Source of the DNA: Acidimicrobiia bacterium
Lineage (GTDB): Bacteria > Actinomycetota > Acidimicrobiia > Spongiisociales > UBA11373
Length of the DNA stretch: 64,000 nucleotides
Assembly: GCA_016932695.1 (NCBI GenBank)
Contig: JAFGCH010000016.1
Span: 16,357 to 80,356 of the forward strand
Direction of reading: 5' to 3'
In this document: positions 1 through 64,000 of the stretch, piece after piece
Numbering within the stretch: position 1 is the first letter of the stretch
How the letters are laid out: each line of letters starts with the position of its first letter
Notes under the pieces: generated by a model
The model's input: only the letters and a program-made list of their open reading frames with translations
Databases searched by the model: none
Told to the model about the DNA's origin: nothing
Program-made: the position numbers and the translations under genes

Positions 1-25
1 TGGCCTTGGCCGAGGCCTGGCTGTC

Positions 26-499
26 ATGAGGGTGGGCTGGGGCTTTGATGCCCATCGCTTCGGGGGGGCGGGCCGGACCCTCCTGGGCGGAGTGGTGGCC
101 GACCGGGCCCGCGGCGTGGAGGCCACCTCCGACGGCGACGTGCTGGCGCACGCCGTGGCCGACGCCCTGCTCGGGGCGGCCGCCCTCGGCGACCTGGGGG
201 CGCTCTTCCCCTCCGGCGACCCTCGCTGGCGGGGGGCCGACAGTATGGGCCTCCTGGCCGAGGTGGTATCCCGGGTGATGGCCGCCGGGTACCGCGTGAC
301 CTCACTCGATGCCACTGTGATCGCCCAGGAAGTGCGGGTGGCACCCCATCGGGAGGCGATCCGGGAGCGCCTCGCCGCCGTCCTGGAGACCGACGCCGTG
401 GCGGTCTCGGTCAAGGCCACGACCACCGACGGGCTGGGCTTCCTGGGCCGGGACGAGGGGCTGGCCGCGATGGCGATAGTGGTCCTCGAGCGGGCGTGA
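26..499 (+). CDS. ispF: 2-C-methyl-D-erythritol 2,4-cyclodiphosphate synthase
   Basis: GWGFDAHRF, SDGDVLAHAVADALLGAAALGDLGALFP and TTTDGLGFLGR motifs; next to cysS and rlmB. Confidence 0.95.
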   Translation: MRVGWGFDAHRFGGAGRTLLGGVVADRARGVEATSDGDVLAHAVADALLGAAALGDLGALFPSGDPRWRGADSMGLLAEVVSRVMAAGYRVTSLDATVIAQEVRVAPHREAIRERLAAVLETDAVAVSVKATTTDGLGFLGRDEGLAAMAIVVLERA

Positions 500-523
500 G
501 GCCGAAAGCACCGAGCCGGGGGG

Positions 524-1678
524 CTAGACGCGCCGCAGGAGGAGAGCGGCGATCGCCGCCAGAGCGGCCCCGCTAGCGAACGCCGCCGTCGGCCCGAACC
601 CGGCATAAAGGGCACCGAAGAGCAGCGAGGCCGGCAGCGCCGCCAGGCCGATCACGGCGTGGTAGGCGCCGAAAGCGGTGCCGCGGGCGTCGGCCCCTGC
701 CATGTCGGCGACCCAGGCTCTCTCCACCGGCTCGGTCAGCCCGTAGTAGAGGCCGTACACGAGGAACAGAGCGACCAGGCCCGCGGTCCCCGGCATCAGG
801 CCGAAACCCAGGTAGACGGCGGCGTACACCCCCCAGCCGGCAAGCACCATCGGCCGGCGCCCCAGCCGGTCCGACAGGCGCCCCCCGAACCAGGTGGCTC
901 CCATCTTCACCGCGTGCAGGCCGGCCCACAGGAGGGCGATATCGGCTGCCCCGATCCCGGCATCGTTGAAGCGCAGCAGCAAGAAGGCGTCGGCGCTGTT
1001 CCCCAGGGTGAAGATCCCGACGGCCATCAGGAAGCGTCGCAGCTGGGGGCTGAGGGCAGCCCCGCCGGGCACCGGCGTGGGAGGTGCGGCTCGGGTCGGC
1101 CGGGGGACCTCGTGCACGGCGAAGACGAGGATTGCCATGACTACCAGGGCGGGCAGCCCGGCCAGGAGGAACACCTCGCGCAGGCCCATTCCCGGGATGG
1201 TCAGCAGCGCCGCGGCGACCAGCGGCCCGGCGACCGCCCCGGCGTGGTCCATAGCGCGCTGCAGCCCGAAGGCAGCCCCGTGCCGCTCGGGCGGGGTCAC
1301 GTCGGCGATGAGGGCGTCGCGAGGCGATGTGCGTACGCCCTTGCCCACCCGGTCGAACACGCGGAGGGCCGCCACCGCGGGCCAGGCGCCTGCCAGACCG
1401 ATCAGCGGACGGGCCGCGCCGGAGATCCCGTACCCGGCGACGACCAGGGCCTTGCGCCGGCCCCAGCGATCGGCCAGCCGTCCCGAGGCGGCCTTGAGCA
1501 GGGCGGCCACCGATTCGGCGGCACCCTCGATCACCCCCAGCGCCACCGCCCCCGCACCCAGCGTCTGCAGCAGGAACAGCGGCAGCAGCGGGTAGATCAT
1601 CTCGCTGGACAGATCGGTGAGCAGGCTCACCACGCCCAGCGACACCACCGTCGCCGGGAGGCCCAGCCGGCGTCTCAC
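524..1678 (-). CDS. MFS transporter
   Basis: Multi-TM protein with MFS motifs (GRLADRWGRRKALV, GRLSDRLGRRPMVL); GTG start at 1678 overlaps the upstream stop (GTGA). The 1320-aa ORF extension is spurious. Confidence 0.88.
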   Translation of the reverse strand: MRRRLGLPATVVSLGVVSLLTDLSSEMIYPLLPLFLLQTLGAGAVALGVIEGAAESVAALLKAASGRLADRWGRRKALVVAGYGISGAARPLIGLAGAWPAVAALRVFDRVGKGVRTSPRDALIADVTPPERHGAAFGLQRAMDHAGAVAGPLVAAALLTIPGMGLREVFLLAGLPALVVMAILVFAVHEVPRPTRAAPPTPVPGGAALSPQLRRFLMAVGIFTLGNSADAFLLLRFNDAGIGAADIALLWAGLHAVKMGATWFGGRLSDRLGRRPMVLAGWGVYAAVYLGFGLMPGTAGLVALFLVYGLYYGLTEPVERAWVADMAGADARGTAFGAYHAVIGLAALPASLLFGALYAGFGPTAAFASGAALAAIAALLLRRV

Positions 1679-2403
1679 GGCTCGGGCAAGCCCAGCGCCT
1701 GCCGTAGCGTGTCCGGTCTGTTGGTGATGATCCCGTCGACGCCGGCGGCCGCCAGGCGGCGGCCTTCCCCCGGGTCGTCGACCGTCCAGGCCATCAGCAG
1801 CATCCCCGCCCGGTGAGCCTCCTCCGCCAGGTCGAATGCGGAGTCTCCTGCCAGGGAGGCGGCGTGGGGCAGCAGCGCGGCGTGCCCCGCCTGCCCCGCC
1901 TCGGCTAGGGCCGGGAAGGGGGCCGCTCCCTCGTCCACCAGCCGACCGGTAGGGAGGTTCGGGGCCAGGGAGCGGGCCCGGGCGATGGTGCCCGGGTTGA
2001 AGGAGGTGACCAGCACCGCCCCGCCCCGCCCGGCGGCCATCGCGGCCAGCACCGCGGCGAGGAGGGCATCCTCGGGGTCCCAGTCGGGGTCGGCGGGGGA
2101 GTTCTTTACGTCGATGTCCACCCACATCCCGGCACAGGCCGCCAGCGCCTCGGACAGGGTGGGGACCCAAGGTGCCCGCCGACGGAGGGAGGCCTCGGTG
2201 TGCTCCACCATGGCTCCCACCCCGGGGATGAGGGCGTCGTGGTGCACCATCGCGGCCCCATCGGCGGTCCGGCGGACGTCGAGCTCCACCGCATCGGCCC
2301 CCAGCCGGGCCGCGCCCCGGAAGGCGGCCAGGGTGTTCTCCGGGTGGGCGGCGGAGGCGCCGCGGTGGGCAATCACCCAGGGGCGTCCCGGCGGAGAGAG
2401 CAT
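1675..2403 (-). CDS. glycerophosphodiester phosphodiesterase family protein
   Basis: VIAHRGASAAHPENTLAAFRGAARLGADAVELDVRRTADG and ITNRPDTLRQ motifs. Confidence 0.92.
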   Translation of the reverse strand: MLSPPGRPWVIAHRGASAAHPENTLAAFRGAARLGADAVELDVRRTADGAAMVHHDALIPGVGAMVEHTEASLRRRAPWVPTLSEALAACAGMWVDIDVKNSPADPDWDPEDALLAAVLAAMAAGRGGAVLVTSFNPGTIARARSLAPNLPTGRLVDEGAAPFPALAEAGQAGHAALLPHAASLAGDSAFDLAEEAHRAGMLLMAWTVDDPGEGRRLAAAGVDGIITNRPDTLRQALGLPEP

Positions 2404-2440
2404 CCGGGAGAGGGTACCCGCCGCTGATACCATCGGCGCC

Positions 2441-3841
2441 GTGCGGGTCTACAACACCCTGGGAAGAGAACTGCAGCCCTTCCGCACCCGGGTGCCGGGC
2501 GAGGTGACCATGTACACCTGCGGGCCCACGGTGCAGTCGGCGCCGCATGTGGGCCACGGGCGCCAGGCGGTGGCCTTCGACGTCATCCGCCGCTATCTGG
2601 AGTGGCGGGGCTACCAGGTCACCTACGTCACCAACATCACCGACATCGAAGACAAGATCATCAACGCCGCCGCCGAACAGGGCATCTCGACGGTCGAGGT
2701 GGCCGAGCGGGCTACGGCGCAGTTCCTCGAGGCCTACCGGCGGCTCGGCGTGCGGCCTCCGGATCGCCTGTGCTACGCCACCAAGGAGATCCCGCGCATG
2801 CTGGAGATGATCTCCCGTCTGGTGGAGCGGGGCCACGCCTACCCGGCGGCGGGCAGCGTCTACTTCTCGGTGGCCTCCTTCCCCGGATACGGCAAGCTCT
2901 CCGGGCGCAACCCGGACGAGTTGCTCGCCGGGGTCCGTGTCGAGCCGGGCGAGGAGAAGCGCCACCCGGCCGACTTCGCCCTGTGGAAGGCCTCCAAGCC
3001 CGGGGAGCCTTCCTGGGACTCGCCGTGGGGGCCGGGCCGGCCCGGCTGGCACATCGAGTGCTCGGCGATGGCCCAGGGGGAGCTGGGCTTCGGCTTCGAC
3101 ATCCACGGCGGGGGGCTCGACCTGGTCTTCCCGCACCACGAGAACGAGATCGCCCAGGCCGAGGCCGCGGTCGGCACTGCCCCCTTTGCCCGCTACTGGC
3201 TGCATAACGGCATGGTGAACCTGCGGGGAGAGAAGATGGCCAAGTCCACCGGCAATGTGGTGGGCCTGCTCGATCTGCTCGACCGCTACCCGCCGCTGGC
3301 GGTGCGCCTCTTCTACCTGCGGGCTCACTACCGAGCACCGCTGGACTTCTTCGAGGAGGCTCTGGCCGACTCCGCCGCCTCGCTGGAGCGGCTGTGGGCG
3401 TTCCGGCGCCGGGCCGGGCAGGCGGCCGCCCCGGTGCCCAATGCCATCGCCGGCTTCGCCGAGGCCATGGACGATGACTTCAACACTGCCGGCGCCATGG
3501 GGGTGCTCTTCGACCTGATCCGGGAAGGGAACCGGCGTCTCGACGAGGGGGAGGACGCCGGGCCCCAGGCGGGCGCTTTCGATGAGATCATCGGGGTGCT
3601 GGGCCTGGCCGAGCCGGTGGCGGGCCTCGACGACCTGGCCGGGCCGCTCCGCGACCTGGCGGCGGCGGTGGAAGTGGACGCCGGGGAGGCCGCCGCCACT
3701 CTGGAAGCCCTCATTGCCCGGCGGGCCCGGGCCCGGGCCGAGCGCGCCTGGGCGCTGAGCGACGAGATCCGCGACCGCCTGGCGACGCTGGGCATCGTGC
3801 TCGAGGACGGCCCCGATGGCACCGTCTGGCGCCGGCGCTGA
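2441..3841 (+). CDS. cysS: cysteine--tRNA ligase
   Basis: [49 protein letters not shown] start; 466 aa. Confidence 0.93.
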
Positions 3842-4565
3842 GGTCGAAGGGCTGCACGCCGTGGCCGCCGCGGTGGCGGCGGGCCGGGTGGAGCGCCTAT
3901 TCGTGGAAGCGGGGCGCGCCGAGGCCTTGCGTCGCTTGCGGGACGAGGCCGCCGCGGCCGGGGCCGAGGTGCAGGTGGTGCCGGACCTGGGCCGTCTGGC
4001 GGCCACCACCGCCCCGCAGGGAGTGGTGGCCCATTGCCGGCCCCTGCGGACTTTCGATCTCGTCGCGGTGGCGGGGCGGCAGTCCCCGGCGGCCCTCGTG
4101 GTGCTGGACCACTTGGAGGACCCGCGCAACGTGGGGGCCGTCGCCCGCTCGGCCCTGGCGGCCGGCATGACCGGCTTGGTGCTCGCCCGGCGCCGCTCCG
4201 CCCCGCTGGGGGCCACCGCTTTCAAGGCGGCGGCCGGGGCCCTGGAGCGCCTGCCGGTGGCTCTGGTCTCCTCGGTGGCGCAGGCGGTGGCCGACTTGGG
4301 TCGTCTGGGCGTCTGGACCGTGGGGCTGGATGCCGAGGCAACGCGCTCCCTGTTCGGCCTGCAACTGCTGGCCGAACCGGTGGCCGTCGTGGTCGGCGCG
4401 GAAGGCCGGGGCCTGGCCCCGCTGGTGGCCGACCGGGTGGACGCCAGAGTCTTCATTCCTCTGGGCGGGGGCGTGGAGAGCCTCAACGCCGCGGTGGCCG
4501 TCTCCCTCGCGTGCTACGAAGTGGCCCGGGTGCGGGTGGGGAGCAGGGAAGGCGCCGCGGGTTAG
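3816..4565 (+). CDS. rlmB: TrmH/SpoU family 23S rRNA 2'-O-methyltransferase (RlmB-like)
   Basis: VEGLHAV N-terminus, LDHLEDPRNVGAVARSALAAG, VVGAEGRGLAPLV, FIPLGGGVESLNAAVAVSLACYE SPOUT motifs. Confidence 0.9.
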   Translation: MAPSGAGAEVEGLHAVAAAVAAGRVERLFVEAGRAEALRRLRDEAAAAGAEVQVVPDLGRLAATTAPQGVVAHCRPLRTFDLVAVAGRQSPAALVVLDHLEDPRNVGAVARSALAAGMTGLVLARRRSAPLGATAFKAAAGALERLPVALVSSVAQAVADLGRLGVWTVGLDAEATRSLFGLQLLAEPVAVVVGAEGRGLAPLVADRVDARVFIPLGGGVESLNAAVAVSLACYEVARVRVGSREGAAG

Positions 4566-4575
4566 GCTGGCCGCC

Positions 4576-5442
4576 GTGCAGGCCCAATCGGTGTCGAGCG
4601 CCGCCGAGTTCCTGGAGAGAGCCGGGCCCCTGCTGAACGCCGACGAGGCGCGGCACAACCTCATACTGGGGCTGGCCTGGACTCTGCACGACCGGCCCGA
4701 GGTGTACCCCGAATTCCGCTTGTGGGTGGTGGAGGAGGAAGGGGGGCCGGCCGCCGCTGCTCTCATGACTCCGCCCCACAACCTGGTCCTGGCCGACGCT
4801 GCCGACCCGGGCGCCCTGCCCCTGCTGGCGGCGGCCGTGCGCGGTTCCGGGGTGCCGGTGCCCGGAGTGCTGGGCAACCGGCCCACGGTGGATGACTTCA
4901 ACAGAGCCTGGGCCGCTCTCGGCGGCGTCACCCCGATCTTGCGCATGGCCGAGGGGGTCTTCGCCCTCGAGCGGGTGAGGCCCGTGGTCCCTGCACCGGG
5001 GCGCCCCCGCCCCGCCCTCCCCGGAGAACGCAACCTGATACTCGACTGGCTGGCCGCCTTCTTCGCCGAGGCGATGCCGTGGGAGCCGTCTCCGCCGGAG
5101 ATGGCGGCGAGGATGGTCGACTACCGGCTGGAGAGCCAGACGGGGGACGACGGCCTCTGGCTGTGGGAGGATCGAGGCGAGGCGGTGTCGCTGGTCGGCT
5201 TTGGGGGGCGCACCCCGGGCGGGCAGCGGATCGGGCCGGTCTACACGCCCCCCGGGCGACGCCGCCGCGGCTACGGCACCGCGCTGGTGGCGGCCGTCTC
5301 CACCTGGCTGCTGGGGCACGGCCGATGCCGCTGCTTCCTCTACACCGACCTGGCCAACCCCACCTCGAACGCCATGTACCGGCGTATCGGCTACGAGCAG
5401 GTAGCCGAGGCGGCACAGTTCGCCTTCGAGGCAGGGGCCTGA
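4576..5442 (+). CDS. GNAT family N-acetyltransferase
   Basis: C-terminal IGPVYTPPGRRRRGYGTALVAAVSTWLL...FLYTDLANPTSNAMYRRIGYEQV; GTG start. Confidence 0.85.
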   Translation: MQAQSVSSAAEFLERAGPLLNADEARHNLILGLAWTLHDRPEVYPEFRLWVVEEEGGPAAAALMTPPHNLVLADAADPGALPLLAAAVRGSGVPVPGVLGNRPTVDDFNRAWAALGGVTPILRMAEGVFALERVRPVVPAPGRPRPALPGERNLILDWLAAFFAEAMPWEPSPPEMAARMVDYRLESQTGDDGLWLWEDRGEAVSLVGFGGRTPGGQRIGPVYTPPGRRRRGYGTALVAAVSTWLLGHGRCRCFLYTDLANPTSNAMYRRIGYEQVAEAAQFAFEAGA

Positions 5443-5464
5443 GGCCCGTCCCTGCGCCGCCGGG

Positions 5465-5537
5465 AGCCGGGTGCCGGAGTCGAACCGGCGACATCCGCTT
5501 TACAAGAGCGGTGCTCTGCCGTCTGAGCTAACCCGGC
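5465..5537 (-). tRNA. tRNA-Thr (TGT)
   Basis: Reverse strand folds as GCCGGGT...CCGCT-CTTGTAA-AGCGG...GGTTCGACTCC...ACCCGGC; 73 nt. Confidence 0.95.
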
Positions 5538-5628
5538 CGGCCCAACCAGGGTACCGGAACTCGCCCCGTGCCGGGAACGTGAGGCGAAATCCCCGGGGGC
5601 GGAGCCCGGGGCCAATAGCCTGCGGGTC

Positions 5629-5886
5629 ATGCTGGGCGATAGGGAGCGGGCCGTGATCGATTTCGAGCGGTCGTGGTTCCTGTACCCCGGCCCCAAGGAC
5701 CGGGCGGTCTCCGAGTACCTGGGCATCAGCGCCACCCGCTACTACCAGGTGCTCCGCCGCTTGCTGGACGATCCCGAGGCGGAGCGCTACGACCCGCTCA
5801 CCATCCGCCGCCTGCGCCGGGTGAGAGAGCAAGCCCGTCGCAAGCGCGAGGAGCGCCGCCGCGACGGGGGCAGTTCAGGAGGATGA
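5629..5886 (+). CDS. DUF3263 domain-containing protein
   Basis: ERAVIDFERSWFLYPGPKDRAVSEYLGISATRYYQVLRRLLDDPEA, typical of actinobacterial DUF3263. Confidence 0.85.
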   Translation: MLGDRERAVIDFERSWFLYPGPKDRAVSEYLGISATRYYQVLRRLLDDPEAERYDPLTIRRLRRVREQARRKREERRRDGGSSGG

Positions 5887-5947
5887 GACCACGGGCGGTA
5901 TCCCCGCCCGCCGGTACGCTTTCGTCGACCTCTCGGGAAGGACGACC

Positions 5948-6670
5948 ATGGCCGAGGAACTGGCGCCGCGCGATGCCTACCTGCGGGAAACCACCGCCAC
6001 GGTGGTCGCCGTTACCCCCGAGGGGGTGGTGCTCGACCGCACCGTCTTCTACCCCCGGGGTGGGGGCCAGCCCGGCGACACCGGGAGGCTCGAGTGGGAG
6101 GGGGGGTCCGCCGTGGTGGCGGACACGGTCCGTTCTGCGGGCGAGGTGATGCACGTGTTGGCGGCCGGCGAAGCGCCCCCGTTGGGCACCCCGGTACGCG
6201 CCGCCATCGATTGGGAGCGCCGCCATCTGCTGATGCGCACCCACACCGCGCTGCACGTCCTCTCGGCCCTGGTGTGGCGCGAGTACGGCGCCAAAGTCAC
6301 CGGGGGCAACATGGAACCGGGCCAGGCCCGTATGGATTTCGAACTGGAGTCGATGAGTGTGGAGTTCGGCCGGGAGGTGGAGGTGCGTCTCAACCGAATG
6401 CTGGGGGAGTCCCATCCCGTCCGCGTTCTGTTCCTCCCTCGGGCCCAAGCACTGGCCGACCCTGATCTCATCCGCACCAAGGTGAGCCTGATCCCCGAGC
6501 ACGTCGACCCCATTCGGGTGGTGGACATCGCGGGCCTCGATCGCCAGGCCGACGGCGGGACGCATGTGGCCGACACCCTCGAGGTAGGCCCGGTGCGGGT
6601 GGTCAAGACCGAGAGCAAGGGCAAGGGCAACAAGCGAATGCGCATCGAGGTCGGCTCCCCGTCGGCATGA
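5948..6670 (+). CDS. alanyl-tRNA editing protein, AlaX-like
   Basis: DRTVFYPRGGGQPGDTG, MRTHTALHVLSAL, IPEHVDPIRVVDIAGLDRQADGGTHVADTLEVG. Confidence 0.9.
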   Translation: MAEELAPRDAYLRETTATVVAVTPEGVVLDRTVFYPRGGGQPGDTGRLEWEGGSAVVADTVRSAGEVMHVLAAGEAPPLGTPVRAAIDWERRHLLMRTHTALHVLSALVWREYGAKVTGGNMEPGQARMDFELESMSVEFGREVEVRLNRMLGESHPVRVLFLPRAQALADPDLIRTKVSLIPEHVDPIRVVDIAGLDRQADGGTHVADTLEVGPVRVVKTESKGKGNKRMRIEVGSPSA

Positions 6671-7635
6671 TCGACGCTTTCCTCGTCGCCCTCCTCCTGT
6701 TCCTCGCCGTTCGGGGGTGGTTCCGCGGCCTGGTGCGTGAAGCGCTGGACCTCGCCGGCCTGCTGGTGGGCACGGTTCTTGCCTTCCGCCTCGGCCCGCT
6801 GCTGGGCGGGGTGATCTCGTCTGTGGCCAACACCTCGCCCGACACCGGGCGGGTGGTGGGCGGCTTGGTGATCCTGGTCGCCACCGGGGTGGCGGCCGCC
6901 TTCCTGGCCCGGGCGATAGAGCCCCGGGTGCGGCGCCCGGGGATCAACCTCATCGATCGGGTCGGAGGGGCCACTCTGGCCGCCGGCTGGGGGGCCTTCC
7001 TGCTCATGGTGCTGCTGTCGCTGCTGCTGGTGCTGCCCCTACCGGCCGCGGTGGGCCGCCAACTGGACGGCTCTGCCGTCACTCGCGTGCTGACCGCGCC
7101 CGGCGGCGTTCCTCAGCAGGTGTTCCATACCCTGGCGGGCGACAGGGTGATCCAGGCGCTCCTGCGGCTGCGCGAGGCCGTCGGCGAGCGCGAGGTGATC
7201 GTCACCGACGACGACTCGGTGGATCTGCCCGCCGCCGACCCGGCCGACCTGTCCGACGACCCGGCGGCTGCTGCCGAGGTGTTCGACTTGCTCAACCGGG
7301 CCCGGGTAGATGGCGGCCTGGCTCCGCTGGCCTGGAGCCCCGCGTTGTCCGAGGTGGCCGCCGGGCATGCCCGGGAGATGTACTTGGAGGGCCGCTTCGC
7401 CCACCATTCCTCCACGACCGGCACCGTGGGGGACCGCCTGGAAGCGGCGGGGATCACTTACTCGCGGGCGGGGGAGAACCTGGCACTGGCGGCCACCATC
7501 ACCAGGGTGCACAACGGCCTCATGGACAGCCCCGGGCACCGGGAGAACATCCTGCGCCCCGAGTTCCGGCGCGTCGGGGTGGCTGTGGTCGCCGGGCCGC
7601 TGGGCCTGATGACCGTGGAGGTGTTCACGGGCTGA
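6667..7635 (+). CDS. CvpA family membrane protein fused to C-terminal CAP/SCP domain
   Basis: N-terminal CvpA-like TM region (GWFRGLVREALDLAGLLVG); C-terminal CAP signature LNRARVDGGLAPLAWSPALSEVAAGHAREM...FAHHS...AGENLA...SPGHRENIL. Confidence 0.85.
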   Translation: MIDAFLVALLLFLAVRGWFRGLVREALDLAGLLVGTVLAFRLGPLLGGVISSVANTSPDTGRVVGGLVILVATGVAAAFLARAIEPRVRRPGINLIDRVGGATLAAGWGAFLLMVLLSLLLVLPLPAAVGRQLDGSAVTRVLTAPGGVPQQVFHTLAGDRVIQALLRLREAVGEREVIVTDDDSVDLPAADPADLSDDPAAAAEVFDLLNRARVDGGLAPLAWSPALSEVAAGHAREMYLEGRFAHHSSTTGTVGDRLEAAGITYSRAGENLALAATITRVHNGLMDSPGHRENILRPEFRRVGVAVVAGPLGLMTVEVFTG

Positions 7636-8068
7636 AGTAGCCCGAGTAGATGGCGTCCAAGGCATCCGGTATCGCCAGCACTCCCTTGGGGCCTTCGACG
7701 TGGATGACCGCTAGTTGGGCGCGCCGAAGTGCCTCGGCCAGCGGGGGGCGGGCGGTGATCACGACCACCTGGTCCAGGTCGAATCCGAGCAGGCGGGCCA
7801 GGCGCCGCACCACCCGTGGGGAGACGGCCGGGCCGAACTCGGCCGAGGTGCCGATGAAATCGAAGTAGGCGTCCAGTTCGGCGTCCTCGAGGGCGCGGCG
7901 GAGGGCGAGACCGGTGTGGGCCCCGTCGCCGATGCCGGCGATGCGGAAGTCGGCGAACACCTCGTCCAGCATCTCCGCCGCCCCCGGCGGCACGTCGGGG
8001 GCTTCGTGCGGGCCGCGGCCCTCCCAGGAAAGCAGCAGCGGCACCAGGTCCAGGAACACGAGGTGCAA
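7625..8068 (-). CDS. HAD-superfamily-like protein, catalytically degenerate
   Basis: HAD-like helical layout, but the DxDxT nucleophile motif reads DLVPL; convergent 11-bp overlap with the preceding CDS. Confidence 0.55.
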   Translation of the reverse strand: MHLVFLDLVPLLLSWEGRGPHEAPDVPPGAAEMLDEVFADFRIAGIGDGAHTGLALRRALEDAELDAYFDFIGTSAEFGPAVSPRVVRRLARLLGFDLDQVVVITARPPLAEALRRAQLAVIHVEGPKGVLAIPDALDAIYSGYFSP

Positions 8069-8205
8069 CTCAGGCCTGCCCTTCGGCCCGTCGCCGCACG
8101 GGGCCCGCTGCAGCTGCCACGATGGAGAGGAGGAGGAGGTGCGTCAAGGGTGCTCCGGCTCGGTCCCCGGACTCTACCGCTGCCCCGGGGGAGGCGACCC
8201 GGACG

Positions 8206-8239
8206 CGTTCCGGCCCTCCCCGGAGGGAGGGCCGGAACG
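8206..8239. terminator. perfect 15-bp inverted repeat, terminator-like hairpin
   Basis: CGTTCCGGCCCTCCC-CGGA-GGGAGGGCCGGAACG, 15 nt past the stop of the minus-strand lipoprotein gene; no T-tract. Confidence 0.5.
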
Positions 8240-8253
8240 ACGGGAAAGGCCGG

Positions 8254-8985
8254 TCAGGCCGTGGGCATCTCGGGAGCCGGGGGAGGCGGCGTGGGTGCCC
8301 CGCCCCGCTTGCGGCTCATCAGAAGGAGGAAGCCGATCCCAGCGACAACGGCGGCGGCGATGACGATGATCGCCCACATGGGGAAGCCTCCGCCCGCACT
8401 CTGGGTGGGATCGGAGACGGCGCTGATCTGGATCTGCTCCCCGGTGATGGGGAACGACCAGGTCAGGGTGTTGCCGTCCTGTGAGGTGGCGTTGCTCTCC
8501 AGGACCCGGCCCGGCAGGGTGAGGCGGAAGTTGGCCCCCACCGCCTCGGCCAGCTGCTCGGGGGACATCATCTCCTCGGCGCCTTCCATAGCGCCGGTGA
8601 GGCTGCCCACGCCGGTGACCTCGATGCGGTCGGGGGCGAAGCTGAAGTCGAGTTCCTGCACCAGGCTGTTGGGGTCGGCGGCGATGGCCTGGGCCACGGC
8701 GGCGGCGATGTCCTCGACCGCGGCGGTGGAGACCAGGTAGTGCATGCCGCCGCGATCTTCCTCGCGCCCCTGGGCATTGGGGAAGCCGGCCATGGGACTG
8801 TCGGCGAAGGGATCCTCGCCCTCGGTGAACTGGTCGATGAAGGCGGCCGCCTCCTCGTCGTAGCCGATCTCGGCGCCGATCACCCCGGAACCGTCGGCAT
8901 TGACTTCGGTGAGCAGGTTCGACTCGATCCGGCACGCCGCGGCCAGGAGCGCCAGCAGCATGACCAGGGGGATCAGGCGTCGCAT
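8254..8985 (-). CDS. LppM-like membrane-anchored lipoprotein
   Basis: Lipobox LLAAAC; NADGSGVIGAEIGYDEEA; C-terminal TM helix. Confidence 0.7.
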   Translation of the reverse strand: MRRLIPLVMLLALLAAACRIESNLLTEVNADGSGVIGAEIGYDEEAAAFIDQFTEGEDPFADSPMAGFPNAQGREEDRGGMHYLVSTAAVEDIAAAVAQAIAADPNSLVQELDFSFAPDRIEVTGVGSLTGAMEGAEEMMSPEQLAEAVGANFRLTLPGRVLESNATSQDGNTLTWSFPITGEQIQISAVSDPTQSAGGGFPMWAIIVIAAAVVAGIGFLLLMSRKRGGAPTPPPPAPEMPTA

Positions 8986-9049
8986 ATCTTCCTTCCCTTG
9001 GCTTGCTTCTAGGTGACTCTACCGGGCGACCTGCCTCAAGGGCGGTCGG

Positions 9050-9961
9050 TCAGGCGAGGGGCTCGGGCATCGCCTCCGGGATTGCCGGGCGGTGCACCGC
9101 CCCCCACAGGGCAAGGACCAGGATGCCGCCGAGCACCACCCCTACGCCGGCCCACTGGACCGGAGAGAGGCGCTCGGTGAAGATGAGCTGGGCCCAGACA
9201 ACCGCTCCCGCCGGCTGCACCAAGAGGAGGGCCGAGACCTCGAGGGCGGGAAGGCGCGGCAGGGCGCCGGTGATCCAGATCCATCCGGCGGTGTGGCAGA
9301 GCAGGGCGAGCGCCAGCAGCCAGCCGTGAGCCGGCCAGGTGGGGGCCAGGCTGAAGCCCGAGTCGAAGAAGGCGGCCAGCACCGACCCGGCCAGCGCGCC
9401 GAGGGTGGCGTCGAGCAGCGGACCGGCGGCGGGGGCCAGGTGGCCGCGGTTGGAGTGGCGCAGCAGCAACAGGAACAGCGAGTAGCAGAGGGCCGAGAAG
9501 AGCCCCAGCAGTACCCCAGCCACCGGGTCTTCCCCGTAGGCATCCCGGCCGCCCAGGCCGCTGAGCAACGCCACTCCTCCCAGGACCACGGGCAGCACGA
9601 CGAAGGCCAGGCGGCTGGGGCGCTCCCGGTACAGGGCCCAGGCCACGAAGCCCACGAAGGCCACCTGAGTGGCTCCCACCAGAGTGGCCGAGCCCGCTCC
9701 GATGCGGGCGATGGCCGCGTGGTAGGTGAAGAGGTCGGCCGCCAGGATCAGCCCGGCACCGAAGGCCTGGGCCCGGGCGCGGGCCGGCCGCAGGTCGCGG
9801 CGGCGCACCGCCAGCCGGGCGAGCCAGACTGCCGGCAGGGCATAGGCCAGTCGCCAGAAGGCCACCGTGGCCGGGGAGAGGCCGGAGAGCCGCACGAAGA
9901 TGGGGCTGAAGGTGATGGCGAGGACCCCGGCGAGAGCGGCGAGATGGGTCACGGCGGGCAA
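9050..9961 (-). CDS. EamA/DMT family transporter
   Basis: About ten TM segments with two EamA repeats (FSPIFVRLSGLSPATVAFWRLAYALP; ALLLVQPAGAVVWAQLIFTERLSPVQWAGVGVVLGG). Confidence 0.87.
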   Translation of the reverse strand: MPAVTHLAALAGVLAITFSPIFVRLSGLSPATVAFWRLAYALPAVWLARLAVRRRDLRPARARAQAFGAGLILAADLFTYHAAIARIGAGSATLVGATQVAFVGFVAWALYRERPSRLAFVVLPVVLGGVALLSGLGGRDAYGEDPVAGVLLGLFSALCYSLFLLLLRHSNRGHLAPAAGPLLDATLGALAGSVLAAFFDSGFSLAPTWPAHGWLLALALLCHTAGWIWITGALPRLPALEVSALLLVQPAGAVVWAQLIFTERLSPVQWAGVGVVLGGILVLALWGAVHRPAIPEAMPEPLA

Positions 9962-10081
9962 AGCTAGCGCTGCTACCGGGGCGCTTCGGCAGCAGGAGGC
10001 CGCGAGTCACCGCCGGCGGGCCCGGCTCGCCTACCCGTCCCCTTGCCCCCGGCGGCGTCTTGCCCGGTCCCCGGGGAGGGA

Positions 10082-10558
10082 TCAGCCGGCGGCCAGGTCG
10101 GCTTCGAAGGGATGGGCCGCTTCGCGGTAGTCGGCGAGGCTCATCCGTAGCGAGTGTCGGTGGGTTCCCGCAGCGAAGACGATGCTCTCTGCCCCAAGCA
10201 GCTTGCGGTCCAGGTAGGTGGGGACGCCGTAGAGGCCGCCGAAGGGTGGGGCTGCGCCCAACTGGCAGTCGGGGAAGGCAGAAGCGAACTCGGCCTCCGT
10301 GGCCAGACGCACCTCCCCGGCGGCGAGGGCCTCCCGGGCGCGGGTCAGGCCCACATGGTCGGGGGCGGCGAGCACGGCCATCACCAGCTTCCCGTCCACC
10401 ATGAGCATCACCGCCTTGGCCACCAGGGACCCGGGAACGTGAAGTGCGGCGGCCATCTCCTGGGCGGTGAAGGACTCGCGGTGCTCGGTGAGCTCGTAGG
10501 AGATGCCGCTCTCCATGAGGTGGCGGCGCACCCTTTCGGCGCACTTGAGCTCGGTCAT
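10082..10558 (-). CDS. YbaK/EbsC-type aminoacyl-tRNA deacylase
   Basis: AKAVMLMVDGKLVMAVLAA...ATEAEFASAFPDCQLGAAPPFGGLYGVPTYLDRKL. Confidence 0.88.
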   Translation of the reverse strand: MTELKCAERVRRHLMESGISYELTEHRESFTAQEMAAALHVPGSLVAKAVMLMVDGKLVMAVLAAPDHVGLTRAREALAAGEVRLATEAEFASAFPDCQLGAAPPFGGLYGVPTYLDRKLLGAESIVFAAGTHRHSLRMSLADYREAAHPFEADLAAG

Positions 10559-10645
10559 GGGACCTCCTCGCGGTGCCGTGGTGACGGTTCCTCCCGTCGA
10601 GGGCAACGGTACACGGCGCGGGCTGCCGCTGCCGAGGGCTAGGGA

Positions 10646-10945
10646 TCAGGCCGAGTTGCCCGCCCGGGTCTCGGCCCCTCCGGGCTCGTCCTGGCGGCGG
10701 GAGCGGCGGTCCCAGCGAGCCGCGCCCCAGACGCCCCCGTGGGTGATGAGATGCGGGGTCAGGTCCTCGTAGTCGGAGGCGAGCCTGCGGTTGCGACGGG
10801 CTACCACGAAGCGGATCCAGACGGCGGTCAGGACCAGGACCGCGGCGGTGACCGCATTCACCACTGGGGAGTTGGGGCTGATCAGCCACCAGGCCAGGGC
10901 CACTCCCACGATGTGGGCCGCCACCACGTTGGCCAGGGTGTACAC
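10646..10945 (-). CDS. hypothetical small membrane protein
   Basis: 99 aa, two TM segments, basic C-terminus. Confidence 0.55.
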   Translation of the reverse strand: MYTLANVVAAHIVGVALAWWLISPNSPVVNAVTAAVLVLTAVWIRFVVARRNRRLASDYEDLTPHLITHGGVWGAARWDRRSRRQDEPGGAETRAGNSA

Positions 10946-11037
10946 GGCGCGCCCTCCTGGGGGCGGGAGTCTCGTCCTGGCGGCACCCTACGCCCACCGG
11001 TGTTGCCGGGAGATAACGGGCTGCCCCGGAGGGGGCC

Positions 11038-12891
11038 TCACGGCTCCGGCCGGTACCAGCGCTCCAGGTTCCAGGTGGCGGGCCGCGACGCCCGGCGGCT
11101 CAGCCCGGCCAGTGTGTCGCCCCACCAAGCGAGAGCGTCGCCCCGGGTAGCCAGGGGGATGATCACCACCTGGTCGGCGAGGATGTCCTCGGCCTGGGCG
11201 GCCAGTTCCAGGACCCGGTCGCGGTCGGCGGTGGCCCGCATGTCCTCCAGCAGCGCGCCGTAGGCGACGGTGGCGGCATCGGATACGGTCGCGGCCGCCT
11301 GGTCGAAGTCCTCGCCCGCGTCGGACACCGCGGGGGTGCCCCAGCGCTGGTAGTTGACCCCCAGCGGCGGCGGCCCGGCCGGGTCCCAGTAGGCCAGAGA
11401 GCGGCTCACCCCGCTGGCCCCGGCTTGCTGGTCCCAGGCCCACAATCCCAGGTCCCAGTCGCCCCGAGAGAAGGTTCGGCCGAAGAACAGGACGGCATCC
11501 TCCACGGCAAGGCGGGCGTCGCAGCCGATGGCATCGAGCATGCCGGCGACCATCCCCCCCAGCTCGGACCGCAGGCTGCCCTCGGCGGTGGTGGTCACTA
11601 CCACCACCGGGGGCTCGGCGGCGCAGTCGCGGCCGGCGGCGGCACAGGCGTCTTCCAGGAGGGCGGCGGCCAGCGCCGGGTCGTACCCGTAGCGGTCCCA
11701 GCCGGAATTGCTCGAGATGGGGGAGAGGTCCAGGAAGGAGGTGAGCGCCCCGCCGTTCACCCACGAAGGCAGGGCGGCCAGGGCGTCGCGGTCGATGGCG
11801 TGGGCCACCACGCGGCGGAACTCCACGGTCGAGTTCAACGAGACGCGGTTGCGGTTGTTGGCCCCGAACTGGAAGGCGAGATGCTCCCAGGCGGTGCCGT
11901 CCCCCACCACCACCGTCACCCCGTCGAGGCTGCCGAGGCGGGCGATCACGTCCGGCCAGGCACCCAGTTCGATGGCGTCGAAGCTGCGGCGAGCGAAACC
12001 CTCGACGGCCTGTCGGGAGTCCGTCACGAAGTGGAAGAGGGCGGTATCTAGGTAGGGGAGTACCCGGCCGACCCCGTCGGTGCGCCAGTAGGCAGGGTTG
12101 CGCTCGAAGACGGCGACGCTGCCCGGGGTTCCCGCGGAGGCGCCGGTCTCCGCCCAGCCGGCGAACAGGAACGGCCCGGCGGAGGGCCAGGGGCGTGCCG
12201 TCCAGCCGGTGAGGAGGTCGGTGCCTTCGACGGCGTGACGGGGCAGCACCACGCCGAAGAGGCGCTCGTAGTCGATGGTGGCCCGGGGCAGGGTGAAAGA
12301 GAAGGTCTTCTCTCCCGTCGCCACGGACTCGGGCAGGATGTCGGCGTAGAGCGCCGCTTCCGGGTCGTCGAGGCCTAGATCGACCATCGCCTGGTAGGTG
12401 AAGGCGAAGTCGTCGCCCGTCACCGGCCTACCGTCTTCCCACATCGCCTCGGGGAGGATGCGGTAGGTCACGTTCATGGTGCCGTCGGGTCGCACCACCA
12501 CGCCGCCGTTGGCCACCGTGGGGATCTCGGCGACCAGATCGGGGGCGAGATCGAAGGTGAGCGGGTCTATCTCCCAGGCGCCCGCCAGGTGGATCTCGCC
12601 GATCGCCGGCAGGGACCCTGCCGCCCACGGACTGAAGGAGAAGGGCTCTTCCGGAGAGACCACCGGCAGCGAGACGCTGCCTCCCGCCGGCACCGATTCG
12701 GGGAGGGTGGTAGTGGTCGTGGTGGGGCGCACCGGCCGGGTGGTGGTGGTGACGACGGTGGTGGTGGCGGCGGTAGTGGTGATCGAGGTCCCGGGGGCGG
12801 TGGTGCGCGGCGGAGCGGTGCCCGCGGACTGGTCGTTCCCGCACGCCGTCAGGGCCAGGACGAACAGCATGAGGGCTACGGGGCGCCGCAT
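11038..12891 (-). CDS. ABC transporter substrate-binding lipoprotein, family 5 (oligopeptide type)
   Basis: Lipobox ALTAC, Thr-rich linker, SBP_bac_5 features (MWEDGRPVTGDDFAFTYQAMVD, RRVVAHAIDRDALAAL, YDPALAAALLEDA). Confidence 0.88.
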   Translation of the reverse strand: MRRPVALMLFVLALTACGNDQSAGTAPPRTTAPGTSITTTAATTTVVTTTTRPVRPTTTTTTLPESVPAGGSVSLPVVSPEEPFSFSPWAAGSLPAIGEIHLAGAWEIDPLTFDLAPDLVAEIPTVANGGVVVRPDGTMNVTYRILPEAMWEDGRPVTGDDFAFTYQAMVDLGLDDPEAALYADILPESVATGEKTFSFTLPRATIDYERLFGVVLPRHAVEGTDLLTGWTARPWPSAGPFLFAGWAETGASAGTPGSVAVFERNPAYWRTDGVGRVLPYLDTALFHFVTDSRQAVEGFARRSFDAIELGAWPDVIARLGSLDGVTVVVGDGTAWEHLAFQFGANNRNRVSLNSTVEFRRVVAHAIDRDALAALPSWVNGGALTSFLDLSPISSNSGWDRYGYDPALAAALLEDACAAAGRDCAAEPPVVVVTTTAEGSLRSELGGMVAGMLDAIGCDARLAVEDAVLFFGRTFSRGDWDLGLWAWDQQAGASGVSRSLAYWDPAGPPPLGVNYQRWGTPAVSDAGEDFDQAAATVSDAATVAYGALLEDMRATADRDRVLELAAQAEDILADQVVIIPLATRGDALAWWGDTLAGLSRRASRPATWNLERWYRPEP

Positions 12892-12932
12892 ACCTTCAGG
12901 CTAACCCAGCCCGGGAAGTGCGGCCGGGCCGG

Positions 12933-13124
12933 TCAGGGGACCAGCGCCTCGAGCTCGGCCTCACGGGACTCCAGGCGGGTGGCGACGTCCTCGGCTTGGT
13001 CGAGCACGACCCCCGGCGTCGCCGCCGGAAGGGTCGGGCCCGGCTCCACAGTCGGGCCCGCCGAGGTGCAGGCGGCCAACAGCAGGCCGGCAGCCAGCAA
13101 GGCGGGCGTAGGGCGATGGGTCAC
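12933..13124 (-). CDS. very small lipoprotein
   Basis: 63 aa: VTHRPTPALLAAGLLLAACTSAG...; GTG start, lipobox LLAAC; the ORF-track version is over-extended. Confidence 0.55.
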   Translation of the reverse strand: MTHRPTPALLAAGLLLAACTSAGPTVEPGPTLPAATPGVVLDQAEDVATRLESREAELEALVP

Positions 13125-13199
13125 CGCGTAGTGATCGGCTTGCCGGAAGGGGCGGCTTGAGCGATACCCCGCTCCGTCTCCCGGATACCATCGCCGGTC

Positions 13200-14435
13200 A
13201 TGGTCACTCTCGACGTCACCGCAGTCCGCTCCCGCTTCCCCGCCCTGGCTCGCAGCGAAGGGGGCCGCCCCGTGGCCTATCTCGACGGGCCCGGCGGCAC
13301 CCAGGTAGCCGAGATGGTCGTCGAAGCCATGGCCCATCGGCTGCGAGCGGGCACCTCCAACCTCGGCGGGGCCTTCGCCGCCAGCCGGGAGGCCGACGAG
13401 GTCACCGCGGCTGCCCGGGAGGCCGGGGCTGATTTCGTGGGGGGGAGGCCGGAGGAGGTGGCGTTCGGCCAGAACATGACGAGCCTCACCTTTGCCGTGA
13501 GCCGGGCGCTGGCCCGTACTTGGGGCCCGGCCGACGAGGTGGTGGTGACCCGCCTCGACCATGATGCCAACGTCACCCCCTGGCGCCTGGCCGCCGCCGA
13601 CCGGGGAGCGGTGCTGCAGGTAGTGGATTTCGACCCCGCCGACGGCACCTTGGACCTCACCCACCTGGAGAGCGTTCTGGGACCGCGCACCCGTCTGCTG
13701 GCACTGACCGCCGCCTCTAACGCCCTCGGCACGGTGCCCCCGGTGCGCTGGGCCGCCGACCTGGCCCACGCCGCCGGGGCGCGGGTCTTCGTCGACGGGG
13801 TCCACTACGCCCCCCATCGCCTCATCGATGTTGTCGCGTTGGGGGCGGACTTCCTGGCCTGCTCCGCCTACAAGTTCTTCGGGCCGCATGCCGGGCTGTT
13901 GTGGGGTCGGGCCGACCTCCTGGAGTCACTGGAGGCCTACAAGGTCGTGCCGGCACCTTCTATGGGCCCGGGGAAGTGGGAGACCGGCACCCAGTCGTTC
14001 GAGTCGATGGCCGGGGTGACCGCGGCGGTGGACTACCTGGCCGGCCTGGGGGAGGGAGGCAGCCGCCGGGAACGGCTGGCCGCCGCCTACGCGGCCATCC
14101 GCCGGCACGAGGAGAGCCTGGCCGGCCGTTTCCTGGCCGGGGTGGCCGCCATGCCGCATCTGCGCCTTCACGGCCTCGCCGACCCGGCTCGCCCGGCCGA
14201 GCGCACCCCCACTTTCGCCCTCGAGGTGGCCGGTATGTCCCCCGATGAGGCGGCGCACCGCCTGGGGGTGCAGGGGATCCACGCCTGGAGCGGCGATTAC
14301 TACGCGGTCGGGGTCATGGAGCACCTGGGGGTAGCCGAGCGGGGTGGGCTGCTGCGCATCGGCTTCGTCCACTACAACACGGTCGAAGAGGTAGATCGGG
14401 CCCTGGAGGCCTTGGCCGGGCTGCGAGCGGGCTGA
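13200..14435 (+). CDS. cysteine desulfurase-like aminotransferase class V
   Basis: YLDGPGGTQVAEMVVEAM, VVTRLDHDANVTPW, RVFVDGVHYAPH, FLACSAYKFFGPHAGLLWG (PLP lysine). Confidence 0.88.
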   Translation: MVTLDVTAVRSRFPALARSEGGRPVAYLDGPGGTQVAEMVVEAMAHRLRAGTSNLGGAFAASREADEVTAAAREAGADFVGGRPEEVAFGQNMTSLTFAVSRALARTWGPADEVVVTRLDHDANVTPWRLAAADRGAVLQVVDFDPADGTLDLTHLESVLGPRTRLLALTAASNALGTVPPVRWAADLAHAAGARVFVDGVHYAPHRLIDVVALGADFLACSAYKFFGPHAGLLWGRADLLESLEAYKVVPAPSMGPGKWETGTQSFESMAGVTAAVDYLAGLGEGGSRRERLAAAYAAIRRHEESLAGRFLAGVAAMPHLRLHGLADPARPAERTPTFALEVAGMSPDEAAHRLGVQGIHAWSGDYYAVGVMEHLGVAERGGLLRIGFVHYNTVEEVDRALEALAGLRAG

Positions 14436-14469
14436 TCTCTCCGCCGGGAGCGGGCCGCCGGGCGCCCTT

Positions 14470-17136
14470 TCAGGTCCCCACCGGCTGATGGTCGGTTGAT
14501 CGGGTGCGGCGGGGCGGGAACGGGTCTGGGGGCATGTCCTCAAGAGCGGCGCTCTGCTCCGCCGAGGCCGGGGACTCGCCGGAGGGCAGCGCCAGGACGA
14601 AGGCGCCCGTCGGCCCGCGACGGTAGTAGAGGTCACCGCCCATCAACCGGGCCAGCCGCCGGGAGACCGAAAGGCCCAGCCCCAAGGAACCGGGCTTGCC
14701 CGGGCTGTGATGGGCGCGCTCGTAGGGTTCGAAGATGCGGCTCTCCTCTTGCGGGGCTACCCCGGGACCGTCGTCGCTCACCACCAGGGCGACGGTGGAC
14801 CCGTGCTGCTCCACGGCAATGCAGATGTGATTCCCGCCGTAGCGGAAGGCGTTGGTGAGCAGGTTGCGCAGGATCTGGCGGACCCGGAGGGCGTCACCCC
14901 AGGCTGAGATATCGCCGGCCGGAGTCTCGACGATGCGGTCCTCGGGGAGGGGCAGGCCCCGTAGGGTCTGGGCGGCCTGCTCGGTCAGCGAGATCCTCTC
15001 CGCCACCACCTTCAGCTGACCGGTCTCCATGCGGGAGGCCACCAGGAGGTCCTCGACGAGGTGGGCGAGCTCCCGGCTCTGCTCCACAATCAGGCTTAGC
15101 AGTTGGCGGCGTTCCTGCGGGCGGAGGCCCTTGGCGGATCGGAGCTCCTCGGCGAGCCCGAGGACGGCGGTCAACGGGGTGCGCAGCTCGTGGGAGACGG
15201 CGGCGAGCAGTTCATCCTTGGACTGCATCAGGGCTACCAGGCGCTCCCCGGCGGCCTGGCGTTCGAGCACGTTGAGCAGCATCTCCCCGACCAGTCCCAG
15301 CAGGCGGATGTCGGCCTCGGACCACTGCCTCCCGGCGGCCAGCGAATCCAGCCCCACGAAGCCCAGGACTGCCCCGGCCCGTACCAGCGGCACGCAGATG
15401 AGTGAGGTGATTCCCTGAGCCGTGAACTCGGCTTTCTCCGCCGCCGCCTTGTCGGGGAGGTCTGCCGTTTGGGGTACGACTACCGCCCGCCCGGCACACA
15501 GGGGCCCGGTGATCCAGGGGAAGGCTGAGGTGGGGACGTCCTGGATGCGGTGCTTCATCGGAGTCACCTGGGGGGCGCACCACTCGTGGGTGTTGCTCAT
15601 CCTCTCCCCATCGGGGGAGAAGCGGAACAGATAGGAGCGTGCCGCCTCCGAGTGGCGGCCGATGGCGGCCAGTGCCCGCTCGATGCCCTCGTCCGTCTCT
15701 TCGGGAGCCAGGTTGATGAACTCCGTGGAGAGCCTGGTGATCAGATTCTCCAGGGCCACCCGGCGTCCCAGCTCGGCCCGGGCCTGCTCGCGCTCGGTGA
15801 GGTCGGTGATGGTCACCACCGCTCGGCTCAGGTCGCGGTGCCCCGAGACCAGCGGCGCCGCCCACTGCAATTGGCAGACGATGCGCTGGCCTTCGACGGT
15901 GGAGCCGACCACCTCGACGCTCGTGGAGGGCCTGCCCTCCCATATGGCGACGAACTGCTCTACAAAGGAGTTCCGGGTTTCGTTGGTTAGTGTCTCCTCC
16001 AGGATGCCCCCGATGAGCGCCTCCTTGCCGGGGGCGTTCACCAGGCGGACCGCCGCCTCATTCACGTCGATCACCCGGATCAGGCGGGCCCCGTGCGCCA
16101 CCTCCTCGGGATGGCGGGCCAGGTAGGCCCGCAGGTCCTGCACCCCGTCCCGGCGTAGGTCCTCGAGCCACTCCGCTACCGCCGAGTAGTCCTCCTCCCA
16201 CACCGCCACGGGCATGGCCGAGACCAGCGAGCGCTGCCGTTCCTCGGCGGCCCGAATGGCCTCCAGGTCGGCGCGCCGTCGCGTGACGTCGAGTATCTGG
16301 ATCACCTGGTGGGCTTCGCCGGCGGCCCGGTCGCGCAGCGTGGTGACCGCCGTCTGGCCCCAGATGAGCGCTCCATCGCGGCGGCGGTAGCGCTGTTCGA
16401 AAGGCCCCTCTTGGGGGTGCTCCGGGAATGGCCTGCCGGCATCCTCCGGGAGGATGAAGGCCAGGGGGCGGCCGCGCACCTCTGCTTCCGGGTATCCCAG
16501 CAGGGCCTCGAACGACGGATTCACCCGTCGAACGACCTCGTCCTCGCCCAGAACCATGGCGATGGGGGCGTTCTCGAAAGCGCCGCGGAAGCGAGCCTCG
16601 CTCTGGCGCAGCCGGCGGGCGGTGTAGGCATGAGCCGCAGTGCTTCCCCAGATGGTGGCCCCCAGGATCACGGCGGCGATCACGGAGATCGGGCCGACTC
16701 CGTGTATCAGCAGTACCAGGCCCCCGGCGGTGGCGCCGAGAGACGCCAGGTAGAGGGCGGCTCGGCGCGGGGAGTGGAGCAGGGTCACTGCGGTGCCCAG
16801 GGCGGCCAGGCCCAGGCCCGACGCTTCGGCTATCAGCCAAGCGGGGCTGCGGGCCAGCAGCAGTACCGAGGCGGCCCATACGGCCATCAGGAGGGAGGGA
16901 TGGGGCCGCCCGAGGCGCAGTTGCAGCGTGCCGGCGGCGGTAGCGGCGAGGGCGACGGCACCCGCCGCGATCACCTGCGGCCCACCCGTGGCAGCGCCCA
17001 CAGCCACGGTGGCGGCGCTCAGGGGATACCCGGTCAGCAGGATGATCCGGGTCAGGGTCGGCGCCATGCCCCGCGGCGGGGCGCGGTGCTTCCGAACGAG
17101 CGCCAAGGGCAGCCACAATCGCACGGGAGCAACCAT
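14470..17136 (-). CDS. membrane PAS/GAF sensor histidine kinase
   Basis: N-terminal TM segments, two PAS-type regions, GAF-like region, SHELRTPLTAVLGL (HisKA), NLLTNAFRYGG, DDGPGV and GLGLSVS (HATPase); start uncertain (17136 or 17067). Confidence 0.88.
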   Translation of the reverse strand: MVAPVRLWLPLALVRKHRAPPRGMAPTLTRIILLTGYPLSAATVAVGAATGGPQVIAAGAVALAATAAGTLQLRLGRPHPSLLMAVWAASVLLLARSPAWLIAEASGLGLAALGTAVTLLHSPRRAALYLASLGATAGGLVLLIHGVGPISVIAAVILGATIWGSTAAHAYTARRLRQSEARFRGAFENAPIAMVLGEDEVVRRVNPSFEALLGYPEAEVRGRPLAFILPEDAGRPFPEHPQEGPFEQRYRRRDGALIWGQTAVTTLRDRAAGEAHQVIQILDVTRRRADLEAIRAAEERQRSLVSAMPVAVWEEDYSAVAEWLEDLRRDGVQDLRAYLARHPEEVAHGARLIRVIDVNEAAVRLVNAPGKEALIGGILEETLTNETRNSFVEQFVAIWEGRPSTSVEVVGSTVEGQRIVCQLQWAAPLVSGHRDLSRAVVTITDLTEREQARAELGRRVALENLITRLSTEFINLAPEETDEGIERALAAIGRHSEAARSYLFRFSPDGERMSNTHEWCAPQVTPMKHRIQDVPTSAFPWITGPLCAGRAVVVPQTADLPDKAAAEKAEFTAQGITSLICVPLVRAGAVLGFVGLDSLAAGRQWSEADIRLLGLVGEMLLNVLERQAAGERLVALMQSKDELLAAVSHELRTPLTAVLGLAEELRSAKGLRPQERRQLLSLIVEQSRELAHLVEDLLVASRMETGQLKVVAERISLTEQAAQTLRGLPLPEDRIVETPAGDISAWGDALRVRQILRNLLTNAFRYGGNHICIAVEQHGSTVALVVSDDGPGVAPQEESRIFEPYERAHHSPGKPGSLGLGLSVSRRLARLMGGDLYYRRGPTGAFVLALPSGESPASAEQSAALEDMPPDPFPPRRTRSTDHQPVGT

Positions 17137-17177
17137 CGGCGGCCCGGCGGGCCACCTTGACTGCAGCGCTCTGCCCT

Positions 17178-18092
17178 TCAGGGCTCCCGGCGGCTGCTGA
17201 GCCAGGCTCCGGCGATCACCAGGGCCACCCCGCCGATCGCCATCGCCGGTATGTCCTCGTGGCGCACCAGGGCCCCCAGCAGCATGGCGACCACGGGCAG
17301 GAAATAGATGGGCAGGGAGCCGCGCACCGGGCCTACCCGTGCCCCCAGCGTGGTCGACGCCACGAAGGCCACCCCGCTCCCGAGCACCCCGAGCACCACC
17401 ATGGCGCCGGCCGCTCCCCAATCCCATTCCGACCGGGGCAGGCCCCAAAGGCCGAAGGGGAGTACCAGGGCCAGGGCCACGAGTTGGGCCCGCAACAGCA
17501 CCGGGAGGCTCCCGTAGCGCTGGGTGAGGGGCACCGCCAGGTTGAAGGCCACGGCGTAGAGCACGGTGGCGAAGACCAGCAGGGCGATGCCCAGGGGGCT
17601 GCCGCCTACTCCGGTGGCCTCGGAGAGGGTGACCAGCAGTACCCCGGTGAAGCCGACGGCCAGGCCGAGCACCTGTGGCGGGCCGGGCATTTGGCGCAGC
17701 AGCAGGGCTGCCAAGGCGGCAGAGAAGAGCGGCATGCTGCCGTTGATGGCGCCGGCGGTGGAGGAATCGACCCACTGCTGGGCGATGGGGTAGAGCAGCA
17801 GGGGGACCGCCATCCACACCACGGCGAGGAGGGCCACGCGAGGCCAGTCGGCTCGGTCGATGGGCCGCCGGGTCCTCGGGAACAGGGCCAGGGCAGCCGC
17901 GCCGAGGAGTAGTCGGCTCAGACTCACCACCGGGGGAGAGAAGTGGTCGAGGCCTTCGGCGATCCACAGGAAAGAGGAGCCCCACATGAGGGCGATCGCC
18001 ACCAGCAGGCCCCACTCCGCCGGCCCGAAGGCTGCCGGACGGGTGCCCGGAGCAGTGGTGAGGACGGGGCGGCGCGCCACGGAGCCGCACAC
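17178..18092 (-). CDS. EamA/DMT family transporter
   Basis: Two EamA repeats, about ten TM segments (WGLLVAIALMWGSSFLWIAEGLDHFSPPVVSLSRLLLG). Confidence 0.87.
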   Translation of the reverse strand: MCGSVARRPVLTTAPGTRPAAFGPAEWGLLVAIALMWGSSFLWIAEGLDHFSPPVVSLSRLLLGAAALALFPRTRRPIDRADWPRVALLAVVWMAVPLLLYPIAQQWVDSSTAGAINGSMPLFSAALAALLLRQMPGPPQVLGLAVGFTGVLLVTLSEATGVGGSPLGIALLVFATVLYAVAFNLAVPLTQRYGSLPVLLRAQLVALALVLPFGLWGLPRSEWDWGAAGAMVVLGVLGSGVAFVASTTLGARVGPVRGSLPIYFLPVVAMLLGALVRHEDIPAMAIGGVALVIAGAWLSSRREP

Positions 18093-18208
18093 TAGGCCCG
18101 GGACGACGCGTCGGCGCCCGGCGGGGGGGTGAGGGGGCGCTCACCCCGCTGCCGGGCGCCGGTGGGCTGCGCCGGAGGGAAGCGCAGGCGGGAGCCCTCT
18201 CCCCGGCC

Positions 18209-18320
18209 CCCTCTCCCGGCAAGCCGGTCATGTGGAGGCCCTCACCCCCCGCCCTCTCCCGGCAAGCCGGTCATGTGGAGGCCCTCACCCCCCGCCCTCT
18301 CCCGGCAAGCCGGGAGAGGG
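18209..18320. repeat. 43-bp tandem repeat derived from a palindromic intergenic repeat
   Basis: CTCTCCCGGCAAGCCGGTCATGTGGAGGCCCTCACCCCCCGCC starts at 18211 and 18254; a third partial copy at 18297 ends in an intact CTCTCCCGGCAAGCCGGGAGAG palindrome. Confidence 0.9.
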
Positions 18321-18336
18321 GGCTGCAGGCGGGGGA

Positions 18337-19512
18337 TCAGTCGGGGCGTTCGGTCAGGGTCACCTCCACGGCGATCTCCTCCCCGCCCCGGGTGATGGTC
18401 AGCGTCACCGTGTCGTCGGGCAGCGAGGCGCGCACCGCCGCGCCCAGGTCGGCGAAGCTCTCGATGCGCTGCCCCTGATAGCCGGTCACCAGGTCGCCCA
18501 CCTGCAGGCCCGCCTCGTCGGCAGGCGAATCGGGGACGATCCCGGTGAGCAGAGCGCCGACTCGGCCCCGGGTGGGATCGGTGCCCTCGACGCCGAGGAA
18601 GGCGGGGCGAATCTCCTCGCCGGCGATGAGGCGCTCGGCCACCGACAGCGCGGTGTCGATGGGGATGGCGAAACCGACTCCGTCGCTGCCGCCGGAACTG
18701 GAGTAGATGGCGTCGTTGATGCCGATCACCCGGCCGTGACGGTCGGCGAGTGCCCCCCCGGAGTTGCCCGGGTTGATGGGGGCGTCGGTCTGGATCATGG
18801 TGCGGGGGATGCCGTCGGAGCCGGTAATCGTCCTGCCCACGCTGCTCACCACCCCGGCGGTGACGGTTTGGTCGAGGCCCCACGGGCTCCCGATGGCGAT
18901 GGCCATCTGGCCCACGCGGATCTCCTCGGCGTCGGCGATGGAGGCGGCGGGGAGGTCGGTCTCCTCCACCCGGACTACGGCCACGTCGCTGTTGTCGTCG
19001 GCGCCCACCACGCTGCCTTCGAGGCGAGTGCCGTCGGCGAGGCGCACGGTGACGTCGTTGCTGCCCGCTATCACGTGGGCGGCGGTGATGATGTAGCCGT
19101 CGGCTCGGAAGATGACTCCGGAGCCCAGTCCGCGCCGCGTCTCCAATTGCACCACCGAAGGGGAGAGGGCGGCGGCCACGTCGGCTACCGGTTCGTCTGA
19201 GTCCCCGATGGTGCCGCTGGCGGCGGGGAGAGTGGTGGTCGTGGATGCCGCCGGAGCATCCTCACCGTCGTCGCCGGAGGTCGCCCGGCCGATGAAGAAG
19301 GCGCCCACGGCCAGGGCCAGTACGGCGGCGATGATCCCTACGGCCGGCCAGATGCGGCGCGGTTTGGAGGTGGGGACGGCCGGCGCGGCGGGAGCAGGCG
19401 GCGTCGCTACCGGAGCTGCCTCCGTTGGAGTGGTGGCCGCCTCTGCTGTCGGAGCCTCCGGCTCGCCGGCCGCGGTTTCCTCGGGCGTCGCAGGTGTCAG
19501 GTCGTCGTTCAT
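18337..19512 (-). CDS. HtrA/DegP-like trypsin-type serine protease with PDZ domain
   Basis: TM anchor; catalytic triad motifs TAAHVI, SDVAVVR, NPGNSGGAL; PDZ GIVPDSPADEAGLQVGDLVTGY. Confidence 0.95.
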   Translation of the reverse strand: MNDDLTPATPEETAAGEPEAPTAEAATTPTEAAPVATPPAPAAPAVPTSKPRRIWPAVGIIAAVLALAVGAFFIGRATSGDDGEDAPAASTTTTLPAASGTIGDSDEPVADVAAALSPSVVQLETRRGLGSGVIFRADGYIITAAHVIAGSNDVTVRLADGTRLEGSVVGADDNSDVAVVRVEETDLPAASIADAEEIRVGQMAIAIGSPWGLDQTVTAGVVSSVGRTITGSDGIPRTMIQTDAPINPGNSGGALADRHGRVIGINDAIYSSSGGSDGVGFAIPIDTALSVAERLIAGEEIRPAFLGVEGTDPTRGRVGALLTGIVPDSPADEAGLQVGDLVTGYQGQRIESFADLGAAVRASLPDDTVTLTITRGGEEIAVEVTLTERPD

Positions 19513-19616
19513 GAGTCCTCCTGAATCCATCACCCCCAATGATGCCGCCGCCCGGTTTGGTAACTGTTAGGGAATGCTGAGAAGTCGCGCGCGGGAGAGG
19601 CTGTGGGTCTGCTCCC

Positions 19617-19747
19617 TCTCCCGGCTTGCCGGGAGAGCGCTGGGGTGAGGGCAAGGGCGCGACATGGCTTTCCTTGCGGGTTGCCCTCACCGTCCCGGCC
19701 GCCTGGCGGCGGCCTCCGCGCCTCTCCCGCATTCGCGGGAGAGGCAG
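19617..19747. repeat. two palindromic intergenic repeat units (REP-like)
   Basis: CTCTCCCGGCTTGCCGGGAGAG near 19617 and CTCTCCCGCATTCGCGGGAGAG near 19723, each next to CCCTCACC/GGTGAGGG motifs. Confidence 0.75.
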
Positions 19748-19749
19748 CG

Positions 19750-21444
19750 TCACGGATTCATCGAGTAGGCGTCGCGCAAGGCGAACACCTGCCCCCACAC
19801 CCGGCCGTAGCGCTCCGGGTCGGGGATGGGGCGGCGGATCATCTGCAGGCAGTGCTCCGCCTGGGCGGCAGTGGTGGTGGGCTTCCCCTGGAGGATGACG
19901 GCGAAGCGGGAGAAGTCGCGTACCAGCACGTCGAACACCTGGTCCACCAGGTCGGCCTCCACCCCGTAGATCTCGGCGTTCTCCAGGAACAACTGGGCGT
20001 ACACCACCAGGGTGAAGATCTCCCCCAGGGCCAGCAGGAAGTCGATGTCGGCCGCCTGCTCCTTGGTGGGGGTGGCCATCATCAGCATCTGCTCCAGCGC
20101 CCGGGTCTGCTCCTGGAACAGGCGCACGTTGGGCAGGTCGAACCGCTCGAAGATCGGCCGGAAGTCGTGGAAGCGGATCTTGCCCAGGCCCCGGGCCGGG
20201 CCCTGGTTGAAGAGGAAGGCGTCGTCGGCCGGGTCGTCGCGGCGGGGCACCGGGGGCAGGTCCACCGGGTGGAAGAAGTAGTTCTCCATGAACTTGACGA
20301 TCAGGGCGATGTTGACGTGCACCGTGCCTTCGAGCTTGGGCAGGGCCCGGATGTCGCGGGCGGCCATCTCGAAGAAGGTGTCCTTCTCGAACCCCTTGGC
20401 GGCGATGACGTCCCACATGTGGTTGATGACGTCCTCCCCCTGGGTGGTGACCTTCATCTTGACCACCGGGTTGTACAGCAGGTAGCGCCGGTCGTCGGCC
20501 GAGGCGGAGCGCATGTAGTCGGCGGTGCGCAGGGCCACCAGCTTCATGGCTGCCAGACGGCAGTAGGCATCGGTGAAGAGCGCCTTCACGTGGGGGAAGT
20601 CGGTGACCGCCATGCCGTAGAGGTGCCGGTTGGCGGCGTGGTGGATGGCCTCGTAGAAGGCGTGGGTGCAGATGCCGATGGAGGCCCAGCCCAGGTTGTA
20701 CTTGCCGATGTTGACCGTGTTGAGGGCGGCGTCCCAGGCGGCGTCACCCCGCAGCAGGATGTCTTCGGGCCGCACCACGTAGTCGGCCAGTTCGTACTCG
20801 GCTACGAAGTTCTGGCTGTGTACCACGTTCTGCACGCAGGTGTAGCCGGGCCGAGCGGGGTCGGTGGCGAAGAAGCACCACTCGCCGGTGTCGGTGATCT
20901 TGGCGAAGGTGGACACCAGCGAGGCCTCGTTGCCGTTGCCGATGTAGTACTTGCGGCCGTTGGCCCGCCAGGTGCCGTCGCCCGCCGGGGTCATGGACAT
21001 TTCGGTGGAGTACAGGTCGGCGCCGTGGGCTTTCTCCGAAAGGCCGTAAGCGAAAATGCCGCCCTCTTCCAGCAGCCGCCCCGTCTGCTGCTTGACCGCT
21101 TCGTTGTCGCTCATCCAGATGGGCCCCAGCCCCAGCACGCTGACCTGCCAGGTGTACCAGTAGGGCAGGCCGTAGAAGCCCAGGATTTCGGCGAACTCGC
21201 AGATGCGCCAGGTGTCCCATCGGCAGTCGGGGGCGCCGTAGCCCGCTCGGGTGCACATGGTGGCGAAGAGGCGCTCCTGCCGGGCGAACTCCAGGAAGTC
21301 CCGGTACCACACCGCCGCCCGGTCGTCCTCCTTCACCTTCTGCAGGCCTTTGGCCTCGAAGAACTCCACCGTCCGGCGCATCACTTCGGCAGAGCGTGCG
21401 TCGGGATAGGGACGGTCGAGGTGACGAGGATTGAGGAGGGTCAT
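19750..21444 (-). CDS. acyl-CoA dehydrogenase/oxidase family protein
   Basis: GIFAYGLSEKAHGADLYSTEMSMTPAGDGTWRANGRKYYIGNGNEA; flavin acyl-CoA dehydrogenase layout; 564 aa. Confidence 0.88.
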   Translation of the reverse strand: MTLLNPRHLDRPYPDARSAEVMRRTVEFFEAKGLQKVKEDDRAAVWYRDFLEFARQERLFATMCTRAGYGAPDCRWDTWRICEFAEILGFYGLPYWYTWQVSVLGLGPIWMSDNEAVKQQTGRLLEEGGIFAYGLSEKAHGADLYSTEMSMTPAGDGTWRANGRKYYIGNGNEASLVSTFAKITDTGEWCFFATDPARPGYTCVQNVVHSQNFVAEYELADYVVRPEDILLRGDAAWDAALNTVNIGKYNLGWASIGICTHAFYEAIHHAANRHLYGMAVTDFPHVKALFTDAYCRLAAMKLVALRTADYMRSASADDRRYLLYNPVVKMKVTTQGEDVINHMWDVIAAKGFEKDTFFEMAARDIRALPKLEGTVHVNIALIVKFMENYFFHPVDLPPVPRRDDPADDAFLFNQGPARGLGKIRFHDFRPIFERFDLPNVRLFQEQTRALEQMLMMATPTKEQAADIDFLLALGEIFTLVVYAQLFLENAEIYGVEADLVDQVFDVLVRDFSRFAVILQGKPTTTAAQAEHCLQMIRRPIPDPERYGRVWGQVFALRDAYSMNP

Positions 21445-21557
21445 GGCTGCTCCTGGCTGGGTTCCGGCTTGCTGTGGAGGCTACCGGGCGGGAGGGCGCA
21501 GTGCCGGGGAGGCTCGGCCGCCGGCGCCGTGGGTACGATCTCTGCCGGGAGGTAGCG

Positions 21558-21947
21558 ATGGCCAAGGAGTACATCGCCGGTGTCTGCAACATCGGACCGG
21601 CGGAGACGGCAAGACGCCGGCGGGTGGGCGAGCGGGGAGCGCTGGCGGCGCTGGGCCTGCTGGTGCTGCTACGGCTGATCGGGGCGCCCCGCGCCTGGCG
21701 GCTGCTGGTGTTCTTCCCGGCGGCGGTGTCGGCCGCCGGCTACCTGCAGGCGGCGCGCCGCTTCTGCGCGGCCTACGGATGGAAGGGAGTGCTCAACTTC
21801 GGCGCGCTGGGCTCGGTGGAAGCGGTGGAGGAGGCTGAAGCCAGGGCGGAGGATCGCAAGCAGGCCTTGGCCATCGCCCGGCAGTCGGCGGCGATCGGCC
21901 TGGGCGTGGCGCTGCTGGCGGTGGTGGCCGGTGGCGGGCGCCGCTGA
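21558..21947 (+). CDS. hypothetical membrane protein with N-terminal CNIGPAE motif
   Basis: MAKEYIAGVCNIGPAETARRRRVGERG followed by TM helices. Confidence 0.7.
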   Translation: MAKEYIAGVCNIGPAETARRRRVGERGALAALGLLVLLRLIGAPRAWRLLVFFPAAVSAAGYLQAARRFCAAYGWKGVLNFGALGSVEAVEEAEARAEDRKQALAIARQSAAIGLGVALLAVVAGGGRR

Positions 21948-22047
21948 GGCCTGGTTGCCGTTCGCCCTCAACGCGCCGGGCACGACTTCCCACCTTTCCG
22001 GGACCGACCGGTCCGAGGCCGGCGCGTCCCGCGGCTAGCGTCCGCCC

Positions 22048-22794
22048 ATGCCCATGCAGAGCCCCATCGACATCACCCGTGACGCCCTGGTTCCTCTAGA
22101 GCCCGGTCCCGCACCGCACTTCCACTACCCGGCGGCCCCCGTGCCTGCTGCCGTCCGCTTCGAGGCCAAGGACGGAGACCCCACGCCCGACGGGGTGGAG
22201 GTGGTCCCGGAGATAGTGGTGGTCCCTGCAGAGGGGGACGCTCGGGTGGAGTGGGGCGATGCCCTCTATCGGCTGCAGTCGTTCCACTGGCACACCCCGT
22301 CGGAGCACTGGCTCGGCGGCAGCCCCCTGCCCCTGGAACTGCACCTGGTGCACCGGCGATCCGGGGACGGGGCCTTCCTGGTGGTGGGGGTGCTCTACCG
22401 GATTGGGGGGCACAATGCCGGGATCGCCCCGGCCTTCGGCCTCATCGGGGGCTTCGACCCGGCGACCCTGGCTCCCGATCGGCCGCAGGAGGCCTCGGCG
22501 ACTATCAGCCTCGCCGGCCTGCTGCCCGAGGGGCAGACGACCTACCGCTACCCCGGGTCGCTGACCACGGCGCCCTTCAGCGAGGGGGTCTCCTGGGTGG
22601 TGTTCACCGAGTTGCCCGAGGCCTCGGCTGAACAGGTGGCCGCCCACGACCGCCTGGTGTCGGCTCCGACGCCTCTTTGCGGCGGCCGCCCCAACCCTCC
22701 GGGGAACGCCCGCCGGGTGCAGGATCCGGCCGGGCGACAGATCGCCACGGACCTGCCCCTGCCATCGGGCCCCGGCCGGGGATCGTCTTCCTAG
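22048..22794 (+). CDS. alpha-type carbonic anhydrase
   Basis: QSPIDI, FHWHTPSEHWLGG, LELHLVHRRSGDGAFLVVGVL; three His zinc ligands present; no obvious signal peptide. Confidence 0.85.
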   Translation: MPMQSPIDITRDALVPLEPGPAPHFHYPAAPVPAAVRFEAKDGDPTPDGVEVVPEIVVVPAEGDARVEWGDALYRLQSFHWHTPSEHWLGGSPLPLELHLVHRRSGDGAFLVVGVLYRIGGHNAGIAPAFGLIGGFDPATLAPDRPQEASATISLAGLLPEGQTTYRYPGSLTTAPFSEGVSWVVFTELPEASAEQVAAHDRLVSAPTPLCGGRPNPPGNARRVQDPAGRQIATDLPLPSGPGRGSSS

Positions 22795-23393
22795 GGCAGC
22801 AGCCTCCAGGCCTCCACCCAGGCGAGGCCTTCCTCCAGGCCGAGGCTCCCCCTAAAGGAGGCCTCGAAGTACTGGCCTTCCTCCTGCCACTGCACCGCGC
22901 CCATGTCGCCGTCCTCGCCGGCGCAGGCGTCGGGGTCGTCGCGGAAGGTGAGGGTGGCGAAGTCCGAGGGGCAGTCGGCGGTGCCGACGAAGCTCCGGAT
23001 CAGCACGATCGTGTCGTTGCCAGTCTGGATGTTCAGGGTGATGCTGGTGCTGCCGGCGAACGTCGCCCCGCTGCCCCAGCCGAAACTCATGGAGTCGGCC
23101 AGGGCGGTGGTCTCCTCACCGGTGGGCGAAGGGGAGTCGGGGATCATCAGCACCGCCCCCAGTTCCTCCAACCCGGCCACCAGTTCCGCCTCGGTGGCGG
23201 CGTCGGGGGATTCCGCCGGGGTCCATTCCACCCAGCTGATGGGCCCGGGGAGGGGGACGGTGCCGGTGACGCCGGGGGCGCTTGGGTCCAGCGTGCCGGT
23301 GCTGTCGGCGGAGGTATCCCTGCTGTCGTCGCCGCAGGCCGCCAGAGCCATGACGGCCACGACGAGTGCGGTCAGGGCCGTGCGGTACTTCAT
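22791..23393 (-). CDS. putative lipoprotein of unknown function
   Basis: MKYRTALTALVVAVMALAACGDDS lipobox. Confidence 0.7.
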   Translation of the reverse strand: MKYRTALTALVVAVMALAACGDDSRDTSADSTGTLDPSAPGVTGTVPLPGPISWVEWTPAESPDAATEAELVAGLEELGAVLMIPDSPSPTGEETTALADSMSFGWGSGATFAGSTSITLNIQTGNDTIVLIRSFVGTADCPSDFATLTFRDDPDACAGEDGDMGAVQWQEEGQYFEASFRGSLGLEEGLAWVEAWRLLP

Positions 23394-23434
23394 GACCGCG
23401 ACGATACGCCGCGGCGAGGCGATCTGCAGGAAGG

Positions 23435-23507
23435 TGCCCCCGGCAGGATTCGAACCTGCGACACACGGTTTAGGAAACCGCTGCTCTATCCCCTGAGCTA
23501 CGAGGGC
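23435..23507 (-). tRNA. tRNA-Arg (CCT)
   Basis: Reverse strand GCCCTCGTAGCTCAGGGGATAGAGCAGCGGTTTCCTAAACCGTGTGTCGCAGGTTCGAATCCTGCCGGGGGCA; anticodon loop TTCCTAA. Confidence 0.93.
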
Positions 23508-23549
23508 GGGGTCTCGCCTGATCGAGTGTAGAAACCCGACCGGCTCCCT

Positions 23550-23936
23550 TCAGGCGTGGTCGACGCAGCGGGTGGCCCAAGGGCGGGCTTCCAGGCGTTC
23601 GGGGGCGATCTCAACGCCGCACGCGTCGCATCGGCCGTAGGTTCCCTCGGCAAGCTTCTCCTGAGCCCGCTTCACGTCGGTGAGCATCGCCTGCAGCTTC
23701 TCCTCGGCCGACACCGCGGTGATCCGGTCGACGGCTTGGCTGGTGCCCTCGCCCACGCGCTTGCCGAAGCCGATCGACCCCGGCTCCGGGGGTCGGCGCA
23801 GCACTTCGAGTTGCTCTTCCAGCGAGGCTCGCTTGGCGGCTAGTTCTGCGGCAGGATCGTGCGCCACCAACCCATCCTCGTCCTTAGCCCGGGACTCGTC
23901 CAGAGGTAGGCTCCCGGCGAGAGCAGTGGCGAGCAC
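23550..23936 (-). CDS. TraR/DksA C4-type zinc finger family protein
   Basis: YGRCDACGVEIAPERLEARPWATRCVDH. Confidence 0.85.
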   Translation of the reverse strand: MLATALAGSLPLDESRAKDEDGLVAHDPAAELAAKRASLEEQLEVLRRPPEPGSIGFGKRVGEGTSQAVDRITAVSAEEKLQAMLTDVKRAQEKLAEGTYGRCDACGVEIAPERLEARPWATRCVDHA

Positions 23937-23946
23937 GGCCGACCGA

Positions 23947-25056
23947 ATGGAGATTGCGCCTCTCCTCCTGGAGGGCGGCCCCTACGAGCGTGGGCTGGTC
24001 CACGGCGAGAGCCTGCGCCGGCCCATTGCCGAACTCCTGGAGCGCTGGAAGGAAGCGCTCGCCGAGGACTTCGCCATGGATGCCGACGAGGCCATCGGTC
24101 GCTTCCTGGCAGGCACCGGCTTCCCGGATGCCATCGGCCGGCACACCCCCGGCCTGCTCGAAGAGGTGCGGGGCATCGCCGCCGGGGCGGGGCAGCCCTA
24201 CGAGACCATGCTCGCCTTCCAGTACCTCGACGAGTTCTGGGCGGGGCGAGAGGTGATCACGGAAGGGCACTGCACCAGCATCGGCCTCGATCCGCGCCCG
24301 GGGGAGCCGGCCTGGCTGGCGCAGAACATGGACCTCGAGTCCTTCCGCGACGGCTATCAGGTGATCCTGCGGCTGAATCCTTCCGGAGCCGAGCCGGAGG
24401 CCCTCGTCCTGACCAACGCCGGGATGATCGGGCTCAACGGGGTGAACGCCGGCGGCTTAGGTATCTGCTGCAACACCCTCATCGACTGCAACAGCCGGCT
24501 CGACGGGCTGCCGGTCGCCTGCGTGGTGCGCGGCGTCCTCGCCCAGCCCGACCCGGGGGCAGCCGAAGCCTTCCTGCGGCGCATCCCCCACGCCTGCGGG
24601 CAGAACTACCTGGTCGGCGATCCGCAACGCATCGTCGATCTGGAGTGCTCGGCGAACCAGGTCACCCCGTACCGGTCGGATACGATCGGTGGGGCCGTCT
24701 GGCACGCCAACCTGCCCCTGGCGAACACGGACACCCGGCCGGGCTGCGCTGAGACGTCGACGCGCGCCGAGAAGAGCCCGCACCGCATCGACAGCGAGGC
24801 CCGCTTCGACTCCGTGGCCCGCCAACTGCAGCAGGCCGTTTCTGCCCCGCGCCTCGACATCCTGAAGCGGATCCTGGCCTCTCAGGATCCGCCGGAGAAC
24901 CCGATCTGCAGCTTGAAGACCGGCCCCGGGTTCCACGCCCGGGTGAGCATGTTCTCCTTCGCGGTGACCATCATGGAGTTGTCCGCCCGCCCGGCGCTGC
25001 ACGCCAGCTTCACCCCAGGCGACACCGGCTCCTACACCCGGCTCGGCTTCGAGTGA
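23947..25056 (+). CDS. C45 family acyltransferase/peptidase (acyl-CoA:6-APA acyltransferase-like)
   Basis: GPYERGLVHGESLR; EGHCTSIGLDPRPGEPAWLAQNMDL (Ntn Cys); NAGMIGLNGVNAGGLGICCNTL. Confidence 0.88.
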   Translation: MEIAPLLLEGGPYERGLVHGESLRRPIAELLERWKEALAEDFAMDADEAIGRFLAGTGFPDAIGRHTPGLLEEVRGIAAGAGQPYETMLAFQYLDEFWAGREVITEGHCTSIGLDPRPGEPAWLAQNMDLESFRDGYQVILRLNPSGAEPEALVLTNAGMIGLNGVNAGGLGICCNTLIDCNSRLDGLPVACVVRGVLAQPDPGAAEAFLRRIPHACGQNYLVGDPQRIVDLECSANQVTPYRSDTIGGAVWHANLPLANTDTRPGCAETSTRAEKSPHRIDSEARFDSVARQLQQAVSAPRLDILKRILASQDPPENPICSLKTGPGFHARVSMFSFAVTIMELSARPALHASFTPGDTGSYTRLGFE

Positions 25057-25090
25057 CGGCCCGCGACGGGGAGGCCACAGCCCGAGCCGG

Positions 25091-25228
25091 CTACTCCTCG
25101 TAGCCCGACTGGGCCAGTTGCCGGGCGGCGCTCAGCCGGCCGGTGGTGGTGTAGGAGATCATGGCTTCGAAAGAGCTGCCGGTGCCCACCGGGGGGTACA
25201 TGAGGTCGGAGGCGTCGAAGCGCACCAC
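25091..25228 (-). pseudogene. C-terminal remnant resembling an ABC sugar-binding protein
   Basis: VVRFDASDLMYPPVGTGSSFEAMISYTTTGRLSAARQLAQSGYEE* resembles the C-terminus of family 1 sugar-binding proteins; no N-terminal portion. Confidence 0.5.
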
Positions 25229-25310
25229 GTCTGCTGCCGCCACGAGGGCGTTCCAAACGCGGGCGCCGTCGAGATGCAGCAGCAGGCCGTTGCGATTGCT
25301 GGAGGCCCGC
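25229..25310 (-). pseudogene. internal remnant resembling threonine aldolase/beta-eliminating lyase
   Basis: GLLLHLDGARVWNALVAAA matches the PLP-domain LHLDGAR motif; rest of the gene missing. Confidence 0.45.
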
Positions 25311-25317
25311 AGCGACC

Positions 25318-25561
25318 CGGCGACCTGCAACAGCGCACCGGGCTGTCCAGCGGCGGGGTCACCAAGGTGGTGGACCGCCTGGAGAAGAAGGGGCTGGTGA
25401 GCCGGGACTACGGCGGTGTCGTGGGGGACCGTCGAGGAGTGCTCGTATCCCTGACTGATCTGGGGCGGCAACGCATCCGGGCGATGACGGAGGCCTTGGG
25501 TGCCCACCTGCCGCAATCGGCGGGCTTGGTGCGAGAACTGGATCGACTGCTGCAGGGCTGA
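25318..25561 (+). pseudogene. MarR-family regulator, C-terminal winged-helix fragment
   Basis: LQQRTGLSSGGVTKVVDRLEKKGLVSRDYGGVVGDRRGVLVSLTDLGRQ; N-terminal helices absent. Confidence 0.6.
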
Positions 25562-25710
25562 GCGGTCGCGGCAACACGGCGTGCCGCTCGGGTCGCCGGC
25601 CATCCGGGCCGCCATCCGGGACAATCCGGAGGGCCCTCTCATCCCGGGGGCCCGTACCCTGCCGGGGCACGGTTCTCGAGGCGGGTGCCCTATCAGCGGG
25701 AGGTCGGCCA

Positions 25711-26505
25711 ATGGCGGATGAATCCCATTCCGGCGAACGGCCCCTGTGGCCGTACATCGTGGGAGCTCTGGTCTTGGGGCTATTGGTGGTGGGCTTCTTC
25801 TTCATCAGGGACTTGATCGCCTTCGGCCGGCCCGCTCCCGAGTTCCCCTCTCTGGCCGACCAGCCCGACCCTGCGCTACACGGCACCGTGGCGTACTTCG
25901 CCATGGTGGGCGACCCGAAGACCCAGATCGACAGCGGCTGTGTGCGGGTGATCGCCGCCTCGGGCGCCGAGTCGAAGGATGTGCTCTGCCTGTCCGACGC
26001 GGGGTCCGATACCGGTCCCCAGCTCGCCTTCTTGCCCGACGGGCGGCTCGAGGTGACGATGTTCTCCTGGCCCGTCGATCAACCGCTGGTGGTCGCGTGG
26101 CAGAAGATCGTCGACGTGCGCACCGGGGCAGTCGAGGAGGTCCCCGCGGGGCAGCCCCCGGCGGCGCCCTCTGCCCAGGGCGCCACGGTGACCCCGGCGG
26201 GTGAGCAGATCATCGCCCGCACCGGGGGCAATGAGGCGGAACTGGCGCTGGTCTCTGCGGATGGGGCTGCCCGCACCCTGTGGTCGGCTGAGGTGAGCCC
26301 CGAGTACTCCATCCGGGCGATCTGGGCCCCCAACTGGGAGTGGGTGCTGGCCTACGACGGCCGGCTCCTCGTGGCCACCGTTGACGACCCGGCGGTGATC
26401 CGGGTGCTGGTGGCCGAACCCGCCGGGCTGGGCGGCTGGGGTAGTACCGAGCCCCGTATGGCGACCTACGCCGTCACCGAGGTGGATCTGGTAGGAACGG
26501 GCTGA
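25711..26505 (+). CDS. hypothetical membrane-anchored protein
   Basis: N-terminal TM helix then WD/TolB-like strand repeats (PQLAFLPDGRLEVTMFSW, APNWEWVLAYDGRLLVATVDD). Confidence 0.6.
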   Translation: MADESHSGERPLWPYIVGALVLGLLVVGFFFIRDLIAFGRPAPEFPSLADQPDPALHGTVAYFAMVGDPKTQIDSGCVRVIAASGAESKDVLCLSDAGSDTGPQLAFLPDGRLEVTMFSWPVDQPLVVAWQKIVDVRTGAVEEVPAGQPPAAPSAQGATVTPAGEQIIARTGGNEAELALVSADGAARTLWSAEVSPEYSIRAIWAPNWEWVLAYDGRLLVATVDDPAVIRVLVAEPAGLGGWGSTEPRMATYAVTEVDLVGTG

Positions 26506-26514
26506 TACGTCTCA

Positions 26515-27420
26515 CTAGGAATGGCCCGGCTCGAGTTGGGACGCGAGCCAGCGCCGCAGGGAGGGGCTCATCGGGAGCCCCTCCCGCTGCTGCGGGTCGA
26601 ACAGGACCTCCTCGAAGCGCGCGGTGGCCAGGTCATCGATGAGGCCGGGACGCAGCGATGCGGGCACCTCGCCGTGGAGGTGGAGGGGGTAGTTGTAGCC
26701 GGGGCCTAGGTCGGCCATCTCCGCGGGATCGAGGGTGGCGAGGGCGACCGCGGTGAGCACCGCCTGATGGAGAAACAGCAAGTGGCGCTCACTGTGTTCG
26801 CACCAGGCGCCCAGCTCCTGATCCTGCCGGGCGGCCCGCAGCCCCCGATCCCAGGCGGCCAGGAGGCCGCGCTCGGGGCGCACCACCAGCAGACCGGCGT
26901 TCAGGTAGGGGCAGATGCGCTCGCCGACACTGGTGGTCATGGGGAACTGCCGGTCCTCGGGAACTCCGCACACCTGCCAGATGCGGCTCCAGAAACCGTC
27001 CGGCGGCCGGCCCCATTCGGTGCCGATGAGCCGATGGTGCACCGGGCGGTACCCCAGGGCCGCGCTCGCGGCGAGCAGGAAAGCCGAGGGCTCGCGCAGC
27101 ACCAGGGTGTCGCGGTCCAACCAGGCGAGGAGCGCGGTGTCGGCCGACGCGCTCTCGACCGCCGCTGCCGCCGCCACCTTGCGCCCGAACGGCACCTCGC
27201 CCGCCGGGCTCTCGATGGTCAGGGGCAGGAGATCGACCCGCAGCCGGGCCAGGTCGGGACCGACGTCTCCTTCTACCCGGTCGAGACCTTCGGGGACGAA
27301 CACCCGGATGGGGGCCTCGGCCAGCGCGCCGCCGAAGACGCGGATGCCGGTGGCCAGCAAGGCCGCCTGGCGGGCGGGTAGCCCGGGAACGGCGAGGGTG
27401 GCAAAGGCGAGACGGGTCAC
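26515..27420 (-). CDS. putative nucleotide-diphospho-sugar transferase-like protein
   Basis: ALLAWLDRDTLVLREP (DxD-like) and PYLNAGLLVVRPERGLLAAW; GTG start. Confidence 0.5.
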   Translation of the reverse strand: MTRLAFATLAVPGLPARQAALLATGIRVFGGALAEAPIRVFVPEGLDRVEGDVGPDLARLRVDLLPLTIESPAGEVPFGRKVAAAAAVESASADTALLAWLDRDTLVLREPSAFLLAASAALGYRPVHHRLIGTEWGRPPDGFWSRIWQVCGVPEDRQFPMTTSVGERICPYLNAGLLVVRPERGLLAAWDRGLRAARQDQELGAWCEHSERHLLFLHQAVLTAVALATLDPAEMADLGPGYNYPLHLHGEVPASLRPGLIDDLATARFEEVLFDPQQREGLPMSPSLRRWLASQLEPGHS

Positions 27421-27564
27421 GGGGGCAGTATGACCGGGAGCCGGCGTCGTCGCCGTAACGCCGGGTCGCGGGGCGCAACCGTCCGCTGGGTGATGCTTCG
27501 GGTGCAGGGGCGATACAGTGCCTGCCGGCGGCGCCACGCCGCCGCATCATCAAAAGGTGCACCC

Positions 27565-28419
27565 ATGACCTTCCGACGCGATGCCCGCCTCGACACCAGC
27601 CAGGTGCATGATCGCCGCGGGATGAGTACCCGCACCGGAGTGGCCGCCGGGGGCGGCCTTCTGGCCGTCATCGCCGTCCTCGTCACCCTGTTCATGGGGG
27701 GCGACCCGTCGCAGTTGATGGCGGGGCTCAACGGCGAGACGGTGGGGGAGCAGGCTACGAACGACCTGTCGGAAGAGTGCCGGACCGGGGCCGACGCCAA
27801 CGCCCGCGACGACTGCCGTATCGTCGGCTACGTGAACAGCGTGCAGGCCTACTGGGGCGGCGTGGTGCAGGGCTACCGAATGGCGCCGACCACCTTCTAC
27901 ACCGAAGGGGTGAGCACCGGCTGCGGCTACGCCACCAGTGCGGTGGGCCCGTTCTACTGCCCCAACGACCAGAGCATCTACATCGACCTGGGGTTCTTCG
28001 ATGAACTGCAGAACCGTTTCGGCGCCCAGGGTGGTCCTTTCGCAGAGGCCTACGTGATAGCCCACGAGTACGGGCACCACGTGCAGAACCTCGTCGGCAT
28101 CCTGCAGAGCGCCGGGCAGGGCGCGGGCGCCGAGGGAGAGGCGGTGCGCACCGAACTCCAGGCCGACTGCTTCGCCGGGGTGTGGGCCTACCACGCCGTG
28201 GCCACCGGCTACCTGGAGCCGATCACCCAGGAGCAGGTCAACCAGGCGCTCGACGCGGCCGCCGCGGTGGGCGACGACCGCATCCAGGAGCATCTGCAGG
28301 GGCGGGTAACCCCGGAGAACTGGACCCACGGGTCGTCGGTGCAGCGCCAGACCTGGTTCCGGGTCGGCTACGACACCGGCGACCCCAACGCTTGCGACAC
28401 CTTCGACGCCGACATCTGA
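27565..28419 (+). CDS. neutral zinc metallopeptidase (YpfJ/Zn_peptidase family)
   Basis: AYVIAHEYGHHVQNLVGIL, ELQADCFAGVWA, FYCPNDQSIYIDLGFF. Confidence 0.93.
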   Translation: MTFRRDARLDTSQVHDRRGMSTRTGVAAGGGLLAVIAVLVTLFMGGDPSQLMAGLNGETVGEQATNDLSEECRTGADANARDDCRIVGYVNSVQAYWGGVVQGYRMAPTTFYTEGVSTGCGYATSAVGPFYCPNDQSIYIDLGFFDELQNRFGAQGGPFAEAYVIAHEYGHHVQNLVGILQSAGQGAGAEGEAVRTELQADCFAGVWAYHAVATGYLEPITQEQVNQALDAAAAVGDDRIQEHLQGRVTPENWTHGSSVQRQTWFRVGYDTGDPNACDTFDADI

Positions 28420-28506
28420 GCCGGCGGGCGATCACTCCGGCGGCGGCGCTCCCACTCCACGGCGGAGCAGTTTGACGGCCGAGGAAGTCCGTCCGGGGAG
28501 GATGCG

Positions 28507-29329
28507 ATGAGATCGCGGCTGATGCCGGCCTGCCTGCTCGTGTTGGTGTGCGCCGGTTGTGGAGGAGGCGAAGCAGCCACTACGACGACCGCTCCCGGCC
28601 CCGGCAGTACTACGACCGGCGTGCCGCTCACCACGACCACCACCGCGGCATCCACGACGTCGGTCGAGACGACCACCACCGCCACCGCACCGCCCACCAC
28701 CGAGACCACGCTGCCGGGTCGATACCCATCCGGTCTGGGGGGTGTCCTGGCAGGCCTTCGTCCCTGCCGACGGCGCCACCGCGGTCTATGAGGCGGTCAC
28801 CTTCGACGGGCGCACGGTGCAACTGCCCGCCCGCTTCGACTACGCGGCGGAGTGGCAGGGGAGCACCTGGATGCGCCTCCAGTTCGGCACGGTGGAGGTG
28901 GGACAGGACGGCGCCGCCATGTACTTCGACATCCCCGAGCCCTGGATGATGCGCTGGGCGGGGGCGGAGAGCACCCAGGCCGTCACCGACTTTGTGCAGG
29001 TGGAGTACCCCGCCGAGCCGGTGGTCTTCGACTTCCTGAAGCTGCCGGGCGAAACCATCTACCTGGAGACGGACATCGTCGGTGACTACGGGGATTTCAC
29101 CGCGACCATGGGCCTCACCCTCGCGATGTCGCTGGCGGCGCTGGTGGAATCGATCGAGGTCCCGGCGGGGGCCTTTGACGCCCTGCATCTGGAGATGGTG
29201 GCCGGCGGCGAACTGATCGGCGGCCTCATCGACACGGAGTGGTGGCTGGCCCCCGACGGCTTCTTCGTCAAGTGGGAGGAACCGCCGGGGTTCCGCAGCC
29301 TGCAGCTGGTTGAGGGCTGGAGCGGCTAG
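28507..29329 (+). CDS. Thr-rich lipoprotein interrupted by an apparent frameshift
   Basis: Signal peptide, lipobox (VCAGC) and Thr linker in one frame to about 28740; body (GVSWQAFVPADGATAVY...) continues +1; G6 tract at 28737-28742 at the junction. Confidence 0.7.
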
Positions 29330-29344
29330 GGCGGAGCGCCGACC

Positions 29345-29743
29345 TCAGTCCGGCACCACCCGCACCCGGCAGCGGATTCCCGGAGCCGCGGCGAGTCTCC
29401 GGTCGGCGGTGACCAGTTCGGCATCCAGCGCTTCGGCCAGCGCCACGTAGACGGCGTCGTAGGGGGTGAGGTTGGCCCGCAGCTCGTAGGCCCGCCCGAG
29501 GAACGGCCGGGCCGGGTATCGGGGAAAGGGGAGAGCTGCCAGGGCGTCGATGGCCACCAGGAAGTCCATCTCGTCGAGAACCCTCGCCGCCCATCGCTTC
29601 CGCAGGACGGCGACCGTCTCCACGTCCGCGAAGTCGGGCCACGCCGCCTCGCCATGTCGGCGCAGCAGGTCGCGGGCGAACCGACCTGCCTCTCCGCTGT
29701 CTACCGCCGCCGCAGCGAGGATCGAAGCGTCGGGGACGATCAC
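29345..29743 (-). CDS. vapC: PIN-domain toxin, VapC family
   Basis: MIVPDASILAAAAV (Asp), DVETVAVLR, LTPYDAVYVALAEALDAELVTADRRLA. Confidence 0.88.
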   Translation of the reverse strand: MIVPDASILAAAAVDSGEAGRFARDLLRRHGEAAWPDFADVETVAVLRKRWAARVLDEMDFLVAIDALAALPFPRYPARPFLGRAYELRANLTPYDAVYVALAEALDAELVTADRRLAAAPGIRCRVRVVPD

Positions 29744-29970
29744 CGTTCCTCGCGTACCTGACGGAGAGCCTCGACGGCTTCGGCGAGGCTGAGATGGCCT
29801 CCCTGGAGCCGGTCAACGCGATCGAGCACATCGTCGAGTGTGCGGGTGGCCGTCTCACGAGTCAAGAGGGCCGTCAGGTACTGCTGCAGCGACCGGCCCT
29901 GGCGGTGAGCGCGCCGCATCAGTTCGCGGTGGACGTCTTCGGGCAGATCCCGAATCAACACGTTCGGCAT
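29740..29970 (-). CDS. vapB: FitA/VapB-type ribbon-helix-helix antitoxin
   Basis: MPNVLIRDLPEDVHRELMRRAHRQGRSLQQYL; 4-bp overlap with the toxin gene. Confidence 0.87.
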   Translation of the reverse strand: MPNVLIRDLPEDVHRELMRRAHRQGRSLQQYLTALLTRETATRTLDDVLDRVDRLQGGHLSLAEAVEALRQVREER

Positions 29971-29987
29971 GCTTGCATTATGCAAGC
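29971..29987. promoter_or_regulatory. candidate VapB operator palindrome
   Basis: GCTTGCA-TTA-TGCAAGC perfect 7-bp inverted repeat abutting the antitoxin ATG. Confidence 0.6.
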
Positions 29988-30043
29988 GGAGCGCCGCTGG
30001 GTCAAGACCACCCCCTTCCCCGGCTCCCTCTACTCTCCCCGTC

Positions 30044-32779
30044 GTGACCCTGCTGCCCGGTCCCGCCCCCGAGCAGATGGCTGCCGACACTGTCGCCATG
30101 CGGACCGATCTGGCGCTGGTGCAGCGCCTGCTGCGGGAGACGCTGGCGCGCCAGGTGGGCCCCCACCTGCCGGCTCTGGTAGACGAGGTGCGGCGGCTGG
30201 CGGCGATCGCCGCCGCGGAGTCCCTCGGCCGCGGCGGGCCGGAGACCCTGGAGGCCCTCCTCGGCGGGCTCGATCTCGATACCACCATCGCCCTGGTGCG
30301 GGCTTTCACCCTCGACTTCCATCTGGCCAACGTGGTGGAGCAGGCCCATCGCGCCGACCTGCTGGCGGCCGGTCCCGGGTGGCTGGAGGCCGCGGTGGAC
30401 CGCATCCGGGCGGCCGGCATCCCGGCCGCCGACATCGCCGACGTGGTGGCCCGCCTCGAGGTGCGCCCGGTGCTCACCGCCCACCCCACCGAGGCGACGC
30501 GCTGGTCCACCCTCACCAAGCTGGCGGCCGTCGCCTCCCTGCTGGAGCAACGCCGTCACGGTGGGCTCCCCCCGGCAGAGGCCGAGGACCTCGACCAGGA
30601 GTTGGCGGCCACCATCGCCGCCCTGTGGCAGACCGACGAGCTGCGCCGAGCCCAGCCCACCCCCCTCGACGAAGCCCGCCAGGCGACCTACTGGCTGGGG
30701 TCGCTGTTCGAAGCGGCGGGCCGCCTGACGGGTCACGTCGACCGCCAGTTATCCCGTTTGGGCGTCGTCCTCGCGCCGGAGGCGGCGCCCTTGCGCTTCG
30801 GCACCTGGGCCGGGGGCGACCGCGACGGCAACCCGGCGGTGACCCCGGAGGTGACCCGGGAGGTGCTGGCCCGCCAGCACCACCACGGCCTGGGGCTGCT
30901 GCGGGGCGCCGTCGAGGCATTGGGGGCCGAGTTGTCCTCCGCCACCACCGTGGTGGGCATCTCTGCCGAGCTGGCCGCCTCGCTCGAGGCCGATGCCGCC
31001 GTCCTGCCCGAGGTTCAGGCTCGCTACGGCGCTCGCTACGGCGACGAACCGTACCGGCTGAAGTGCCGGTTCATAGCGGCGCGCTTGGAGCACACCCGGG
31101 CGCGGCTGGTGGAGGGCGAGGCCACCGGCGCGGCCTACGAAGGGCCTCGCGGCCTGCTGGCCGACGTCGACCTCGTGCGCCGTTCCCTGCGGGCGCACGG
31201 CGGCGAGGCGATCGCTGCCGCGTCGCCCGCTCGCCTTCTCCGCCGGGTGGCTGCCTTCGGCTTCGGCCTGGCCACGCTCGATCTGCGGGACCACGCCGCC
31301 CGTCACCACGAGGAGGTGGCCCGGCTCCCGGGTTTCGCCGGCTATGCCGCGCTGGACCGGGAGGGGCGGACGCGGCGGCTCCTTGCCGAGTTGGCGGTCC
31401 CCGGCTCGGGCGGGCTCCTGGACGAGACCTCCGGGGACGGCCCCCTCGCCCTGCTGGGCACCGTGGCCGGCGCTCTGGACTGCTTTGGGGAGGGGGCGGT
31501 GGAGTCGTACCTGGTCTCGGAGACCGGAGGCGCCGATGACGTGCTCGCCATCGTCGTCCTGGCCGCCCGGGCCGGGTTGATCGACCCCAAGGCGGGGAAG
31601 GCCCGGCTCGGGGTAGTGCCACTGTTCGAGACCTTGGAGGGTATCCGGTCCGCCGGGGACATCCTCGACACGCTGCTCTCCGAACCCGTCTACCGGCGCC
31701 TGGTGGACGCCCGGGGCGGCCTGCAGGAGGTGATGCTGGGCTACTCGGACTCCTCCAAGCACGCCGGCATCACCACCGGCCAATGGGAGCTGCACCGGGC
31801 GGCCCGGCGCCTCCACGACGTCGCCTCACGCCACGGGGTGCGGCTCCGCATCTTCTACGGCCGGGGCGGCACGGTGGGGCGGGGCGGCGGCCCCACGGGT
31901 GAGGCCATCCTGGCCCAGCCCTTCCGCACCGTGGACGCCGCCATCAAGGTGACCGAGCAGGGCGAGGTCATCTCCGACAAGTACGCCCTGCCGGGCCTGG
32001 CCCGGCGCAACCTGGAGATAGCGGTGGCGGCGACCCTGGAGGCCTCGCTGCTGCACCGCACCCCGCGCCACGACCGGGAGACTCTGCAGCGCTGGACCGC
32101 GGCCATGGATGAGGTGTCCCGAGCGGCCTATCGCGCCTACCGGAGCCTGGTGGAGCATCCCGGCTTGATGCGCTACTTCTTCGCGGCGACGCCGGCGGCC
32201 GAGTTGGAGGCCCTCAAGCTGGGATCCCGGCCCGCGCGGCGCCCGGGCCGGGAGGCCGCCTGCTTCGAGGGGCTGCGGGCCATTCCTTGGGTCTTCGGCT
32301 GGACGCAGAGCCGCCAGATCGTGCCCGGCTGGTACGGGGTGGGGAGCGGCCTGGCCGCCGCCCGCACCGCCGGCTGGGGCGAGACCCTAGACGAGATGCA
32401 TTGCGGCTGGCGCTTTTTCCGCACCTTCATCAGCAACGTCGAGATGACCTTGGCCAAGACCGATCTGGGGGTGGCCGCCCGCTACGTGGAGCACCTGGTG
32501 GAACCGGGACTGCACCCACTCTTCGAGACCATCACCGCCGAGCACGACCGCACCCTGGCCGAGGTCCTGCACCTCACCGGCGGCCCCCGCCTGCTGGCCG
32601 GCAACCCCACCCTGCAGCGCACCCTCGAGGTGCGCCACGCTTACCTGGCCCCCTTGCATTACGTACAGGTGGCGCTGCTGGCTCGTCGCCGGGCCGAGGG
32701 GGCCGGCGACCCCGCCCTGGAGAGGGCCCTGCTGCTGACCCTCAACGGCATCGCCACCGGGCTGCGCAACACGGGCTAG
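30044..32779 (+). CDS. ppc: phosphoenolpyruvate carboxylase
   Basis: [61 protein letters not shown]; 911 aa, GTG start. Confidence 0.95.
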
Positions 32780-32870
32780 CGGGTCGAGCCCGGACGCCCC
32801 TACCTCACCGGACGGGGGACAGTGCCGACCGGGTAGTGTGCCCTCGAAAGCGTCTCGTCGAGGGAGGGCC

Positions 32871-33485
32871 ATGGTCCGTCTGATCCCGCGCGAGGAGAAG
32901 TACTTCGGGCTGCTCAGCGGCCTGGTGGGGAAGATCCGTTCCGGGGCGGCCCTGTTCGTCGAACTGCTGGCGGACTACGAGAACCGGGTGAAGTACGCCG
33001 AACAGATCAAGGCGATCGAGGAGGAGTGCGACCAGCTGGCCGCCGACATCGTGGCCAAGCTCAACACCACCTTCATCACCCCCATCGACCGCGAGGACAT
33101 CTACCTGCTCACCACTCGGGCCGACGACATCATCGACGAGATCAACGGCCTGGCACGGCGCCTGGATCTCGTCCACGCCGTGCCGCTGCGCCCCGATGTC
33201 CCCGAGATCGCCGCCATCCTGGCCGACTCATTGGTGGAGGTCGAAGCCGCCTTCGGGCAGCTCAAGGCCCGCAACGGGGTCACCGAGCATGGCCGCAACG
33301 TCCGCCGCTTGGAGAAGCGGGCCGACGTGCTCTACGCCGAAGCTCTGCACCGGCTCTTCACCGGTGAGCCCAACGCCATAGAGGTCGTCAAGTGGGTTTC
33401 GATCTACGAGCAGCTGGAGGACGCCATCGACCGCTGCAAGCACCTGGCGGAGAGCCTGGAGAGCGTCGCGGTGAAGCACACCTGA
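32871..33485 (+). CDS. DUF47 family PhoU-like phosphate transport regulator
   Basis: EEECDQLAADIVAKLNTTFITPIDREDIYLLTTRADDIIDEI; next to PiT. Confidence 0.92.
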   Translation: MVRLIPREEKYFGLLSGLVGKIRSGAALFVELLADYENRVKYAEQIKAIEEECDQLAADIVAKLNTTFITPIDREDIYLLTTRADDIIDEINGLARRLDLVHAVPLRPDVPEIAAILADSLVEVEAAFGQLKARNGVTEHGRNVRRLEKRADVLYAEALHRLFTGEPNAIEVVKWVSIYEQLEDAIDRCKHLAESLESVAVKHT

Positions 33486-33504
33486 GCACGGGGCCAGGGT
33501 TCTC

Positions 33505-34551
33505 TTGGACGCGACCACCACTCTTGCCGTAGCCATCATCCTGGCGGCGTTGATCTTCAACTTCGCCAACGGCTGGCACGACGCCGCCAACTCCATTGCC
33601 ACCATCGTGTCTACGCGCGTCCTGCGGCCCGGGTTGGCGGTGGTCTGGGCGGCGGCATTCAACTTCATCGCCTTTCTGGTATTCGGCACCGGTGTCGCCA
33701 AGACGGTCGGGGAAGGCCTGGTGGACGTGACCCGCGTCACCGAGGACTGGCGTCTCTGGGTGCTGCTCAGTGCCCTGGTCGGCGCGATCGTCTGGGACGT
33801 GATCACCTGGTACTTCGGGCTGCCTTCCAGCTCTTCGCACGCCCTGGCCGGGGGTTTCGCCGGTGGGGCGATCGCCGCTCAGTTCATCACCGACGGGGCC
33901 TACGCTGGGCTGCTGCGGGCGGGGGGATGGATCAGGATCCTGGTCTTCATCGTCTTGTCGCCGCTGCTGGGCATGGTCTTGGGCTTCCTCTTCATGGTGG
34001 CCCTCATGTGGGTTTTCCGCCGCTCGCGACCGGATCGGGTCGACCACATCTTCCGCAAGGGTCAGCTGGTCTCGGCCGCCGCGTACAGCTTGGGGCACGG
34101 TGGGAACGACGCGCAGAACTCGATGGGCATCATGACGGCGGTGCTGGTGGCCGGGGGATTCCTGGCATCCGCCCCGGATGGGGGCTTGCCCGACATACCG
34201 CTATGGGTGGTGCTGTCGGCCCACGCCGCCATCGCCCTGGGGACCATGACCGGGGGGTGGCGCATTGTGCATACCCTGGGATCCCGCATCACTCGCCTCA
34301 AGCCGGTGCACGGCTTCGCCGCCGAGACCGCGGGGGCGGTGACTCTGGCCATGAACACCGCCTTGGGCATCCCGGTGAGCACTACCCACACGATCACCGG
34401 CGCCATCGTGGGGGTCGGTGCCACCCGGCGCCTTTCGGCGGTGCGCTGGGGGGTGGCGCGGCGGGTGGTGTGGGCGTGGGTGTTCACCGTGCCTATGTCC
34501 GCCCTGGTGGCGGCGGGCTTCGTCCTGGTGGTGCGCCTCTTCCGCGGCTGA
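33505..34551 (+). CDS. inorganic phosphate transporter, PiT family
   Basis: FNFANGWHDAANSIATIVSTRVLRP, LPSSSSHALAGGFAG, GHGGNDAQNSMG; TTG start. Confidence 0.93.
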   Translation: MDATTTLAVAIILAALIFNFANGWHDAANSIATIVSTRVLRPGLAVVWAAAFNFIAFLVFGTGVAKTVGEGLVDVTRVTEDWRLWVLLSALVGAIVWDVITWYFGLPSSSSHALAGGFAGGAIAAQFITDGAYAGLLRAGGWIRILVFIVLSPLLGMVLGFLFMVALMWVFRRSRPDRVDHIFRKGQLVSAAAYSLGHGGNDAQNSMGIMTAVLVAGGFLASAPDGGLPDIPLWVVLSAHAAIALGTMTGGWRIVHTLGSRITRLKPVHGFAAETAGAVTLAMNTALGIPVSTTHTITGAIVGVGATRRLSAVRWGVARRVVWAWVFTVPMSALVAAGFVLVVRLFRG

Positions 34552-34597
34552 GGCGCCGGCCCGACGGGCGCCGTCTCCAAGGCAGGCCGGGGATGGG

Positions 34598-35797
34598 CTA
34601 TTCGCCGGCCAGGGCCGCCGTGATCTGCTGCAGGTGCCCCTCGTCGTGGAGGCGCCCCTCCATCATCCCGTAGGCCAGCCGCCAGTAGGACCCCTTACGG
34701 GCGACGAAATCCTGGGGCAAGGCGGCGAGCATGGCCCAGGTCTCGGCGCGGTTGCGCCGCAGCTCCTTCAGCAGGCCTCCGGGGGTGGGGAAGACGGCGA
34801 GCAGGCCGGCATGGGCGATGTCTAGGTTGCCCGGCCAGTCGTCGATCCAGTGCTCCTGTCCTCCGACCAACTGGGTGATGTAGTCGTGGGTGGCTCGCTC
34901 GCCGACGATGAGGTGGCAGAGCACCTCGCGAGCACTCCAGCCGCCGTCGGCGGGGCGGCGGGCGGCTCGCTCGTCGCCGACACCCTCGAAGGCCTCGGTC
35001 AGCCGGGCCAGGAAGGCCTCCCCGGAAGCGGTCATCGCCGCGGAGAGCGCCGCCGGGTCGGCCGGCGGCTCATCGATGGGCCGGCCCGACAGGGTCATCG
35101 TGGTGCGGGCCTTGTCGGCGCCCCGGTAGTAGGTGACCTGGACTTCGTCTCCGGCCTCATGGCCGAGCAGGGCTTCCTGCAGGCCGGCCCAGTCGGGGGT
35201 CTTGTCGCCGCCGATGCGGACGATCACGTCACCTTTCTGGAGCCCGGCGGCCTGGGCGCCCATCTCCTCCACCACCCCGCCCAGCAGGATGCCCCGGTCG
35301 ACGGGCACGCCCAGGCGGGCGACGGCCTCGGGGGTCAGGGTGTCGGGGAGGATGCCCAGCATGGGGCGGCGGATGAAGCGCAGGTCGTGCCCGGTCTCGA
35401 GCACCGACTTCAGGTTCTCCAGGCCCGTCTCCCAGCCCCGGCGGACCGATTTGGCTTTCTTGGGCGGCTTCTTCCCCTTCCCTCCCGCCCCGTGGGTCAA
35501 CTCCACTATCGTGGCCTCACCGTCCGGGCGCAGGTCGACCCGGACGCGGGAGGCGGCCTTGTCTCCCCGCCCCTGCCAGGTGAAAACGACCCGTTCGTTG
35601 GGGATCACCTTGGTGAACTCCCCGGTGGCGTAGTAGCCGCCGGCCCACCACAGGTGGAGGCGGCCTTCCTGCCGGGGGATGGCCGTGGCGGCGTCGCAGA
35701 GCCACTCCCGCAGGGCGGTGGAATTGATGAAGGCGTGGAACACCTGGGCGGGGGTGGCCTCGATGCGCTGCTGCAGGGTGACGGGTTTGGCTGACAT
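34598..35797 (-). CDS. three-domain fusion: SRPBCC/AHSA1-like, PDZ, DinB-like
   Basis: ATPAQVFHAFINSTALREWLCDAA (START-like); GGVVEEMGAQAAGLQKGDVIVRIGG (PDZ); GWSAREVLCHLIVGERATHDYI...HDEGHLQQI (DinB-like). Confidence 0.82.
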   Translation of the reverse strand: MSAKPVTLQQRIEATPAQVFHAFINSTALREWLCDAATAIPRQEGRLHLWWAGGYYATGEFTKVIPNERVVFTWQGRGDKAASRVRVDLRPDGEATIVELTHGAGGKGKKPPKKAKSVRRGWETGLENLKSVLETGHDLRFIRRPMLGILPDTLTPEAVARLGVPVDRGILLGGVVEEMGAQAAGLQKGDVIVRIGGDKTPDWAGLQEALLGHEAGDEVQVTYYRGADKARTTMTLSGRPIDEPPADPAALSAAMTASGEAFLARLTEAFEGVGDERAARRPADGGWSAREVLCHLIVGERATHDYITQLVGGQEHWIDDWPGNLDIAHAGLLAVFPTPGGLLKELRRNRAETWAMLAALPQDFVARKGSYWRLAYGMMEGRLHDEGHLQQITAALAGE

Positions 35798-35875
35798 GGG
35801 AGCCCTCCGGCCGATCGCGGGTGGGAGCGGGAGCGCGCTCATCCTATTCGGGGGCGCGCCGCTGCGCCGGGCCGG

Positions 35876-36085
35876 CTACGGGGTGGCCAGCATCACCTCG
35901 GTGGCCTTGATCACCGCGATCACCGGGTCGCCGGGGGCCAGGCCCAGTTCCTCGGCGGCCTCTCGAGTGATGGCGGCCGTCAGGGTCTGCCCCCCGGGGA
36001 GGGCGACCCGCACCGTCGACATAACTGTGCCGTGCTCGATCTCGGCGACCTTCCCTTGGAGCTGGTTGCGGGCGCTGAGGCGCAT
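35876..36085 (-). CDS. TOBE/Mop-type molybdenum-pterin-binding protein
   Basis: SARNQLQGKVAEIEHGTVMSTVRVALPGGQTLTAAITREAAEELGLAPGDPVIAVIKATEVML; 69 aa. Confidence 0.88.
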   Translation of the reverse strand: MRLSARNQLQGKVAEIEHGTVMSTVRVALPGGQTLTAAITREAAEELGLAPGDPVIAVIKATEVMLATP

Positions 36086-36145
36086 GAGAGTCCCTCCTTG
36101 CTGCCGAGCCCACGCTACCGCCGGTCGGCGAGGCAGAATGGGGCT

Positions 36146-36397
36146 ATGACCCGCCGCGTCGTGCTCGTGCTCCTCACGGCCGTGCTGCTGGCCCTGGTGC
36201 TTCCCGCCGCCGGAGCCCCGGCCCAGTCGGGTCCCGCAACCACCACCACGGTGCCGGCAACCTCTGCCGGAGGGACCTCGCCCTGGGTGCTGGTGCTGAT
36301 CGGCGCCGGCGCCGGGGCCGTGGTGGGGACTCTCACCGGCCTGGCGCGCCGCCGCCGGGCCGAGCGGGAGCGGGGCGACCCGCACCGCCCCGGCTAG
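36146..36397 (+). CDS. small secreted/membrane protein
   Basis: 83 aa, signal peptide, TTTTVPATS linker, C-terminal TM and basic tail. Confidence 0.55.
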   Translation: MTRRVVLVLLTAVLLALVLPAAGAPAQSGPATTTTVPATSAGGTSPWVLVLIGAGAGAVVGTLTGLARRRRAERERGDPHRPG

Positions 36398-38925
36398 CCC
36401 GGGCGGTAGGTCTCCTGAGAGAGCGAGCCACCATCGGGGGCCCGGCGGTCTAGGAGGATCGCTCCGTCCCCCCGGCGCTGGGCGGCCAGCACCAGGGCCC
36501 CGTCGGTGCCGGCTGCGGCGGAGAAGGGGTCGAAGCCGGCGGGCAGTCCCTCCCGGTAGCGCAGGTCTCCGGTGGCCGCATCCCGGGACACGATCCACAC
36601 GGTGCCGTTGCGCCGCGCCCGGAGAGCGGCCACGAAGTTGCCACCGACGGCAGAGAGGATGATCCCGGAGTCCGGCGGCATGCGGTAAGTGGCCGCCGGT
36701 ACGAGGCCGGCGGAGTAGACCAGGACCCGGGTCCGGCCGGTCTCGGCCGACCGCCACAGGACGGCGGGCCGCCCTCCGGACAGGAGGGCCAGCGCTTCGG
36801 CCTGCCCGCCGGCAGGAAGCGACGCTTCGGCCCGTATTCGGCCGTCGAGGCTCAGCACCTGCAGGCGCGTGTCCCCGGCCGTTGTGCCCAGCAGGACGAT
36901 CTCCGAGTTGCCGTCGGCATCCGCGTCGTAGGCCGCGGCCGCGATCGGCGTCAGGCTCAGCGGGACCTCGGCGAGCAGAGCGCCGGTGAGGTCGCGGGTC
37001 GCGAAGACTGGGCCCGTCGGCCCCGTCGCAGTGACGCCGAGCGCGGGAGACCCGCCCACCACGAGGGCCGTCGGCCCGTCGGGGTCTGCCAGTTGCCGTC
37101 CGAAACGGATGCGTCGGACGAGGGCCCCCTCGGGGGTGAAGAGCGACACCGGCGCTCCGTCCGCGACGTGGAGCACGGCCAGACGTTCCCCGTCCGGGGT
37201 GAGCAGGGCGACCAGGCCCCGCACCTCACCGGCCAGATCCTGAACCCACGGGCCGTCCTCGGCGTCCCGCCCGCGCAGGACCCAGCCGCCGGAGGCCGGG
37301 TCCACATGGGCCGCGACGGTCCCGGTCGAAGTGCCGGCCGCGGCGAGAGCCCCGAAGGTGCCCCCGGCGTCGCGGATGCAGCCCGCCCCTGCCGTCCAGT
37401 GCGGGTCGTGACCTGCGAAGAACCAGTAGATCAGCCGGTCGTCGGTGGTGGCCCCGCGCTTGCCGCCGAGGTGCACGGTGAGGGTTCCATCGCGATCGAG
37501 GAAGTACAGATCGCCCCGGCCGTCCCCGTCGAGGTCCTCGACGGCGAATCCGCCGTCGCGGGCCGGTCCTTCCAGGGTGATTGCCTCGTCGGGGCCGGTG
37601 AACCCCGACGCCCCCGGCACGATGTGGACGACGGGGTCGTCGCCGGGTTCGAGAGCGAACAGGTCGGGTATGCCGTCGCCGTCGCGCTCGCCCAGGGCGT
37701 AGCGCCAGCCCTCCCCGCCGGTGAATGGCAGGGCGACCGACAGGGCTGAAGTGAAGCGACGCCCGCGCCAGATCTCGAGGGCCGCCGGGGTTCCCGGTCG
37801 TAGGACGTAGAGGTCGGCATGGCGGTCCCGGTCGTGGTCGCCCACCAGGAAAGCCAGACCGGTGCCTGCCGGGATGACGGTGGCAACCGGGCCGCGGCGG
37901 AGGGTGAAGCCTGAGGCGAAGGTGTAAATCGACAGTACGACCGTGGCGCCGGAGGCATCTGCCACCCAGAGGTCGGGGCGCCCATCGTCGCCGTCGTCGG
38001 CGAGCATCACGGCGGCTCCGGCGGGAACCGGCCATCCCGTGCTCTCGGCGGTGGTGCACGTCTCGAAACCGTGCATCGCCTGGGCAGCCTCGACGCCCAG
38101 GTGGCCGGCCGGGGTCCAGGGCCGGACCTCCACGGCGTCGGCGGCCCCGTCGCGATCTAGGTCGGCGAGTAGCCGCGTCCCGTCTGTTGCCGCCGGGCCC
38201 AGGGCGGTGGAGAAAGAGAGGGTGCGGGTGAAGGCCGCGGGCGAGGTACGCGGCGGGAACGGGGCCGGGGTACGGTAGCCCCGCGTGGCCGGCGGGCCTT
38301 CCCACGAGAAGTGCATCGGGTCCTTCTTCTCCTGCCAGTGGCCGCCCCAGCACCAGCCGGCGTCGGTCCAAGCCTTCACGAACCAGTCCGGCATGTCGGT
38401 GATCAGCACGTTGTCGAGGCGGTAGGGGTTGGTGGTCGCGTTGATATCGATAGCTGCCCCCACGGCATGGAACGAGAGGTAGCGGCCCGGCGGGATGGTG
38501 GCCGCTCGGTAGGACCACGTGTCCCACGAGCGAATGGTGTAGGTGCGGCCGCCGGCCGCCTCACGTTCGAGGTTGCGGATCACCGCGGCCAGTGCCGGAG
38601 CGACACGGGAATGCACCCAAACGCCGACGTCCCCGGTGGGGGAGGGGAGGTAGGTGCGCACCAGTTGGGACCGAACCGCGGCTATGTCCCGGCCGAAGAA
38701 GTCGCCCCAGGGACCGAGCACCGGCTCGGTGTTCGGCAGGTTGCCGGCTTGCAGGGCGAAGGGCCCTCGAATGCCGTCGGGGCCCCCGCAACCGGGTGAT
38801 TCGCTGAAGGAGGGGATGGTGGTGAGACGCGGTGTGGGGTCGTCCTCGGCCGCCGCCGGAACGGCGACCAGGAGCAGGGCGAGCACGAACCCGGCGGCGA
38901 GCCGGCGCCGCGGTGATTTCGTCAT
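36394..38925 (-). CDS. secreted M15-type peptidase domain fused to FG-GAP/VCBS-like beta-propeller
   Basis: SFHAVGAAIDIN...WFVKAWTDAGWCWGGHWQEKKDPMHFSW (VanY-like) followed by repeats LLADLDRDGAADAVEV, VGDHDRDRHADLYVL, VEDLDGDGRGDLYFL, YDADADGNSEIVLL. Confidence 0.8.
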   Translation of the reverse strand: MTKSPRRRLAAGFVLALLLVAVPAAAEDDPTPRLTTIPSFSESPGCGGPDGIRGPFALQAGNLPNTEPVLGPWGDFFGRDIAAVRSQLVRTYLPSPTGDVGVWVHSRVAPALAAVIRNLEREAAGGRTYTIRSWDTWSYRAATIPPGRYLSFHAVGAAIDINATTNPYRLDNVLITDMPDWFVKAWTDAGWCWGGHWQEKKDPMHFSWEGPPATRGYRTPAPFPPRTSPAAFTRTLSFSTALGPAATDGTRLLADLDRDGAADAVEVRPWTPAGHLGVEAAQAMHGFETCTTAESTGWPVPAGAAVMLADDGDDGRPDLWVADASGATVVLSIYTFASGFTLRRGPVATVIPAGTGLAFLVGDHDRDRHADLYVLRPGTPAALEIWRGRRFTSALSVALPFTGGEGWRYALGERDGDGIPDLFALEPGDDPVVHIVPGASGFTGPDEAITLEGPARDGGFAVEDLDGDGRGDLYFLDRDGTLTVHLGGKRGATTDDRLIYWFFAGHDPHWTAGAGCIRDAGGTFGALAAAGTSTGTVAAHVDPASGGWVLRGRDAEDGPWVQDLAGEVRGLVALLTPDGERLAVLHVADGAPVSLFTPEGALVRRIRFGRQLADPDGPTALVVGGSPALGVTATGPTGPVFATRDLTGALLAEVPLSLTPIAAAAYDADADGNSEIVLLGTTAGDTRLQVLSLDGRIRAEASLPAGGQAEALALLSGGRPAVLWRSAETGRTRVLVYSAGLVPAATYRMPPDSGIILSAVGGNFVAALRARRNGTVWIVSRDAATGDLRYREGLPAGFDPFSAAAGTDGALVLAAQRRGDGAILLDRRAPDGGSLSQETYRPG

Positions 38926-39005
38926 AGCCCAAGTATCGGACTCCGGAGGACCTTCCCCGACGATTTGGTGGTGTTCAGCCGAGGAGCAGAGCGGGATCGC
39001 GGCCT

Positions 39006-39950
39006 TCAGTGCCGCTCGTCGAACCGCCACAGCCCGGCCGCCCGGGCGGCTTCGTAGGCGGCGGCGACCTCTTCCGGCAGGGGGCGGCGATCGATGTCGG
39101 CGTACCGGGGAGAGCCCGGGACCAGGTGATCGGGGCGGTATTGGGCCATGACGTTCAGGTAGGTGTCGGGGGAGAGCGTCTCGGCCAGCCAGCGGAAGAT
39201 GGCGGCGCTCTCCGTCCCCAGGCCGGGCATCACCAGATGGCGCACCAGCAGCCCGCGTCGGGCCAGGCCGTCGGGGCCCAGGCGAAGCACGCCCACCTGC
39301 CGGTGCATCTCGGCAACGGCTTCCCGGGCCCGCCGCGGGTAGTCGGCGGCCCGGGCCAGGCGGCGCGCCGTCGCGGGCTCCCAGAACTTGAAGTCGGGCA
39401 TGTAGATGTCCACTAGGCCGTCCATGAGGCTCAGGGAGGCGAGCCCGTCGTAGGCTCCGGTGTTGTACACCAGGGGCAGCCGCAGCCCTCGGGGCACCGC
39501 CAGCGCCAGAGCTTCGATCACCTGAGGGACGACGTGCTCTGGGGTGACCAGGTTGATGTTGTGGCAGCCGTGGTCCTGGAGGGCGAGCATCAGGGCGGCC
39601 AGGTCCTCGGCGGGGCAGGCCCTCCCGACGGCCTGCTGGGAGATGTCCCAGTTCTGGCAGAAGGCGCAGCGCAGGTTGCACCCGGCGAAGAAGATGGTGC
39701 CCGATCCCCGGCGGCCGCGCAGGCAGTCCTCCTCCCCGCGGTGGGGGAAGGCGCTGGCCACCACGGCATGGCGTCCTACCCGGCAGACTCCGGCCTCGCC
39801 GGCGAGACGGTCCACTCCGCAGTCGCGCGGGCAGGCTCGGCAGGCGCGCAACTCCTCCAGAGCGGCGTCCGCCTTGGCGGCCAGGGCCCCCGAGTGCCAG
39901 GCCGCCAGGTAGGCCGGTTCGGCCTCCTTCGCGGCGAAGCGCCCGGCCAT
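39006..39950 (-). CDS. radical SAM protein, PflA/AmrS-like paralogue
   Basis: CRACPRDCGVDRLAGEAGVC; FAGCNLRCAFCQNWDIS (CxxxCxxC); ATGA overlap with the upstream amrS-like gene. Confidence 0.85.
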   Translation of the reverse strand: MAGRFAAKEAEPAYLAAWHSGALAAKADAALEELRACRACPRDCGVDRLAGEAGVCRVGRHAVVASAFPHRGEEDCLRGRRGSGTIFFAGCNLRCAFCQNWDISQQAVGRACPAEDLAALMLALQDHGCHNINLVTPEHVVPQVIEALALAVPRGLRLPLVYNTGAYDGLASLSLMDGLVDIYMPDFKFWEPATARRLARAADYPRRAREAVAEMHRQVGVLRLGPDGLARRGLLVRHLVMPGLGTESAAIFRWLAETLSPDTYLNVMAQYRPDHLVPGSPRYADIDRRPLPEEVAAAYEAARAAGLWRFDERH

Positions 39951-41014
39951 CACCGCGTCGCGGGCCGGTCTGGGGGAGGGAGCCCGGCCGCGGCGGCGAA
40001 GATCCCGGGGCATGGGGCACCGCAGGCGGCACAGCGTCCCTCGGAGGTCAGTCCCCACGCGGTGAGGCGGTACCAGTCCCGGCCCACCAGGAGGGCCCCG
40101 CAGGCCGGGCAGCGGGTGGACTGGCCTTCGGGGTCGACGACGTTGCCGGTGTAGACGAAGCGGAGGCCGGCCCGGCGGGCGAGCCGCCGGGCCTCGGCCA
40201 GGGTGGAAGGCGGCGTGGGCGGCCGGTCGGTCATCCGGTAGGCGGGGTGGAAGGCGCTGAAGTGGAGGGGGGTGTCGGGGCCCAGGTGCTCCGCCACCCA
40301 GGCGCTCAGGGCGTTGATCTCGGCGGGGGAGTCGTTCAGGCCCGGGATCAGCAGGGTGGTCACCTCCAGCCAGGTGGCGGTGTGGCGGGCGACGTACTCC
40401 AGGGTCTCCAGCACCGGGGCGAGGCGCCCTCCGCAGTAGCGGCGGTAGAAGCCGTCGTCGAAGGACTTCAGGTCGATGTTGGCCGCGTCCATCACGGCAT
40501 AGAACTCGGCCCGGGGCTCGGGGTTCACGTAGCCGGCGGTCACCGCCACTGTGGCGATCCCCCGGGCGCGGCAGGCTCGGGCGGTATCTACGGCGTACTC
40601 GTGGAAGGCGACGGGATCGTTGTAGGTGAAGGCCACGCTGCGGCAGCCCAGGCGGACGGCCCGCGCGGCGATCGCCTCAGGGGAAGCCTCGGCCGCCAGG
40701 ATGTCGTCGTTTGTCGCCTTCGACATGTCCCAGTTCTGACAGAAGCGGCAGGCCAGGTTGCAGCCGGCGGTGCCGAAGGAGAGCACCCCGCTGCCGGGGT
40801 GGAAGTGGAAGAGGGGCTTCTTCTCGATGGGATCCACGGCGAACCCACTCGACCTGCCGTAGGTGGTGAGCACGATGGCGTCGCCCCGGCGGGCCCGGCC
40901 GAAGCAGAGGCCGCGCTGGCCCTCCCGCAGCGAGCACTGCCGGGGGCACAGGTCGCACTGCACCCGGCCGTCCTCGCGGAGGTGCCAGTAGCGGGTGGGC
41001 GCCGCCGTGTCCAT
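39950..41014 (-). CDS. amrS: AmmeMemoRadiSam-type radical SAM enzyme
   Basis: CDLCPRQCSLREGQRGLCFGR; GTAGCNLACRFCQNWDMSKA; VAVTAGYVNPEP; HFSAFHPAYRMTDRPPTP. Confidence 0.9.
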   Translation of the reverse strand: MDTAAPTRYWHLREDGRVQCDLCPRQCSLREGQRGLCFGRARRGDAIVLTTYGRSSGFAVDPIEKKPLFHFHPGSGVLSFGTAGCNLACRFCQNWDMSKATNDDILAAEASPEAIAARAVRLGCRSVAFTYNDPVAFHEYAVDTARACRARGIATVAVTAGYVNPEPRAEFYAVMDAANIDLKSFDDGFYRRYCGGRLAPVLETLEYVARHTATWLEVTTLLIPGLNDSPAEINALSAWVAEHLGPDTPLHFSAFHPAYRMTDRPPTPPSTLAEARRLARRAGLRFVYTGNVVDPEGQSTRCPACGALLVGRDWYRLTAWGLTSEGRCAACGAPCPGIFAAAAGLPPPDRPATR

Positions 41015-41061
41015 CAACGGGATGATCCTCCCGGCCGGGCCCTTCCACAAGGCCCGGGCGC

Positions 41062-41895
41062 CTACTCGGGTGCCGCCTCCCAGTCGACGGCCACCTCGTG
41101 TTCCGGATCGTCGCGGTCGACGGCCACCGCCAACTGCCGGCCCGGCCCCACCCGACCGACCAGGTCGGCGGGAAGCCAGTGCACCACCTTCGCCTGATAG
41201 GGGTCGCGCCCCGGCAGTTTCACTTCCAGTTCGAGCAGAGCCAACCGGGCGCCGGCGCGGGGGTCGGTGGCCGTCATCAGGCCGGCCTCTACCGCGTCGC
41301 CCAAATCCCGGATGCCGAGCAAACGCGCCGTGCCCCGGCGCCCCCGGGCCAGCAGGTCGGCGGCCGATCCCCGCCGTTCCGGGGGGATGGCGGCGAGGAG
41401 AGCGGGAGGGTCGTCCGTCTCTGTAGCGCCGGCGGCGCGGGGCATCTCGCTCCAGTCGATGGCCACCCGGGAGGCATCGGCCGGGTCCACCCGCACGGAC
41501 ACCTCATGGTCGGGGAGCACCGCGCCCACCAGCATGCGGGGAACCATCTGCTTCACGGTCACCGGATAGGGCGGCTGTCCCTCGCGGTGGACCTCAAGGT
41601 CGAAGGAGAAGGCCGGCGCTTCGTTGATGGTCCAGCCGGTCTCCCCGATGGCCCGAACGAGCGCCCGGGCGGGGAGGCCCTCCGGGATGGCGGCCGCGCC
41701 GCGCAGCAAAGAGCGCAGGCTGGTTCCCCCGGTCAGGGCCCCGGTCTTGGCTCCCACCAGCCAGAAGACGGTTCCGGCGATCAGCAGCGGGATGCCGGGG
41801 GCCAAGAGGGCCGGGTTGCCGGTGACGGCACCGGCAACCACCAGAGCCGCCCCGGCCACATCGGCCAGGATGCCCGAGACGATGAAGGGGGTCAT
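41062..41895 (-). CDS. hypothetical membrane protein
   Basis: Two N-terminal TM helices and a soluble region with two duplicated segments (VKQMVPRMLVGAVLPDHEVSVRVDPAD / AKVVHWLPADLVGRVGPGRQLAVAVDRDD). Confidence 0.6.
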   Translation of the reverse strand: MTPFIVSGILADVAGAALVVAGAVTGNPALLAPGIPLLIAGTVFWLVGAKTGALTGGTSLRSLLRGAAAIPEGLPARALVRAIGETGWTINEAPAFSFDLEVHREGQPPYPVTVKQMVPRMLVGAVLPDHEVSVRVDPADASRVAIDWSEMPRAAGATETDDPPALLAAIPPERRGSAADLLARGRRGTARLLGIRDLGDAVEAGLMTATDPRAGARLALLELEVKLPGRDPYQAKVVHWLPADLVGRVGPGRQLAVAVDRDDPEHEVAVDWEAAPE

Positions 41896-41936
41896 GGGCG
41901 AACCCTAGGGAATCGCCCGTCACCGCGTCGGCCGGA

Positions 41937-42935
41937 TCAACCGGTGACCAGCACCGCCGCCCCGCTCACCTCGCCTCGCTTGAGCCGGGCCAGGGCGGTG
42001 TTGGCTTGCTCGAGGGGGAAGACGTCGGCCACGGTTTGGACCGGGATGCGGGCCGCCAGGTAGATGAACTCCTGGGCGTCGCGCCGGGTGGCGTTGGCCA
42101 CACTGCGGATCTGTCGCTCCCACCACAGGTGCCGGTAGGGGAACTCGGGGATGCGATCCAGGTGGATGGCGTTGACCGCCACCACCCCGCCACGGTCCAG
42201 GGCTTTGAGGGCGGCCAGCACCACCTCACCCACCGGGGCGAAGGTGATGGCGGCGTCCAGGGGCACCGGCGGTGGCTCCTCGTAGCCGCCCGCCCAGACC
42301 GCTCCCAGGTCGCGAGCCCGCTGCTGCTCGCCGGGAGAGCGGGTGGCGACGTAGACCTCACAGCCCCAGTGGGTCGCCACCTGGATGGCCAGCAGGGCGG
42401 AGGCACCGAACCCGTACAGACCGAGGCGCTCCCCGGGCCGGATGCCGCTCACCCGCAGCGAGCGGTACCCGATGACCCCGCCGCAGAGCAGCGGTGCCGC
42501 CGCCAGGTCGGGAAAGCGCTCGGGGAGGCGTACCGCCCAGTCGGCGCGCACCGTGGCTTGCTCCGCGTAGCCCCCATCGCGGTCCCAGCCGGTGAAGGTA
42601 GCCTGCTCGCAGAGGTTCTCGCGGCCGCTGCGGCAGAAGCCGCAAACCTCGCAGGAGCCGGCCGGCCAGCCCACCCCGGCGCGGTCACCGATCTCCCAGT
42701 CCGATACGCCGGAGCCGAGGGCGGCGACGCGTCCGACGATCTGGTGGCCGGGGATGATGGGCAGCCGGCGGGCCTCGAGGTCGCCCTCGACCAACTGCAG
42801 GTCGGTGCGGCACACCCCGCAGGCGGTCACCTCCAGCAGCAACTCGCCCCCGCCGGGGACGGGTGCGGGCACGTTCATGGCCAGCAGCGGCGCGGTCTCA
42901 ATGGGCCCGGGTTCGGAAAGCACGATGGCCTTCAT
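41937..42935 (-). CDS. zinc-dependent alcohol dehydrogenase family protein
   Basis: ACGVCRTDLQLVEGDLE, PGHQIVGRVAALGSGV, GFCRSGRENLCEQATFTGWDRDGGYAEQ. Confidence 0.92.
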   Translation of the reverse strand: MKAIVLSEPGPIETAPLLAMNVPAPVPGGGELLLEVTACGVCRTDLQLVEGDLEARRLPIIPGHQIVGRVAALGSGVSDWEIGDRAGVGWPAGSCEVCGFCRSGRENLCEQATFTGWDRDGGYAEQATVRADWAVRLPERFPDLAAAPLLCGGVIGYRSLRVSGIRPGERLGLYGFGASALLAIQVATHWGCEVYVATRSPGEQQRARDLGAVWAGGYEEPPPVPLDAAITFAPVGEVVLAALKALDRGGVVAVNAIHLDRIPEFPYRHLWWERQIRSVANATRRDAQEFIYLAARIPVQTVADVFPLEQANTALARLKRGEVSGAAVLVTG

Positions 42936-43056
42936 AGGCCCGACCCTACCCCCCGGCGGGGGCGGCGTCATCTGCCTCCGCTACCGGGGTGGAGCGGGGG
43001 TTCTGGCGGGCTCGTCTCGCTTTGCCATAGCAACCGGAGCGTGGCAAGGTAACGGG

Positions 43057-43239
43057 GTGAGTTCGATCAAGCAGGTGGCGGGAAGGCGCCCCAAGAAGGT
43101 CTACGACGGGGGTCGCCATTGCGCCTATCCCGGGTGCACCACCTTGATCTCCCGCTACAACAAGAACGAGTACTGCTGGCGGCACTTCCAGCCGCGGCCG
43201 GAGCCGGCCCGCGTCCCCGTGCCGCCGCCCAAGGCCTGA
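43057..43239 (+). CDS. small zinc-finger-like protein
   Basis: 60 aa with HCAYPGCTTLISRYNKNEYCWRH; GTG start. Confidence 0.65.
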   Translation: MSSIKQVAGRRPKKVYDGGRHCAYPGCTTLISRYNKNEYCWRHFQPRPEPARVPVPPPKA

Positions 43240-43294
43240 GCCCGAGCCCTCGGCGGGCCCCGCCCGGCGGCGGGGTACCGCGGTCGCGGCCGCC

Positions 43295-44698
43295 TCAGCA
43301 GCTGACGAAGGCGCCCGTACCGGTGCCGAAGCTGCGGATGCGAGCGCTCGCGGCGGGGGGATCGGAGGGCGGATTCGCGAAGCGGCCGTTGTTGTAGCTC
43401 AGGTTTTCGTGGTACCAGAAGGCTACGCCGTCCGGATCCAGGTCGAAGCGTGCCCCCATCTCCTCGAAGTCGGCCCAGCGCCAGGCGGGGCGGATGCCGC
43501 CGGCGAAGAACAGCCAGTCCGGCAGGTCCTGGAGGTCGTTGACTTCCCAGCCGTCGAACTGCCGGGAACCGTTGCGGTCGGTGAAGATGGCGGTGAAGCC
43601 GTCCCAGGTGATCTCCTGCCAGTCGGCTCCGCTGCACGGGCTGGAGAACCAGCCGGTGGAGTCATCCGGGGTGCCGAACAGCAGGGTCAGGGAGGCTCGG
43701 GCTTCGGCTGCAGGCGTGCCGAAGGCGACCTCGCCGACACCCTGCCGGGAGGCGAGCACGATGTCGGATTCGCCCGAGACCACCTCTTCCAGCAGACGCT
43801 GGGTCTGCGGGCCCGCCTTGCCGTCGACGTCGAGGCGGTAGTCGCGCTGGAAGAGGCCCACCGCCTCCTCGGTCTCCTCGTCGTAGGTGCCCCCGCCGGC
43901 TCCGCCGTAGTAGCCCAGTTCGGCCAGGGTTTGTTGCAGGGCGGCGATGTCTTCGCCCTCATCCCCGGGGCGCAGGATGCCGTCGTCGGAGACGGTCTCG
44001 CACTCCAGGGTTCCGGTGAAGGTGCATTCGATCTCGCCGGTGTAGGCGGCGACGGGCTCCCCCCCGCCGAAGTAGTCATCGGCCGGGAAGACGGATACCC
44101 CGGCGATGAAGTGCGCCGACCCGGTCCAGTCGAACACTTTGGGCGCCAACTCGAGCGCAGCGAGGTGCTCGACGCGGCGGGCCTGGTAGTCCGTGGTGGT
44201 CTCCAAGTAGGCGAGGATCGAGGCGTAGTCGATCACCACGTAGGGGTTCCAGCCCCCCAACCCCCGCCCGTACAGGACCAGGGCTTGGTAATCGGGGGCA
44301 TAGGGGCCTTCGGTGAACGAAACTTGAAGGAGCATCTGATCGCTGTTGAGGCCGGTGATGGTCGGCATCGGATCGGGAAGGCGGAGGGAGAGGCGGGTGC
44401 CGGTCCCGTCGAGGGTGTCCTGCGACACCACCTCGTCTTGCTGCGGGTTGCGGTAGCGCATCTGGTGAGACCCCGTGTCCCGCAGCGGGTCGGCGACCGG
44501 ATCGGCCAGCAGGGGGGCTAGGGGGCCGGTGTCGGGCGCCGCGGTGCTCGTGCTCGTCGTGCTCGTCGTGGAGGTCGTTAGGGCTTGGGTCGTGGTGGTC
44601 GTCGAGGCTTCCGCGGTGGTCGAGGTCCCGGTGCCGCCGCAGGCGGCAGCGCAGAGGGCTACCACGAGCAGCAGGGTGAGCCGGCGAGCGGCGGGCAT
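43295..44698 (-). CDS. lipoprotein with peptidoglycan-binding-1-like domain
   Basis: Lipobox LCAAAC, Thr/Ser linker, GDEGEDIAALQQTLAELGYYGGAGGGTYDEETEEAVGLFQRDYRLDVDGKAGPQTQ. Confidence 0.75.
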   Translation of the reverse strand: MPAARRLTLLLVVALCAAACGGTGTSTTAEASTTTTTQALTTSTTSTTSTSTAAPDTGPLAPLLADPVADPLRDTGSHQMRYRNPQQDEVVSQDTLDGTGTRLSLRLPDPMPTITGLNSDQMLLQVSFTEGPYAPDYQALVLYGRGLGGWNPYVVIDYASILAYLETTTDYQARRVEHLAALELAPKVFDWTGSAHFIAGVSVFPADDYFGGGEPVAAYTGEIECTFTGTLECETVSDDGILRPGDEGEDIAALQQTLAELGYYGGAGGGTYDEETEEAVGLFQRDYRLDVDGKAGPQTQRLLEEVVSGESDIVLASRQGVGEVAFGTPAAEARASLTLLFGTPDDSTGWFSSPCSGADWQEITWDGFTAIFTDRNGSRQFDGWEVNDLQDLPDWLFFAGGIRPAWRWADFEEMGARFDLDPDGVAFWYHENLSYNNGRFANPPSDPPAASARIRSFGTGTGAFVSC

Positions 44699-44807
44699 GG
44701 AGCCTCCGAGAGGACGAAACGCTGCTCGGAAGGTAGCAAGCCTCGCGCGGTTGTGCCGATGGGCGGGGCCATTTGGGCCCGGGCCCCGCTAGCCTTCCCG
44801 GCAACGG

Positions 44808-44969
44808 AGAAAGGAGGTGGTCCAACAGTGATAGGCAGTTCTTACAGGACCCCGGAGGTGGCCGGGCGCTAAGCGGCCATCACAGGGGTGGCCGCTCCCC
44901 GGGGACGACCTCGGGGTAGGTGGCGACTCCAACCCGGACCACCGGGCCCGGAGATCCGTCAGTTGGTCC
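44808..44969 (+). ncRNA. candidate leader-peptide/structured regulatory RNA
   Basis: AGAAAGGAGGTGGTCC (16-nt anti-SD match), mini-ORF, alternative hairpins 44857-44864/44874-44881 and 44872-44881/44887-44896, SD complement GGACCACC at 44936-44943. Confidence 0.55.
44828..44872 (+). CDS. 14-aa mini-ORF (VIGSSYRTPEVAGR)
   Basis: GTG start 4 nt after the Shine-Dalgarno element, TAA stop overlapping the hairpin base. Confidence 0.5.
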   Translation: MIGSSYRTPEVAGR

Positions 44970-45023
44970 TCTGGCGGCGGCGGCGACGCTGAAGTGTCTC
45001 CGGGCCTGTCCGCGTCCCGGGGG

Positions 45024-45575
45024 TCAGTGGCGGGCAGCTTCCTGCTGCAGTGCCTCCAGCAGGCGGCGGATCTGGGAGCGGAAGCGCTCGTCGACCAGGT
45101 GCCCGGCGGCATCGAAGCGGCTCTCGGCGGAGTCGATCAGCACCTCGGGCAGGCCCACCACCCGTACCCGGTTGTGGCGCAGTATCTCGCGCAGGTGCGT
45201 CTGCGCCCGTACCGTGCCGAAGCGGCCGCCCGCCCCCAGGATGGCTGCCGGCTTGCCCCGCAGCGGGGAGGCTTCCCCGCCGCGCGAGGCCCAGTCGAGG
45301 GCGTTCTTGAGCACGCCGGGGATCGACCAGTTGTACTCCGGCGTGGCGACCAGCAGGGCGTCCGCCGCGGCGATGGCCTCCCGGAGGCGGGTTACCTCGT
45401 GGGGCAGCCCGGCCGCCTCCACATCCGCGTCGAAGTGGGGGATGCCGTGGAGGGTCATCACCTCCAGCACCATGCCTGGCGGAGCCAGGTCGGTCGCGGC
45501 TCGCAGGGCGGCGGTGTTGAAGGACGCGCCGCGCAAACTGCCCGAGATGGCGAGGACGCGTAGAGGTGGAGTCAG
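45024..45575 (-). CDS. NADPH-dependent FMN reductase family protein
   Basis: LRVLAISGSLRGASFNTAALRAA, LLVATPEYNWSIPGVLKNALDWASR; N-terminus implies a CTG start at 45575. Confidence 0.82.
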   Translation of the reverse strand: MTPPLRVLAISGSLRGASFNTAALRAATDLAPPGMVLEVMTLHGIPHFDADVEAAGLPHEVTRLREAIAAADALLVATPEYNWSIPGVLKNALDWASRGGEASPLRGKPAAILGAGGRFGTVRAQTHLREILRHNRVRVVGLPEVLIDSAESRFDAAGHLVDERFRSQIRRLLEALQQEAARH

Positions 45576-45623
45576 AGCCGTCTCCCGGTAGGTGTGCCCT
45601 GCCCAACGCCGTGCCGGCGGCGG

Positions 45624-46112
45624 TCATTCCCGCGACGGCGAGGGCGCCGCCGCCTTGGAGTGGGGGGACTCGAGCAGGATGAACATGCGGTAGTGCGGCC
45701 CAATCTCGGGGAGTTCGAAGGGGTCGCCGTCACGGCGGAATCCGTAGCGCTCGTAGAAGCCGAAGGATCCGGCTCGGGCGTTGCACCAGGCCAGGCGGCC
45801 GCCGTGGGCGGCGGCGTGCTCCAGGCAGGCCTTGAGGAGCAAGCCGCCCAGCCCGTAGCCCCGATGCCCGTGGTCCACCGCCATGCCGCGCACCTGCCAG
45901 GCGGCCCGCTCGGGGCGCCCCGGCATGGGCCGGGGCATGATGGTGGCGATGCCCACCATCCGGCTGTGGCGGAACCCGCCCACGTGGAGCGCCTCGGAAT
46001 GGTCGTCGCCGGCGTAAACCAGCTCCTCCACCTCTTGGTGGGGTCGGAGCAAGGCTCGGCGCAGCGGGCGCACCGTCTCCGCTTCGACCGCCCGGACTTC
46101 GAACTCGGCCAT
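45624..46112 (-). CDS. GNAT family N-acetyltransferase
   Basis: AWQVRGMAVDHGHRGYGLGGLLLKACLEHAAAHGGRLAWCNARAGSFGFYERYGFRRDGDPFELPEIGPHYRM. Confidence 0.9.
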   Translation of the reverse strand: MAEFEVRAVEAETVRPLRRALLRPHQEVEELVYAGDDHSEALHVGGFRHSRMVGIATIMPRPMPGRPERAAWQVRGMAVDHGHRGYGLGGLLLKACLEHAAAHGGRLAWCNARAGSFGFYERYGFRRDGDPFELPEIGPHYRMFILLESPHSKAAAPSPSRE

Positions 46113-46211
46113 GGTCCCTCTCGACGCGCCAGCCTATCCGGCGCCGCCGCCGCTCGCCCCGGCGATGGGGCCTGATCGATCTCGGCGGCTCCTCGGGGTA
46201 CTCTGGCCGGG

Positions 46212-47156
46212 ATGCCTCCGCCGCCTCTTCAGACCGTCATCGCCTTCATCTGGGATTTCGACAGCACCTTGATCGTGGGCAACCAGCAGGATGCCCTCTT
46301 CGAGCACTACGGGGTAGACCCGCAGACCTTCTGGGCCGAGGTGGAGGCCCTGCCCGCCTTCCACCGGGAGCGGGGCGAGATCATCTCCCGGGACACGGCC
46401 TACTTGGTGCACCTGCTCACGTACGTGGAGGCTGGGGTACTCCCCGGCCTCGACAACGCCCGCCTCCGGGAGTTGGGCGGCCGGCTTTGCCCCAGTCCCG
46501 GCATCCCCGAGTTCCTTGCCTACACGCGCCGACGCGTTGCCGAAAACCCGGCTCTCGCCTCTGCCGGCATCGTGGTAGAGCACTACGCCGTGTCCACCGG
46601 GCTGCTCCCCATGATCGAGGGGAGCCCCATCGCCCCCTACCTGGATGGGATCTGGGCCAACACCCTCCTCGAGCACACCGCGCTCCCCGGCTACCTCCAT
46701 GGCGCGGCGGCCTGGGGCAGCCGGCGGATCACCCGCCAGGGCCTGGTGGTCGACGGGACCACCAAGACGCGGGCGATCTTCGAGATCAACAAGGGGACCA
46801 ACCGCGATCCCGCCATCGACGTCAATGCACCGCTGCCCGAGGAGCAGCGCCGAGTGCCCTTCTCGCAGATGATCTACGTGGCCGACGGCTTCAGCGACGT
46901 TCCGGCCTTCGCCCTGCTCAACGATCGGGGAGGGCGCACCTTCGGGGTGTACCCGGCGGCCCCGGCCGGCGGCCGGTCGCGGGCCGAGGATCTCCATGAG
47001 CAAGGGCGCATCCAGGGGATGGCCGAAGCCGACTTCCGTCCGGGCACCGCGGCCTACCGGTGGCTCGTCGAGTGCCTCGACGGGGTCGCCGGGGAGGTCC
47101 TGGCGGCCAGGCGACGGGGCGCGCCGGAGGCCCCGCGATCCCCCGGGTGCTCTTGA
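46212..47156 (+). CDS. HAD-superfamily phosphatase-like protein
   Basis: AFIWDFDSTLIVGNQQDALF (DxDST), HYAVSTGLLPMIEGSPIAPYLDGIWAN, MIYVADGFSDVPAFALL. Confidence 0.85.
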   Translation: MPPPPLQTVIAFIWDFDSTLIVGNQQDALFEHYGVDPQTFWAEVEALPAFHRERGEIISRDTAYLVHLLTYVEAGVLPGLDNARLRELGGRLCPSPGIPEFLAYTRRRVAENPALASAGIVVEHYAVSTGLLPMIEGSPIAPYLDGIWANTLLEHTALPGYLHGAAAWGSRRITRQGLVVDGTTKTRAIFEINKGTNRDPAIDVNAPLPEEQRRVPFSQMIYVADGFSDVPAFALLNDRGGRTFGVYPAAPAGGRSRAEDLHEQGRIQGMAEADFRPGTAAYRWLVECLDGVAGEVLAARRRGAPEAPRSPGCS

Positions 47157-47312
47157 CCTCACCCTCTTCAGGCGGCCGGTGACCCTGCCGATAGCAGGGC
47201 GAGCATCTGCCGGAGGTCCATCACGCCGAAGCGCCTCTCGTCCTTCGCCAGCCCCCTCCTGCCGCGCCTGGAACCGCTGGCACTGGCCGGCCTGGCCGGG
47301 CACGCCACGCTG

Positions 47313-49634
47313 TTGTGGGCTCTCGGCGACCGCGGGGTGTGGGTCTGGTCGGGCAGCGGCATCCTGGCGCTGCTCGGGGTGCTGGCGCTCGCCGGGCTGG
47401 TGAAGCCGTGGGGGCAGTGGTGGGTCCTGCTGCGGGGTGGCTTGGGCGTGGCGGTGCTGCTGCTGTTCGGCCAACTGACCGGGGCCGTGCCCGGCCAGTT
47501 GGAGGTGTGGTTCGGGGTGCTCGCTTTCACCTATCCCCTGGTCCTGGCCGGGGGCCGGGCGGTGGCGGTGCCGGTGGTAGTCGGCGGGTCCTATGCGGCC
47601 GCTCTCCTGCTCGCCGAGGCCCCGCCGAGCCCGGCGGCAGCTTCGATCCGAGGTTTGGTCGTCCTGTTCGTGGGGTCGGCGGCCTGCTTGCTGGGCGCAG
47701 GTGCTCGGCATCTGCTGGGGGAGCAGGGCCGCGCCGCGGGCCGGCTGCACGAGGCCGAAAGGGTCTTCGCGGCCGCTTTCGAGGGGGCCTCGAGCGGCAT
47801 GGCGGTCCTCGAGCTGGACGGGGCCCTGCTTCAGGTGAACCAGGCCCTGTGCGATCTGCTCGGTCATCCCCGTGAGGAGCTGGTAGGGACGCCATGGTCT
47901 TCCCATCTCCAACCCGACGATGCCGGGCACTACGCCGAGGCGGTCGCTCACCTGCTCGCCGGTGAGTCGTGGACCATCCAGCGCGAGGTGCGGCTGCGCC
48001 TGAAGGAGCGGCGTTTGGCTTGGGGGCTGTTGGGGATGTCCCTGGTGCACGATGCCGCGGCGCGTCCCCGCTACCTGTTCCTCCACGTCACCAACCTCAC
48101 CGACCGGGTGCGCACCGAGGGCCGGCTGCGCCAGAGCGAATCCCATTTCCGCAACTTGTTCGAGAGCTCTCCGATCCCGCTGTGGGAAGTGGATCTGACC
48201 GGCCTGGTGTCTCAATTCGAGCGCTGGCATGCCGAGGGCACCAGCGACCTCGCCGCCTTCCTCCAGTCTCGACCCGACCAGGCCCACCTGGCGGTGGCAG
48301 GGGTGACGGTGCGACGCGTCAACGAAGCCGCCTGCGCCCTGTTCGGGGCGGCGGGGGCAGAGGACTTCACGCGGGCACTGGCCTCCGGGGCACTGGGCCC
48401 CGGTTATCTCGAGGCGGTGATCACCCAGGCGGATGCCGTCTGGCACGGCCGGACCCACCACGAGATCAAAGTCGACCTGGGGGACGGAGGCGGCGGGACC
48501 CGCACCGGCACCCTCCGGGTGGTGGTCCCCGCGATCGAGGGCCGGCCCGACGTTTCCTCGGTGGTAGTGGCCTTCACCGACCTCACCGATCATCTCCGAG
48601 CGCGCGACCAATTGCGCCGGGTCGAGGACCGGCTGCGCACCGTGATGGCCGGCGCTCCCATCGTGGTGTTCGCCGTCGACGAGCACGGGGTATTCACCTT
48701 CTCCGAGGGACAGGGCCTGCGAGCCCTGGGCCTGGCGCCGGGGGAGGCGGTGGGGCGCTCCCTCTTCGAGATGTATCGGGGGTCGCCCGGGATAGTGCAG
48801 GCGATGCGCCGGTCGCTGGCGGGAGAGACCTTCCGCGGCACCCTGAGCGTCGATGAGCTGATCTTCGACACCCACTTCTCCCCGATGTGGGAAGAGGGCC
48901 GGGTGGTGGGTGTCATCGGGGTCTCCCACGACATCACCGAGCAGGCCCGGGCCTCGGACAATCTGCGCCAGCTGGTGCGCGCCAAGGACGAGTTCGTGGC
49001 GACGGTCAGCCACGAGCTGCGCACCCCGCTGACGGCGGTGGTGGGCTTCTCCCATGAGCTACGGGATCGTCTCGACCGCCTGGAAGCCGATGAGGTGCGC
49101 ACCTTCATCGACCTCATCGGCGACCAGGCCACCGAAGTTGCCGACCTAGTCGAAGACCTGCTGGTGGCGTCGCGGCTGGACCTGAACGAGGTGGCCGTCA
49201 CCCGGGACGCCATCCACCTGTGGAATCAGGTGGACGCGGTGCTGGTGGCGCGTCGCCTGGGCAAAGAGGTCACCACCGTGCGTCACGAGGCCGAGGCCAA
49301 GGTCTTCGCCGACCCGGTCCGGGTGCGCCAGATCTTCCGCAACCTGGTGGCCAACGCCGACCGCTACGGCGGCCCCCACATCACGGTGCGAGTAGACCGC
49401 TTCGGCGATCACTTCGCCCTTTCGGTCATCGACGACGGCCGCGGCATCCCAGAAACCGAGCGGGAGCGGGTCTTCGATCCCTACCGCCGGGCTCACAAGG
49501 AAGTGGGGCGCACCGAGTCGGTGGGTCTGGGGCTGACCGTCTCCCGCCAGCTCGCCCGCCTCATGAACGGCGACCTCAGCTACGACTATCGCAGCGGGCA
49601 CAGCATCTTCACCGTCACCCTGCCGGCGGCGTGA
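47313..49634 (+). CDS. membrane PAS sensor histidine kinase
   Basis: TM N-terminus, three PAS-like regions, SHELRTPLTAVVGFSHEL, NLVANADRYGG, DDGRGIPETERERVFDPY, GLGLTVSRQLARLM; true start uncertain. Confidence 0.88.
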   Translation: MWALGDRGVWVWSGSGILALLGVLALAGLVKPWGQWWVLLRGGLGVAVLLLFGQLTGAVPGQLEVWFGVLAFTYPLVLAGGRAVAVPVVVGGSYAAALLLAEAPPSPAAASIRGLVVLFVGSAACLLGAGARHLLGEQGRAAGRLHEAERVFAAAFEGASSGMAVLELDGALLQVNQALCDLLGHPREELVGTPWSSHLQPDDAGHYAEAVAHLLAGESWTIQREVRLRLKERRLAWGLLGMSLVHDAAARPRYLFLHVTNLTDRVRTEGRLRQSESHFRNLFESSPIPLWEVDLTGLVSQFERWHAEGTSDLAAFLQSRPDQAHLAVAGVTVRRVNEAACALFGAAGAEDFTRALASGALGPGYLEAVITQADAVWHGRTHHEIKVDLGDGGGGTRTGTLRVVVPAIEGRPDVSSVVVAFTDLTDHLRARDQLRRVEDRLRTVMAGAPIVVFAVDEHGVFTFSEGQGLRALGLAPGEAVGRSLFEMYRGSPGIVQAMRRSLAGETFRGTLSVDELIFDTHFSPMWEEGRVVGVIGVSHDITEQARASDNLRQLVRAKDEFVATVSHELRTPLTAVVGFSHELRDRLDRLEADEVRTFIDLIGDQATEVADLVEDLLVASRLDLNEVAVTRDAIHLWNQVDAVLVARRLGKEVTTVRHEAEAKVFADPVRVRQIFRNLVANADRYGGPHITVRVDRFGDHFALSVIDDGRGIPETERERVFDPYRRAHKEVGRTESVGLGLTVSRQLARLMNGDLSYDYRSGHSIFTVTLPAA

Positions 49635-49641
49635 GCCCCGC

Positions 49642-50235
49642 TCAGTAGTAGGGGTTCTCCCCGGAAGCGTGGTCGGTGACGTCTAGCACCGCCCCGACCT
49701 CGGGGCACCAATGGCGTAGAGCCACTTCGATCCCCTGGCGCAAGGTGACCTGGGCCATACCGCATCCCTGGCACCCGCCCCCGAGGCTCAGGTAGACGTC
49801 GCTGCCCTCCACCTCGGCGAGCTGGGCGAAACCGCCGTGGCCGGCGATGGACGGGTTGATCTCGTGGTCGAGGACGGCGGACACCCGCGCCTCGAGCGGG
49901 GCGTCATCTCCCGGCCACCAGGGCTCGGCCGGGGGCCGATTGGGGTTGTCGAGAGCCAGGCCCTCGCCGTCGGCGCGCAGCCCGGCTCCCTGGAGGAGCG
50001 GGATGCTGGCGTGGGGAATGACCACCGGCAGTTCTCCGTAGCGGCCGACGGCGTCGTCCTCGGCGGCGTCGGCCAGCGGCATGAGGGTGAGCCGGTATTC
50101 CCAGCCTCGGCCCCGCGGACCGGCTACCGCCAGGCCCAAAGCGAGCTCGGCAGAGTCCTCCTCCTCGGCACGCACCTCGAGGACGCGGCGCAGAGCCTCG
50201 TCGGTGATGCTGATGATGCGCTGTTCGATGGGCAT
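49642..50235 (-). CDS. NifU/NfuA-type iron-sulfur scaffold-like protein
   Basis: HesB-like N-terminal region and C-terminal NPSIAGHGGFAQLAEVEGSDVYLSLGGGCQGCGMAQVTLRQGIEVALR (CxxC). Confidence 0.87.
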   Translation of the reverse strand: MPIEQRIISITDEALRRVLEVRAEEEDSAELALGLAVAGPRGRGWEYRLTLMPLADAAEDDAVGRYGELPVVIPHASIPLLQGAGLRADGEGLALDNPNRPPAEPWWPGDDAPLEARVSAVLDHEINPSIAGHGGFAQLAEVEGSDVYLSLGGGCQGCGMAQVTLRQGIEVALRHWCPEVGAVLDVTDHASGENPYY

Positions 50236-50264
50236 GGCTCGGGGATCGTACCGGGGACGGGCAT

Positions 50265-52778
50265 CTACCCCTCCCGGTGGGGTGGAGCCGACGGGGTGTC
50301 GGGCGGCCCGGGCGGAGGCTCGGGTTCCAGGGGTTCGCCGATGCGGCGGGCCCGCTCGCGCAGCCCGGCGAGGGCCCGGTGCAGCACCGGGCCTGCGCCG
50401 CCTCCCGCGGTGGGGGCGCGCAGCAGTCCCGGTACCTGCTGGATCCACCCCACGGCGCGCAGCGACCCGTAGAGGATGGCGCCGGTGAGGCCGACGATGC
50501 CGACCCCGGCGAGCAGTATCAGCAGCCGGGGGAGGTCCAGCTCGAAGAACCGGCGCCACCCGGGACTAGCCAGGACGATCAGGAAGACCCCGGCCATGGA
50601 GCCGATCAGCAGGCGGCGCCAGGGGGTGAGGGGCCGGGCGTTGATGATCAGGGCGAAGAGGCCAATGGAGACCAGCACCAGGGCGGCCAGGGTGCGCGCC
50701 TCGATCAGCCCGATGTCCTCGAAGATGGCCAGCTCGTAAGCGCAGTAGGTGGCCGCCGCGGCCAGGCCCCCGACGGGCAGGGAGAAACTGACCACGCGGC
50801 GCACGAAGCCCGGGCGGGCCCGGGCCGCCGAGGGGGCCAGCGCCAGGAAGAAGGCCGGGATGCCGATGGTCAGGGAGCCCACCAGCGTCAGATGGCGGGG
50901 CACGAACGGGAAGGGACGGGAAAAGGCCCCCACGAGCAGGGCCAGCAAGAAGGCGTAGACCGTCTTGGTGAGGAACAGGTTGGCCACCCGCTCGATGTTC
51001 GAGATGACGCGGCGGCCTTCGGCTACCACATAGGGGAGGGTGGCGAAGGAGCCGTCGAGGAGCACCAGCTGGGCCACCGCTCGGGAGGCGGCGGCCCCCG
51101 ATCCCATGGCGATGCCGATGTCGGCGTCCTTCAGTGCCAGGGCGTCGTTGACTCCATCCCCGGTCATGGCGACCACGTGGCCCCGCGACTGCAGGGCGGC
51201 CACCATGGCTCGCTTCTGGTGCGGCGTCACCCGGCCGAAGATGGTGCCCTGCTCCAGGGCGTCGGCCAGTTCTTCGCCTTCTTCGGGGAGGGTGCGGGCA
51301 TCGACCACCCGGTCGGCTCCGGGCAGGCCCACCTGGGCGGCGATGGCAGCCACCGTCTGGGGATGATCGCCCGAGATCACCTTGGCGGCCACCCCTTGGG
51401 CGGCGAAGTAGCGGAGCGTCTGGGCAGCGTCGGGGCGGATGCGGTCGGTGAGGCCGACCAGGGCGACGGGCTCCAGCCCGGCAGGGAGGCCGTCGCCATC
51501 GAGATCCGCTTCGGCCCGGGCCAGGAGCAGCACCCGCCGTCCCTGGGCAGCCGCCGCCTCCAGGGAAGCGATCACCAGGGGATCGTCGGGGAGCACCATC
51601 TCGGGAGCGCCGAGCACCCAGGAGCCGGCGCTGCCGAAGGCGGCCCCGCTCCACTTCCGCGCCGAGGAGAAGGGGACGGTGCGGGTGGCCCGCCAGCCGG
51701 CGGGGGGCGCGGCGAAGGCCTCGCCTATGGCCTGCAAGGTGGCGTTGGGGTTGGGGTCGGAGGCGGCGAGGGCCCCCAGGGCCGGAGCCGGGTCGTGCCG
51801 CTCATCGAGCACGTCGAGTGACTCCACCGCCAGGCGGCCTTCGGTCAGGGTGCCCGTCTTGTCGAAGCAGACGACATCCACCCGGGCCAGCCCCTCCACC
51901 GCCGGCAGCTCCTGGACCAGGACCCGGCGCCTTCCCAGGCGCACCACGCCGACGGCGAAGGCCACCGAGGTGAGCAGCACCAGGCCCTCGGGCACCATGG
52001 CCACGATGCCCGCCGCGGTCCCCCGCAGTGCCTCCTTGATACCGACGTGCTCCCCGAGCTGCACCTGGCTCCACACCAGCAGGGTGACGGTGGGCAGCAT
52101 GACCCAGGCGATCACCGCCAGGATGCGGTTGATGCCGTTGCGCAGTTCGCTGCGGACCAGGGTGAAGCGCTTGGCCTCCTCGGCCAGGCGGGTGGCGTAG
52201 GCTTCCGGTCCCACCCGGGTGGCCCGGCAGCGGCCCCCGCCGGCGGACACGAAGGAGCCGGAGAGAACCTGGTCGCCCGCCTTCTTGAGGATGGGGTCGG
52301 ATTCTCCGGTGAGCAGCGACTCGTTCACCTCCAGGCTGTCGGACGACACAACCTCGCCGTCCACCACGATCTGGTCGCCGGGGCGAAGCACGAGCAGGTC
52401 GTCGAGGACCACCCGGTCGACGGGCAGGTCCACTTCTCGCCCGTCCCGCACCGCCCGGGCCCGGGGAGCACTGAGGAGGGCGAGGCGGTCGAGGGTGCGC
52501 TTGGCCCGGATCTCTTGGAAGATGCCGATGGCCGAGTTGGTGATGAGGACTATCCCGAACAGGGCATCCTGAATCGGGGCCACCACGAGCACCATCACCA
52601 GCAGGGCGCCCAGCAGCAGGTTGAAGAGGGTGAAGACGTTGGCCCGGATGATCTGGGCGATCGTGCGGCTGGGCCCGGTGGGGACCGCGTTCACCTGCCC
52701 GGCCGCCTCCCGTTCGGCGACCTCGGCTCGGGTCAGGCCGAGATGGGTGGAGGCGGGGCTGGGGGCCGGCAGGGTCAT
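50265..52778 (-). CDS. cation-translocating P-type ATPase
   Basis: CFDKTGTLTEGRLAV, LLTGESDPI, MTGDGVNDALALKDADIGIAMGSG. Confidence 0.93.
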   Translation of the reverse strand: MTLPAPSPASTHLGLTRAEVAEREAAGQVNAVPTGPSRTIAQIIRANVFTLFNLLLGALLVMVLVVAPIQDALFGIVLITNSAIGIFQEIRAKRTLDRLALLSAPRARAVRDGREVDLPVDRVVLDDLLVLRPGDQIVVDGEVVSSDSLEVNESLLTGESDPILKKAGDQVLSGSFVSAGGGRCRATRVGPEAYATRLAEEAKRFTLVRSELRNGINRILAVIAWVMLPTVTLLVWSQVQLGEHVGIKEALRGTAAGIVAMVPEGLVLLTSVAFAVGVVRLGRRRVLVQELPAVEGLARVDVVCFDKTGTLTEGRLAVESLDVLDERHDPAPALGALAASDPNPNATLQAIGEAFAAPPAGWRATRTVPFSSARKWSGAAFGSAGSWVLGAPEMVLPDDPLVIASLEAAAAQGRRVLLLARAEADLDGDGLPAGLEPVALVGLTDRIRPDAAQTLRYFAAQGVAAKVISGDHPQTVAAIAAQVGLPGADRVVDARTLPEEGEELADALEQGTIFGRVTPHQKRAMVAALQSRGHVVAMTGDGVNDALALKDADIGIAMGSGAAASRAVAQLVLLDGSFATLPYVVAEGRRVISNIERVANLFLTKTVYAFLLALLVGAFSRPFPFVPRHLTLVGSLTIGIPAFFLALAPSAARARPGFVRRVVSFSLPVGGLAAAATYCAYELAIFEDIGLIEARTLAALVLVSIGLFALIINARPLTPWRRLLIGSMAGVFLIVLASPGWRRFFELDLPRLLILLAGVGIVGLTGAILYGSLRAVGWIQQVPGLLRAPTAGGGAGPVLHRALAGLRERARRIGEPLEPEPPPGPPDTPSAPPHREG

Positions 52779-52815
52779 GGGGCGCCCGATGGTACCGGGA
52801 GGGCCGTCTGCCGGC

Positions 52816-53175
52816 CTAGACCTCTCCGCTCGGGCCCGAGTCCCTGTCGGCCGGCCGGTGCACCACGGCCTCCAGTACCAGGGAGAGGCCGATGGCGATC
52901 ACCACCACAGGCCAGATGGCGAACCGGCGGGGGAGGTGGCCCAGGTCGCGGGCCAGCATGAAGCCGCCGATGGCCAGCAGGGTGAGCGGCCAGAACCAGC
53001 CGCGGCGGTTCCCGGCGAGCGTGCCCACGAACAGCCAGCCCCCCAGGCCGAGCCACAGGAGGGTCCACAGGGAGATATCGGGGAGGATGTCCATCTCCCG
53101 CAGAAGGAAGAGAACTCCGACGGTGATGAGGGCCAGGCCAAAGAAGATGGGGCGGGGACGCGGGCCGTAATCCAT
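52816..53175 (-). CDS. small multi-TM protein with LiaI/LiaF-like TM region
   Basis: Four TM helices (FFGLALITVGVLFLLREMDILPDISLWTLLWLGLGGWLF). Confidence 0.65.
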   Translation of the reverse strand: MDYGPRPRPIFFGLALITVGVLFLLREMDILPDISLWTLLWLGLGGWLFVGTLAGNRRGWFWPLTLLAIGGFMLARDLGHLPRRFAIWPVVVIAIGLSLVLEAVVHRPADRDSGPSGEV

Positions 53176-53237
53176 GGAGCCAGGTTACCGGGCGGGCGCG
53201 CCCGGGGACCGCGGGATAGGCTCGGGGAGGACAGCCG

Positions 53238-54107
53238 ATGGAGGAGCGAGAGATGGACGTCGAGCGGGTAGGAGTCGTCGGCGGCGGATTGATGGGTTCG
53301 GGGATCGCCGAGGTATGCGCCCGGGCAGGGCTCGAAGTCGCCGTGGTCGAGGTCACCGATGAGCTCGCCGCCGCCGGGCGCAAGCGGGTCGCCGCCTCCC
53401 TGGGCCGGGCTGTGGACCGGGGGAAACTGCCCGCCGAGGAACGGGATGCGGCGCTGGAGCGCCTCAACTTCGGCGCCGACTTAGAGGTGCTCGCCGATCG
53501 CGACCTGGTGGTGGAGGCGGTGATCGAGGACCCGGCGGTGAAGGTCGAGGTCTTCCGCCGTCTCGACGCGGTGGTGGCCCGCCCTGATGCCATCCTGGGC
53601 TCGAACACCTCATCGATTCCCATCGTGCGCCTGGGCCGCGCCACCCGGCGGCCGGAGCAGGTGATCGGCCTGCACTTCTTCAGCCCGGTGCCGGTGATGA
53701 AGCTGGTCGAGGTCATCCCTTCGGTCCTCACTTCGGCGGACACCCTGGCTCGCAGCCGTGCCTTCTCCGCCGAGGTGCTGCGGAAGGAGGTGATCCAGGC
53801 CTCCGACCGGGCCGGCTTCATCGTCAACGCTCTCCTCAACCCCTACACCATGGCGGCCATCCGCATGTACGAGGGGGGCTTCGCCACCCGGGAGGACATC
53901 GACAAAGGAATGATGCTGGGCACCAACCATCCCATGGGGCCGCTCACTCTCTGCGACTTCATCGGCTTGGACGTGGTTCTGGCCGTGGCCGAGGTGCTCT
54001 ACGAGGAGTTCAAGGACCCCTTCTACGCCCCTCCGCCGCTGCTGCGGCGCATGGTGGAGGGGGGCCTGCTGGGACGCAAGACGGGTCGAGGGTTCTACGA
54101 CTACTGA
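53238..54107 (+). CDS. 3-hydroxybutyryl-CoA dehydrogenase family protein
   Basis: VGVVGGGLMGSGIAEVCARAGLEV, SNTSSIPI, GLHFFSPVPVMKLVEVI, DIDKGMMLGTNHPMGPLTLCDFIGLD. Confidence 0.93.
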   Translation: MEEREMDVERVGVVGGGLMGSGIAEVCARAGLEVAVVEVTDELAAAGRKRVAASLGRAVDRGKLPAEERDAALERLNFGADLEVLADRDLVVEAVIEDPAVKVEVFRRLDAVVARPDAILGSNTSSIPIVRLGRATRRPEQVIGLHFFSPVPVMKLVEVIPSVLTSADTLARSRAFSAEVLRKEVIQASDRAGFIVNALLNPYTMAAIRMYEGGFATREDIDKGMMLGTNHPMGPLTLCDFIGLDVVLAVAEVLYEEFKDPFYAPPPLLRRMVEGGLLGRKTGRGFYDY

Positions 54108-54149
54108 CAGCCTCTCCCGGCGGAGCGGGGAGAGGCGCGCCGCGCCGCC

Positions 54150-54584
54150 CTATTCCGCCCGGACGGCTCCGGCGCTCTCCATGGCGCGGACCATCTGATC
54201 CTTACGCACCAGCCCCGAAGCGCGCCACCGGGCCACGGGGCCGCGATCGGCGGTCCCCGCGGCCGGTTCGACGCGGCGCTTGGCCTTCTTCTTGGCTGCC
54301 GTTGCGGCCGGACGGCCGAGCAGCACGAAGGTGGGGGTGCCCTTGATGGAGAAAGCCTGGATCGCCTCCGGCACCCGCGCCACGTCCACCTTGACCACGT
54401 AGGCGCTGCCGGCGTACTCCTCAGCGAGTTCGTTGACGATGCCGTCCATGATCTTGCAGCTGCGGCAGTTGACCTGCATCAAATCGAGGAGGACCGGCTT
54501 GCCGTCGGCGAGGAGGGGCTTGAGCTCGTCGAGGCGACGCAACTCGATGGGTTTGACACGCTTGCGGCCGAACATGGGGGTCAC
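54150..54584 (-). CDS. thioredoxin-fold protein with CRSC active site
   Basis: KPVLLDLMQVNCRSCKIMDGIVNELAEEYAGSAYVVKVDVARVPEAIQAFSIKGTPTFVLL. Confidence 0.85.
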   Translation of the reverse strand: MTPMFGRKRVKPIELRRLDELKPLLADGKPVLLDLMQVNCRSCKIMDGIVNELAEEYAGSAYVVKVDVARVPEAIQAFSIKGTPTFVLLGRPAATAAKKKAKRRVEPAAGTADRGPVARWRASGLVRKDQMVRAMESAGAVRAE

Positions 54585-55054
54585 ACGCTACCCGGTGTCT
54601 CGCCGTGTCGGAAACGGGATGCCGCTGCCCCCGGGGCACGCTCGGGAGGCGGCCCCAACGGCGCTGCCAGGCGCCCCAGGGCCGCTTGCAGGTCGGGGGG
54701 GACGCGGCGTGGCCGACCCGCGAGGTCGGTGCAGGCCCCGGTGATCCCGGCTTCGAGGATCACCTCGTCCCCGCGGCGGATCTCCTGGTGCCAGCGACTG
54801 CTGGCCGACCGCAGTTCTACGATCTCGGAGGTCACCACCAGCGCATCGTCCGCCCCGGCGCTGCGGCGGAACCGCAGGTCCGCTCGGGCCACGATCACCC
54901 GGCAGCCGAGGCTCTCGATGGCGGCCATGCCCCAACCGATAGATTGCAGGGCGGCGATGCGGGCCTGCTCCAGATAGGTGAGGTAAACGGCGTGGTTGAC
55001 GTGGCCGTAGGGGTCGAGTTCGCTCCAGCGCACCCGGATCGGGGTCTCGTGCAT
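54581..55054 (-). CDS. acyl-CoA thioesterase, hotdog fold
   Basis: RVRWSELDPYGHVNHAVYLTYLEQARIAAL. Confidence 0.92.
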   Translation of the reverse strand: MHETPIRVRWSELDPYGHVNHAVYLTYLEQARIAALQSIGWGMAAIESLGCRVIVARADLRFRRSAGADDALVVTSEIVELRSASSRWHQEIRRGDEVILEAGITGACTDLAGRPRRVPPDLQAALGRLAAPLGPPPERAPGAAASRFRHGETPGSV

Positions 55055-55113
55055 GGCGGCGGGAGCCTACCCGTCCTATCTCGATCACCTAGCCTGCGAA
55101 GGAGGAGGTAACG

Positions 55114-56532
55114 GTGCGCCGGGTGTGCGGATGGCTGCTGCCGGTCCTGATAACGGCAGCGTGCGGGAGCGGGGGGAACAGCGTGTTCACCGCGCCGGTG
55201 ACCACGGCGCCGGCGACGACCTCGTCGTCGGCGCCGACCGACGCTACCGGGGTTGAGACGACGAGCACCACCGTTGTCCCGCCGAGTTCCTCATCGACCA
55301 CAGTCCCGCCGGTCGAGTCGGCCGCGCCCGTCGTCTGGCAGATCGTGCAGCGCTGGGAAGGTCGCCGGCCTCTGGGGTCCTTCGAGGCCACCGTGTGCAA
55401 CCTGGGCGCGTCCCCGGCCACCGGGCTGGAGGCCCTCATCGCCGCCAACGGGGTCGAGGCCCGCATTGCTCTGCCCGAGGTGCCCCCGCGTTGGTGCGTG
55501 GATGCCTACGACCCCGAGTCAAGCTTCACGACTTTCGGGGTCACCGCAGGCCAGACCGTTGCCGTGCGCGCCGTGGTGCGCCGCAACGGCGAGGAGATCC
55601 ACTCCCGGGAGCAGGCGGTAACGGTGAGCCTGATGTCGGCCGAGCCCTCTGTCGAAGTGCTCGAGGCCTACGACTGGTGCAGGACGCACAATGATCCGGA
55701 ACACGGGTTCTGCACTCCCTACGACGCCCGGGCGGCCTGGGACGACCCGCATGAGGTGATGAAGCAGCTCGACCGGTACCTGGTGGTCGTCCCCGCCGTC
55801 TGGGAGCCGTTGGCTGCTCTCACTCTGGCCGACATGGGCATCTGCCTTCCCAGCCTGGAGGCCTACCTGGGCATGACCCTGCCGGCACACACCGTCCCGT
55901 TGCTGTGGCGGTTCGCCGAGTCCGAGGACCGGTCCTTGTTCGCCGCTGGAGGCTCGATCATCCACGTGTTGCCGAAGTCGCTGCATTTCTACGAGGGGAT
56001 CCTCAGCGGCGGCTTCCCGCAGCATTCCTGGGAGTCGGTGTTCTCGGGGCGGTGCTCGGAGGCCCACGAGACGACTCACATGATGATGGACATGGTCCGA
56101 GGGCTGCCCACCTGGCTCAACGAGGGCCTCGCCGTCTACCTGAGCCATCGCGACCGCACCAACTGGTACGTCGATCAGGACCTGATGCGGTGCGAAGAGG
56201 CCGGATACGTCGACATCAACGAGTTCACCGGCGAGGAGACCTTCATCCCCTACGTGGCGCTCGGGCCGGACCCCGGCGCGGGTCCCTACGGGGAGTACTA
56301 CGCCACCGGGGCCTGCTTCTGGGACTACTTCGAGAAGGCCTACGGGCACCAAGCCTTCCTCCTCGTCATGGACGCGTTGGAGGCGACCCGCGATTCCGCA
56401 GGAGGCCCTATCCAAGGGTGCCCCAAGTTCCTGGATCTGGTCACCCCGGTGATCGGCGAAGACATCTCGGCCCTGACCCAGGAGCGGTTCGGCTTCGGCC
56501 CCGACTACTCGTTGTGCAGTGTCGAAGGCTGA
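55114..56532 (+). CDS. lipoprotein with gluzincin-like metallopeptidase signature
   Basis: Lipobox ITAAC, Thr/Ser linker, HETTHMMMDMVRGLPTWLNEGLAVYLSH (HExxH plus NEG). Confidence 0.75.
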   Translation: MRRVCGWLLPVLITAACGSGGNSVFTAPVTTAPATTSSSAPTDATGVETTSTTVVPPSSSSTTVPPVESAAPVVWQIVQRWEGRRPLGSFEATVCNLGASPATGLEALIAANGVEARIALPEVPPRWCVDAYDPESSFTTFGVTAGQTVAVRAVVRRNGEEIHSREQAVTVSLMSAEPSVEVLEAYDWCRTHNDPEHGFCTPYDARAAWDDPHEVMKQLDRYLVVVPAVWEPLAALTLADMGICLPSLEAYLGMTLPAHTVPLLWRFAESEDRSLFAAGGSIIHVLPKSLHFYEGILSGGFPQHSWESVFSGRCSEAHETTHMMMDMVRGLPTWLNEGLAVYLSHRDRTNWYVDQDLMRCEEAGYVDINEFTGEETFIPYVALGPDPGAGPYGEYYATGACFWDYFEKAYGHQAFLLVMDALEATRDSAGGPIQGCPKFLDLVTPVIGEDISALTQERFGFGPDYSLCSVEG

Positions 56533-56547
56533 GGGGCCTTCGGTCCC

Positions 56548-57393
56548 TCAGGGGCGCAGCACCCCAATCACCTCGTCCACGTCGTAGGCCACGGTGGTGG
56601 TGCGGTCCAGATGGCCGAGATCATGCCAGCCCTTCCCCAGCCGGTAGCGGGCCGTCCAGCGGAAGGTGACGGTGATCGGGTAGGCCTCCAGGCGGGGGTG
56701 GCAGTTGCCTCCGGAGGGATGTGACGCCCGGTAGGCGGCCGGGCAGGTCTTGAGGGCGTACGTGTGCCGGGCTTGCCCGTGGGGGTAGGGCAGCAGGGCC
56801 TCCGGGTCGTAGGCGATGGCGGGCGTGCCGTCCCCCCAATCGACCACGGCGGTGGCGACCTCGGCCTCGACCTGCAGCAGGCGGCTATCGGGCAGGGTCT
56901 CGCGATGGTCGAGTGTGGCGGGAAGCGGAGCGCTCAGGAAGGAGGGGAGCCCGGTGATGCCGTGCCTTCCCGGCTGCAGAGTGGGACGGGGCGCCGCCAG
57001 AGGGAAGGAGCGGAACACCTCCCAAGCCCGGGCTTCGATCCAGGAGTCGCCCGGCACCACCAGAGGAAGGGTGGGGTCGGGGCACTCGGGGAGCGCCCAC
57101 AGGGTCCACAGGATCTTCATGTCGTGGGCCGAGTCCCAGGAGTCGAGGCCCGGCGGGTAGGGGGACCAGAACCAGCACAGCCCGGTGTCGGGATGCTCGG
57201 TGGTGGCCAGGTACCGCAAGGGCACTCCGGGGATGGTGGTGCCGGGAGTGCCTCCGCTGGTCGAGGAGGTCCCCTCGGCGCTGCAGTCGATGCCGGTGGG
57301 GGTGATGATGCAGCCCCCGTCGGCTCCGGCGGCGACGGCTGCGGCCAGGGCGAGGGGAGCAAGCAGGGCGATGAGAAGGGTGGTGGCTTTCAC
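56548..57393 (-). CDS. secreted protein with PKD-like element
   Basis: Signal peptide; AVVDWGDGTPAIAYDPEALLPYPHGQARHTYALKTCP. Confidence 0.65.
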   Translation of the reverse strand: MKATTLLIALLAPLALAAAVAAGADGGCIITPTGIDCSAEGTSSTSGGTPGTTIPGVPLRYLATTEHPDTGLCWFWSPYPPGLDSWDSAHDMKILWTLWALPECPDPTLPLVVPGDSWIEARAWEVFRSFPLAAPRPTLQPGRHGITGLPSFLSAPLPATLDHRETLPDSRLLQVEAEVATAVVDWGDGTPAIAYDPEALLPYPHGQARHTYALKTCPAAYRASHPSGGNCHPRLEAYPITVTFRWTARYRLGKGWHDLGHLDRTTTVAYDVDEVIGVLRP

Positions 57394-57460
57394 GCGGGCA
57401 ACCTATGCCCGGGCGTTGCTTCGGGCAATACCCCTGAGGTCGGGTAGGGTGGCGCCCGCC

Positions 57461-58690
57461 ATGGAGACGTCACCGTTCCACGTGCGCCGCATATCACCGG
57501 AGGAGTTCGGCTCGTGGGAGCAGACGCTCGGCGCCACCTTCGGCTTCGATCCGCGTCCCGAAGAGGCGGAGGTCTGGAAGAAGCGGGCCGAGTTCGACAG
57601 GTATCTGGGCGCGTTCGACGGCGAGGAAATGGTGGGTACCGGAGGAGCCCTGACCTACGAGATGACGGTACCCGGCGGGGCCGCGCTCAGCGTCGGCGGG
57701 GTGACTGCCGTGGCCACTCGCCCCACTCACCGCCGCCGCGGGGTGCTCACCGCCGTCATGCGCCGTCTGTTGGCAGATGCCCGGGAACGCGGTGAGGCCG
57801 TCTCGGCGCTGTGGGCGGCCGAGTCTTCCATATACGGCCGCTTCGGCTACGGGGTGGCCATCGAAGGCTGCGACCTCACCCTGGAGCGCCCCTATGCGGC
57901 CCTCGCCGATGCTCGGACGCCGGAGGGCCGGCTACGCCAGGTGAGCGACGGGGAGGCGCGGGAGATGATTCCTGCGGCCTACGCTCGCATGGTGGCGGGC
58001 ATTCCGGGGGCGTTGGCTCGTCGGGAGGCCGACTGGGACCTCTACTTCTACGACCCGGAGCACTGGCGCGACGGCGCCACCGCCCATCGCTACTTGGCCT
58101 ACGAGCGCGACGGCGAGGTGGCCGGCTACGCCCTCTATCGCCAGAAGGAGAACTGGGAGCAGGGTCACGCCCGCAACGAGGTGCGAGTCGGCGATCTGCA
58201 GGCACTCGACGGGGAGGCCTACCGGGCCTTGTGGGGGTACTTCCTCAGCATGGACCTGGTGGCCACCATCAGGGCCTACGCCCGCCCCCTGCGCGATCCG
58301 GTCTCTTTCCTGCTCGTTGCGCCGCGGAGGATGCAGCAGCTGCGGACCGATCACATCTGGCTGCGCTTCGTCGATGTGGCCGCCGCCCTGGCCGCCCGGC
58401 GGTATGGGGTGGAGGGCGAGTTGGTGCTCGAGGTGAGCGACGGTTTCCTCCCGGAGAGCGGCGGGCGCTTCCTGCTGAAAGGCGGCCCGGCGGGCGCGGA
58501 GTGCGTCAGGACCGACCGGGAGCCCGAAGTCCGTCTGTCGGCTGCCGACCTGGCCTCCGCCTACCTGGGTGACTCGCGTTTGGCCGATCTGGCCTGGCTG
58601 GGCCGGGTGCAGGGCGAGGCAGCGGCGGTGACTCGGGCCCATCTCATGTTCTCGTGGCCGGTTGCCCCCTGGTGCACGGTGCACTTCTGA
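57461..58690 (+). CDS. Eis-like GNAT family N-acetyltransferase
   Basis: VGGVTAVATRPTHRRRGVLTAVMRRLLADARERGEAVSALWAAESSIYGRFGYGVA; C-terminal SCP2-like region and VHF end. Confidence 0.9.
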   Translation: METSPFHVRRISPEEFGSWEQTLGATFGFDPRPEEAEVWKKRAEFDRYLGAFDGEEMVGTGGALTYEMTVPGGAALSVGGVTAVATRPTHRRRGVLTAVMRRLLADARERGEAVSALWAAESSIYGRFGYGVAIEGCDLTLERPYAALADARTPEGRLRQVSDGEAREMIPAAYARMVAGIPGALARREADWDLYFYDPEHWRDGATAHRYLAYERDGEVAGYALYRQKENWEQGHARNEVRVGDLQALDGEAYRALWGYFLSMDLVATIRAYARPLRDPVSFLLVAPRRMQQLRTDHIWLRFVDVAAALAARRYGVEGELVLEVSDGFLPESGGRFLLKGGPAGAECVRTDREPEVRLSAADLASAYLGDSRLADLAWLGRVQGEAAAVTRAHLMFSWPVAPWCTVHF

Positions 58691-58712
58691 GCCGCTGCCG
58701 GCGGCGGGGCGG

Positions 58713-59474
58713 TCAGACCAGCAAGTAGGCGGTGGCGCCGGCCGCCAGGCAGTACAGGGCGAAGGGCAGCAGGCCCACGCGCAGCAGTATCCGCAGCAGG
58801 ACGGCGATGGCCAGGTACCCCACCACGGCGGCGACCGCCATGCCCACTACCAGGTCCCAGCTGAAGCCGCCGGCCCGGGCGAGGTCGATGCCGTCGAGGA
58901 GAGCTGCCCCGCCGATGGCCGGGATGGAGAGCAGGAAGGCGAAGCGGGCCGCCTCGGCCCGGGAGAAGCCCTGGGCCATGCCGGCGGTGATGGTCATCCC
59001 GGAGCGGGAGATGCCGGGGAGCAGGGCAAAGGCCTGAGCCAGTCCTACGACCAGGCCGTCGGTCCAGCGTCCCTCGGGGAGGCGGCGCAGGCCGCGCCCC
59101 ACCAGCATGGCGAAGAGCAGAACGACCCCGGTCACCATGAGGGCCACGGCGGCCAGCCAGGGCTCCGAGAAGATCGCCTCGATGGGCCCGTCGAGGGTGA
59201 GGCCGATGATGGCCGCAGGGATCGTGCCCACCGCGAGCAGCAGGAGGATGCGGCGCGCCTCGGGATCCGAGCGCAGGTGCAGCAGCTTGAGCAGGTCGCG
59301 GCGGTAGTAGGCCACCACGGCGAGCAGGGTGCCCACGTGCAGCATCACCGAGGCCGCCAGGCCGGGCGCGTCGAAGCCGAAGATGGCGGGCACCAGGACC
59401 AGGTGCCCGCTCGAGGAGATGGGAAGGAACTCGGTGAGGCCCTGGATCAAGCCCCACACGGCAGCGGTCAGCAC
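58713..59474 (-). CDS. uppP: undecaprenyl-diphosphatase
   Basis: GLIQGLTEFLPISSSGHLVL, LPGISRSGMTITAGM; GTG start. Confidence 0.94.
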   Translation of the reverse strand: MLTAAVWGLIQGLTEFLPISSSGHLVLVPAIFGFDAPGLAASVMLHVGTLLAVVAYYRRDLLKLLHLRSDPEARRILLLLAVGTIPAAIIGLTLDGPIEAIFSEPWLAAVALMVTGVVLLFAMLVGRGLRRLPEGRWTDGLVVGLAQAFALLPGISRSGMTITAGMAQGFSRAEAARFAFLLSIPAIGGAALLDGIDLARAGGFSWDLVVGMAVAAVVGYLAIAVLLRILLRVGLLPFALYCLAAGATAYLLV

Positions 59475-59520
59475 GGATCGGAACGTTAACCGGGCGGCCC
59501 CGCTGCGGCGGCGGGCCCTC

Positions 59521-60042
59521 TCAGGGAGCCACAGCCGCCACCAGGGTGCCGGCGGCCGCGGCCGCGGCCACCAGGGCGGCCGACTCCGCCGGCACGGCCA
59601 CCACCGCCGGGCGGTAGTCCAAGGAGTAGGCATCTCCGCGCTGGGGGGTTACCACCAGGCCCGGCACGGTCACCGGGGGGTCGGCCACCAGCAGCATCAC
59701 CTCATCGCCCGGGCCGGCGTGGGGGCCGATCGCCACCGGGATCTCCCACCACCCTTGCGGGACCTCCGGGCCGTAGCGCAGCAACGCCGGCACCAGAGGG
59801 TCCCCGGCGGCCAGGTCCACCGCCGCCGCGGCTCCCCGGAGGTCGGGCGACGGCAGCAGCCCGGCGGGTGTCTCCCGCCAGGAGACGGCGGAAGCGTCGA
59901 GGGCCTCGCCGGCTTGCAGGTCTCGGGCGGCGAAGGGGTGGGGTTCGAGGGCGGGGGCGCGCCGGTCCCAGGCAAAAGCGCCGAGCACAAGGAGCGCCGC
60001 GGCCGCCCAACGCAGGTACGGGGGGCGGGGCAACCAGTACAC
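59521..60042 (-). CDS. SAF-domain protein (CpaB/RcpC-like)
   Basis: N-terminal TM, then FAARDLQAGEALDASAVSWRETPAGLLP and DLAAGDPLVPALLR. Confidence 0.7.
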   Translation of the reverse strand: MYWLPRPPYLRWAAAALLVLGAFAWDRRAPALEPHPFAARDLQAGEALDASAVSWRETPAGLLPSPDLRGAAAAVDLAAGDPLVPALLRYGPEVPQGWWEIPVAIGPHAGPGDEVMLLVADPPVTVPGLVVTPQRGDAYSLDYRPAVVAVPAESAALVAAAAAAGTLVAAVAP

Positions 60043-60127
60043 CGGTCAAGGTAGCGCCGGTCACCCCCGCCGAGAAGGCCCTCGCGCGCCCGGGGACTGC
60101 CGGGGGCCGCCACCTAGACTCCCCGGC

Positions 60128-60748
60128 GTGGACCTTCGGATCGCGGTCGCGCTGGGCGATTTCTGGAGCGCCGCCGCCGTCGCGGCCGGCTACCTGTTGG
60201 GCAGCATCGACTTCGGGGTGATCGTCTCGCGTCTGTTCGGCGTGGACATCTACGGCACCGGCAGCGGCAACCCCGGGGCGACCAACGTGCTGCGCACCGT
60301 GGGTCGCAAGCAGGCCGCGCTGGTGTTGCTCGGTGATCTGGCCAAAGGGGTGGCGGCCGCGGCCTTGGGGAGCTGGGCCGGGGGGGAGGTCGTCGGCTTC
60401 GCCGCCGGCCTGGCCGCGGTGGCCGGCCACTGCTTCCCCATTTGGCACCGCTTCAAAGGGGGTAAAGGAGTGGCCGCCGCCGGGGGCATGGTTGCCTGGA
60501 TGGAGCCCTGGGCGCTGTTGATCCTGCTGGGGGTCTTCGTAGCGGTGGTGGCCCTCACGCGCAAGGCTTCGCTGGGCTCCCTGCTGGCCGCACTGGGCCT
60601 GGTGCCGGCGCTGGCTTGGTTCGGCCATCGCGGGTGGACTCTGGGCCTGGCCGGGGCGGCGGTGGCTCTGATCACTTGGCGCCATCTGCCGAACATCCGC
60701 CGCCTGTTCGCCGGCCGGGAGCACACCATCGAGGAGGCCGCGTCGTGA
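60128..60748 (+). CDS. plsY: glycerol-3-phosphate acyltransferase
   Basis: GYLLGSIDFGVIVSRLFGVDIYGTGSGNPGATNVLRTVG; GHCFPIWHRFKGGKGVAA. Confidence 0.94.
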   Translation: MDLRIAVALGDFWSAAAVAAGYLLGSIDFGVIVSRLFGVDIYGTGSGNPGATNVLRTVGRKQAALVLLGDLAKGVAAAALGSWAGGEVVGFAAGLAAVAGHCFPIWHRFKGGKGVAAAGGMVAWMEPWALLILLGVFVAVVALTRKASLGSLLAALGLVPALAWFGHRGWTLGLAGAAVALITWRHLPNIRRLFAGREHTIEEAAS

Positions 60749-61572
60749 GAGTACCCGTGGCGGTGATCCCGGCGGCGGGGCGAGGCACCCGCATGCGCCC
60801 CGCCACCCGCAGCGTGCCCAAGGCCCTGCTGCCGGTGGTGGATCGCCCGGTGATCCAGTGGATCGTCGAGGAGGGGATGCGCGCCGGGGTCACCGAATTC
60901 GTGGTGGTGGTCAGCCCGGGAGTGGACGACCTCCTCTACAGCCACTTCGAGGGGATGGAAGGCCTGGAGGAGCTCAAAGGCTTCGCCGGCATCACCCTGA
61001 ATTGGGTCGTCCAGGAGCAGGCTCGGGGCCTGGGGCACGCCGTCCTCCAGGCCCGGGAGGCGGTGGACTACCGCCCGTTCTTCTGCTTGCTGGGCGACAA
61101 CCTGGTCGTGCCCGGCCGGGACCACCTGGCGGCCATGGCGGAGGCCTCCGACGGCCGCTCCGTGGTGTGCCTCCGCCCCCTCGCCGATGAGGACCTCGAA
61201 CGCTACGGGGTGGCGGAGGTGGGAGCGACGCTGGCGGAGCGGGTGGTTGAGGTGAAGGGGGCGGTGGAGAAGCCGGGCCGGGATCGGGCCCCATCGCGCC
61301 TGGGCTTCGTCGGCCGATACCTGTTCACTCCCGAGGTCTTTCCCCTGCTGGCCGGCCTGAGCCCCGGCTACGGGGGGGAGATCCAACTGACGGATGCCAT
61401 CGCCCGCCTCGGGGAGACGGGGAGGTGCCTGGGCTGGGTGGCCGACGAGGACCTGCTGGACGTGGGCAACCCGTCGGGCTACCTGGAGGCGAGCACCGCG
61501 CTGGGCCTGTGGCATCCTGCCGGGGGCGCCCGCTACCGCGAGTTCCTGCGGGGCATGGTCGCGGGGTCGTGA
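60745..61572 (+). CDS. galU: UTP--glucose-1-phosphate uridylyltransferase family protein
   Basis: AVIPAAGRGTRMRPATRSVPKALLPVVDRPVIQWIVEEGM; GEIQLTDAIARL; GTG start overlapping plsY. Confidence 0.92.
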   Translation: MRVPVAVIPAAGRGTRMRPATRSVPKALLPVVDRPVIQWIVEEGMRAGVTEFVVVVSPGVDDLLYSHFEGMEGLEELKGFAGITLNWVVQEQARGLGHAVLQAREAVDYRPFFCLLGDNLVVPGRDHLAAMAEASDGRSVVCLRPLADEDLERYGVAEVGATLAERVVEVKGAVEKPGRDRAPSRLGFVGRYLFTPEVFPLLAGLSPGYGGEIQLTDAIARLGETGRCLGWVADEDLLDVGNPSGYLEASTALGLWHPAGGARYREFLRGMVAGS

Positions 61573-61691
61573 ATCCGCCGGCCGAGACGCCACTGCGGGT
61601 GCCGGCGGTGACGCGGCCGCGGCCCGAGGACGAAGTGCCCCGGGCCGACGCCGACGGTCTTCGGCCGACGGAGGAGGAGGCATGGGGATGA
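61569..61691 (+). CDS. possible 40-aa linker ORF between galU and moaC
   Basis: GTGA overlap with the galU stop, high GC3, ends inside the moaC start region (VNPPAETPLRVPAVTRPRPEDEVPRADADGLRPTEEEAWG). Confidence 0.35.
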   Translation: MNPPAETPLRVPAVTRPRPEDEVPRADADGLRPTEEEAWG

Positions 61692-62155
61692 GCGGCATGA
61701 GCCATCTGGACGACCGAGGCCGGGCTCGCATGGTGGACGTCTCCGGCAAGCCCGAGACGGCGCGGGAGGCAGTGGCCGAGGCCTTCGTGTCCCTAGCACC
61801 CGAGACGCGACGCGCCCTGTTCGCCGGCGAGCTGCCCAAAGGTGACGCCCCGGCGGTGGTGCGCCTCGCCGCCATCATGGGGGCCAAGCGCACCTCCGAC
61901 CTGGTGCCCCTCTGCCATCCCATAGGGCTGAGCGCAGTGGAGGCCCACATCGAGGAAGCCGAGGTCGGGGCGCGCCTCGAGGTACGGGTGGCGGCCACGG
62001 GGCGCACCGGCGTGGAGATGGAGGCCATGACCGGGGCGGTCCTGGGGGCCATCGCCCTGTACGACATGGTCAAGGGCCTCGACCGCGGAGCGGAGATCGG
62101 GCCGGTGCGCCTGCTGCGCAAGTCCGGGGGACGCTCGGGGGAGTGGCGGCGATGA
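61682..62155 (+). CDS. moaC: cyclic pyranopterin monophosphate synthase
   Basis: MVDVSGKPETAREAVAEA, LCHPIGLSAVEA, TGRTGVEMEAMTGAVLGAIALYDMVKGLD. Confidence 0.95.
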   Translation: MGMSGMSHLDDRGRARMVDVSGKPETAREAVAEAFVSLAPETRRALFAGELPKGDAPAVVRLAAIMGAKRTSDLVPLCHPIGLSAVEAHIEEAEVGARLEVRVAATGRTGVEMEAMTGAVLGAIALYDMVKGLDRGAEIGPVRLLRKSGGRSGEWRR

Positions 62156-62640
62156 GGGCCGGCGTGCTCACCGTCAGCGACCGGGTGAGCCGGGGGGAGG
62201 CGGAGGATCACTCCGGGCCCCGCGCCGCGGAACTGCTCGCCGCCTGGGGGTTCGCCGTCGAGGTGCGGGTGGTCCCCGACGGGGTGGCCGAAGTGGAGGC
62301 GGGCCTGCGCTCGTTCCTGGCCTCCGGTGTGGCCCTGGTGGTGACCACAGGGGGCACGGGCTTCGGCCCTCGGGACCTCACCCCAGAGGCCACCCGCGGG
62401 ATCATCGAGAGGGAGGCCCCCGGATTGAGTGAGGCCATGCGGGCGGCCACCTTCGGATTCAACCCTCACGGCATGCTGTCGCGCGGCATCGCCGGAATCG
62501 CCGGCACCGCCTTGGTCGTGAACCTGCCCGGGTCGGTCAAAGGAGTAGAGGAGTCGCTGGCGGTCATCGGGCCCGCGCTGCGCCATGCCTGCGAACTGGC
62601 CGCCGGAGAGCCGTCGGAGCACCGGAGCGGCCTATGCTGA
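62152..62640 (+). CDS. MogA/MoaB family molybdenum cofactor protein
   Basis: GVLTVSDRVSRGEAEDHSGPRAAELL; VVTTGGTGFGPRDLTPEAT; NLPGSVKGVEESL. Confidence 0.92.
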   Translation: MRAGVLTVSDRVSRGEAEDHSGPRAAELLAAWGFAVEVRVVPDGVAEVEAGLRSFLASGVALVVTTGGTGFGPRDLTPEATRGIIEREAPGLSEAMRAATFGFNPHGMLSRGIAGIAGTALVVNLPGSVKGVEESLAVIGPALRHACELAAGEPSEHRSGLC

Positions 62641-62692
62641 GATTCCCCCGGCCTCGGCCCTAGGCTTCGTACCGTTCCAGGAGGGTGATCTC

Positions 62693-62983
62693 GTGAATCG
62701 ACCCGCCGCCGGCGACTCGAGGGATGCCATCTCGCCCGAAGAGCGGCGCCGCCAGGTGCTCGCCCGTCGCCGCCTCGCCCTGGTGGCGCTGATGGTGCTG
62801 GCGGTGGGCACTCTGGTAGGCGCCGTGCTCACCGGGTCCTACTTCCTGCTGGCAGCCACCCTGGTCTGCGACGTGCTGCTGGCCGTCTACATCGCGGTCC
62901 TGCTGCAGATCAAGCGGCATCAGGCGGAAACCCGCTACCTGGGCACCCGCGGGGGCGACCGGGTCGGCGCCGCCGGCTACTAG
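62693..62983 (+). CDS. hypothetical small membrane protein
   Basis: 96 aa, two TM helices, GTG start. Confidence 0.6.
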   Translation: MNRPAAGDSRDAISPEERRRQVLARRRLALVALMVLAVGTLVGAVLTGSYFLLAATLVCDVLLAVYIAVLLQIKRHQAETRYLGTRGGDRVGAAGY

Positions 62984-62993
62984 GAGGCGTGGC

Positions 62994-63611
62994 TTGTCAC
63001 CCGACCTGCGGCCCCTGTCGGAGGCGGTGCGCCCCGTGCTGGACGACAAGTACGTGGCGCGGGAGGCCGGCTACCAGCACTCCCGTCGCATCATCCGGCT
63101 CTCGGCCAACGCCATCCGGGCGTTGCACCGCCGGGAGCGGGAGGCGGCCGCCGCCCTCATGGACGAGGCGGAGGGGCTGCTACGCCGGGCTGAGGCCGCT
63201 GTGGCCTCCCACCCCGACGTGCGCTACGCCGGCTTCCTGGGCGACGCATCCAAGGAGTACGCCGAGGCGCGGCTCACCGCCGCCCTGCTGGAAGGGAACC
63301 CCCTGCCCCTGCCGAACGACCTGGGCGTGGAGCCCGGTCCCTACCTGAACGGCTTGGGTGAGGCTGTAGGCGAGATGCGCCGCCGCTTGCTCGATGCGAT
63401 GCGCGCCGGCGACCTGGCCGAAGGAGAGCGCCTGCTGGAGGGCATGAACGCCATCTGCGACCTGCTGGCCGACCTCGACTACCCCGACGGCATGACCGGC
63501 GGCCTGCGGCGCACCACCGATGTAGCGCGGGCCCTGGTGGAGCGGAGCCGGGCCGACCTGACCAACACCGTGGTCCAGGAGCGCCTCCGCCGCCAGTTGG
63601 CCGGGGAGTAG
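62994..63611 (+). CDS. translin family protein
   Basis: RRIIRLSANAIRALHRREREAA; RYAGFLGDASKEYAEARLTAALL; PLPNDLGVEPGPYLNGLGEAVGEMRRRLLDAMRAGD; DYPDGMTGGLRRTTDVARALVERSRADLT. Confidence 0.82.
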   Translation: MSPDLRPLSEAVRPVLDDKYVAREAGYQHSRRIIRLSANAIRALHRREREAAAALMDEAEGLLRRAEAAVASHPDVRYAGFLGDASKEYAEARLTAALLEGNPLPLPNDLGVEPGPYLNGLGEAVGEMRRRLLDAMRAGDLAEGERLLEGMNAICDLLADLDYPDGMTGGLRRTTDVARALVERSRADLTNTVVQERLRRQLAGE

Positions 63612-63645
63612 AAGAGGCCGAGCCCCGTTACACTCCCTGCCGCCC

Positions 63646-63719
63646 GGGGGTGTAGCTCAGCCCGGCAGAGCGCCTCCCTCGCACGGAGGAAGCCAGGGGT
63701 TCAAATCCCCTCACCTCCA
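63646..63719 (+). tRNA. tRNA-Ala (CGC)
   Basis: Cloverleaf GGGGGTG...CCTCC-CTCGCAC-GGAGG...AGGGG-TTCAAAT-CCCCT-CACCTCC-A with G3:U70. Confidence 0.95.
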
Positions 63720-63740
63720 CCTCTCCGGGACCCTCAGGGC
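63698..63740 (+). repeat. direct repeat copy 1: 3' end of tRNA-Ala plus flank
   Basis: GGTTCAAATCCCCTCACCTCCACCTCTCCGGGACCCTCAGGGC; 40/43 identical to copy 2. Confidence 0.9.
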
Positions 63741-63768
63741 CGCCGCCTGCCGGCGGCGGCTTTGTCTT
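63739..63768 (+). terminator. rho-independent terminator after tRNA-Ala
   Basis: GCCGCCGCC-TGCC-GGCGGCGGC followed by TTTGTCTT. Confidence 0.85.
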
Positions 63769-63855
63769 GGCGGGGGCGAGGGTTTCCGGCTTGCCTGCCG
63801 GTTCTTTTGCGGCTTCGCGGGTGGCCTACGGGCCGGGTGCACAGCGGGCGGAGAA

Positions 63856-63898
63856 GGTTCAAATCCCTTCACCTCCACCATTCCGGGACCCTCAGGGC
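63856..63898 (+). repeat. direct repeat copy 2: orphan tRNA 3' end with CCA
   Basis: GGTTCAAATCCCTTCACCTCCACCATTCCGGGACCCTCAGGGC; no matching 5' tRNA half upstream. Confidence 0.9.
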
Positions 63899-64000
63899 TT
63901 CACGGCCTCTCCCGCAAACGCTGGAGGAGTGCGCTCGCCGCAGGCGGGCGAGGTGAGGGCGAGCTGTAACCAGAGCTCCGTCGCGGCTTTGCCCTCACCC

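What the first reader, a model, noticed from the sequence alone, without database searches (positions are those of the whole stretch)
44808..44969. Isolated mini-ORF with exceptional Shine-Dalgarno and mutually exclusive hairpins
AGAAAGGAGGTGGTCC (44808-44823) can pair over 16 contiguous nt with the canonical 16S 3' tail (one G-U pair). Four nt later GTG opens a 14-codon ORF, VIGSSYRTPEVAGR, stopping at 44870-44872. AGCGGCCATC (44872-44881) can pair with GGTGGCCGCT (44887-44896) or, through CGGCCATC, with GGTGGCCG inside the ORF (44857-44864), so two hairpins exclude each other. Further down, GGACCACC (44936-44943) is the exact complement of GGTGGTCC in the Shine-Dalgarno element, and its GGACCA can instead pair with TGGTCC at 44964-44969. 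Together this resembles a leader-peptide or switch RNA. It sits alone on the plus strand between two minus-strand genes, so it has no obvious cis target. It could be a standalone small mRNA or regulatory RNA.
Basis: partly seen in the sequence, partly recalled or inferred. Interest (0 to 1): 0.75.

Follow-up and report, generated by a model that had tools for sequence, protein, structure and literature searches.

The report
Ribosome-grabbing small RNA with micro-ORF
This spot encodes a small, folded, stand-alone RNA, found once per genome in many bacteria, that can pair with the whole free tail of the ribosome's 16S RNA and carries a conserved tiny reading frame of about 14 codons; it is a distant relative of the known but unexplained actinobacterial RNA Ms_IGR-5, and the conserved frame suggests how that RNA family may work.

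Summary
Window 44803-45008 (+) is a single-copy RNA gene: a conserved -10-like box, a 5' end complementary over 16 nt to the 16S tail, a 14-codon ORF, and a fold with strong covariation. Homologs occur in 48 of 59 relatives in the order, in 102 of 296 Actinomycetota genomes found without a pattern, and in Eisenbacteria, Planctomycetota, Acidobacteriota and Krumholzibacteria. It is related to Rfam Ms_IGR-5 (RF02471, function unknown) but scores below that family's threshold. The micro-ORF is under selection: 41 of 41 divergent clusters keep an ORF that starts 15-23 nt after the start of the long Shine-Dalgarno and stops 14-19 nt after the start of a second one, GGAGGUGG (2.1 expected). Start codons are mostly not AUG. 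The frame through GGAGGUGG differs between lineages (EVA, GGG, RRW) and linker codons show no amino-acid constraint, so translation and termination at a fixed place seem to matter, not the peptide. One reader hairpin is real (P3); its in-ORF alternative is not conserved. No syntenic target gene was found. Best model: a translated, ribosome-docking sRNA whose fold responds to a ribosome parked over the second Shine-Dalgarno. Output unknown.

The parts
44790..44795 (+). -10-like box (TAGCCT); aligned position is TATATT or A/T-rich in homologs; TSS inferred near 44803
   Evidence: upstream regions of 46 homologs compared; consensus scan did not call a sigma-70 site
44803..45008 (+). inferred RNA gene, about 206 nt
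   Evidence: blastn conservation, Rfam Ms_IGR-5 full-length sub-threshold match 44803-45014, fold z -4.06 over 44803-45012
44808..44823 (+). SD1, AGAAAGGAGGTGGTCC, complementary to the whole single-stranded 16S 3' tail
   Evidence: 16S 3' ends of relatives; near-invariant in alignment A1
44828..44872 (+). micro-ORF GTG...TAA, VIGSSYRTPEVAGR, 14 codons
   Evidence: frame-specific absence of stops, in-frame starts and fixed stop position
44847..44850 (+). GGAC, 5' strand of proposed pseudoknot with the P5 loop
   Evidence: 47 of 47 sequences can pair; one covarying lineage GUGAC/GUCAC (L164, L203)
44854..44861 (+). SD2, GGAGGTGG inside the ORF; its GGAGG ends 8 nt before the last sense codon CGC (44867)
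   Evidence: core GAGGTG kept in nearly all homologs
44857..44866 (+). P1 5' strand, pairs with 44933-44943 (A44938 bulged)
   Evidence: covariation, e.g. CG:32/UA:32 at one pair
44867..44871 (+). P2 5' strand CGCTA, pairs with TGGCG 44921-44925; overlaps the stop codon
44872..44896 (+). P3 hairpin (AGCGGCCATC:GGTGGCCGCT)
   Evidence: all 7 counted pairs with double changes
44897..44916 (+). P4 hairpin, length-variable
   Evidence: sequence; hairpins of differing sequence at this place in homologs
44933..44943 (+). P1 3' strand CCCGGACCACC, resembles the 16S tail; could alternatively pair with SD1
44956..44977 (+). P5 hairpin, loop with GGTCC (pseudoknot 3' strand 44966-44969)
   Evidence: all 7 pairs covary
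44944..45007 (+). P6 outer stem, 44944-44955 with 44996-45007, encloses P5
   Evidence: 12-13 bp complementary stems of different sequence in many homologs

Best explanation
It is a stand-alone, translated, ribosome-docking small RNA related to Ms_IGR-5. Shown by comparison: an RNA of about 206 nt with a conserved fold, a 16-nt Shine-Dalgarno (SD1), a selected micro-ORF with weak start codons, and a stop codon at a fixed distance from a second SD (SD2) whose strand also forms helix P1. Inferred: SD1 captures a 30S subunit through its whole 16S tail. Initiation at a weak start codon is slow and sensitive to initiation factors. The ribosome then reads about 14 codons and halts at the stop codon, where the spacing lets its 16S tail re-pair with SD2 (8 nt before the P-site codon). 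That opens P1 and P2 and delays release. The RNA thus has a ribosome-loaded form and a free folded form, whose ratio reports available 30S subunits or initiation/termination capacity and may also hold back subunits. The molecular output of the loaded form is not known.
For: Conservation in 48 of 59 relatives; 102 of 296 Actinomycetota genomes found by covariance model without any pattern, almost always one copy. Covariation: 89.4, 93.0 and 93.4% of cells paired against at most 53% for slid controls; 96, 262 and 297 double changes against 35, 83 and 97 in shuffles. ORF: linker stops 6 in frame, 124 and 92 in the other frames; stop exactly 5 codons after GAG in 121 of 129; in-frame start in 127 of 129. 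41 of 41 clusters against a shuffled mean of 2.1, maximum 8. Model-found divergent homologs keep it: 24 of 39 meet the strict test and 14 of the other 15 have an ORF by inspection. Frame through GGAGGTGG differs by lineage while the stop stays at +14 to +19, with no codon periodicity in the linker. Start codons: CTG 32, TTG 31, ATG 30, GTG 17, ATH 17. Ms_IGR-5 homologs carry significant ribosome reads in M. abscessus and M. smegmatis (PMC4974804). Weak start codons steered by extended SDs are documented in S. aureus (PMC13009471).
Against: No expression or ribosome data for this organism. The paper on Ms_IGR-5 reads cautions that most E. coli ncRNAs also show footprints. No experiment shows that the ribosome parks on SD2. 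CTG and ATH starts are inferred from frame. Without pseudoknot or ribosome, ViennaRNA favours SD1:GGACCACC over P1 by 4.9 kcal/mol on average. The output is unknown.
Confidence: 0.5

Rival explanations
1. A non-coding sponge: SD1 titrates the 16S tail and so tunes translation of SD-led against leaderless mRNAs; the ORF is incidental.
For: 16-nt complementarity kept even when the internal GGACCACC partner no longer matches, GTGATCC in one family.
Against: ORF kept in 41 of 41 clusters in three different frames.
Confidence: 0.15
2. A gene for a bioactive peptide of 10-17 residues; the RNA fold only controls its translation.
For: Selected ORF; recurring EV motif in most Actinomycetota.
Against: The frame through GGAGGTGG switches (EVA, GGG, RRW), so peptides of different lineages are unrelated; no triplet periodicity in the linker; EV is explained by the invariant GAGGTG.
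Confidence: 0.1
3. A cis-acting leader peptide or attenuator for a neighbouring gene.
For: Leader-like anatomy; in two Eisenbacteria loci it lies about 60 nt upstream of an FMN riboswitch on the same strand.
Against: Downstream genes in the window are on the opposite strand; no same-strand neighbour is shared across 21 loci; P6 or terminator-like hairpins follow the element.
Confidence: 0.05
4. A guide or checkpoint RNA for maturation or quality control of the 16S 3' end, using the full-tail complementarity; translation reports that the tail is functional.
For: Complementarity covers the whole mature tail and stops at helix 45; the P1 3' strand resembles the tail.
Against: No complementarity seen to the precursor sequence beyond the mature end in four rRNA loci; no direct evidence.
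Confidence: 0.15

Closest known systems
Ms_IGR-5 (Rfam RF02471), actinobacterial sRNA of unknown function
   Same: Same order of elements: 5' SD-like GGAGGUGGUCC, GGAC, GAGGUGGCU...CGCUA, GGCGAAU, 3' stem enclosing a hairpin with loop GUCC; a full-length match at 25.9 bits. The R1 model also finds Gordonia and Streptomyces loci that Rfam scores above threshold. The Rfam consensus itself reads UUG AUU GAU UUA UGG ACA UGU GAG GUG GCU GCC CGC UA, i.e. the same ORF.
   Different: Window copy is below the gathering score of 45. It has the full AGAAAGG 5' extension and different P2-P4. The conserved ORF and the spread beyond Actinomycetota are not mentioned in the papers I could search.
CC2171 (Rfam RF01867), alphaproteobacterial sRNA
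   Same: Starts with AAAGGAGGUGAUCCA-GUG and carries a 24-25-codon ORF in two Methylobacterium copies.
   Different: No GGAGGUGG in the ORF, another fold; window scores 19.2 against 75.
infC and ccpN-type initiation sites (extended SD with AUA/AUU start)
   Same: Very strong SD compensating a weak start codon, a sensor of IF3 stringency (PMC13009471).
   Different: Those lead into ordinary genes; here the ORF is 10-17 codons and the RNA ends soon after.
6C, Ms1, 6S-type small RNAs
   Same: Stand-alone structured sRNAs, also known in Actinobacteria.
   Different: No Rfam match to them here; Ms1 and 6S act on RNA polymerase (general knowledge).

Membership tests
Ms_IGR-5 (RF02471) | Score at or above Rfam's gathering score (45 bits) | tested here: not met
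   25.9 bits, E 3.1e-4
Ms_IGR-5 (RF02471) | Full-length alignment to the family model in the same order | tested here: met
   model 1-184 of 184
Ms_IGR-5 (RF02471) | Homology through intermediates | tested here: met
   R1, built on the window's own group, scores Gordonia L153 48.4 and Streptomyces L117 25.8 bits, which Rfam scores 45.2 and 67.5
Ms_IGR-5 (RF02471) | Expressed as a small RNA | not testable with these tools
   expression reported only for other species (PMC8079986, PMC8780764, PMC10454040)
CC2171 (RF01867) | Gathering score 75 bits | tested here: not met
   19.2 bits, driven by the SD; none in the genome
Cis leader peptide / attenuator | Same-strand regulated gene immediately downstream | tested here: not met
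   minus-strand gene downstream; no shared neighbour
Cis leader peptide / attenuator | Translated short ORF overlapping a helix | tested here: inconclusive
   ORF selection and overlap with P1/P2 are shown; translation itself is inferred

The most novel reading that the evidence does not exclude
A phylum-spanning class of translated, ribosome-docking RNAs in which the act of translating a 10-17-codon ORF and terminating on a second Shine-Dalgarno is the function, independent of peptide and reading frame; Ms_IGR-5 and possibly CC2171 would be branches of it.
Probability: 0.4. Interest if true: 0.92.

Novelty: new variant of a known kind. Interest (0 to 1): 0.8.

Why it matters
Ms_IGR-5 is a conserved actinobacterial RNA, also present in mycobacteria and Streptomyces, with no known function. 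The conserved frame, the full-tail 16S complementarity and the stop codon placed over a second SD give a concrete, quickly testable hypothesis: an RNA that reads ribosome availability by being translated. If right, it would be an unusual case of a conserved bacterial ORF whose peptide sequence and frame are free but whose start, stop and internal SD are fixed.

Tried and rejected
Chance or artefact: rejected. ORF as incidental: my own first view, because several homologs lack ATG/GTG/TTG; rejected after the frame test including CTG and ATH. SD1:GGACCACC as the main conserved helix: no covariation, A-C mismatch in one family, kept only as a possible alternative state. Known Rfam member at threshold: none. 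Minus-strand RNA: fold not better than shuffles. Conserved neighbours: none found. Consensus promoter/terminator scan: nothing. Pattern hits L173, L178 and L198 were set aside as chance; L173 and L178 look like coding sequence, and L173/L198 score 13.5 and 8.6 bits. Literature searches found no paper on the ORF of Ms_IGR-5; open-access papers only.

Full report
What is in the sequence. The strings and coordinates of the finding are exact. The window lies in an unnamed 2.44-Mb metagenome-assembled genome. The same-genus genome G001 holds the element on a 14,178-base contig, the length of VGBK01000042.1, an Actinomycetota MAG; other relatives in the order match records titled Acidimicrobiia. The 16-mer AGAAAGGAGGTGGTCC occurs once in the genome. 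Relatives' 16S genes end GGATCACCTCCTTTCT, so the complementarity covers the whole single-stranded tail.

Conservation. blastn of 196 bases finds the element in 48 of 59 relatives, 38 of 43 of the better genomes. An alignment of 46 to 47 homologs shows a conserved -10-like box 13-18 nt upstream of SD1, a likely start near ACCAG, SD1, an A/T-rich linker of variable length, AGGACYCYGGAGGUGGCCGRGCGCUA, variable hairpins, GGYRGCGACUCCAACYCGGACCACC, and a 3' hairpin with loop GGUCC.

Fold. P1 (44857-44866 with 44933-44943), P2, P3 and P5 are supported by compensatory changes; P1 shows CG:32/UA:32 at one pair and every P5 pair covaries. Sliding the partners lowers paired cells from about 90% to at most 53%. 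The loop GUCC can pair with GGAC of the linker in all 47 sequences, and one lineage changes both sides (GUGAC/GUCAC, L164 and L203). P6 (44944-44955 with 44996-45007) encloses P5 and has different but complementary sequences in many homologs, Streptomyces included. With P6 the fold z-score is -4.06. Alignments A2 and A3 were fitted to the model, so their counts lean towards it; A1 was not fitted by a covariance model.

Known family. Rfam lists nothing at threshold. With an E-value threshold, Ms_IGR-5 (RF02471) matches end to end at 25.9 bits against a gathering score of 45. My model R1, built on the window's own group, finds Gordonia and Streptomyces copies that Rfam does place in RF02471. So the element is homologous to Ms_IGR-5 but not a formal member. 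Ms_IGR-5 is expressed in S. lividans, S. avermitilis and M. smegmatis (PMC8079986, PMC8780764, PMC10454040) and its homologs have significant ribosome reads in M. abscessus and M. smegmatis (PMC4974804). That paper warns that many ncRNAs do.

Spread. A pattern scan (SD1 plus GGAGGTGG) brought in named genomes from Acidimicrobiia, Thermoleophilia, Streptomyces, Tsukamurella and Gordonia, and from Eisenbacteria, Planctomycetota, Acidobacteriota and Krumholzibacteria. Pattern-free search with R2 finds it in 102 of 296 Actinomycetota genomes, almost always once. In the other phyla, pattern hits against reversed-pattern controls are 16 of 47 against 0 (Eisenbacteria), 11 of 294 against 1 (Planctomycetota) and 4 of 347 against 1 (Acidobacteriota). 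R1 scores of the non-actinobacterial hits are 12.6 to 43 bits, and part of that score is guaranteed by the pattern; common origin with them is likely for Eisenbacteria and plausible for the rest, not proven.

The micro-ORF. I first judged the ORF incidental because some homologs lack ATG/GTG/TTG. The frame test reversed this. In 129 homologs the linker has 6 stops in the ORF frame and 124 and 92 in the other frames; a stop codon lies exactly 5 codons after GAG in 121 (59 TAG, 45 TGA, 17 TAA); an in-frame start lies at normal SD spacing in 127, as CTG 32, TTG 31, ATG 30, GTG 17, ATC/ATA/ATT 17. Linker length varies by single bases, and the start codon moves with it. Over 41 clusters with under 75% linker similarity, all 41 have an ORF starting 15-23 nt from the start of SD1 and stopping soon after GGAGGTGG; shuffled linkers and tails give 2.1 on average, 8 at most. 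Of 39 divergent model-found homologs, 24 pass the same test with GGAGGTGG or one mismatch; inspection of the other 15, mostly with GAGGTG only, shows the same kind of ORF in 14, and one has ACG at the expected place.

Frame freedom. Eisenbacteria clade L278-L285 reads GGA GGT GGC (SGGGCS*, SGGGGS*), Planctomycetota read AGG AGG TGG (RRW), most others GAG GTG (EVA), and some Actinomycetota also use GGG. The stop stays 14-19 nt after the first G of GGAGGTGG. Linker codons -8 to -4 show no third-position excess of variability. So the place of start and stop relative to the two SDs is conserved, while peptide and frame are not. At the stop codon the P-site codon is 8 nt after GGAGG in the window (44867 after 44858), which is a normal SD spacing.

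Surroundings. The neighbours are minus-strand genes for a PG_binding_1 protein and an FMN reductase. Across 21 loci no same-strand neighbour is shared at a constant place. A cis leader is unlikely.

Mechanism. Shown by comparison: RNA gene, fold, SD1, ORF selection, stop/SD2 geometry. Inferred: 30S capture by SD1; slow initiation at weak codons, as for extended-SD sites with AUA/AUU starts in S. aureus (PMC13009471); parking of the terminating ribosome by SD2; opening of P1/P2. A free RNA could alternatively close SD1 with GGACCACC; ViennaRNA favours this by 4.9 kcal/mol on average without pseudoknot, but there is no covariation for it. The output is unknown: subunit sequestration, a sensor for available 30S or initiation stringency, or a check on 16S tails are all open.

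Novelty. Known: Ms_IGR-5 as an actinobacterial sRNA; sRNAs with ORFs in general (PMC5521070, which does not name this family in its main text). New as far as I could search: the frame-independent micro-ORF between two SDs, the full-tail complementarity as a conserved feature, the pseudoknotted fold, and the spread to other phyla.

Noticed in passing
L286 1493-1673, L288 1491-1664: CC2171 (RF01867) copies on Methylobacterium plasmids begin (A)GGAGGTGRTCCA-GTG and carry ORFs VSHCLNQPLTSAYRTWNVASGAHA* and VSHCLTPRSNALVTWMLASGEACAA*; CC2171 may be an alphaproteobacterial counterpart.
   Followed up: partly
L137 3953-4329 and L147 6859-7195, minus strand: In two Eisenbacteria loci the element lies directly upstream of an FMN riboswitch; in L137 riboflavin-type ORFs appear to follow.
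   Followed up: no
L278-L285: Eisenbacteria clade with linkers of different length, always GTG or TTG start and always in the GGG frame.
   Followed up: partly
window 53781-53796 (+): CGGAAGGAGGTGATCC, a near-copy of SD1, lies inside an ORF of 289 aa (53238-54107) and looks like chance.
   Followed up: yes
L178 (Hydrogenedentota): Pattern hit with two SD-like stretches in what looks like coding sequence; set aside as chance.
   Followed up: no
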